From Cyclobacteriaceae bacterium (GTDB lineage: Bacteria > Bacteroidota > Bacteroidia > Cytophagales > Cyclobacteriaceae), in the NCBI GenBank assembly GCA_027067135.1, contig JAMOMJ010000261.1, forward strand, positions 1 through 37,284: a stretch of 37,284 nt of DNA, read 5' to 3'. The notes under the pieces are model-generated. The model saw nothing but the letters and a program-made list of their open reading frames with translations. It was not told the origin of the DNA and searched no databases. Both the position numbers and the translations under genes were made by a program. Of this stretch, positions 1 to 37,284 are shown piece by piece; the first letter of the stretch is position 1, and each line of letters opens with the position of its first letter.

Positions 1-1
1 A

Positions 2-637
2 ATTGCGAACCCTAATTGCTCAACTATTCAAATGGTGTTGGCACTCGCTCCATTACACCAAGCGTATAAAGTTAAACGAGTGGTGGTTTCTACTTATCAA
101 TCGGTAACTGGTACAGGTAAAGCTGCTGTTGACCAAATGAATAATGAACGCCAAGGGATTAAAGGCGAAATGGTGTACCCATACCCAATTGATAAAAATG
201 TAATTCCTCATATTGATGTATTTATGGAAAATGATTACACCAAAGAGGAAATGAAAATGGTAAATGAAACCAAGAAAATTTTTGGTGATGACTCAGTGTT
301 GGTAACGGCCACTGCCGTTCGTTTACCAGTAGTTGGAGGGCATGCAGAAGCCGTAAATGTGGAATTTGAAAGCGATTTTGAGATTGCTAAAGTGAAGGAG
401 CTGTTAGCTGATACCAGTGGGATTATTGTACAAGACAACCCTGCCAATAACGAATACCCGATGCCGTTATATGCACATGGTAAAGATGAGGTTTTTGTAG
501 GCCGTATTCGTAGAGATGAAACACAGCCAAACACTTTAAATATGTGGATAGTGGCTGATAATCTTAGAAAAGGTGCTGCTACAAATGCAGTTCAAATAGC
601 AGAACACTTAATTGCCAACTTATTGGTTCATGCTTAG
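2..637 (+). CDS. asd: Aspartate-semialdehyde dehydrogenase, C-terminal part (5' truncated by window start)
   Basis: Frame is open from the window edge: IANPNCSTIQMVLALAPLHQAYKVKRVVVSTYQSVTGTGKAAVDQM, the Asd active-site Cys motif; also VRLPVVGGHAEAVNVEFE and VGRIRRDE. Confidence 0.95.
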   Translation: MANPNCSTIQMVLALAPLHQAYKVKRVVVSTYQSVTGTGKAAVDQMNNERQGIKGEMVYPYPIDKNVIPHIDVFMENDYTKEEMKMVNETKKIFGDDSVLVTATAVRLPVVGGHAEAVNVEFESDFEIAKVKELLADTSGIIVQDNPANNEYPMPLYAHGKDEVFVGRIRRDETQPNTLNMWIVADNLRKGAATNAVQIAEHLIANLLVHA

Positions 638-1814
638 TAAACTGCTGCTACCTCAAGTAGTAGAATTTATTAAAGAGCAGGAAAAGAGTACGCTCAAACC
701 CACTGATTTTGATCGTCTTCTGTTTAATAAGTCGAAATATCCTCATATTCCAATGGAATTGGTGGTCGATCAATTGAGAGCACGACAAAAAGCAAAAATA
801 AAGCTTCCACAATGGTTTAATACAGAAGGGGTGATTTTTCCTCCTTTGTTATCGATGGAGCAATGCTCTTCTGAGCTTGCCGCTAAATACAAGTCGAGCC
901 TTGTGCAAGGAGGGTTAGCGATTGATTTAACAGGAGGGGCGGGGGTAGATACTTATTATCTGTCCAAAAAATTTCAACGAGTTATCTATGTTGATTTTAA
1001 TAAAGATTTAGCAGAAATAGCCGCTCATAATTTTAAAATACTAGGAGTAGAAAACATTGAGGTATTTAATGGGAAGAGCGAGGACTTTATCTCTCAATTT
1101 AGTAATAAAGTAGATTTAATTTATATTGACCCCGCTCGTAGAGATCAGCACAAAAAGTTGTTTCTTTTAGAGGATTGTTCCCCTAATATTCTTTCGCTAC
1201 AAGTTGTTTTACTACAAAAAGCGACTAAAGTTATTGTTAAGGCTTCCCCAATGTTAGATATTGCTAAAGGAATTGTACAGCTACAGAATGTTTCAGAAGT
1301 ACAAGTGGTTGGCATAAAAAATGAAGTTAAAGAACTTCTTTTTATTCAAGAGCAAAAAGTTTTTGAGCATATTGCTATCACAAGTATTGATTTGGGTCTC
1401 CATTATAAATTTACTGCAAATTATATATCTAACGTAGAAGTTCCCTTGTCAAGTATTTCTTCTTTTTTGTACGAGCCTAATGCTACTATTTTAAAATCTG
1501 GCAAATCGGACGAGCTAGCAACTAAGTTCAACCTTTCAAAATTGAATAGGAATACAAATCTTTATACTTCATTACAACTGAATAAAAAGTTTTTGGGGCG
1601 AAAGTTTCTGGTTGAAAAGGTGTTAAAATATGATAAAAGAGAAGTTCGATTACACCTAGCATCGAATCAAGCAAATATTGCCATTCGAAATTTTCCTGAT
1701 ACGGCTGAGGTCGTTCGAAAAAGACTTGGACTAAAACAAGGAGGAACAACCTATCTTTTTGGTGTTAGAGACAACAAAAATTTCCCCAAAATTGTAATTT
1801 GTAGTAAAATTTAA
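630..1814 (+). CDS. Class I SAM-dependent methyltransferase, THUMP-like / PG_1098-type
   Basis: LAIDLTGGAGVDTYYLSKKF (SAM motif I), VDLIYIDPARRD, ASPMLDI and C-terminal THUMP-like region. The ATG at 630 overlaps the asd stop, which is more likely than 612. Confidence 0.8.
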   Translation: MLSKLLLPQVVEFIKEQEKSTLKPTDFDRLLFNKSKYPHIPMELVVDQLRARQKAKIKLPQWFNTEGVIFPPLLSMEQCSSELAAKYKSSLVQGGLAIDLTGGAGVDTYYLSKKFQRVIYVDFNKDLAEIAAHNFKILGVENIEVFNGKSEDFISQFSNKVDLIYIDPARRDQHKKLFLLEDCSPNILSLQVVLLQKATKVIVKASPMLDIAKGIVQLQNVSEVQVVGIKNEVKELLFIQEQKVFEHIAITSIDLGLHYKFTANYISNVEVPLSSISSFLYEPNATILKSGKSDELATKFNLSKLNRNTNLYTSLQLNKKFLGRKFLVEKVLKYDKREVRLHLASNQANIAIRNFPDTAEVVRKRLGLKQGGTTYLFGVRDNKNFPKIVICSKI

Positions 1815-1927
1815 CTTGATATTATTCAATTTTCATTGGAGGAGAAGTATTATTGCAAATGGTTACCACTTAAATGCGTTAACCACCTATTAAAGAGGCT
1901 TGTTAAAACTCTTTTTTCTATTTAGTT

Positions 1928-2899
1928 ATGATGATCTACATATTATTTGTGGTCGGCTTCGTTATTTTAATTAAAGGAGCTGATTTGTTGGTTGACGGGG
2001 CTTCCTCTATTGGGAAAAGGCTCAATTTATCTAATATTATTATCGGGCTTACCATTGTTTCTTTTGGTACCTCTTTGCCCGAGCTTTTGGTAAATCTAGT
2101 GGCTAGTTTTAGCGGTAGCTCGCAATTAGCTATTGGTAATGTATTGGGTAGTAATATTGCCAATATATTATTAATTCTAGGTATTGCTGCTATAATAAGG
2201 CCTCTTCCTATTACAAAAAACACCTATTTTAGCGAAATACCCTTTTCGTTAATTGCTACCCTTTTGGTTGGGTTTTTAGCCAATGCAACCATTTTTAATG
2301 AGGCAGATCCAGCCGATGGCTTGCTTATATCTCGATATGATGGGATTGTTCTCCTCTTTTTCTTTTTTATGTTTTTGGCCTATGTGTATGTAGTTGCAAG
2401 GCAAAATAAGGAAGAAATTAGCGAAACTTCTGATATTGTTGTGATGTCAACAGGCAAATCGGTTATTTATATATTAATTGGAATGGTTGGATTGTTTTTT
2501 GGCGGACAGTGGGTGGTAGATGGTGCTATTCATTTAGCAACCATATTTGGTATGAGCCAGTCATTTATAGGGCTAACAATTGTGGCCATAGGTACTTCCT
2601 TGCCAGAACTTGTTACCTCTATTATTGCAGTACGCAAAAACAATACAGACATTGCCGTGGGTAATGCTGTGGGGTCTAATATTTTTAATTTATTATGGAT
2701 TTTAGGGCTTAGTGCCACTATAAAACCCTTGGCTTTTGAAGTGGTGAGTAACTCCGATATTTTTATGATTATTATCGCAAGTACCATGCTTATATTGGCT
2801 GTTATTGTTGGTAAACGAACGATTATTAGCCGATGGGAAGGCTTTTGGTTCTTTTTAGCCTATGTTGGGTATATGGTATTCTTGGTAATAAGAGGCTAA
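1928..2899 (+). CDS. Calcium/sodium antiporter (CaCA/YrbG family)
   Basis: Two internally repeated alpha motifs: GLTIVSFGTSLPELLVNLVAS...GNVLGSNIANILLILG and GLTIVAIGTSLPELVTSIIAV...GNAVGSNIFNLLWILG. Confidence 0.93.
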   Translation: MMIYILFVVGFVILIKGADLLVDGASSIGKRLNLSNIIIGLTIVSFGTSLPELLVNLVASFSGSSQLAIGNVLGSNIANILLILGIAAIIRPLPITKNTYFSEIPFSLIATLLVGFLANATIFNEADPADGLLISRYDGIVLLFFFFMFLAYVYVVARQNKEEISETSDIVVMSTGKSVIYILIGMVGLFFGGQWVVDGAIHLATIFGMSQSFIGLTIVAIGTSLPELVTSIIAVRKNNTDIAVGNAVGSNIFNLLWILGLSATIKPLAFEVVSNSDIFMIIIASTMLILAVIVGKRTIISRWEGFWFFLAYVGYMVFLVIRG

Positions 2900-3034
2900 T
2901 AATTTAGATTATCTTGTTTTTTGCATTTTGATTAAATGTGGACGAACGTGTACCAAAAATTAATAAACATTCTGAGTAAAAAAATACAGCAGAAACACCT
3001 GAATTTTTGCCATAAGAAAATATTCACTACAGGT

Positions 3035-4030
3035 CTAAAATACCTTATACTTCGATTTAGTAAGAATGTCTTTGGCACTTGGGTTGGCCATTAGCTCTTG
3101 CAAACTCACAGAAGGGTTATTTTTCATATAGGTGTTGGTAATATCCCAACCTACCCAAGAGCCTACTCTTCCTGGGCACTTCTCCCCAATTTCTGCAACG
3201 TTGGGTCGTTCATCCATATATTTTTGCTTATCGAAATGATTGGTGTTATACAGCAGTTCGTTATTGAGGAAATGATACCAAATAACATCTTTGTTTTCTT
3301 CTACATCAATAAGCTCTTGGCCACTATACCAAACCAATAAAGAGTCGGGAGCGCAAGGCATCATTTGCTTAGCAAAGTAGAATTTTTTGCCGTAATAAAT
3401 CATATCAGCTAACATGGTTTGGTCACTGGGGTCTTCTTTTAAAAAGTTGTTGGCATATAAAAGCATTACTGCTGGCACAATGTAGGCTTTGTCATAGCGA
3501 GGCAAAATATACTGAGGCACACCCGGAGGTTGATATTTAGCCCCTTTGCCCAAATAATATTCGAGTCCAATAATTATCTGGTCTTTCCCCACATACATTT
3601 CGCTACTGCCGAAACCAGTAATCATCGTTTTTATTTGTGGTGCCACAAAGCTTGGGTAATAATGTTTTATATAGCTGAAGGCTTCTTCAAACTCCTGTTG
3701 CAAATCACTAAAATCTCCATAAGCTGCAATGGTTTCGTTATACAGCGTATCTACATAAGGATTTTTAATTCGTTTGTAAAGTTCCATTGCTAAAATGGAA
3801 TCAGAAGGGTATTGTTGGCGACCTAAAAACTCATCGGCCATCACAGGGTGGGAAGTGATAAAAAACTCTACTTCTTGCACAGAGCTTAAACTGAATAACT
3901 CTTCCTCTAATCGCTCTATATTAACACTTACCTTATCGGCTTCCTCTAGTTCCGGAGCTTCAATACAGTTGCTATCTGGGGTGCAAGCCAAGCCAAAGGC
4001 TAATAGAATTAAGACGGAATAGTTTTTCAT
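3035..4030 (-). CDS. gldB: Gliding motility lipoprotein GldB
   Basis: Start at 4030 gives MKNYSVLILLAFGLACTPDSNC (lipobox). GldB-like body: ITGFGSSEMYVGKDQIIIGLEYYLGKGAKYQPPGVPQYILPRY and GRVGSWVGWDITNTYMKNNP. Confidence 0.88.
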   Translation of the reverse strand: MKNYSVLILLAFGLACTPDSNCIEAPELEEADKVSVNIERLEEELFSLSSVQEVEFFITSHPVMADEFLGRQQYPSDSILAMELYKRIKNPYVDTLYNETIAAYGDFSDLQQEFEEAFSYIKHYYPSFVAPQIKTMITGFGSSEMYVGKDQIIIGLEYYLGKGAKYQPPGVPQYILPRYDKAYIVPAVMLLYANNFLKEDPSDQTMLADMIYYGKKFYFAKQMMPCAPDSLLVWYSGQELIDVEENKDVIWYHFLNNELLYNTNHFDKQKYMDERPNVAEIGEKCPGRVGSWVGWDITNTYMKNNPSVSLQELMANPSAKDILTKSKYKVF

Positions 4031-4145
4031 AATTCTGTAAAAGTATATTAGAGGAATGTCATTCTGAATTATTTTAGAAACTATGTAAATGTTTAGAAAC
4101 CCTGAAACAAGTTCTGGAATGTTTGAAAAAAGCTTGAAAAGTAGC

Positions 4146-4226
4146 ACGTCATTCTGAACGAAGTGAAGAATCTCTATGATCAATGCATTAAAGATATGAG
4201 ATTCTTCACTTCGTTCAGAATGACGT
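4146..4226. repeat. REP/MITE-like palindromic element with perfect 29-bp arms
   Basis: acgtcattctgaacgaagtgaagaatctc (4146-4174) is the exact reverse complement of gagattcttcacttcgttcagaatgacgt (4198-4226), separated by 23 bp. Confidence 0.9.
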
Positions 4227-4258
4227 TAGTGTATTTTAGGCCACTAGTCAAAGTTTTT

Positions 4259-5809
4259 TTACTCCAACTTAATTTCTTCCTTCATCGAATTTAAGAACTG
4301 ATATTCTGTAACTGCTAACGAAGAATCTTCGATAATTTTTACCCACTTACCAAATTTTCTCCACCAGCTAAAACGGATAGAAAAAATACCTTTAGTAAAA
4401 TAGCTATATAAATAAGGGTGAAGCACCAATGATAATCCTTGCTCATTCTGGTTTTCCAGTAAATTTGCGAGTGCATCTTCAATTTGGTCAGAAATATTAA
4501 TGGACGCAGTGATGGTACCTGTACCGTTACACGTTGGGCAACTTTCAGCGGTTTTAATATCTACTTCTGGTCGTACCCTTTGACGGGTAATTTGCATCAA
4601 CCCAAATTTAGAAAGAGGCAAAATGGTGTATTTGGATCGGTCTCCATCCATTTCTTCTTTCATTTTTTGTTGAAGCAACCTTCGGTTTTCAACCCTACGT
4701 AAATCGATAAAATCAACCACGATAATACCGCCCATATCGCGCAGGCGTAGTTGACGTGCTACTTCTGCCGCAGCTTCCAAATTTACTGCAAGGGCAGTAG
4801 CTTCCTGGTCAACCTCACGGTTGCTCTTATTGCCACTATTAACATCAATTACGTGTAGCGCTTCGGTGTGTTCAATTATTAAATAACCACCGCCTTTAAT
4901 GCTTACCGATCGGCCAAACATGAGCTTAATCTGCTTCTCTAACCCAAGTGATTCAAAAAGTTTGACCTTTCCATTATAGTATTTTACAATGCCTTCTTTG
5001 TTGGGGGCAATTTGCCTGATATATGTTTGAATTTCATCAAACATACCCTTATCGTCCACCGTAATTTTATCGAAACTCTCGTTTAAAACGTCTCTTAAAA
5101 TAGAAGAAGTCTTACTGATTTCGCTTACAATTACATCACGTGGTTTAGCGGTTTTTAGCAGTTCCATTCCCGCTTTCCACTTTTGTACCAAAATATCAAG
5201 GTCGGTGTGGAGGTCGGCAACAGATTTACCTTCGGCAACGGTTCTAATAATTACCCCAAAATTTTCGGGCGTAATCGAGTTCATTAAGCGCATTAAGCGT
5301 TTTCGCTCATCGCTATTGCTAATTTTTTTAGATATGCTTACTGCCTTCGAAAAGGGAACAAGCACAATGTATCTTCCTGCTAGTGATAGCTCACAGGAGA
5401 GTCGGGGGCCTTTGGTAGATATAGGTTCTTTTACAACCTGAACAAGGATTTTTTGGTTTCGTGTTAAAACCTCAGAAATTTTACCGTGTTTATTAATGTC
5501 GGGTAAGATTTTGAAACCGCCCAATTCGGGCTTTGCATTTCTACTCTGAACCTGTTTTGTGTACTTGTTTAACGATTGTACTTTAGGTCCTAAATCGAGG
5601 TAATGAAGAAACGCATCTTTTTCGTAACCAACATCAATGAAAGCGGCATTTAATCCCGCAACCACTTTTTTTACAGTTCCTAAGTATATTTCACCTACTG
5701 TAAATTGACGACTGTCGTCTTCTCGATGGTATTCTAATAATCCTTTGTCCTTTAATAAGGCAATCCGACTTCCAGTTTGAGTAGCACTAATTACTAACTC
5801 ATTACTCAA
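4259..5809 (-). CDS. rng: Ribonuclease E/G family protein
   Basis: S1 domain (GEIYLGTVKKVVAGLNAAFIDVGYEKDAFLHYLDLGP), TKGPRLSCELSLAGRYIVLVPF, HVIDVNSGNKSNREVDQEATALAVNLEAAAEVARQLRLRDMGGIIVVDFIDL, zinc link CPTCNGTG. Confidence 0.96.
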   Translation of the reverse strand: MSNELVISATQTGSRIALLKDKGLLEYHREDDSRQFTVGEIYLGTVKKVVAGLNAAFIDVGYEKDAFLHYLDLGPKVQSLNKYTKQVQSRNAKPELGGFKILPDINKHGKISEVLTRNQKILVQVVKEPISTKGPRLSCELSLAGRYIVLVPFSKAVSISKKISNSDERKRLMRLMNSITPENFGVIIRTVAEGKSVADLHTDLDILVQKWKAGMELLKTAKPRDVIVSEISKTSSILRDVLNESFDKITVDDKGMFDEIQTYIRQIAPNKEGIVKYYNGKVKLFESLGLEKQIKLMFGRSVSIKGGGYLIIEHTEALHVIDVNSGNKSNREVDQEATALAVNLEAAAEVARQLRLRDMGGIIVVDFIDLRRVENRRLLQQKMKEEMDGDRSKYTILPLSKFGLMQITRQRVRPEVDIKTAESCPTCNGTGTITASINISDQIEDALANLLENQNEQGLSLVLHPYLYSYFTKGIFSIRFSWWRKFGKWVKIIEDSSLAVTEYQFLNSMKEEIKLE

Positions 5810-5848
5810 AATAATAGTCGTTTATGTTAATTTTATTAAACCAATAAA

Positions 5849-5886
5849 CGCTCTGCAGTACAGCCCAAAGGGTTAGCTACAGAGCG
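5849..5886 (-). terminator. Hairpin between the bS22-like gene and rng (possible weak terminator or processing site)
   Basis: Minus strand: CGCTCTG...CAGAGCG with an inner AACCCTTTGGGCT segment, followed by TTTATTGG. Confidence 0.4.
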
Positions 5887-5916
5887 AATACGTTTGTAGC
5901 AAATTGCTACGATACT

Positions 5917-6006
5917 CTACTTCTTCTTATGTCTGTTTTTTCTTAAACGCTTTTTACGTTTGTGAGTAGAAATCTTATGTCTTTTTCTTTTTTTACCGCA
6001 AGGCAT
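5917..6006 (-). CDS. 29-aa AURKAIP1/COX24-domain (bS22-like) ribosomal protein
   Basis: Reverse complement encodes MPCGKKRKRHKISTHKRKKRLRKNRHKKK* (90 nt). This very basic short protein is typical of Bacteroidota and below the ORF-track cutoff. Confidence 0.9.
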   Translation of the reverse strand: MPCGKKRKRHKISTHKRKKRLRKNRHKKK

Positions 6007-6062
6007 AATTTTGTTGTTTTCTGCTGATGGTTCATCGTGAAACACCAACTGTTGTTTATAAT

Positions 6063-6848
6063 TTATTTAATTTCATTCAGATAATCATCCACATTGGCTT
6101 CTACCTCTGCAGGGATTTCTAATAGTTTCAATCTTTCAAAAAGCATTTTGCCCTCTTTGGTATTGCCTGTTTTTATATTGGCAATGGCCAAATAATACAT
6201 TCCATTTATGTGAGTGCTGTCTGATTGAACCAATTTGCTTAAATACTCAGCAGCTTTTTCAAAATTATTGCCTTGAAAAAAGTGAATACCTAAGTTATAT
6301 AAGGCTTCTTGGTTAGCAGCATCAACAGTTAATATTTCTTGGAGTAATTGAGTAGCTTTATGTGCTTTATTATACGAATAATAAAGGTTGGCCAGAGCCA
6401 ATTTTCCTTTTTCTGATAATGAAATGGGTTCAACTTTCTCTAAACAAGCGATGGCTTTCAAGGCCATTTGCTGTTCTTCTTGTTCTCCAGAAGCGTTTTT
6501 AAATGCTTTATAATACATCAATCCGGCACTTTTCCAATTTTCCTCGTTCGGAAAACGGTTGGCAATCAGCTCTTTATAGCTAGCTGCACTATCGTACTGC
6601 CCTGCTTTAACATAGGAGGACGATAACCGGAGCGCAAAGTTAGAATAATTTTCGGAATTTGTTGATACAAACAAACTGTCTTTTAGCAATTTAATGCTTC
6701 CTATTTCTGGTGTTGCTTGATTAGCAAGGGCAATTTCATGCTCATTGACAGACTCAAAATGTTTATCTACAAACCAATAGGTATCAAAAAATAGAATAAC
6801 GGCAGCAATGCTTGCAGTTATTAGTATCGCTTTAAACCAAATACGCAT
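6063..6848 (-). CDS. Membrane-anchored tetratricopeptide repeat protein
   Basis: N-terminal TM segment (FKAILITASIAAVILFF) followed by TPR-like repeats (ALYNLGIHFFQGNNFEKAAEYLSKLVQ; GMYYLAIANIKTGNTKEGKMLFERL). Confidence 0.8.
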   Translation of the reverse strand: MRIWFKAILITASIAAVILFFDTYWFVDKHFESVNEHEIALANQATPEIGSIKLLKDSLFVSTNSENYSNFALRLSSSYVKAGQYDSAASYKELIANRFPNEENWKSAGLMYYKAFKNASGEQEEQQMALKAIACLEKVEPISLSEKGKLALANLYYSYNKAHKATQLLQEILTVDAANQEALYNLGIHFFQGNNFEKAAEYLSKLVQSDSTHINGMYYLAIANIKTGNTKEGKMLFERLKLLEIPAEVEANVDDYLNEIK

Positions 6849-6940
6849 CTAATAGAAAAATTTAGGCTGCAAAGATAGGAGAATTTGAGATTGTGAATAA
6901 TACGTGTTTAGGCTTAGATTGAAACAAGTGATAATGGCAT

Positions 6941-7510
6941 CTATTTCCATACAATATTTTGAGTTGTTGCGGATAAGCTATCCTTATTAGATTTAATTGC
7001 TAATATGGTAAACTCGTGTGTTTTGCTGAGTGGAGGTGTTCCAAACTTTAAATTTATTTCACCAACATCATTTGGAAAAAAATTCATTTCAGATAAAGTT
7101 TTTGAATAAACTGATCCATTTATAGCTCCTGTATTTGATCTGGTTATTGTTTCATATAGTACAATATCATTTAAAAGGCTTCCTGCAGGGTGTTCGCTAT
7201 CCCAATCGTTATTGCTTACTACTTGAATATTAGTGATATAATATTTTCTTCCAAGTTCCCCATTTTCCGTACATTTTTCAATCGCCAAGGATGATGTAAA
7301 AAAACCAATATTTAATTTGGCAACATTTTCAATAAGCGATTCATTTATACTCATCACAAAAGGTTGGTTCGTGATGATTGTCTCGTTTTGATATTCTAAA
7401 GAAATACCTTTAAAATCATAATAAGGATAAGGAACTTCGGGGCAGTTTAAACAGCCAACTAATGTTCCAATTATACTATAAACTAAAATTACGAAGCCTC
7501 CTTTTTTCAC
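6941..7510 (-). CDS. Hypothetical lipoprotein
   Basis: Lipoprotein signal MKKGGFVILVYSIIGTLVGC; no recognised domain. Confidence 0.65.
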   Translation of the reverse strand: MKKGGFVILVYSIIGTLVGCLNCPEVPYPYYDFKGISLEYQNETIITNQPFVMSINESLIENVAKLNIGFFTSSLAIEKCTENGELGRKYYITNIQVVSNNDWDSEHPAGSLLNDIVLYETITRSNTGAINGSVYSKTLSEMNFFPNDVGEINLKFGTPPLSKTHEFTILAIKSNKDSLSATTQNIVWK

Positions 7511-7626
7511 TTTGTTAAAATTTGAGAAGAGTACTAATTAAACGAAATAAATCCTAAGATAATATAAATTCAAGGACAAGCATGTAATACCCTTATGAAC
7601 CAGTGTTAAGTCAAAGCTTGGTTCGG

Positions 7627-8466
7627 CTAAAGTATGCTTGACTTGACACTAGGGCTTTTATCAAACAGCCGCTTAATATCCTGCCTTAGTAAATTAGAGA
7701 GTGTTTTATATAGTTCAGGGCTATAATCGAATAGTTTGTGTGGTTGCTCAAAGTATAGCTCAATGCTTACCGCAAAAAACTCATCTTCGTTTACCGAAGC
7801 ATATTGCCTGTAAATAGTTTCTCCTCCCTGCCCGTCTGGCAGGCGGGCATTTTTAATCTTGCTCATTTCGGCCTTGGCTAAGGCTTGCCATTTCTCCAAT
7901 TCTGCTCTGTCGAAAAAGGCATATTCTTCATTTTGAATTAGGTTTTCGAGCTTTAAGGCATGCGCCATTTCGTGCAGGCCTAAATTCATACCATCAGTGG
8001 GGTTGGCAAAACCCTCTACAAAATGTTGCCAACTAAGTACAATGGATTTGTAACGGGGGTTAACCTCTCCTTTATGATATTGCCGGTTAATGGTGGAGTA
8101 ATAATCATTGGGATAAATAAGTATTTTATCGAAATGCTTGAGCGTAATATCAGGTAGCCCGAAAGTTAGCTGCACTGCCGTGGCAGAAATTAAGGCTTTC
8201 ATTTCATCCGTTACCTCGTCTATATTTCTAGGGATAAATTCCTTGGTGAGAAGAAAATAGTTAACCTTTTGTTCAAATATAACTTTGCTTTTATCGGGCA
8301 GTTTTTGGTAGAACCTGTTATACTTTTCAATAGGCTCTTTATAATGAATGTGAAGTGCTCTTTTTGATCTCCACTTTACTAAAAGCCCGTCTAACCCATA
8401 AAACTTATGAGCCAGAATAACTACTGACACAATTATAAAAACATAAAAAATCACCACGCTGGGCAA
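7627..8466 (-). CDS. Zinc-dependent peptidase, MtfA family
   Basis: NLGLHEMAHALKLEN (HExxH) and EDEFFAVSIELYFEQPHKLFDYSPELY, characteristic of MtfA-like proteins. Confidence 0.87.
   Translation of the reverse strand: MPSVVIFYVFIIVSVVILAHKFYGLDGLLVKWRSKRALHIHYKEPIEKYNRFYQKLPDKSKVIFEQKVNYFLLTKEFIPRNIDEVTDEMKALISATAVQLTFGLPDITLKHFDKILIYPNDYYSTINRQYHKGEVNPRYKSIVLSWQHFVEGFANPTDGMNLGLHEMAHALKLENLIQNEEYAFFDRAELEKWQALAKAEMSKIKNARLPDGQGGETIYRQYASVNEDEFFAVSIELYFEQPHKLFDYSPELYKTLSNLLRQDIKRLFDKSPSVKSSIL
7824..7850 (-). repeat. Palindromic repeat carried in frame within the MtfA-like gene
   Basis: tgcccgtctggcaggcgggca (7829-7849) is a near-perfect palindrome, encoding ARLPDGQGG. Confidence 0.6.
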
Positions 8467-10020
8467 TTAGTTTTTACGTAAAAGCTCCGTTAGCGAAGTG
8501 CTTTTTTCAAGCGTTACTCTAACCTCTCCTATAGCTACCCTCACTTGCTCCATACTGTCACGGTCTCGAATGGTTACTGTATTATCTTCCAACGTTTGGT
8601 GGTCAATTGTAACGCAGTATGGTGTGCCAATGGCATCTTGTCTGCGGTAACGCTTGCCAATGGCATCTTTTTCATCGTATTGAGCTGTGAAATCAAATTT
8701 TAACTCATCGATTAGCTCACGTGCTTTTTCGGGCAAACCATCTTTTTTGGTTAATGGCAATACCGCTACTTTAGTTGGTGCTAAAGCAGGAGGAATGTTC
8801 AGTACTATCCGTTCTGACCCATCTTCCAAGGTTTCTTCATTATAAGCTGCTGAAAGCACGGCCAAAAACATTCGATCGAGACCAATAGATGTTTCTACCA
8901 CAAAAGGCACATAGTTTTTGTTTTCTTGCGGATCGAAGAATTGTAATTTTTTACCAGAATGGTTTTCGTGGGCGGTTAAATCAAAATCGGTTCTTGAGTG
9001 AATACCTTCCAGCTCTTTAAATCCCATAGGAAAATCATATTCAATATCGGCCGCAGCATTGGCGTAATGCGCCAAGTTTAAATGATTGTGAAAACGGTAG
9101 CTGTTTTCGCCTAAGCCAAGAGCCTTATGCCATTTCATTCGTTTTTCTTTCCATTTTTCGTACCAGTCGAGTTCATCACCTGGTTTTACAAAAAACTGCA
9201 TTTCCATTTGCTCAAACTCACGCATTCTAAAAATAAACTGGCGGGCAATAATTTCGTTTCTAAAGGCTTTGCCAATTTGGGCAATCCCAAATGGCAGTTT
9301 CATTCTTGCAGATTTTTGCACGTTTAAATAGTTTACAAAAATACCTTGTGCTGTTTCCGGGCGTAAGTAAATGGTGCTGGCCTCTCCGGCAACTGAGCCC
9401 AGCTCAGTAGAAAACATAAGATTAAATTGCCTTACATCAGTCCAGTTTTTAGAACCAGAAACAGGACAGGAAATGTCTAAATCTTCAATAAGTGTTTTAA
9501 AGTCGTCATAGTTTTGGGTGTCAATTGCCTCTTGCATTCGTTTTTCAATACTGGCAATTTTCTCTTTATAGCCAACCACTCTTGGGTTGGTAGAAACAAA
9601 TTCTTCTTTGTTAAAGGCATCACCAAAACGCTTAGCGGCCTTCGCTACTTCTTTGTTTATTTTACCTTCAATTTTGGCAATATGGTCTTCTACCAATACA
9701 TCGGCACGGTATCGTTTTTTAGAATCCTTATTATCAATTAACGGGTCGTTAAAGGCATCTACATGGCCTGAGGCTTTCCAAGTAGTGGGGTGCATAAAAA
9801 TAGCGGAATCAATGCCCACAATATTCTCATTCATTTGCACCATCGATTTCCACCAATATTGCTTAATGTTATTCTTAAGCTCAACCCCATTTTGACCGTA
9901 ATCGTACGTGGCAGCAAGCCCATCGTAAATTTCACTTGAAGGAAAAATAAAGCCGTACTCTTTAGAATGCGAGACGATTTTTTTCAAAAGGTTATCATCA
10001 TTTTTTGCCATAGGCGGCAA
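8467..10020 (-). CDS. glyQS: Glycyl-tRNA synthetase (class II, alpha2 type)
   Basis: YGFIFPSSEIYDGLAATYDYGQNGVELKNNIKQYWWKSMV; RPETAQGIFVNYLNVQKSARMKLPFGIAQIGKAFRNEI; VVETSIGLDRMFLAVL. Confidence 0.97.
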   Translation of the reverse strand: MPPMAKNDDNLLKKIVSHSKEYGFIFPSSEIYDGLAATYDYGQNGVELKNNIKQYWWKSMVQMNENIVGIDSAIFMHPTTWKASGHVDAFNDPLIDNKDSKKRYRADVLVEDHIAKIEGKINKEVAKAAKRFGDAFNKEEFVSTNPRVVGYKEKIASIEKRMQEAIDTQNYDDFKTLIEDLDISCPVSGSKNWTDVRQFNLMFSTELGSVAGEASTIYLRPETAQGIFVNYLNVQKSARMKLPFGIAQIGKAFRNEIIARQFIFRMREFEQMEMQFFVKPGDELDWYEKWKEKRMKWHKALGLGENSYRFHNHLNLAHYANAAADIEYDFPMGFKELEGIHSRTDFDLTAHENHSGKKLQFFDPQENKNYVPFVVETSIGLDRMFLAVLSAAYNEETLEDGSERIVLNIPPALAPTKVAVLPLTKKDGLPEKARELIDELKFDFTAQYDEKDAIGKRYRRQDAIGTPYCVTIDHQTLEDNTVTIRDRDSMEQVRVAIGEVRVTLEKSTSLTELLRKN

Positions 10021-10166
10021 AGTTAGTTATTTGTAAAAAGTTATCGGTTATTAGTAGCCAAACTTTAGTGAAACTATGAATCAACTGGAGACTCCTTGAC
10101 AAAAAGTGGAGATATTTTGAAGTTGCAGGGCATATAATTAGTATGTCACCTGCTAACTTAGATTTT

Positions 10167-12092
10167 TTAATATCCAAATTTAAGTGAGACCTCTGCTAAA
10201 CTTTTCTTAGAGCCTACCATCGTTAGTGTATCGCCTGCTCTAAGGCGGGTATAACCGTGGGATATTATTAAATTGCCCCTTCGTTTTACAGATAGGATAA
10301 TAACATCCGCAGGCAACCTTAAATTACGAATAAGTAAACCTTGGATATCGGTATTGAGCACCTGAACATCCACAGTATCCTGATCGCTTTCCATACCAAG
10401 TAGTAAGGAAGCTGCTTGCGGGGAACGCACAAAGTGATCGAGCAGAGAAACAATGGCAGTGGATGGATCTACAATAAGGGCTCCTAAATCGTGAAATTTG
10501 TTAAAGTTATGTCTGTTATTTAACCGAACCACCACATCACTTGTGCCAATATGTTCATAAATGAGGTTACATAAAATTAAATTTTCTTCATCGGTTAACA
10601 TTAACACTACCGCTTCAGAGAGCTTAGTGTCTAGATTATTGAGTGTTTCCAAACTAAGGTCAGAAATATGAAAGATGTCAAGATCTTCGTATTCATCTTT
10701 ATTAATGTCGTGCTTTAAAGTGGCCATTTTAACTTCCCATCCTGATTCGATGAGTTGCCTTGCGAGTGCTACCGACTGAGGTTCGAAGCCGAAAATTATG
10801 GCATCTTTAATACCATCAAAGGCTGGTGTATCTGCTCTGGTATGCCCTTCTTTTACTTTATTAATAGACCATTTAAAGAGTGGAGGCCCTACTATTTGGT
10901 TCACTACAATAACGGCAATTACAATGGTTGAAAACTGAACACCCCACTCAGGGAATGTGTTTGTTACTATTGTTGCAAGGCCGAGACCAACACCTGCTTG
11001 TGTAACATAAGGCATCCAGGCCAAACGCTTAAACAAAGGAGAATCGCCAGAGAGGGCTCCACCTATATATCCTCCTATCATTAATGAAATTAACCGAATA
11101 ATAAATAGCATAAAGGCGATCCCTGCCACTTCCGAAAGCATATCTAATTGCAAGCTGGCTCCTGCTAATAAGAAAAAAGGAACATAAATGTATTTTCCTG
11201 ACCGTTCTAAAATTCTTAGAAACTCTGGCCTGTATTTACTATAGTTGGTAACCCAGAAGCTGGCAATTATACACACTAACAAAGGTTCGATACTAATGCT
11301 GTGCTGGAAAAGGCCAAATGTATAATCATCTAACCAATAATGGAGGGCATACATCAGATAACCTCCTGTTAGGATTATCCATGCTTTATAAATTTGCTTC
11401 CAATTGGTTTGCAGAACTTTCGTAAGAAAAAACCCCAATAGAAAACCTGTAATAATACTTGCAACTAATTCTAATAGGAGAATTCCTGCAAAGCCCAAAC
11501 TAAGTTGCGTGTCTTCAAATAGAGCAATTGAAACCTCTAAACAAAAAGAAAAGAGAAGTATTACAAAGACATCTTTAAGTACAGTAACACCAATAGCCGT
11601 TTGTACAAAGGGCCCTTTTGCACGCATTTCGTTTACAACAGCAATGGCTGAAGCAGGAGACCGAGCCACAAAAATAACAGCAAACAAAGAAGAAGCGGCT
11701 AAACGGAGTGTGACAGAAAACTCCTGCATAAAAGGAATGAAACCAGATAGGAAGAAAACAGCCATTCCACTAATGAAAAAAGTTACTACCAGTTGGCTAA
11801 TGGTCATCCATTTGATACTATCAATACGGCTACGCATTTCACGTAGGTAGAGCTCGGCACTAGCGGCAAAGGCAATATACGCAAGAGCAAAATCATTAAT
11901 AAACCCTAAATGACCTATAGATGAAGCAGTAATTAGATTGATAATAAAAGGGCCGGTTAAAATTCCAGTAATTAACAACCCTGTTATTAAAGGAAGCTTG
12001 ATTTTTCTAAAATAACCCGCAATTTGAGCCGCAGACATGGCGACTACACCAAAACCAATAATTGCTACTAAAATTGCTACATTCTGATTCAT
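10167..12092 (-). CDS. Cation:proton antiporter (CPA2/Kef type) with TrkA-N and TrkA-C domains
   Basis: Many TM segments, ARSPASAIAVVNEMRAKGPFVQTAIGVTVLKDVFVI, then AIIFGFEPQSVALARQLIESGWEVKMAT (Rossmann) and TrkA-C (DVIILSVKRRGNLIISHGYTRLRAGDTLTMVGS). Confidence 0.9.
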   Translation of the reverse strand: MNQNVAILVAIIGFGVVAMSAAQIAGYFRKIKLPLITGLLITGILTGPFIINLITASSIGHLGFINDFALAYIAFAASAELYLREMRSRIDSIKWMTISQLVVTFFISGMAVFFLSGFIPFMQEFSVTLRLAASSLFAVIFVARSPASAIAVVNEMRAKGPFVQTAIGVTVLKDVFVILLFSFCLEVSIALFEDTQLSLGFAGILLLELVASIITGFLLGFFLTKVLQTNWKQIYKAWIILTGGYLMYALHYWLDDYTFGLFQHSISIEPLLVCIIASFWVTNYSKYRPEFLRILERSGKYIYVPFFLLAGASLQLDMLSEVAGIAFMLFIIRLISLMIGGYIGGALSGDSPLFKRLAWMPYVTQAGVGLGLATIVTNTFPEWGVQFSTIVIAVIVVNQIVGPPLFKWSINKVKEGHTRADTPAFDGIKDAIIFGFEPQSVALARQLIESGWEVKMATLKHDINKDEYEDLDIFHISDLSLETLNNLDTKLSEAVVLMLTDEENLILCNLIYEHIGTSDVVVRLNNRHNFNKFHDLGALIVDPSTAIVSLLDHFVRSPQAASLLLGMESDQDTVDVQVLNTDIQGLLIRNLRLPADVIILSVKRRGNLIISHGYTRLRAGDTLTMVGSKKSLAEVSLKFGY

Positions 12093-12205
12093 AGAAGGGT
12101 TTTATGACTCTAAACTTTAAGATAGTAAATTTTTGTTAGTTGTTCTTAATAATGCAGATTAGAATACCATTAGAATATTTATAACCCGAGGTTAAATGGC
12201 AATGT

Positions 12206-12234
12206 GGTTATAGCAAATTAGTGTTTGCTATAAC
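12206..12234. repeat. Hairpin with 12-bp perfect stem overlapping the nitronate monooxygenase stop codon
   Basis: ggttatagcaaa (12206-12217) / tttgctataacc (12223-12234). Confidence 0.6.
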
Positions 12235-13181
12235 CCTTTTACAAGATCCGCAATAATTTCCTTTAAAGGTCGAATAGATTTTACCGATTCAATGGCTGGG
12301 CCGGCTACCCATACATTTTGGTAAGTGGCGCTAAAAGCTGCTTTTTCAATCTTTTTCATGCCGTTGTACATAATAAGCATTTTAACATACTTTTTGAGCC
12401 ATTTATTTTTTTTAAGAAGCCACTCTAAAAAGTTTTTCTTGGTACCAACTTGCTGAACATAAGGAGTGTTGATAACTGTAATGGCGGTACCAGAAATTTT
12501 GGTTGATAGAATGATGTCTTTTTCACCATAATCGACCATTGCCTGTTTGTAATCCTGGCCAATGGGAGCTTCATCGCAAGCAATAAAAATGGTGCCTACT
12601 TGTACCCCTGCAGCACCAAGCTTCATAGCCTCTTTTATATCAGCACTTTTTGCAACACCACCAGCGGAAATAATAGGAATGGAACAGTTATTGGTTAATT
12701 CTTTAAGAAGGTCTTCGGGAGATGTTCCTCCACAATGGCCTCCAGCCCGGTTATTAACAGCAACAATTCCATCTGCGCCAAGTTCTTCCACTTTCTTGGC
12801 AAATTTTAAATCAATCACATCGCAAAATACTTTGATGCCGATTTTATGGGCCTGTTCAATTACTTCTCTAGGGCTTCCAAGGGAAGTAATGATATAGTCA
12901 ACCTTTAGTTCGATTAATGTTTTTAGCTGCGATTTATACTTTGGGTTTGATTTGTTAACAATAAGGTTTACACCAAACGGTTTATCACTATGCGCTTTGA
13001 TTTCTGCTATCGCATCTCTCAACTCTTGGTCAGTTCTGTAATTAAGCGCAGGAAAGGCAGCGGTTACACCAGCATCTAACGCAGCTTTAACCATAGCTGT
13101 ATTAGAAATTAAAAACATAGGCGCCACAATAACGGGGTACTGTATGCCTAAGAGTTGATTGAGCGTTTGTGGAGTTTTCAA
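12228..13181 (-). CDS. Nitronate monooxygenase (2-nitropropane dioxygenase family)
   Basis: LGIQYPVIVAPMFLISNTAMVKAALDAGVTAAFPALNYRT; GADGIVAVNNRAGGHCGG; PIISAGGVAKSADIKEAMKLGAAGVQVGTIF. Confidence 0.93.
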   Translation of the reverse strand: MKTPQTLNQLLGIQYPVIVAPMFLISNTAMVKAALDAGVTAAFPALNYRTDQELRDAIAEIKAHSDKPFGVNLIVNKSNPKYKSQLKTLIELKVDYIITSLGSPREVIEQAHKIGIKVFCDVIDLKFAKKVEELGADGIVAVNNRAGGHCGGTSPEDLLKELTNNCSIPIISAGGVAKSADIKEAMKLGAAGVQVGTIFIACDEAPIGQDYKQAMVDYGEKDIILSTKISGTAITVINTPYVQQVGTKKNFLEWLLKKNKWLKKYVKMLIMYNGMKKIEKAAFSATYQNVWVAGPAIESVKSIRPLKEIIADLVKGL

Positions 13182-13248
13182 GTAATTGAGGTTAAATAAA
13201 AATAATTTTAAAGATAAGTAGATTTACACGACAGAGCTCATAGATTGA

Positions 13249-14211
13249 TTATTTATCCCTTGACTTAAGCTGCGAAAAGTAGTGAACTAAAGAATTTTGA
13301 TTAGTTGAATTAATTGTTGTGAGTATGGTATTCCCTTTTTGCTCATATCTGGCAATCATGTTCATAACTTCTTCTTTCATGTTAATTTCATCGAAAATAA
13401 CAGATATAGCTTTAACTTTATTCTTGGCTTCATCATTATGAGAGTTATATAAATCGAGCAGAGAACGTTTGTTACCTGATAATTCCAATGCTTTTGTAAT
13501 CAAAATGGATTTCTTTTTATTAATAATGTCGCCCCCAATTTGTTTACCAAAGCCATCACCTCCATACAAATCGAGGAGGTCGTCTTGTAATTGAAAAGCC
13601 AGGCCAAGATTTACACCTATTTCATACAGTTTATCACTTTCTTCGGTTGGTGCGCCTGCTAGAATGGCTCCCATTTCTAAACTAAATCCTAAAAGCACAG
13701 CCGTTTTCTGGCGGATCATTTCTAAATATTCTTCCACAGAAACGGAAGGTAATTTTTCGAAATCCATATCCTTTTGCTGACCTTCGCACACTTCTTGAGC
13801 ACAGGTGTTGAATTTTTTAAGAATGGTCGGGAGCACATCTGCTGGAGCGTTGCTCAGCAAATCATAAGCTTTCACCATCATTACATCGCCTGATAAAATG
13901 GCAATATTGGCATCCCATTTTGTATGCACAGTTTCGTTGCCTCTACGGAGTGGTGCTTCGTCCATTATATCATCATGAACGAGTGTAAAATTGTGAAAAA
14001 CCTCTAAAGCTAAAATAGGTAGCACTACTTTTTCAACATCTTTTTTATACAATCGATAGGCCAACATTGCCAGCATGGGTCGCACTCTTTTACCTCCAAT
14101 ACTAAGGATATATTTTATTGGATCATAAAGAGTTGCAGGGTCTTTGGGGAGGGCAAGTTCTTTGAGACCAGCGTTAATTTTTTCTAAAAGTTGAGTTAGT
14201 TCTTTATTCAT
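13249..14211 (-). CDS. Polyprenyl synthetase family protein
   Basis: GGKRVRPMLAMLAYRLY, LVHDDIMDEAPLRRG (first Asp-rich motif), LGLAFQLQDDLLDLYGG (second Asp-rich motif). Confidence 0.95.
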   Translation of the reverse strand: MNKELTQLLEKINAGLKELALPKDPATLYDPIKYILSIGGKRVRPMLAMLAYRLYKKDVEKVVLPILALEVFHNFTLVHDDIMDEAPLRRGNETVHTKWDANIAILSGDVMMVKAYDLLSNAPADVLPTILKKFNTCAQEVCEGQQKDMDFEKLPSVSVEEYLEMIRQKTAVLLGFSLEMGAILAGAPTEESDKLYEIGVNLGLAFQLQDDLLDLYGGDGFGKQIGGDIINKKKSILITKALELSGNKRSLLDLYNSHNDEAKNKVKAISVIFDEINMKEEVMNMIARYEQKGNTILTTINSTNQNSLVHYFSQLKSRDK

Positions 14212-14261
14212 ACGTTAGCCACAAAGGCAGAAAGAAACAAAGTTACACAAAGAGGTTGGCC

Positions 14262-14344
14262 GTAAAGGCGCAGAGACGCAAAGTTTTTTATCGGTATTTA
14301 CTCGAATGCAGCTTTTTGTTTATTTTCTTAGCGTCTTTGCGGTT
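14262..14344. repeat. Degenerate inverted repeat (ccgtaaaggcgcagagacgcaaag ... cttagcgtctttgcggtt)
   Basis: Opposing arms with several mismatches, filling the gap between the synthetase and the rnr stop. Confidence 0.55.
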
Positions 14345-16502
14345 AATTTTCTTCCACAAACGCTAAATCAATCGTTCTACGATTTATGTTGGTATCAATT
14401 ACTTCCACTACTACCTTGTCTCCTAAGCTCAGCATCTTCTTATTGCGCTTGCCAATAATGCGATAATTGTCTTCGTCAAACTCGTAAAAATCATCTGTCA
14501 TTTCACTCATTCGAACCATGCCTTCGCATTTGGTTTCGGTAATTTCTACAAAAATACCCCACTCGGTTAACCCAGTAATTACACCGTTGTAAGGTTTGTC
14601 TTCGGCATTTTGCATAAACTCAACCTGCTTATACTTAATGGATGCGCGTTCGGCTTCAGCAGCTCTTTTTTCCATATCAGAACTGTGGAGGCAAAGCTCT
14701 TCATATTCGTCTTCACTTACTGATTTACCACCACTTAAATAGTGCTGCAATAATCGGTGCACCATCATATCGGGGTAACGCCTAATGGGCGAAGTAAAGT
14801 GTGTATAATGTGTAAATGCTAACCCAAAATGGCCGTTTGGCTCAGTGGTATATTTGGCTTTGGCCATAGAGCGAATGGCTAATGATTGAAGCACATTCTC
14901 CTCAGGCTTACCTTCAATTTCTGCTATAAGGTTATTAATGGAATTAGATATCCTATTTCCTTCTACATCTAATTCGTGACCAAAACGTTTGGCAAAGATG
15001 GCAAAGGTGTTGATTTTTTCAGGATCTGGGCTATCATGGGTTCTATACACAAAAGTATTCCTTTCTTTTCCTTTGTGGAGGTCGAACACATATTGGGCTA
15101 CTCGTTTGTTGGCTAGTAGCATAAATTCTTCCACCAGTTTATGTGCATCAACACGCACTTTAGGAACAACCCTTAACGGAGTTCCATCTTCTGTCAGTTC
15201 AAACCGAACTTCGGTAGTTTCAAAATTTATAGCACCTCGTTTCGAGCGTTCTTTTTTAAGCGTTTTAGCCAATCGGTTGAGCCCGTTAAGTTCTTTCGCA
15301 AAATCTCCTTGTTTAGTTACTATGCCTTCTTGTGCTTCTTCATAGGTAAACCTTCTGTCTGAATGTATGACGGTTCTACCAAACCACTCTTTAACAATTT
15401 GTGCATCTTGCGTAAGCTCAAACACAGCCGAAAAGGTGAGTTTATCTTCGTTTGGACGCAAAGAACAAAGTCCGTTCGAAATATGCTCTGGTAGCATCGG
15501 TATCGTTCTATCTACCAAATAAACCGAAGTGGCTCGTTTAACAGCCTCTTCTTCTAAGGCAGTTTTAGGGCGTACATAATGGGTTACATCGGCAATATGA
15601 ATGCCTATTTCCACATTCCCGTTTTTTAAGGGTTTATAAGAAATGGCATCATCAAAGTCTTTGGCATCAAGAGGGTCAATGGTAAAGGTTGTAACAGATC
15701 TAAAATCTTTACGCTTTTTTATTTCATCTGCTGGGAGTTTATCGTTTAGCTGGTTTGCTTCGTTTTCAACTTTGTTGGGAAACTCAAATGGCAAACCAAA
15801 CTCAGCCATAATCGAATGCATTTCTGCCTCATGTTTTCCTGCGGGTCCTAATACCCGAATCACTTCCCCTTCAGGGTTCTGACCATGGCTCGGCCACTTA
15901 TTAATTTTTACAATTACCTTATCCTTGTGGTTGGCATCCATAACCTTGTTTAATGGTATGAATACATCTATGTGGATTTTGCGGTTATCGGGTACGACAA
16001 AGGCATAGCGTGTGGAAAATTCAATTTTGCCCACTAACTCAGATGATTTTCTTGAAATAATCTTTTCTACTTGCCCTTCGGGGCGTTTGCCATGCTTTGT
16101 TGAAAACACCATTATTTCTACGGTGTCGCCATCCATGGCTTGTTTCAGCAAATCGGTCTTCACCCACACATCTCCATGGTCGGAGTTGGTTACAACATAG
16201 GCAAATCGAGCGTTTACGTGGTCAACGATACCTGTTACAGTTTCTGCTTTTTTAAGACTTTTATAGCTATTTCTTAGCTTCTCTACTTTTCCTTCTCGCG
16301 CAAGCATTTCTAAAATCGGTAACACCGAAGCTTTAGAGGATGAATCGCGAATGTTTAATCGTTTGATTAGTTGTTTACTCGAATATGCCTTGCTGATATT
16401 ACAATCTAGGTAATCAAGGACTTTTGCTTTTATTACTTTAGGGTCAAATTTTCGTTTTCCTCCAATTCGAGGAGCCCTTTTTTTGTTTCGTTTTTTACTC
16501 AT
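14343..16502 (-). CDS. rnr: Ribonuclease R
   Basis: TFTIDPLDAKDFDDAISYKPLKNGNVEIGIHIADVTHYV (RNB catalytic motif), FTSPIRRYPDMMVHRLL, C-terminal S1 domain. Confidence 0.96.
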   Translation of the reverse strand: MSKKRNKKRAPRIGGKRKFDPKVIKAKVLDYLDCNISKAYSSKQLIKRLNIRDSSSKASVLPILEMLAREGKVEKLRNSYKSLKKAETVTGIVDHVNARFAYVVTNSDHGDVWVKTDLLKQAMDGDTVEIMVFSTKHGKRPEGQVEKIISRKSSELVGKIEFSTRYAFVVPDNRKIHIDVFIPLNKVMDANHKDKVIVKINKWPSHGQNPEGEVIRVLGPAGKHEAEMHSIMAEFGLPFEFPNKVENEANQLNDKLPADEIKKRKDFRSVTTFTIDPLDAKDFDDAISYKPLKNGNVEIGIHIADVTHYVRPKTALEEEAVKRATSVYLVDRTIPMLPEHISNGLCSLRPNEDKLTFSAVFELTQDAQIVKEWFGRTVIHSDRRFTYEEAQEGIVTKQGDFAKELNGLNRLAKTLKKERSKRGAINFETTEVRFELTEDGTPLRVVPKVRVDAHKLVEEFMLLANKRVAQYVFDLHKGKERNTFVYRTHDSPDPEKINTFAIFAKRFGHELDVEGNRISNSINNLIAEIEGKPEENVLQSLAIRSMAKAKYTTEPNGHFGLAFTHYTHFTSPIRRYPDMMVHRLLQHYLSGGKSVSEDEYEELCLHSSDMEKRAAEAERASIKYKQVEFMQNAEDKPYNGVITGLTEWGIFVEITETKCEGMVRMSEMTDDFYEFDEDNYRIIGKRNKKMLSLGDKVVVEVIDTNINRRTIDLAFVEEN

Positions 16503-16532
16503 AATTATTGTTCAAAAATACACAAAACATAT

Positions 16533-16648
16533 CGTCATTCCTGCGAAGGCAGGAATCTGTCTTACTTTGTAAGCGTAGAAGTGTGTGTTGTGTTAAATAT
16601 TAAATTTTCTTCCATTCCTACAGATTCCCACCTACGTGGGAATGACGT
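16533..16648. repeat. REP/MITE-like palindrome with nested hairpins
   Basis: cgtcattcctgcgaaggcaggaatctgt ... acagattcccacctacgtgggaatgacg: outer arms complementary, each arm also forms its own hairpin. Confidence 0.85.
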
Positions 16649-16693
16649 AATGGGGGAGAAGGAATGGCATTGTTAACTAGTGATAATGCTAAT

Positions 16694-17416
16694 TTATTCC
16701 ACTATATGGATATTCTTTTCATTTATTAATGGTTGGCCTTTGAGTCGTAATAGCAATTGAGCTGTAACAATTACATCTCTGGCACAGTACTCGGCTATTC
16801 GTTCTAAGCCTTCTTCATTTTCTTCATAATATACTTGGCTTACCTGGCTGCCGTCAATGTCAGATTTACTAGAGGGTATTTCAAAAATGGCAGCTAACAA
16901 ATCAAGTGAAGTGTAATTCTTTCTATCTCCAAATTTCCAAAGCTCCATTGTATCAATATGATTCACTTCCCAAGGCTTTTTAGCAGCCGTGTCTAATAAT
17001 TCTGGGAGTTGGAGGCTATTGACTAATAGCCTTCTAGAGAGATAAGGAAAGTCAAACTCTTTTCCGTTATGACCGCATAGATACGTGGTTTTAGGATTAA
17101 ACTTACTAAGAACTTCAATAAATTTTTCTAAAAGTTCTTTTTCATTATCGCTGGAGATAGCCCGAACTCTAAAATGCCACTCCTCTTTTTGGTACACATA
17201 AAACCCAATGGCAACAACAATTATTTGCCCAAATTCTGCGTAAATACCAGCTCTTTCATGGTACATTTCATCAGGAGTAATTTCGTCTGGGTTTCTTAAT
17301 GTAAACGCTTTTCTATCCCATTGCTTTTGCAATCGTTCTGATAACTCATCATAAGAAGCGGTACTTCTAATGGTTTCAATATCAATAACTAAGATTTCAG
17401 AAAGAGAATAATTCAT
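16694..17416 (-). CDS. Predicted 3'-5' exonuclease, PolB-like (DnaQ fold)
   Basis: ILVIDIETI (DxE), YLCGHNGKEFDFPYLSRRLLVN, WEVNHIDTMELWKFGD, YCARDVIVTAQLLLRL. Confidence 0.88.
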   Translation of the reverse strand: MNYSLSEILVIDIETIRSTASYDELSERLQKQWDRKAFTLRNPDEITPDEMYHERAGIYAEFGQIIVVAIGFYVYQKEEWHFRVRAISSDNEKELLEKFIEVLSKFNPKTTYLCGHNGKEFDFPYLSRRLLVNSLQLPELLDTAAKKPWEVNHIDTMELWKFGDRKNYTSLDLLAAIFEIPSSKSDIDGSQVSQVYYEENEEGLERIAEYCARDVIVTAQLLLRLKGQPLINEKNIHIVE

Positions 17417-17458
17417 ACGTACAATATATGAATAATTAAGTTGTAATCAAATGGATTA

Positions 17459-17689
17459 TTACTTGCCCAATAAGTTGATAAACTCTTCTGGAGTAATATC
17501 AATTTGCCTAAGGATTGCTCTTATTAGCGATCGACCTATATCTCTGCCTTTATGGTGAGGCAAGGTTGTGTATCTGCCATCAGGGTGTCGATAAAAAACA
17601 TGACTACCTTTCTGCCTTTGAACCTTGAAGCCTAAAGAAAGAAGAAGCTTTTCAAATGTTTTAGAATCAACTAAAGGAAGTTTACTCAT
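17459..17689 (-). CDS. hicA: HicA-type toxin
   Basis: GFKVQRQKGSHVFYRHPDGRYTTLPHHKGRDIGRSLIRAILRQIDITPEEF: HicA dsRBD-like fold with catalytic GSH; 4-bp overlap with hicB. Confidence 0.93.
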   Translation of the reverse strand: MSKLPLVDSKTFEKLLLSLGFKVQRQKGSHVFYRHPDGRYTTLPHHKGRDIGRSLIRAILRQIDITPEEFINLLGK

Positions 17690-17916
17690 ACGGCTACAGA
17701 TATTTGTTGGAAACCAACAAACTCTGCAAGGCTTTTAATCTCTTCAGGTTCAAGCTCTTCGAGGCAAAGTTCAACAACTTCTTTTAAATTTTGATGTAGT
17801 TCATCTAATGTTTCAGCCTGAGAGTGGGCTCCAGGAAGATTTGGAACTGTACCAACATAAAGTCCAGTGTCTTTGTCTTTTTCAATCTGTGCTGTAAATT
17901 GATAATTCGATTTCAT
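17686..17916 (-). CDS. hicB: HicB-type antitoxin
   Basis: FTAQIEKDKDTGLYVGTVPNLPGAHSQAETLDELHQNLKEVVELCLEE: HicB partial RNase H fold; directly upstream of hicA. Confidence 0.92.
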   Translation of the reverse strand: MKSNYQFTAQIEKDKDTGLYVGTVPNLPGAHSQAETLDELHQNLKEVVELCLEELEPEEIKSLAEFVGFQQISVAV

Positions 17917-17964
17917 TGTTTTCGATTATAATCAAATATAATCAATCAAAAGGAGTTTACTAAC

Positions 17965-18511
17965 CTATCCGTGCAAAACACCTTGGGAATCAAGCTCTTT
18001 TATAAAAGCAACATTTTCTGTCTGAATGCTATCAGGAACAAACGTGAATTTTTTATCGAACAGCTTTTCATTTGCAAAATAGCTTACCCAATATTCATTA
18101 AATACCTAATATCCGCAAGACCTGACAGGTTTTTGTTGATAATCACTAAGTTATAGCCATTTTCGGATCACTTAATTGGGTGAAACCTGTCAGGTCTAAT
18201 CGGCTACAAATCAGAAGATTACAAATATGGTTGCGGATTTTAGGAAATAAGTGAAACACTTCTTCGGTAATCACTTCTATTTGCTGGGTTGAATTAGCTT
18301 TGATTTTATCAAACTTATGCCTAAGGATTGAGGTTTCTTCTACTTTTTCTCCCTTTTTATTATAACCTTTGGAGGCTACGATTATATTTTCTAATTCGTA
18401 ATCATTGGAATTTATCAAATGCACCGTCCAGTAATTATCAACCTTAGAGTTATCTAGTTTAATGGCAATGGTAACGCCTTCAACAGCAGGTTTTTCAATG
18501 TCTTTTTTCAT
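17965..18511 (-). pseudogene. Conserved hypothetical protein gene split by a 140-bp element (133 codons if the element plus one TSD copy is removed)
   Basis: 5' part: MKKDIEKPAVEGVTIAIKLDNSKVDNYWTVHLINSNDYELENIIVASKGYNKKG...ITEEVFHLF. 3' part in the same frame after excision: NEYWVSYFANEKLFDKKFTFVPDSIQTENVAFIKELDSQGVLHG*. Confidence 0.9.
18105..18244. mobile_element. MITE-like non-autonomous element, 140 bp, with 14-bp TIRs and 5-bp TSD
   Basis: TIRs cctaatatccgcaa (18105-18118) and ttgcggattttagg (18231-18244), one mismatch. Sub-terminal inverted agacctgacaggttt / aaacctgtcaggtct. Flanks aaata at 18100-18104 and 18245-18249. Confidence 0.9.
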
Positions 18512-19269
18512 TAAACAATTTCCTCCATTCCCATTAATTTAATCAAATGGCCTTTTAACTTGCTCTGCACTTCTTGCATATCAACTTCTTTGCCCAACTC
18601 TTGGGCAATGGAAGTAACAGCCTTATCGTCTATACCACAAGGGATGATGTTGCCAAAGTAACTAAGATCTGTGTTTACATTTAGTGCGAGGCCATGCATG
18701 GTTACCCAACGACTGGTTTTTACGCCAATTGCACATATTTTACGTGGCTTCCATAAAACTCCTTGCTCTTCTTGCTTGTCAAAATCAATCCAAACGCCTG
18801 TAAATTTCTTTACTCGACCCGCTTTTATGCCATAATCAGCCAAGGTAAGGATAACTGACTCCTCTAATAATCGAAGGTATTTATCAATATCTGTAAAGAA
18901 ATTATCAAGGTCGATTATAGGATAGCACACCAATTGGCCTGGGCCGTGATAGGTAATATCTCCTCCACGATTTATTTTGTAATAAGTAGCTTTCTTTTCT
19001 TTTAAGCCTTGCTTGTTTAATAAGAGGTTAGATTCATCTCCACTTTTACCTAAGGTATAAACGTGAGGGTGCTCTACAAACAAAATCCGATTTGGTGTGA
19101 TTTTTTGCTCTGTTTCGGGCAAATCGCGATTAGCTAATTTTAAATCTACTACAGACTTAAATACAGACTCTTGGTAATCCCAAGCTTCTTGGTAGTCTCT
19201 AAGTCCTAAATTTTGGACTTCTACTGTATGATTTTGGTTGGCGTTCAAGTGGTAAAGATACAACGTCAT
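18511..19269 (-). CDS. lipB: Lipoyl(octanoyl) transferase
   Basis: FVEHPHVYTLGKSGDESNLL, GGDITYHGPGQLVCYPIIDL, KICAIGVKTSRWVTMHGLALNVNTDLSYFGNIIPCGI. Confidence 0.96.
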   Translation of the reverse strand: MTLYLYHLNANQNHTVEVQNLGLRDYQEAWDYQESVFKSVVDLKLANRDLPETEQKITPNRILFVEHPHVYTLGKSGDESNLLLNKQGLKEKKATYYKINRGGDITYHGPGQLVCYPIIDLDNFFTDIDKYLRLLEESVILTLADYGIKAGRVKKFTGVWIDFDKQEEQGVLWKPRKICAIGVKTSRWVTMHGLALNVNTDLSYFGNIIPCGIDDKAVTSIAQELGKEVDMQEVQSKLKGHLIKLMGMEEIV

Positions 19270-19352
19270 TGCGAGTTCCTTTTTAGGAATGAAGCAATCT
19301 GTGTGTTAATCTTAACAGGTTGCTTCGGTCGTTTCTCCCTCGCAATGACGTT
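19262..19352. repeat. REP-like palindromic element with 14-bp perfect arms
   Basis: aacgtcattgcgag (19262-19275) / ctcgcaatgacgtt (19339-19352). Confidence 0.88.
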
Positions 19353-19361
19353 ATTTAATGA

Positions 19362-21269
19362 TTATTTTTTGGCTTTACCAGCCATTAGCTCAACACTGCG
19401 TTCAATAAAGTCGGTTAAATCTTTGCCAGAAAGCATATTTTGAGATAACATCCCTAAATCAAATGCTTGCTTCGCAATTTTAATTTGGTCGGCTTCTTTT
19501 TTAGCTGCAAGCACTTTACCAATTACAGAGTGGTTTGCGTTTACCGAAACATTATATGAATCTGGCATTCCGCCCATCATATTAAAGCCACCACCACCAG
19601 TTTCGGCCATGTCTTTCATTCTGCGCATAAACTCACTCATCGTAATTACAACAGGCATTTCATCTACCGATTGTGATTCCAAGGCCACTTGCATATTCGT
19701 GTTATTAATGGCTTTCTCGAATATGGCTTTCACCTTTTCTTCTTCTTCTTTAGAAAGCACACTAGCAATTTCTTCGTCTTTAGCAATCAGTTTATCAACT
19801 GTATCAGCATCCACTCGTTTAAGCTGCGTGCCTTCTAGTTTTTGCTCTAAGAAATTGATAAAATGACTGTCAATCATACTATCAAACTCAAGCACATCAT
19901 AACCTTTTTTAGTGGCAGACTGAATAAAAGCATGTTGCTTTGAAGCATCGTTTGTGTATAGATAAACCAGGTTTTTATCCTTATCTGTTTGAGTGTCTTT
20001 TACCTTGTCTTTATACTCATCTAACGTAAAAAACTTACCCTCTAAGTTTTTAAGCAACCCAAAGGATTTTGCTTTTTCATAAAACTTGTCTTCGCTAAGC
20101 ATTCCGTATTTTACAAAAATGCCGATGTCGTCCCATTTTGCTTCGTAGGCTTCACGGTCGTTTTTAAATAAGCTAGCAAGCTTATCTGCTACTTTTTTAG
20201 TGATGTGAGAGTTGATTTTCTTTACATTTCCATCTGCTTGCAAGTAACTTCTACTTACGTTTAGTGGAATGTCTGGAGAATCGAGCACACCATGTAATAA
20301 TTGCAAGAATTCAGGCACAATGTCTTTTACCTCATCGGTAATAAACACTTGCTTAGAGAATAATTGGATCTTGTTCTTCTGAATTTCAAAATCCTTTTTA
20401 ACCTTAGGGAAATAGAGAACACCCGTTAAGTTGAATGGATAATCTACGTTGAGGTGAATCCAGAAAAGAGGATCTTCCGAAAATGGATATAAGCTTTTGT
20501 AGAAAGAAATATAATCTTCATCCTTTAATTCAGATGGAGCTTTAGTCCATAATGGATTAGGATCGTTGATGATATTATCCTTTTTTACAGATTTATATTT
20601 AGGCTTGCCATCCTTGTCTTTGCCGTCTTCAACCTGCTCTTCTTTAGTTCCAAATTTAATTTCAACTGGCAAAAATTTACAGTATTTATCAAGGATACCT
20701 TGAATTCTACTTTCCTCTAAAAACTCTTCAGAGTCCTTTGCAAGGTGAAGAATAATTTCGGTACCAATGTATTTCTTTTTGCTTGGTGCAATTTCGTAAG
20801 AGGTTGAACCATCACAAGTCCATTTGGCAGCTTTAGCTCCTTCCTGATACGATAAACTATTAATTTCCACATTATCAGCCACCATAAAAGCGGAGTAAAA
20901 GCCCATTCCAAACATACCTATAATCTGCTCTTCATCGCCTTTGCCTTTGTACTTTTCAACAAACTCCTCAGCTCCAGAAAAAGCAATTTGATTGATATAC
21001 TTTTTAATTTCTTCGGCTGTCATCCCAATACCGCTATCGGTAATGGTAATGGTCTTTTTCTTTTTGTTAAAAGCCACTTCAACCCTAGGGTTAGAGTTTA
21101 CTTCTGTTTTTACTTCGCCTAGTGCAGAAAGCCTCTTAAGCTTTTGAGTAGCATCAACGGCATTTGAAACTAATTCACGTAAAAATATTTCGTGATCTGA
21201 ATAGAGAAATTTCTTAATGATTGGAAAAATATTCTCGGTGTGTATGGATATACTTCCTTGTTCCTTCAT
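19362..21269 (-). CDS. htpG: Molecular chaperone HtpG (Hsp90)
   Basis: FLRELVSNAVDATQKLK, ITDSGIGMTAEEIKKYINQIAFSGAEEFV, IGMFGMGFYSAFMVAD. Confidence 0.98.
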   Translation of the reverse strand: MKEQGSISIHTENIFPIIKKFLYSDHEIFLRELVSNAVDATQKLKRLSALGEVKTEVNSNPRVEVAFNKKKKTITITDSGIGMTAEEIKKYINQIAFSGAEEFVEKYKGKGDEEQIIGMFGMGFYSAFMVADNVEINSLSYQEGAKAAKWTCDGSTSYEIAPSKKKYIGTEIILHLAKDSEEFLEESRIQGILDKYCKFLPVEIKFGTKEEQVEDGKDKDGKPKYKSVKKDNIINDPNPLWTKAPSELKDEDYISFYKSLYPFSEDPLFWIHLNVDYPFNLTGVLYFPKVKKDFEIQKNKIQLFSKQVFITDEVKDIVPEFLQLLHGVLDSPDIPLNVSRSYLQADGNVKKINSHITKKVADKLASLFKNDREAYEAKWDDIGIFVKYGMLSEDKFYEKAKSFGLLKNLEGKFFTLDEYKDKVKDTQTDKDKNLVYLYTNDASKQHAFIQSATKKGYDVLEFDSMIDSHFINFLEQKLEGTQLKRVDADTVDKLIAKDEEIASVLSKEEEEKVKAIFEKAINNTNMQVALESQSVDEMPVVITMSEFMRRMKDMAETGGGGFNMMGGMPDSYNVSVNANHSVIGKVLAAKKEADQIKIAKQAFDLGMLSQNMLSGKDLTDFIERSVELMAGKAKK

Positions 21270-21361
21270 AATTATTTATTTTTTTGAGTGTGAGCACTCT
21301 TTATTTTAACTTTAGCCGCGGTAAGACAAATTCTATTCCAAGGAATAATATTGCTGATGTT

Positions 21362-21376
21362 GTGACATTCTGTCAC
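21362..21376. promoter_or_regulatory. Palindrome GTGACA-ttc-TGTCAC upstream of htpG (candidate operator)
   Basis: Perfect 6-bp inverted repeat about 95 bp upstream of the htpG start; a second repeat gagtg-tgag-cactc at 21286-21299. Confidence 0.35.
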
Positions 21377-21672
21377 TTTACACTAGCAAAAGGGCATAAA
21401 AAAGATGTTTTGGTTAAAAAAGCTTTAAGATACTATCATTCAGGCTTGTAATAGATTTACCTTGCGGATTTAAGGGATACTATTTCGGCTACTATCTTTT
21501 CAACCACCTTTGGTTTTTCTCTGATCCCGTACAAGATACACTTGCCACCGCCAACAGGACTAATATTTTTTTCAATTCTCTCGTTTTTATGTTTCTATAA
21601 ATGAACTAGTTAAAACAGAGATATAGTTGATAATTATATACATTTACTTATTCAAGATAATCGTTTGCATTT

Positions 21673-22809
21673 ATGGAAAATCAATCTGCTCTATTTCAAC
21701 TGGATTCAAGTGTAACCTATTTAAATGGAGCTTACATGTCTCCTCTTTTAACCTCGCTTGCAAAGATTGGAGAGAGGCAAGTAAGAGCCAAACTAACTCC
21801 TTATAAAATAGGCGCAGACAATTTTTTTGAGAACGTAAAAGCTGTTAAACAAGAGTTTTCCAGATTAATAAACTCAGTAGAACCTGATCGAATTGCCATC
21901 ATTCCATCAGTCTCTTATGGTTTAGCCAATGTGGCTAAAAATGTAGATGTAAGTGATAAAGAAATTTTGGTGGTTTCCGAACAATTTCCAAGCAATATAT
22001 ACCCTTGGAAGGAACTTGAGAAATCTCAAAACGCAAAACTTATTACCATTTCGCCTCCTGACTCCTTAGAAAATAGAGGGGAAATCTGGAATGAAAGAAT
22101 CTTAGCAGCCATTAACTCCAACACGGGAATGGTGGCTATAGCGCATACACATTGGGCAGATGGCACGTTGTTTAATTTGAAAAAGATAAGAAAAAAAACC
22201 AAAGAAATAGGTGCATTACTTATTATTGATGGTACGCAATCCGTAGGTGCTTACCCTTTTGATGTGCAAGAAATAGAGCCTGATGCATTAATTTGTGCAG
22301 GGTATAAGTGGCTTATGGGGCCGTATGGAATAGGCGTTGCGTATTACGGCCCTGCTTTTGATAATGGTACACCCATTGAGCAAAATTGGATTAACCGAAA
22401 AGATAGCGAAAATTTTGCCGCCTTGATTAATTACGAAGATAATTATCAGGCAGGAGCTATGCGGTATTCGGTTGGTGAGCAAAGTAATTTTATTTTATTG
22501 CCAATGATGCTGGAGGCCATTAGGCAACTCAATGCTTGGGGGGTGAATAGCATTCAGCAGTATTGTAAAAGCATTACCGAACAACCTCTTGCCTTGCTCA
22601 AAACGAAGGGCTATTGGGTAGAAGAGTTAGATTTTAGAGGGTCTCATTTATTTGGTATTCGTAAAGAGGGGATGAATGTTGAGCTCATTAAAGAAGAACT
22701 TGAAAAACATCATATTTTTGTATCCATAAGAGGAACTTCTATTCGAGTTTCTCCAAATGTGTATAATACAGAGGCAGATATGATGAAATTGGTAAACATT
22801 TTAAACTAG
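21673..22809 (+). CDS. Class V-fold PLP-dependent aminotransferase
   Basis: AIAHTHWADGTLFNLKKI, LLIIDGTQSVGAYPFDVQEIEPDALICAGYKWLMGPYGIGVAYYG (PLP lysine), RYSVGEQSNF. Confidence 0.92.
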   Translation: MENQSALFQLDSSVTYLNGAYMSPLLTSLAKIGERQVRAKLTPYKIGADNFFENVKAVKQEFSRLINSVEPDRIAIIPSVSYGLANVAKNVDVSDKEILVVSEQFPSNIYPWKELEKSQNAKLITISPPDSLENRGEIWNERILAAINSNTGMVAIAHTHWADGTLFNLKKIRKKTKEIGALLIIDGTQSVGAYPFDVQEIEPDALICAGYKWLMGPYGIGVAYYGPAFDNGTPIEQNWINRKDSENFAALINYEDNYQAGAMRYSVGEQSNFILLPMMLEAIRQLNAWGVNSIQQYCKSITEQPLALLKTKGYWVEELDFRGSHLFGIRKEGMNVELIKEELEKHHIFVSIRGTSIRVSPNVYNTEADMMKLVNILN

Positions 22810-22815
22810 AGAGGT

Positions 22816-23475
22816 ATGAAAAAGCTATTTGTTTTACTTATTTCTTTGCTTTCATTAAGCAATTTATATGGGCAGGAGTTCGATCGGGTGTTTGTGTTCT
22901 TAAACAAGAACCCCAATAAGGCTGTACTGCCCCAAGACTCTGTTGATGTATTAATGGAAGGGCATTTTAAGAATATGGGAGACCTGGGAATCCAAGGTAA
23001 ATTGATAAATGCAGGCCCATTTGAAGGTGGTGGAGGCTTATTTGTGATGAACTCTCCATCGGTTGATACGGTAAATCAATGGCTCCAAACCGACCCTGCG
23101 GTAAGAGCTAATAGATGGAATATTGAAATGTATCCGTTTACTACCACGGTTGGTGGTTCCTGTGTGGTTGGGGCGGCCTATGAAATGGGAATGTATTCGT
23201 TTGTGAGGTATGCACCCAGCAACGAAATTGCAAACTATAAATCGAATGCGAATGAAGCCAAAGAGGTTTCTACGAAGGAATTAATAGCAAGTTTAAACGA
23301 AACGGGAGACCTAATTATGGCAGGTTATTTTGCCAGCAATGAAGGAGGCGTTTTAGTACTAAAAGATGATTCTAGCTTAGAGAAAATTAAGTCGAGTGCA
23401 GCGGCAAATACAGGAGCTATTACATTTGAGTTTAAAGAATTATGGATTGCAAAAGGCTCCTTTTGTGAAGAGTAA
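22816..23475 (+). CDS. Secreted YCII-like domain protein
   Basis: Signal peptide MKKLFVLLISLLSLSNLYGQ; GHFKNMGDLGIQGKLINAGPFEGGGGLFVMNSPSVDTVNQWLQTDPAVRANRWNIEMYPF. Confidence 0.7.
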   Translation: MKKLFVLLISLLSLSNLYGQEFDRVFVFLNKNPNKAVLPQDSVDVLMEGHFKNMGDLGIQGKLINAGPFEGGGGLFVMNSPSVDTVNQWLQTDPAVRANRWNIEMYPFTTTVGGSCVVGAAYEMGMYSFVRYAPSNEIANYKSNANEAKEVSTKELIASLNETGDLIMAGYFASNEGGVLVLKDDSSLEKIKSSAAANTGAITFEFKELWIAKGSFCEE

Positions 23476-23484
23476 TTGCAGAAC

Positions 23485-24366
23485 ATGAAAACAATTTATT
23501 CAATAATTTTCCTTCTTGTAGCCAATTGGGCTCAAGCCCAATCTTTAAAAATTGGCATTGTGGCCGACTGCCAATTTTGCGATTGCGATTACAGCGAACG
23601 ATGGAATAATGATTACCGACAAGGGTCACCCCGCCTGCAAGAAGCGGTAGGTAAATTCAACACAAACGAGGTCGAGTTAGTATTTCATTTAGGGGATTTT
23701 ATAGACCGTGATTTTAGCAGTTTTGCTACCGTAAAACCAATCATGAATGGCTTAAAAATGCCTCACTATTTTGCGCTTGGCAATCACGATTTTTCGGTGG
23801 CAGATAGCCTTAAAGGGCAGGTTTTAGAAGCTCTTGACATGACAACGTCTTATTACACCATTGAAAAAGACCCCTGGTTGTTTATTGTGCTAGATGGAAC
23901 GGATATAAGCCCTTATAGTTCAATGGATTCTTCCAAAATAGCCTTTGCCAATGCACAAATGGAGAAGTATAAAAATGAGGGTCGGCCTCAAGCAAAGCCG
24001 TGGAACGGAGCGCTTGGGAAAGAGCAATTAAGATGGCTAGAGGCTCAACTTAATGACGCAGATAAACGAAAGCTAAATGCTATTGTGTTGGCACATTTCC
24101 CGGTGCTCCCATTGGCTGCTCTAAACCTATGGAACGATGTGGAAGTGGTACAAATTCTGGAACAACATAAAAGCGTAAAGGCTTATTTTAATGGGCATCA
24201 CCATCCTGGGAATTATGCAGAAAAAGAAGGTATTCATTATGTAACTTTTCAAGGAATGGTACTGGGTAAAGATGATACAGCCTATGCCATAATTACATTG
24301 GATAAAAAGGAAATTACCATAGAGGGCGTTGGCTGTGAGCCGTTTCGTACATTAAGAGTAAAGTAA
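23485..24366 (+). CDS. Secreted metallophosphoesterase
   Basis: Signal peptide MKTIYSIIFLLVANWAQAQ; IVADCQFCDCD, HLGDFIDRD, ALGNHDF, VLAHFPV, YFNGHHHPG. Confidence 0.93.
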   Translation: MKTIYSIIFLLVANWAQAQSLKIGIVADCQFCDCDYSERWNNDYRQGSPRLQEAVGKFNTNEVELVFHLGDFIDRDFSSFATVKPIMNGLKMPHYFALGNHDFSVADSLKGQVLEALDMTTSYYTIEKDPWLFIVLDGTDISPYSSMDSSKIAFANAQMEKYKNEGRPQAKPWNGALGKEQLRWLEAQLNDADKRKLNAIVLAHFPVLPLAALNLWNDVEVVQILEQHKSVKAYFNGHHHPGNYAEKEGIHYVTFQGMVLGKDDTAYAIITLDKKEITIEGVGCEPFRTLRVK

Positions 24367-24412
24367 ACCCTTTGGGTTAAATGGCCGTTAGTTGAAAAGT
24401 TAACTGCCTAAT

Positions 24413-25588
24413 GTGAACTACTTTTTCAAGATATTATTCCCTAGCTGCTTAGTTGCTTGCCTGTTTTTGCAAAACAGAACAACTGAAGCTTCTCCAATAA
24501 ACCCTCCGCAGTTAAATAGGGTCTGGCTAGATGGGCAACCTTATCGTTGTGATACAGCGATGTCAGCCATCTCAAGGATTTCATTGCCTTATGGCAATAA
24601 TTTTTTTACAGTAGAGTTTATTTCTATTTCCTATAGAAATCAGCACAAACTACAGTATGGGCATAAGCTTGTTGGTATCGATTCAAGTTGGGTGTTTTCG
24701 GGGAATCAACGAAGAGCTAGTTATGCAAATTTAGGCCCTGGCACATACCCCCTCAAGATGAAAGTAAGTTCTGATGGGCTCAATTGGATTGAAAGTGCAC
24801 AAGAAATTAATGTAGTGGTTACCCCTCCTTTTTGGGCAGTTTGGTGGTATCATATTTTGCTTATCGCATTTATATTTTTATTGCTTGCGGTAATTTATAA
24901 AGTGCGGGTAAACGCAGCCATTAAACAGGTGTTAGAAATAGCAGAGATAAGAAAGAAAGAGGCAGAATCTCTTCGTGTGATGATGGCGCAAGATTTTCAT
25001 GATGAAATGGGGAATAAGTTGGCTAGCATTATTGTGCTAGTAAGCACGCTTCAGTTACTAATAAAAGATAAAAATAAAGAGGTACAAAAAGCACTCTCCA
25101 GAATTGAAGTTTCCTCTAAACAATTATTCGATGGTACAAAATCTTTTATATGGTCTATTAACCCTAAAAGCGACCAAATAAGTGAGATAACAAGCTATAT
25201 TAACAATTTTGGGTCAGAACTTTTTGAGCATACACCGATTGAATTTTTGGTGGTTGATAACTTTACAGAAAGAGACAAACAGGTGAGTTTGCCTGTTGGT
25301 TTTAGCAGGCAATTATTCTTTATTTTAAAAGAAGCGATGACCAATGCATTGGTACACTCTAAAGCAAAAAACATTAAGCTTATATACGATGTGGATAAAA
25401 CAAAAAACGGTTTTGCTATTTCGGTAGAAGATGATGGTAAAGGAGTGAGTTCGGAGCAACTAGCCTCTTCGCGAGGGCTAAATAATATGAAGAGCAGAGC
25501 AATTAAGATTAATTATAATTTATCATTCTATCATAACCCTGACGGGGGGTTTGGCGTAAGAATAGAAGGAGAATTCCCTAAAAGATAG
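24413..25588 (+). CDS. Sensor histidine kinase: Y_Y_Y domain, TM segment, HisKA_3-like and HATPase_c
   Basis: LQYGHKLVGIDSSWVFSGNQRRASYANLGPGTYPLKMKVSSDG (Y_Y_Y); WWYHILLIAFIFLLLAVIYKV; AQDFHDEMGNKLASII (H box); LKEAMTNALVHSKAKNIKL; VEDDGKGV. Confidence 0.92.
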   Translation: MNYFFKILFPSCLVACLFLQNRTTEASPINPPQLNRVWLDGQPYRCDTAMSAISRISLPYGNNFFTVEFISISYRNQHKLQYGHKLVGIDSSWVFSGNQRRASYANLGPGTYPLKMKVSSDGLNWIESAQEINVVVTPPFWAVWWYHILLIAFIFLLLAVIYKVRVNAAIKQVLEIAEIRKKEAESLRVMMAQDFHDEMGNKLASIIVLVSTLQLLIKDKNKEVQKALSRIEVSSKQLFDGTKSFIWSINPKSDQISEITSYINNFGSELFEHTPIEFLVVDNFTERDKQVSLPVGFSRQLFFILKEAMTNALVHSKAKNIKLIYDVDKTKNGFAISVEDDGKGVSSEQLASSRGLNNMKSRAIKINYNLSFYHNPDGGFGVRIEGEFPKR

Positions 25589-25619
25589 GGTTGTAATACA
25601 TACTTAAACTAACATAATT

Positions 25620-26279
25620 TTGGAAAGTCAATATAAAAAACTCAACAACATGCTTGACTTTAGAACTCGAATTGTCATAATAGAAGACAATGAAGCCGTT
25701 AAAGATGGCTATGCTTTAATACTCGGAAGCAATAGTGAATATAATGTGGTGAATACCTACACGTCTGCGGAAGGCGCAATAAAAAATCTTAGAAAAGATA
25801 ACCCCGATGTAATTTTTACCGATTTAGACCTTCCAGGAATGGACGGTATAACTGGTATTAAAAAAATTAAAAAGCTAGATCCTAAAACTAAAATTATTGT
25901 AATAACGGTTCACGAAGACAGCACTAAGGTTTTTGATGCTTTGGTGGCAGGAGCCAATGGCTATATAACCAAAAGCTCTAATCATGTTGAACTGCTTCAA
26001 GCGGTAGAACAAATAATGAACGATGGAGCACCTATGAGCCCGCATGTGGCAAAAATGGTAGTAAGCTCATTTCAACGAAGCACAGATACTCCACTATCGA
26101 ATCGAGAAACGGAGATACTAAGTTTGTTATCTACAGGTAAGACGTATAGAATTGCTGCGGATGAACTCCATATTGGTATGGAAACCGTGAAGAGCCACGT
26201 AAAGAATATCTACTCCAAGCTTCATGCAAAGACGAAATCAGAAGCTCTTGAAATTGCAAGAAGAGACAATCTTATTTAG
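25620..26279 (+). CDS. LuxR/NarL-family response regulator
   Basis: VIIEDNEAVKDGY, DVIFTDLDLPGMDGITGIKKIK, LSNRETEILSLLSTGKTYRIAADELHIGMETVKSHVKNIYSKLHAKTKSEAL. The start may be the ATG at 25650. Confidence 0.95.
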   Translation: MESQYKKLNNMLDFRTRIVIIEDNEAVKDGYALILGSNSEYNVVNTYTSAEGAIKNLRKDNPDVIFTDLDLPGMDGITGIKKIKKLDPKTKIIVITVHEDSTKVFDALVAGANGYITKSSNHVELLQAVEQIMNDGAPMSPHVAKMVVSSFQRSTDTPLSNRETEILSLLSTGKTYRIAADELHIGMETVKSHVKNIYSKLHAKTKSEALEIARRDNLI

Positions 26280-26350
26280 CTCTAAAGTTATGCGCATAAT
26301 CTGAGTTTCCTTACTTCGAAAAGTGAGAAATAAAATAGTTCTTATCAGTC

Positions 26351-26388
26351 ACGCCATTCCTGCATAGGCAGGAATGGCGTTGTTTTTT
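26351..26388 (+). terminator. Rho-independent-like terminator built on a REP-like palindrome
   Basis: acgccattcctgc-atag-gcaggaatggcgt, 13-bp perfect stem followed by tgtttttt, after the response-regulator gene. Confidence 0.8.
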
Positions 26389-26705
26389 ACTAATAACGAA
26401 GGCCTTTTACCGCTTATCCCAAACCCATACCTATCTTGGGCTCCCCCATATTGATAACCCTTTTATAGTTACCGAACATTCTAAGGTTGGTTTATAAAAC
26501 GGGCTTTTCCTCCCTATTTATTAGCCATTTATTTCAATTATCAAAATTTCTATAGCCAATCTGCAACCTTTTAACTCAAAGAACCAGCCCATATTTGGCG
26601 CACATGTGGGGGAGTATAGAAGTTAAGTGATGACCAATTTTGAGATGTGGACGAGTTATACCTTGTCTGCACTTTAAATCTATTGTTCAACTTAATATTT
26701 ATTGT

Positions 26706-29700
26706 ATGAAAAAAATTCTACAATTATTTGCGCTGGCAGGAGTCTTGTTTTCAAGTTCTTTGTTGTATGCGCAAGATCGAACCGTTTCTGGTAACGTCAC
26801 ATCCTCCGATGATGGCAGCCCTATTCCAGGAGCAAATGTGTTGATAAAGGGCACAACCAACGGAACAGTTACCGATTTAGATGGTAATTACAAACTAACT
26901 GTTTCGGGTAATGTTACTACCCTTGTAATTAGTTTTATTGGGTATGAATCTCAAGAAGTTGAGATTGGAACAAGGTCTGTAATTGATGTTGCACTAAATA
27001 CAGATTTAACCGAACTAAGCGAAGTTATAGTTACCGCTGTTGGCATTGAAAGAGAGGCCAAAGCGTTAGGTTATTCTGTGGCTAAAGTTGGGGGAGATGA
27101 TCTTCAACAAAAATCGGAGCCAGATCCTCTTAGAGCTTTACAAGGTAAAATAGCAGGAGTTAACATTCAAGGCTCAAGTGGAGCCGCAGGTTCTGCTACT
27201 CGAATTACCATTAGAGGTAACTCTTCATTATTAGGCAATAACCAGCCACTTTTTGTGGTAGATGGTGTACCCTATAATAACAGTGTGAACAATGGCACCA
27301 ATCAATTAGTTGGTGGAGGTGCTTATGGGTCAAGAATTTCGGATTTAGATCCTAATAACATTGAATCTATGACGGTTTTAAAAGGAGCAGCAGCTGCATC
27401 ATTATATGGTTCAAGAGCAGCAAATGGTGTTATCTTAATAACCACCAAATCGGGTAGTGGGGTAGCGTCTAAAAAAGGCTTAGAAATTGGCATTAGTTCA
27501 TCATACTCTATTGAGCAAGTAGCTAATTTGCCAGAATATCAAAATACTTATGGAACAGGTACTAATTTTGGATATCAACAGGTAAATGGTTCTTGGGGAG
27601 CCCCTTTTGTGGGTACACAACCTTATGCAAGTGTTACTACCATTCCACATTGGTATGATGGGGTTATTGGGTTTGAAGACTTATGGGGTACAACTGTGCC
27701 TTACCAAGCATACCCAAATAATGTGAAAGACTTTTTTGATACTGGTAGTATTTGGGATAACTCAGTGAGTATTTCTGGTGGAAATGAGAAGTCTGTTGTA
27801 ACTGCTGTGGTGTCTGATTTAAGACAAGACAGTTATATTCCGGGATCTAAATTTGATAGAACTTCGGTAAGTGTTGGTGGTAAAACGGAGCTAGATAATG
27901 GCTTAATTATTAATTCAAACTTAACGTACAGTAACGCATTTCAGCACACATTTGCTGGCGGTGCGAATAATGCAATTGGTAATGCCTCTGCATTTGCAAG
28001 AACATTATACTTAGGTAGAAACTGGGATTTGCAGGGTACTCCTTACATTAACCCGCTTAATAATTCTAACGCCTTCTTTGTAGGTACAGGTCAAGCAGAT
28101 AATCCATTATGGTCGGTTGAAAACGCTGGTGTTGAATCTACAACTAATCGCTGGGTAGGTAGCTTAGGTTTAGGGTATGAAATAAACGAGTGGCTTTCTG
28201 TAAACTATAAGTTTGGGTTTAACGGGTATTCACAATCACAATCACAATGGTTTAGACCAGGTGGCAGAGCTGCTGCAGGCGTAGGTCAAATTACCAATAC
28301 GTTTACAACTTTTGGTGAAATTGAATCAAATTTCTTGGTAAGTTTTTCTAAAGACCTATCAGAATCTTTAAGCCTTAGAGCAATTGCAGGGCATAACTTA
28401 AACCAAAGAACAGTTAATACTGAGATTGTGCAAGGTTCTAATTATGTAATATTTGATAATGATAATATCAATAATACTAATTTTTTAATTCCATTTGGTG
28501 GTGGCTTTAGCCAACGAAGGTTAATTGGAGTTTTTGGAGATGTTACTTTAGGGTATAACGATTATCTTTTCTTAAACCTTACAGGTAGAAACGATTGGTC
28601 GTCAACCCTTCCACAAGGAGCAAATAGTTTCTTTTACCCATCTGCTAGTTTGTCATTTATTTTTACAGATGTAGTAGATATTGCACCTTCGATTTTATCG
28701 TATGGTAAAGTAAGAGCTAGTTTTTCTGAAGTAGGTAATGATACAGCGCCCTACCAACTGGCACCAGTTTATATTGTAAATGCCAATGGTATTGCTAGTC
28801 CTAGCCCAGATGCAACCACTATGCCTTTTAACGGTACACCAGGTTCAACATTATCTAATATTGAACGCGACCCGAACTTAAAACCAGAGATTACACAAGA
28901 AGTTGAAATTGGGTTAGATCTTAAATTACTGAATAATAGAATTGGCGTAGATGCCTCTGTTTATTCAAGAAAGTCTAGAGATCAAATTATTCCAATTACA
29001 CTTCCAAACTCATCTGGGTTTACTTCCTTTTTTACCAATGCAGGAGTTGTATCTAATAAAGGTGTAGAAGTAGGCTTAGATATTACCCCTTTTGATTTGC
29101 AAAATGGGTTTAAGTGGAATATTTATGGAACATTTACCTTAAATAGAAACGTTGTTGAAAGTTTAAACTTGGAAGGAACAGACGAGCTTGTTCTTAGAAA
29201 TACGTTTGCAGGGTCTGTTCAAGCAATCCATAAGGTGGGGCAACCGTATGGCTTAATTAAAGGAACAGTTTCTGCAAGAGATGATGAGGGAAATTTGCTT
29301 ATAGACCCTTCTAATGGTCAGTTAATTAGCGATATCACACCTCGATTTATTGGAGACCCTAACCCAGATTATATTATTGGTTTAACCAATACTTTTTCTT
29401 GGAAAGGAATTTCGCTTAATGCAGTATTCGATTGGAAACAAGGAGGCGATATGTACTCAGTAACTAACCTATCCTTATTAGGCAGGGGAGTAACAACGGA
29501 TACCGAAGATCGAGAAGTAAACGTAATTATTCCTGGCGTATATGGCGACCCTAACACGGCCGAACCAATCAGAGATGAAAATGGCAATAAAACAGTAAAT
29601 CAAACAGCGATTGAAGTTAATAGTGCCTATTTCGGTAATTCATTTGCTATGAATGGGCAAGACGAGTGGAGCATATGGGATGCTACTGTATTTAGATTAA

Positions 29701-29936
29701 GAGAAGTAAGTTTAGGATACACCTTACCTGCTTCTTTATTAAGTAAAACTCCATTTGGGTCTGCTTCCATTTCTATTACAGGTCGTAACCTATGGTATAA
29801 AGCGCCCAACTTTCCTCCAGGGTCAAATTTTGATCCAGAAACGAGCCAGTTTGGTAACTCAAATGCGCAAGGGTTTGAATTTACGTCTGCACCATCGGTT
29901 AAGCGATATGGTGTTAACCTGAGGTTTACATTTTAA
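26706..29936 (+). CDS. SusC/RagA family TonB-linked outer membrane protein
   Basis: Signal peptide MKKILQLFALAGVLFSSSLLYAQ, carboxypeptidase-D-like domain (VSGNVTSSDDGSPIPGANVLIKGTTNGTVTDLDGNY), plug (LQGKIAGVNIQGSSGAAGSATRITIRGNSSL; SMTVLKGAAAASLYGSRAANGVILITTKSG), terminal F. Confidence 0.97.
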   Translation: MKKILQLFALAGVLFSSSLLYAQDRTVSGNVTSSDDGSPIPGANVLIKGTTNGTVTDLDGNYKLTVSGNVTTLVISFIGYESQEVEIGTRSVIDVALNTDLTELSEVIVTAVGIEREAKALGYSVAKVGGDDLQQKSEPDPLRALQGKIAGVNIQGSSGAAGSATRITIRGNSSLLGNNQPLFVVDGVPYNNSVNNGTNQLVGGGAYGSRISDLDPNNIESMTVLKGAAAASLYGSRAANGVILITTKSGSGVASKKGLEIGISSSYSIEQVANLPEYQNTYGTGTNFGYQQVNGSWGAPFVGTQPYASVTTIPHWYDGVIGFEDLWGTTVPYQAYPNNVKDFFDTGSIWDNSVSISGGNEKSVVTAVVSDLRQDSYIPGSKFDRTSVSVGGKTELDNGLIINSNLTYSNAFQHTFAGGANNAIGNASAFARTLYLGRNWDLQGTPYINPLNNSNAFFVGTGQADNPLWSVENAGVESTTNRWVGSLGLGYEINEWLSVNYKFGFNGYSQSQSQWFRPGGRAAAGVGQITNTFTTFGEIESNFLVSFSKDLSESLSLRAIAGHNLNQRTVNTEIVQGSNYVIFDNDNINNTNFLIPFGGGFSQRRLIGVFGDVTLGYNDYLFLNLTGRNDWSSTLPQGANSFFYPSASLSFIFTDVVDIAPSILSYGKVRASFSEVGNDTAPYQLAPVYIVNANGIASPSPDATTMPFNGTPGSTLSNIERDPNLKPEITQEVEIGLDLKLLNNRIGVDASVYSRKSRDQIIPITLPNSSGFTSFFTNAGVVSNKGVEVGLDITPFDLQNGFKWNIYGTFTLNRNVVESLNLEGTDELVLRNTFAGSVQAIHKVGQPYGLIKGTVSARDDEGNLLIDPSNGQLISDITPRFIGDPNPDYIIGLTNTFSWKGISLNAVFDWKQGGDMYSVTNLSLLGRGVTTDTEDREVNVIIPGVYGDPNTAEPIRDENGNKTVNQTAIEVNSAYFGNSFAMNGQDEWSIWDATVFRLREVSLGYTLPASLLSKTPFGSASISITGRNLWYKAPNFPPGSNFDPETSQFGNSNAQGFEFTSAPSVKRYGVNLRFTF

Positions 29937-29959
29937 TCCTATCACTTAAATTGAAAACA

Positions 29960-31606
29960 ATGAAAAAAACAATAAACAAAGCACTATTGATAATTGCTGT
30001 TATGGCAACTATCACTGGGTGTAAAGATTATCTGGATATAAACACAGATCCTAATAATCCATCGATCGTTTCAATTAACCAACTTTTACCAGCGGTGCTC
30101 ACCAACGTGGCGTTTTCTACAGGAAATGCAGGTGGATTAAATGGGCATGTAGCTACAGTTATGCACCAAACGGTACAAAGAGGTGGGCTAAATGATTATA
30201 ATGTACAATCCAATGATTTTAATATTGGTGTAACTTGGAACTCGCTATACTCAGGTGCACTCACAGATATTAGACAAATTATTGCCCTTGGAACAGAAAG
30301 TGAAGACTGGCATTATGTAGGTATTGCACAAATTAATAAGGCCTATATTTATTCTGTAATAGTAGATGTTTGGGGCGATGTGCCTTATTTTGATGCCAAT
30401 TTAGGATCCGAGAATCCTTTTCCTGGGTATGATGGCGGAGCCGATATTTATGCAGATCTTCAATTATTATTAGATGAAGGAATAGCCAATTTGGCTAAAT
30501 CGTCAAACTTAAGCCCTTCTACAGATGATTTTGTATATGGAGGAGACTTAAATAAATGGAGAAAATTAGGAAAATCTCTAAAATTCAAATTGTATGCACA
30601 AACTAGATTGGTTGCTAATGTATCGTCAGAGTTAAATGCATTATTAGCAGAAAATGATATGATTGCAAATGCAGATCAAGATTTTGAGTTTGCGTATGGA
30701 ACGAGCCAATCACCAGAAAATAGAAACCCTGGATATGTGCAAGAATGGGCTCCTGGAGGTTCAAATTATTACATTAGCCCTTATTTCTTTGAAGTAATGC
30801 GTAGTATAGATACGTTTGGCCATGGAGGATTAAATGTTGGACCTACAGACCCAAGGGTTCCTTATTATTTCTTTAATCAACTTCCATCTACAGCAGGTGA
30901 TTCGGATGCCCAAAATCCTTGTTCTTATTGCCCATCTACATCCGGTAATGGCTTTTTATCCATCTATGCTTTTTCGTTTAACATTGATCCTAATGAAGGG
31001 TTCGATCAGAGTTCTTCACAATCAGTACTTGGTTTATACCCTGTTGGAGGAAAGTATGACGATGGTGCTGGAGGTTTAGCTTCGTTAAATTCATCCTTAG
31101 CAGGTCAAGTAAATGGAACAGGTACAGTTGCACAGCGAATGTTGCCAAGTTTTGAGATAATGTACCTACGCGCTGAACTTGCTTTAGCAGGTGTTACATC
31201 AGAAGACCCAAGAGCAATGTTAGTAAATGCAATGGATGCCTCGTTTGCTAAGGTAAATGAAGTAGCTAATAATGCAGGGGCACCATTAATAGATGGCGCA
31301 GCAATAACTACTTATCAAAATGCTGTGTTAGCAATGTACGATGGTGGATCTGCTGATTTACAAATGGAAATTATAATGACGCAAAAATGGATTGCCTCTT
31401 TTGGAAATGCATTAAGTATTTATAATGATTACAGAAGAACGGGCTACCCAAGATTGCACGATGGTAATACAGATGCATTGTCGATTACTGTACAGGGTCG
31501 TTCGTTTCCAGTTTCTTTTCCATATACCAATGGAGAAATTACAACTAACCCAAATGCTCCCGCACAACGTGTGATAGCTACTGATAAAGTATTTTGGGAT
31601 AACTAA
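29960..31606 (+). CDS. SusD/RagB family nutrient-binding outer membrane lipoprotein (SusD-like_2)
   Basis: Lipobox KALLIIAVMATITGC; KDYLDINTDPNNPSIVSINQLLPAVLTNVAF; VVDVWGDVPYFDA; MTQKWIASFGNALSIYNDYRRTGYP. Confidence 0.95.
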   Translation: MKKTINKALLIIAVMATITGCKDYLDINTDPNNPSIVSINQLLPAVLTNVAFSTGNAGGLNGHVATVMHQTVQRGGLNDYNVQSNDFNIGVTWNSLYSGALTDIRQIIALGTESEDWHYVGIAQINKAYIYSVIVDVWGDVPYFDANLGSENPFPGYDGGADIYADLQLLLDEGIANLAKSSNLSPSTDDFVYGGDLNKWRKLGKSLKFKLYAQTRLVANVSSELNALLAENDMIANADQDFEFAYGTSQSPENRNPGYVQEWAPGGSNYYISPYFFEVMRSIDTFGHGGLNVGPTDPRVPYYFFNQLPSTAGDSDAQNPCSYCPSTSGNGFLSIYAFSFNIDPNEGFDQSSSQSVLGLYPVGGKYDDGAGGLASLNSSLAGQVNGTGTVAQRMLPSFEIMYLRAELALAGVTSEDPRAMLVNAMDASFAKVNEVANNAGAPLIDGAAITTYQNAVLAMYDGGSADLQMEIIMTQKWIASFGNALSIYNDYRRTGYPRLHDGNTDALSITVQGRSFPVSFPYTNGEITTNPNAPAQRVIATDKVFWDN

Positions 31607-31619
31607 TAAATAGAGAAAT

Positions 31620-32510
31620 ATGAAAAATATATTAAATTTTATAGTCGCCCTAGGTGTTGTGTTTGTATTGAATTCTTGTAGAGATGAAGAGTCAATTCGA
31701 ATCCCTGATTTAGGAGATAAAGGCCCTAATGTTAGGGTAGTAATAGATCCGAGTTTTGGATTTATCGATTTTGAAAACCTTTCGGGATCAAAAGCAAAAT
31801 ATGATTTGTACTCTGTTAGCACCAACTTAAACATAGTTGAGCTCCGAGTTTTTATGACATCAGCTAGTGGTATGACCGATACTGTTACCATGAGAACTTA
31901 TACTCAGGCAGAAATAAGTGCAGCTGGAGGTCAAATTTTAGGAGAAGAGATTTCTGTACAAGAAATGGTAGATGCTCTTGGAGTAGATTTAGCAGACATT
32001 GTTGGTGGAGATAATTTTACCTTATTAAATAGAACAACTATGGCAAATGGTACGGTGTACCCAGCCACAACCGTTCAAGGTAATTCTAATGTTACACCAA
32101 ATATTACAGGAGCTTCGGCTACTACAAGTTTCTTTAGTGCTTATGTATATTTTGTTGGTTGCCCTTCAACCCAAGCAGATTTTGTTGGAGAGTACTCAAG
32201 CGAAATTATTGCTGGAAACTATTTTGGCGGCCAAACAAGTGATGTAACTATTGCTTTTAAAGGACCAGAGCCTTTTAGGTATGTAATTTCAGATATTAGT
32301 GCCTTGGCTTATGCTCCTTTTGGTGGTACAGCTTATCCTGGCGATTTCTATGATATCTGTGGCGTGCCTCAAATGCTGCCAACGCAAACGTTTGGTAATA
32401 CTGTAGATACTGGTGGAGGAACATGGGACGCTGAAAGTGGTGTGCTTACGCTTAACGTGTTTGAGCAGTTTAATGGGCTTTCTTGGACAATTCAATTCAC
32501 TAGAAAATAA
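31620..32510 (+). CDS. SusCD-associated surface lipoprotein
   Basis: Lipobox IVALGVVFVLNSC; C-terminal domain CPSTQADFVGEYSSEI...GDFYDICG...GGGTWDAESGVLTL. Confidence 0.8.
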   Translation: MKNILNFIVALGVVFVLNSCRDEESIRIPDLGDKGPNVRVVIDPSFGFIDFENLSGSKAKYDLYSVSTNLNIVELRVFMTSASGMTDTVTMRTYTQAEISAAGGQILGEEISVQEMVDALGVDLADIVGGDNFTLLNRTTMANGTVYPATTVQGNSNVTPNITGASATTSFFSAYVYFVGCPSTQADFVGEYSSEIIAGNYFGGQTSDVTIAFKGPEPFRYVISDISALAYAPFGGTAYPGDFYDICGVPQMLPTQTFGNTVDTGGGTWDAESGVLTLNVFEQFNGLSWTIQFTRK

Positions 32511-32518
32511 AGCGAAAT

Positions 32519-33340
32519 ATGAAAAATTATAAAACGATTTATATAGCACTTTTCTTAGGATTGACTCTAAGTTCGTGCTTTACAGATTTTGAAGATGCTA
32601 ATCCCACAAGGCCATTAGATGGCCCTGCTGGAATTGCAGCGAACCCTACTGGGGATGGCTTAATTGCTGGCCCTGGGAGAGACGGAAACACGTTTACATG
32701 GGTGCCAGTAAATGGAAAACTTACGTTTGTTATTGAAATAACGGATGCTCCTGGGTTAATTAAGGATGTAGATGTAGTATTATCTAACTCTGTGCAGCCA
32801 GAAGATCTGGGCACAGTAGAAGTGAGCTTAGGAAGTGCCGAAAATCAATTAGTAGGCACGGTAACTGTAACTTATATGGCTAAAGATGTTGTAGGAGAGG
32901 AGAATATTTCAATTATTGTAAATGATGGGCAAGACCCAGCCAAATCCACAACCTTCAACTACCCTGCAATTAAGATTACAGATGTAAGCACGTGCTTATC
33001 TAAGCAAAACTTAATTGGTTTTTACAATGCAGTTTCGAACGGGTTTGATTCGGAAAATGGTGTTGACTACACTAATCTTGAAGCTACAATTGAGCTATAC
33101 TTCCTTTCGTTTAACGATCCGGGATTATATAGATTTTCAGATGGATCGTTTGGACTGTATGGTTTACAAGGTTATGCAGGAAATTTTATTAATGTAGAAA
33201 TTTGTGATGATAAAGTTGTGAATGCAAACGAAGAATTTGCAGATAGCTATTCTGGTACTATCAGTGCAGAAGGAGTAATAACAATTACTTGGAGTAATAC
33301 GTATGGCGACTCTGGGGTAACGGTTATGACTCCCCTCTAA
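32519..33340 (+). CDS. SusCD-associated surface lipoprotein, related in layout to the preceding gene
   Basis: Lipobox ALFLGLTLSSC; Ig-like middle region and C-terminal CLSKQNLIGFYNAVS...GNFINVEICDD...YSGTISAEGVITITW. Confidence 0.78.
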   Translation: MKNYKTIYIALFLGLTLSSCFTDFEDANPTRPLDGPAGIAANPTGDGLIAGPGRDGNTFTWVPVNGKLTFVIEITDAPGLIKDVDVVLSNSVQPEDLGTVEVSLGSAENQLVGTVTVTYMAKDVVGEENISIIVNDGQDPAKSTTFNYPAIKITDVSTCLSKQNLIGFYNAVSNGFDSENGVDYTNLEATIELYFLSFNDPGLYRFSDGSFGLYGLQGYAGNFINVEICDDKVVNANEEFADSYSGTISAEGVITITWSNTYGDSGVTVMTPL

Positions 33341-33367
33341 TAATTCCTTATTCTAACTAAATAAGCA

Positions 33368-33399
33368 AAGGCTGGCGAAAATATATCGCCAGCCTTTTT
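33368..33399 (+). terminator. Rho-independent terminator of the SusCD operon
   Basis: aaggctggcga-aaatata-tcgccagcctt followed by a T run (tttt). Confidence 0.92.
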
Positions 33400-33400
33400 A

Positions 33401-33635
33401 GTTTATTCAGCAAGAATGGCTACTGAAAATACAGCAACAGATTGGGCAAAAGCAGAAAGTTATGCTTCAAAAGGAATTGATTTTGATCCTGTTAGTGCTG
33501 ATGCCAGGTTGGCTACTGATTTCTTACATGTAGCAGGTCAGAACTTTAGGCCAGAGCGGGGTTTATATCAAAACTCTAATTATAGGGTAAGAAGGTATGA
33601 TGATACACATAGCTTTGCCGGTAATATGTATTTGA
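33401..33635 (+). pseudogene. SusD/RagB-like gene fragment without N-terminus
   Basis: VYSARMATENTATDWAKAESYASKGIDFDP...NFRPERGLYQNSNYRVRRYDDTHSFAGN resembles a SusD internal segment. No start and no C-terminus; it breaks into another frame near 33625. Confidence 0.55.
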
Positions 33636-34315
33636 AGGTACCGGAGCATCAGTTACAACTAACATTGAAATACTCCATAATGTTGTTTCTGGTGCAGCAA
33701 TAGATGTTACGTTTACCGCTACATCTAAATCAACTGCAAAACTAGGAACACATTTTAACGTTCCGGGAGCTACAGTACAGGGTGAGTCTTTTACCATATC
33801 AGTACCTACAGATACAGTACGGGGGGTTTTTACTATTGAAACCATATCCAATACTGTTGAAGGCAGTGACTTATTGATGTCATTTGAGATAACAAGTGTT
33901 AGTGGAGGTGTTCAAGGGGGGCAGCCTCTAGGCGACAGCTTTGAAATAACCATATTAGATGATGATTGTCCTTATGGTTTCGATAATTTTGTAGGAACAG
34001 CATCTGTTATAGAAAATGGTTCAGTTGGGCCATATAATGTAACTACAACAGAGGTTGCTCCTAATACACTTAACCTTGATAACTTTTGGGATTCAGGAAT
34101 ATCAATGGATATAATATTAGTTCCTTGCGATGGATCAGTTATAATAAATGCATCTACACCTGCCTTTGGCGACCCTGATGGTACTGTTGTTGGTACTGGA
34201 ACTTGGGATGATGTAAATAATATAATTGTAATGGATGTTACAATTACTTTTCCCGCATTTAATTTTCAGAGGGATGAGCAACATGTTTATACATTCCAAA
34301 AAGGGAGGATTATCT
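33625..34315 (+). pseudogene. Surface lipoprotein gene fragment (Calx-beta-like plus C-terminal lipoprotein domain), 5' truncated and interrupted at the 3' end by an IS
   Basis: Open frame from 33625: YVFEGTGASVTTNIEILHNVVSGAAIDVTFTATSKSTAKLGTHFNV...SFEITILDDDCPYGFDNFVGTASV...GTGTWDDVNNIIVMDVTITF, running into the IS left end at 34316. Confidence 0.7.
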
Positions 34316-35544
34316 CAGGGAAATCGCTTTTAAAAAGTGCATTTAAAAGCAAAAAATACAATATTTTATAGTAAATTACAGTACGGTCAAAAAAAATGAC
34401 CTATACCAAAAGAGCTGTAAAAAAGTGCCCAGTTTTCAAGAAAAATTTTTCAGGTTTGCCAGATCCTCATAGGGGTCAATAAAGGAAATTACTTCTACCC
34501 CTTAGAAGAAATTCTATTTCTGACTATATCAGCTATAATTAGCGGTATGGATAATTGGACAGCAATTTCTAATTTCGGTAGATTAAAAACAGATTGGCTA
34601 CGGATTTATTTTCCATTTGAACACGGAATGCCCTCTCACGATGTTTTAGGTAAAGTATTTGCACAAATAGACTCCAATAAATTTAGTGCCTGCTTTAGTA
34701 AGTGGATTAATGAACTTTCAGAAATCACTAAAGGAGAAGTAGTTGCTATTGATGGCAAGACCATATGTAAATCAAACGATAAGCGTCTAAATAAGCGTCC
34801 ATTTCATGTTGTGTCAGCTTATGCTACCGAAAACAGAGTGTGTCTTGGACAGCAGTGTGTTGATGAGAAAAGCAATGAAATTATTGCAATACCTCAATTA
34901 TTAGACCTGTTGGTCGTTAAAGATTGCATTATCACAATAGATGCCATGGGGTGTCAAAAGAATATAGCAAAAAAGATTAGAGAAAAGCAAGCAGATTATG
35001 TTCTCATGGTAAAGGGCAATCAAAAGACTTTAAAAAACGATATTGTAGCTATTTTCGATTTAAATAAAGCGGTAAAGTATTCAAAAAAGCAGGATATTGG
35101 ACATGGAAGAATAGAAACTAGAATTTGCGAAGCAACAGAAGTAATAGCCTCAATAAAAGGAAAAAATAACTGGGAATCCATTAAGAGTGTCGTGAAAATT
35201 CGTTCTGAAAGAATTGACAAACAAAGTAAAAGAAGCTCAACAGAAACCCGTTACTACATAAGTTCATTACCCGCTGATGCAAATCAGCTTAATGATATAA
35301 TACGAAAACATTGGAAGGTGGAAAATAATCTTCACTGGGTTTTAGATGTGGTTTTTAAAGAAGACCAATCATTGAAAAAGAAAGGTCAGCCGGCTTTAAA
35401 CTATAATATTATGACTAAAGCAGCCCTAACTTTAATAGAGCAAGAAGATTCAATCAAAAAATTAAAAATTATTAAAAGGCAGTCGGCAGCGCTAGATGAT
35501 AATTACCGTACCAAAGTACTCAAAATCTAAAAGCGATTTCCCTG
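34316..35544 (+). mobile_element. ISAs1-family insertion sequence, 1229 bp
   Basis: Perfect 17-bp TIRs cagggaaatcgctttta (34316-34332) and taaaagcgatttccctg (35528-35544). Encodes an ISAs1-type DDE transposase. No flanking duplication visible. Confidence 0.9.
34396..35530 (+). pseudogene. ISAs1 family transposase with frameshift near 34480
   Basis: Frame A 34396-34482: MTYTKRAVKKCPVFKKNFSGLPDPHRGQ*. Frame B from 34481: KGNYFYPLEEILFLTISAIISGMDNW...VVAIDGKTI...CIITIDAMGCQKNIA...HWKVENNLHWVLDVVFKEDQ, to the stop at 35530. Confidence 0.85.
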
Positions 35545-36680
35545 CTGCTCAACCCAGGAAGTATTTATATCCGATATGGAATAGGTTGGCTAGCGGCAGT
35601 TATTTCCCAAAACCTGTGCGTGAAGTTGAAATACCCAAAACAGATGGGAGAAAGCGAAAGCTGGGCATCCCCACGGTACAAGACCGAACAGCCCAAATGG
35701 TAATAAGGGAAGAGCTTGAAGCAAAAGTGGATAAGCATTTTAGCAAGAGTTCTTTTGGTTATCGCCCCAATAAATCAGCCCACCAAGCCATAAAGCAATG
35801 CAGGGAAAACTGTATGAAGATGGACTGGGCGATTGATTTGGACATCAAGAGTTTTTTTGATGAGATAGACCACGATTTGATGATGAAGTCATTGAGTGCC
35901 TTTACCCAAGAGCGGCATATTCACTTGTACGTAAAACGATGGCTGGAAGCACCAGTACAGAAGAAAGATGGTAGTATTCATAAGAGAGACAAAGGAACAC
36001 CGCAAGGAGGGGTTATAAGTCCATTATTGGCAAACATCTTTTTGCACTTTGTTTTCGATAAGTGGATAGAGAAGTACCACCCGGAAGTAAAGTTTGAACG
36101 TTATGCCGATGATATTATTATTCATTGTCAGAATTTCAAACAAGCGATGCGAACATTGGAAGCGGTGAAAGCTAGATTTAAGCAATGTAAAATGCAGCTT
36201 AAAGAAGGCAAGAGCAATATAGTTTATTGCAAACGCAACCAAAAGAAGCATCCACCCTTTAAGGTTCATTATGTAACATTCGATTTTCTCGGATTTACCT
36301 TTAAACCAAGAATGGTAAAAGGTTACTTTGGGCACTTTCATTTGGGCTTTACACCATCCATTAGTCGAAAGAGTCAGAAACGGATAAATCAGATTCTGTT
36401 TAAGTTAAGAATCCATCGTATGGTTCACTTGCGCCTGCCCGATTTGGCAAGGATAATAGCGGACAAGGTACGGGGTTGGATTTACTACTATGGCAGAGTT
36501 CGGATGAGTGAACTACATTATGTGTTCAGGTTTTTGAATAAGCGACTTGCAAAATGGGTAAGCAACAAGTATCGGAGGTTTAGGAATAAGCACTGGTTTT
36601 TTGCCTACAAATGGTTGCAGGAAACTGCCAAGCAGTATCCTAATATGTTTGTGCATTGGCAAAAGGGCTTTATGCCTTAG
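35545..36680 (+). pseudogene. Group II intron reverse transcriptase/maturase, N-terminally truncated (ORF track begins at 35496 inside the IS)
   Basis: LYPIWNRLASGSYFPKPVREVEIPKTDGRKRKLGIPTVQDRTAQMVIREELE, FGYRPNKSAHQAI, GTPQGGVISPLLANIFLH, RYADDIIIH, maturase domain ADKVRGWIYYYGRVRMSELHYVFRFLNKRLAKWV. Confidence 0.88.
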
Positions 36681-36713
36681 AACCGCCAAAAAGGCGGTCA
36701 GACTTGTTAAGAA

Positions 36714-36747
36714 GAGCCGTATGATGTGAGAGCATCACGTACGGTTC
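36714..36747 (+). ncRNA. Group II intron domain V
   Basis: gagccgtatgatgtgagagcatcacgtacggttc: 34-nt hairpin with AGC triad and GAGA-type tetraloop region. Confidence 0.9.
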
Positions 36748-36800
36748 TGTGAGAGGTTTAGGGGTGAAACTCCCCCTTTACCTACTCGACTTTCTTCTTT

Positions 36801-37284
36801 TTCTATTCTGACGAAGGAAGAATCTTCTAAGGTTTGATGAGAGTGTAGAGCTGTGTTGTAGAGGATTCTTCTCCGCTAAATAGCGGATCAGAATAAAAAG
36901 CGAAAGGCAGGCTGTTTTGTTATTAGCAGACATAAGGGCTTAATTCTGCCAGCTTCCTTAGTTCATCGTATCTCAGTATCCTTTTCTATTCTGACGCAGG
37001 AAGGATTTTCTAAGGCTTGATGAGAATGTAGAGCTGTGTTGTAGAGGATTCTTCGGCTTATGGCCTCAGAATGAAAAGCGAAAGGCAGGCTGTTTTGTTA
37101 TTAGCAGACATAATGGCTTAATTCTGCCAGCTTCCTTAGTTCATCGCATCTCAGTATCCTTTTCTATTCTGACGAAGGAAGGATTTTCTAAGGTTTGATG
37201 AGAGTGTAGAGCTGTGTTGTAGAGGATTCTTCTCCGCTAAATAGCGGATCAGAATAAAAAGCGAAAGGCAGGCTGTTTTGTTAT
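36801..37284. repeat. Tandem array of ~180-bp units (at least 2.7 copies, truncated by window end)
   Basis: ttctattctgacg recurs at 36801, 36984 and 37162 (spacing 183 and 178 bp) with the full unit conserved, including ggcaggctgttttgttat and gcttaattctgccagcttccttagttcatcg. Confidence 0.93.

Follow-up and report, generated by a model that had tools for sequence, protein, structure and literature searches.

A tandem array of REP-like hairpins in a Cyclobacteriaceae genome, probably a non-autonomous derivative of a mobile GIY-YIG nuclease element

The window analysed here, 37,284 nucleotides long, is the entire contig C261 of a 3.47-Mb draft genome (81% complete) of a Cyclobacteriaceae bacterium. 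Its final 486 bases form the only tandem array that TRF finds in the window (36799-37284, forward strand; period 178, 2.7 copies, 90% matches, score 853). The array is cut off by the assembly break at the end of the contig, and 2.7 is the number of units up to that point. The initial annotation had described a non-coding array with swapped hairpin tips at this place. We find that the array is real, that its left arms begin at 36805, 36988 and 37166 with the spacing described, and that no open reading frame of at least 90 amino acids covers it. In an Rfam search of the window there was no match at the array, and a known-RNA identity was rejected on this ground; the sole match was domain V/VI of a group II intron (36712-36790, forward strand), which ends an intron copy lying directly next to the array; this is a neighbour rather than a part of the unit.

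Each unit is made of two REP-like hairpin arms (ATTCT..AGAAT), inverted and facing each other, and a spacer of ~90 bp. The arms, ATTCTGACGAAGGAAGAATC and GATTCTTC-tip-TCAGAAT, are separated by ~40 bp, and the units read TTCT.ATTCTGA at the left and AGAAT.RAAAAG at the right. All features of the array lie on the forward strand. In unit 1, the left arm ATTCTGACGAAGGAAGAAT (36805-36823) is identical in the GIY-YIG elements of two other contigs, C29 and C73; the right arm ATTCTTC-TCCGCTAAATAGCGGA-TCAGAAT (36865-36894) was located by folding and pattern match, and the spacer that follows (36895-36981) is the same as one found on C29 downstream of ftsZ. Unit 2 has a degenerate left arm, ATTCTGACGCAGGAAGGAT (36988-37006, from unit alignment and folding), and a right arm ATTCTTC-GGCTTATGGCC-TCAGAAT (37048-37072) whose tip recurs in the GIY-YIG element of C73. 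The next spacer (37073-37159) and the left arm of unit 3, ATTCTGACGAAGGAAGGAT (37166-37184), were placed by unit alignment, and the right arm of unit 3, with the tip TCCGCTAAATAGCGGA (37226-37255), by folding and pattern match. As had been reported, copies 1 and 3 carry the tip TCCGCTA-AA-TAGCGGA, and the tip of copy 2 is different and also folds.

When folded as single-stranded DNA, the two arms of a unit form a three-way junction, in which the outer stem is TATTCTGA/TCAGAATA, the inner stem is GAAGAATC/GATTCTTC and the tip is a side hairpin. The folds of units 1 and 3 were better than those of 200/200 shuffled sequences (z -5.5 and -3.0). The whole fold of unit 2 was not significant (z -0.6); its right arm alone beat most shuffles (z -2.6). 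The shoulder ATTCTTC/TCAGAAT recurs across the genome with at least 25 distinct tips of 5 to 18 nt, a non-exhaustive set that was transcribed by hand from pattern-search output. Self-complementary pairs number 76 in these 25 tips; 10,000 shuffles gave 14 on average and never more than 31. The 11-nt tips have 97% of their cells paired and reach a covariation score of 0.279, compared with 0.113 for shuffled tips and at most 0.109 for slid partners. Because tip pairing and covariation exceed the shuffles, the suggestion that structure is conserved above sequence holds not only in the array but genome-wide: the tips differ and yet stay self-complementary. Such compensatory changes would also be expected if the units encoded a structured small RNA or a transcription terminator with a selected hairpin. 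However, the array lacks an Rfam match, the same hairpins occur in both orientations at scattered sites of the genome and also frame nuclease genes, and the length of the tip changes freely, which makes an RNA or terminator function very unlikely.

The proposals of the initial annotation that the units are amplified and REP-like are both supported. We argue that they belong to the CGTC superfamily of REPs, which are widespread intergenic repeats, include dRS3 of Neisseria and RPE-4/RPE-6 of Rickettsia, and, according to Di Nocera et al. (2013, PMC3733652), apparently have no transposase of their own. Every intact arm is a palindromic stem with AT as its first two pairs, as in CGTC REPs. Pattern searches of the whole genome gave 146 matches to the hairpin pattern on both strands, against 33 for a control pattern, so that high genome copy number and head-to-head dimers, with the arms paired in each unit, are also shared with CGTC REPs. 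The palindrome near 4146, whose resemblance to the arms had been pointed out, is of the same repeat family (CGTCATTCTGAACGAAGTGAAGAATCTC ... GATTCTTCACTTCGTTCAGAATGACG, 4147-4225): by pattern match it is a stand-alone, CGTC-tagged REP pair with the stem class of the array (CGTCATTCTGA ... TCAGAATGACG). The CGTC tag is found in this pair and at 65 CGTCATTSYGAR sites genome-wide, compared with 1 site for the reversed pattern. The pair at 4147-4225 therefore fits the published description, with a CGTC/TGTC tag, an AT-first stem, a short unpaired tail, head-to-head dimers and many intergenic copies. In contrast, the array units have lost the end tag in any of its forms (CGTC, TGTC or CCTC) and are therefore a derived form, and the ATTCT class differs from CGTC REPs in that its stem has two parts and its tip is freely exchanged.

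Searching the genome with the array gave matches on C29 and C73. Two successive units lie downstream of ftsZ on C29: the first is of the array type and has the same spacer, and the next encloses a gene for a GIY-YIG protein of 108 amino acids; on C73, a second copy of this gene lies between ends that are the same as those of the C29 and array units. The array units and the GIY-YIG elements of this genome thus share their ends, with one array-type unit adjoining a gene-bearing unit of the same spacer. Two further genes belong to the same clade of nucleases, hereafter clade 1: that on C365 is framed by ATTCT hairpins, and that on C281 by a different palindrome, ATTCCTGCGTAGGCAGGAAT (ATTCC). No such flanking hairpins were found at the GIY-YIG genes of this genome that are clade-2-like or of the UvrC and pol III epsilon type; we named the latter two by reading long open frames rather than by a family search. 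At one locus (L010:1370-1810), a GIY-YIG gene is situated directly between a tRNA-like sequence and an apparent second, degenerate copy of it.

Two GIY-YIG genes are enclosed by the ends seen in the array, and next to one of these genes is an array unit whose spacer is the same. The array is therefore best read as a GIY-YIG derivative without the nuclease. In our view it is probably the product of tandem amplification of a REPIN-like, non-autonomous derivative of a small mobile single-domain GIY-YIG module framed by CGTC-superfamily REP hairpins. The direction of descent, from a GIY-YIG element to the array rather than by capture of a gene by a REPIN, is our reading of the shared ends. Alternatively, an ordinary REP pair could simply have been duplicated in tandem at the site of the array, with no special mechanism, and be related to the nuclease through shared REP ends only. 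Its units differ by few bases, it is short, and recombination alone can amplify repeats. The recurrence of both arms and the ~90-bp spacer on C29 directly beside the GIY-YIG-bearing unit is against this explanation, to which we return below.

For GTAG REPs, mobilisation is ascribed to RAYT (Y1 tyrosine) transposases, and the initial annotation had named RAYT genes and group II introns as possible companions of the repeat. Neither is a companion here. The genome has a few Y1_Tnp genes, which is what could be said for RAYT transposases mobilising the REPs with the GIY-YIG gene as a passenger. However, no RAYT-like gene was found near these hairpins in this genome, no hairpins of the array type flank the Y1_Tnp loci (L048-L051), and the tag of these repeats is CGTC instead of the GTAG of RAYT REPtrons and REPINs. 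In the 2013 survey, CGTC repeats did not flank any tyrosine transposase gene (PMC3733652). A RAYT origin, already disfavoured for these REPs, is thus hardly credible. The group II intron is not the recurrent companion either. Its 3' half occurs once in the genome, therefore its position beside the array represents one event, the adjacency is incidental, and an intron-linked origin of the array was rejected. The recurrent companion, the GIY-YIG gene, was not visible in the initial annotation because it is on other contigs.

The window carries the 3' half of the intron once and C29 carries a 5' half once, and the two overlap over 179 nt of RT sequence, in which they are 99% identical. The two halves may be one intron, and the array would then come after the GIY-YIG element of C29 in the chromosome. 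A repeat of ~262 bp with ends like AGGGCTTGCTGAAAAA is present inside the 5' half of the intron (L007:470-732) and at dozens of sites in the genome (47 matches). At 34317-35550 of the window, an ISAs1 transposase gene (NF033564) directly adjoins a group II intron RT copy that is truncated at its 5' end; this junction is either an IS insertion with a deletion or an assembly join.

The companion nuclease has a GIY-YIG domain (PF01541, E about 1e-15). The nuclease alignment is invariant at the columns that correspond to the catalytic Y, Y, R, H, E and N of the GIY-YIG family, and the PDB yielded no sequence relative of the nuclease. We gathered clade-1 genes by protein similarity alone and looked at their flanks. 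In 60 genomes of the same class, the density of GTC-tagged hairpins was 2.94/kb within 100 bp of the gene, 1.57/kb at 100-250 bp and about 0.1/kb beyond 2 kb, and GTC was the commonest of the 64 triplets preceding hairpins near the gene. A hairpin with 6 perfect pairs was detected at only 13/60 of these loci, and one with a tolerated mismatch at 28/60 within 400 bp. A motif-free comparison showed that the 250-bp flanks of one gene repeat each other, directly at 34/59 and inversely at 33/59 loci, against about 1% of random positions. On plasmids and chromids of Cyanobacteria, Bacteroidota and alpha-, beta- and gammaproteobacteria, tagged palindromes were seen by eye beside 11/11 genes. The tag reads CCTC/CTC at the Sinorhizobium and Rhizobium loci, a variant also listed in the 2013 survey (PMC3733652), and dRS3-type repeats flank a gonococcal GIY-YIG gene.

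Similar results were obtained with 80 named loci, mostly from Pseudomonadota with some from Planctomycetes, Chloroflexi, Nitrospira, Ignavibacteria and candidate phyla. A tagged hairpin was found within 350 bp of the clade-1 gene at 71/80 loci, and on both sides at 53/80. The density of tagged hairpins was 7.67/kb near the gene and 0.08-0.17/kb farther off, a difference of about 50-100 times; the tags point away from the gene (upstream 49/63, downstream 45/63), and a scan blind to the tag recovered the CGTC/GTCA tag and a TCCA tail de novo. No tagged hairpin was detected nearby at 9/80 of the named loci and in part of the class sample. The association of clade-1 GIY-YIG genes with CGTC REPs across phyla is strong. 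Unlike the CGTC REPs as published, which had no dedicated transposase or associated enzyme gene, the repeats described here have this GIY-YIG clade as their constant companion. Our literature search, with subscription papers and preprints outside its scope, found no paper linking GIY-YIG nucleases to REPs.

The gene was also more frequent in REP-rich genomes (58/73) than in others (93/322; Fisher p 1.7e-15, from a hand-set threshold and a hand tally of listed counts that ignores kinship). In 15 REP-rich genomes there was no clade-1 gene at E 1e-8, and some of these have weak or broken matches. Genome G040, one complete contig with 608 CGTCATTSYGAR tags, had no clade-1 GIY-YIG match at E 0.01, and G349, G164 and G308 are also REP-rich without the gene. 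Many tags on the G040 contig C1 lie in short tandem clusters of about 16-40 bp. Several genomes contain tandem arrays of similar or near-identical GIY-YIG genes, with up to 10 copies and a period of 345-600 bp (G108:C9:906073-910392; G095:C2:234372-235265; G101:C12:57599-58183; G074:C14:36971-37536; G001:C5:13133-13959). These observations bear on both sides of the question of plain duplication, in that tag clusters in the nuclease-less G040 favour it, whereas the tandem arrays of the GIY-YIG genes themselves are against it. We regard plain duplication as a doubtful but not negligible explanation of the array.

Stem classes (GC, CC and CT types) were defined after viewing the stems and assigned to 83 genes. 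On a nuclease tree made from 91 columns, in which many forks are unresolved, stem class changes 12 times, compared with a mean of 38.5 in global shuffles. When shuffling of the classes was confined to paralogues within a genome (14 genomes, 34 genes), the mean was 25.4 and the fraction of shuffles reaching 12 was 0.0002; because such shuffles so rarely reach 12 changes, different nucleases of one genome carry their own stem class. REP stem class tracks the phylogeny of the nuclease and not the host.

Evidence for movement came from empty sites. Between sufB and sufC, Azospirillum lipoferum 4B has a REP pair, the GIY-YIG gene and a second REP pair, while A. ramasamyi, A. oryzae and strain B510, whose aligned suf genes are ~95-96% identical to those of A. 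lipoferum 4B, have neither CGTC REPs nor the gene. In Sphingobium, the gap between fnrL and a regulator gene contains REP-gene-REP in seven plasmids, a lone palindrome in TomTYG74, and neither REP nor gene in TomTYG72. The REP-nuclease-REP modules are therefore insertions that are absent at the same site in close relatives. We looked for a target-site duplication, and the Azospirillum and Sphingobium junctions were too diverged to call one.

It is conceivable that the REPs are landing sites, cut by an independent mobile GIY-YIG gene that neither moves nor makes them. Specific recognition of a target would yield an equal correlation of stem and nuclease, and the solo REP-like palindrome of TomTYG74 stands at the position of the filled site. 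On the other hand, the Azospirillum relatives lack both REPs and gene, so the two arrived together; TomTYG72 likewise lacks both, and the genes of C29 and C73 are inside units with the same ends as the gene-less array units. We therefore consider landing sites an unlikely explanation.

The reading of the repeats as REPIN-like and nuclease-driven remains the most economical. We propose that the nuclease recognises the stem, or the tag and tail, of its own REP class and makes a putative cut at REP DNA or at a target. Repair copying, with REPs as ends or as homology, could then spread REP pairs, whether they carry the gene or not; every step between the cut and the copy is presumptive. Internal deletion would give rise to short REPINs and to the ~90-bp unit, and recombination between neighbouring units to tandem arrays such as that of C261; the tandem arrays of whole GIY-YIG genes fit this proposed amplification. 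Since the recognised part would be the shoulder (ATTCTTC/TCAGAAT) and the hairpin shape, tips may vary freely and could be exchanged as long as they still pair.

Such elements would resemble REPINs and RAYT REPtrons in having paired inverted REPs as ends, an enzyme gene framed by REPs and gene-less, non-autonomous copies, but their enzyme is a GIY-YIG nuclease instead of an HUH tyrosine transposase, their tag is CGTC instead of GTAG, and no RAYT gene is nearby. With free-standing GIY-YIG homing endonucleases they share the catalytic domain (PF01541) and, presumably, selfish spread through cleavage and repair. Unlike those endonucleases, the gene is not in an intron and is framed by REPs, and gene-less derivatives and tandem arrays abound. 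In a wider sense, we are inclined to believe that CGTC REPs of many phyla, including Neisseria dRS3, are mobile ends and non-autonomous copies of GIY-YIG elements, REPIN-like and nuclease-driven, with co-evolving pairs of nuclease and stem and with exchangeable tips. How CGTC REPs spread was left unexplained by the 2013 survey; a candidate enzyme partner makes the question experimentally testable, and matched nuclease and stem classes can be swapped. If this is true, the very common annotation of a small 'GIY-YIG nuclease family protein' marks a mobile element.

We would also like to mention a second GIY-YIG clade (L173-L191). Our first sample of GIY-YIG genes, the top Pfam scorers, had no CGTC hairpins; it represents this second clade and was then used as a control. 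These genes have their own flank repeats, which are palindromes of another type (CTGAGCTTGTCGAAG / CCTTCGACAAGCTCAGG), and CCTTCGAC is near 6/20 of them and absent in the far flanks. As the second clade appears to be paired with a different palindrome, of the CCTTCGACAAGCTCAGG type, the pairing of nuclease and REP may be general.
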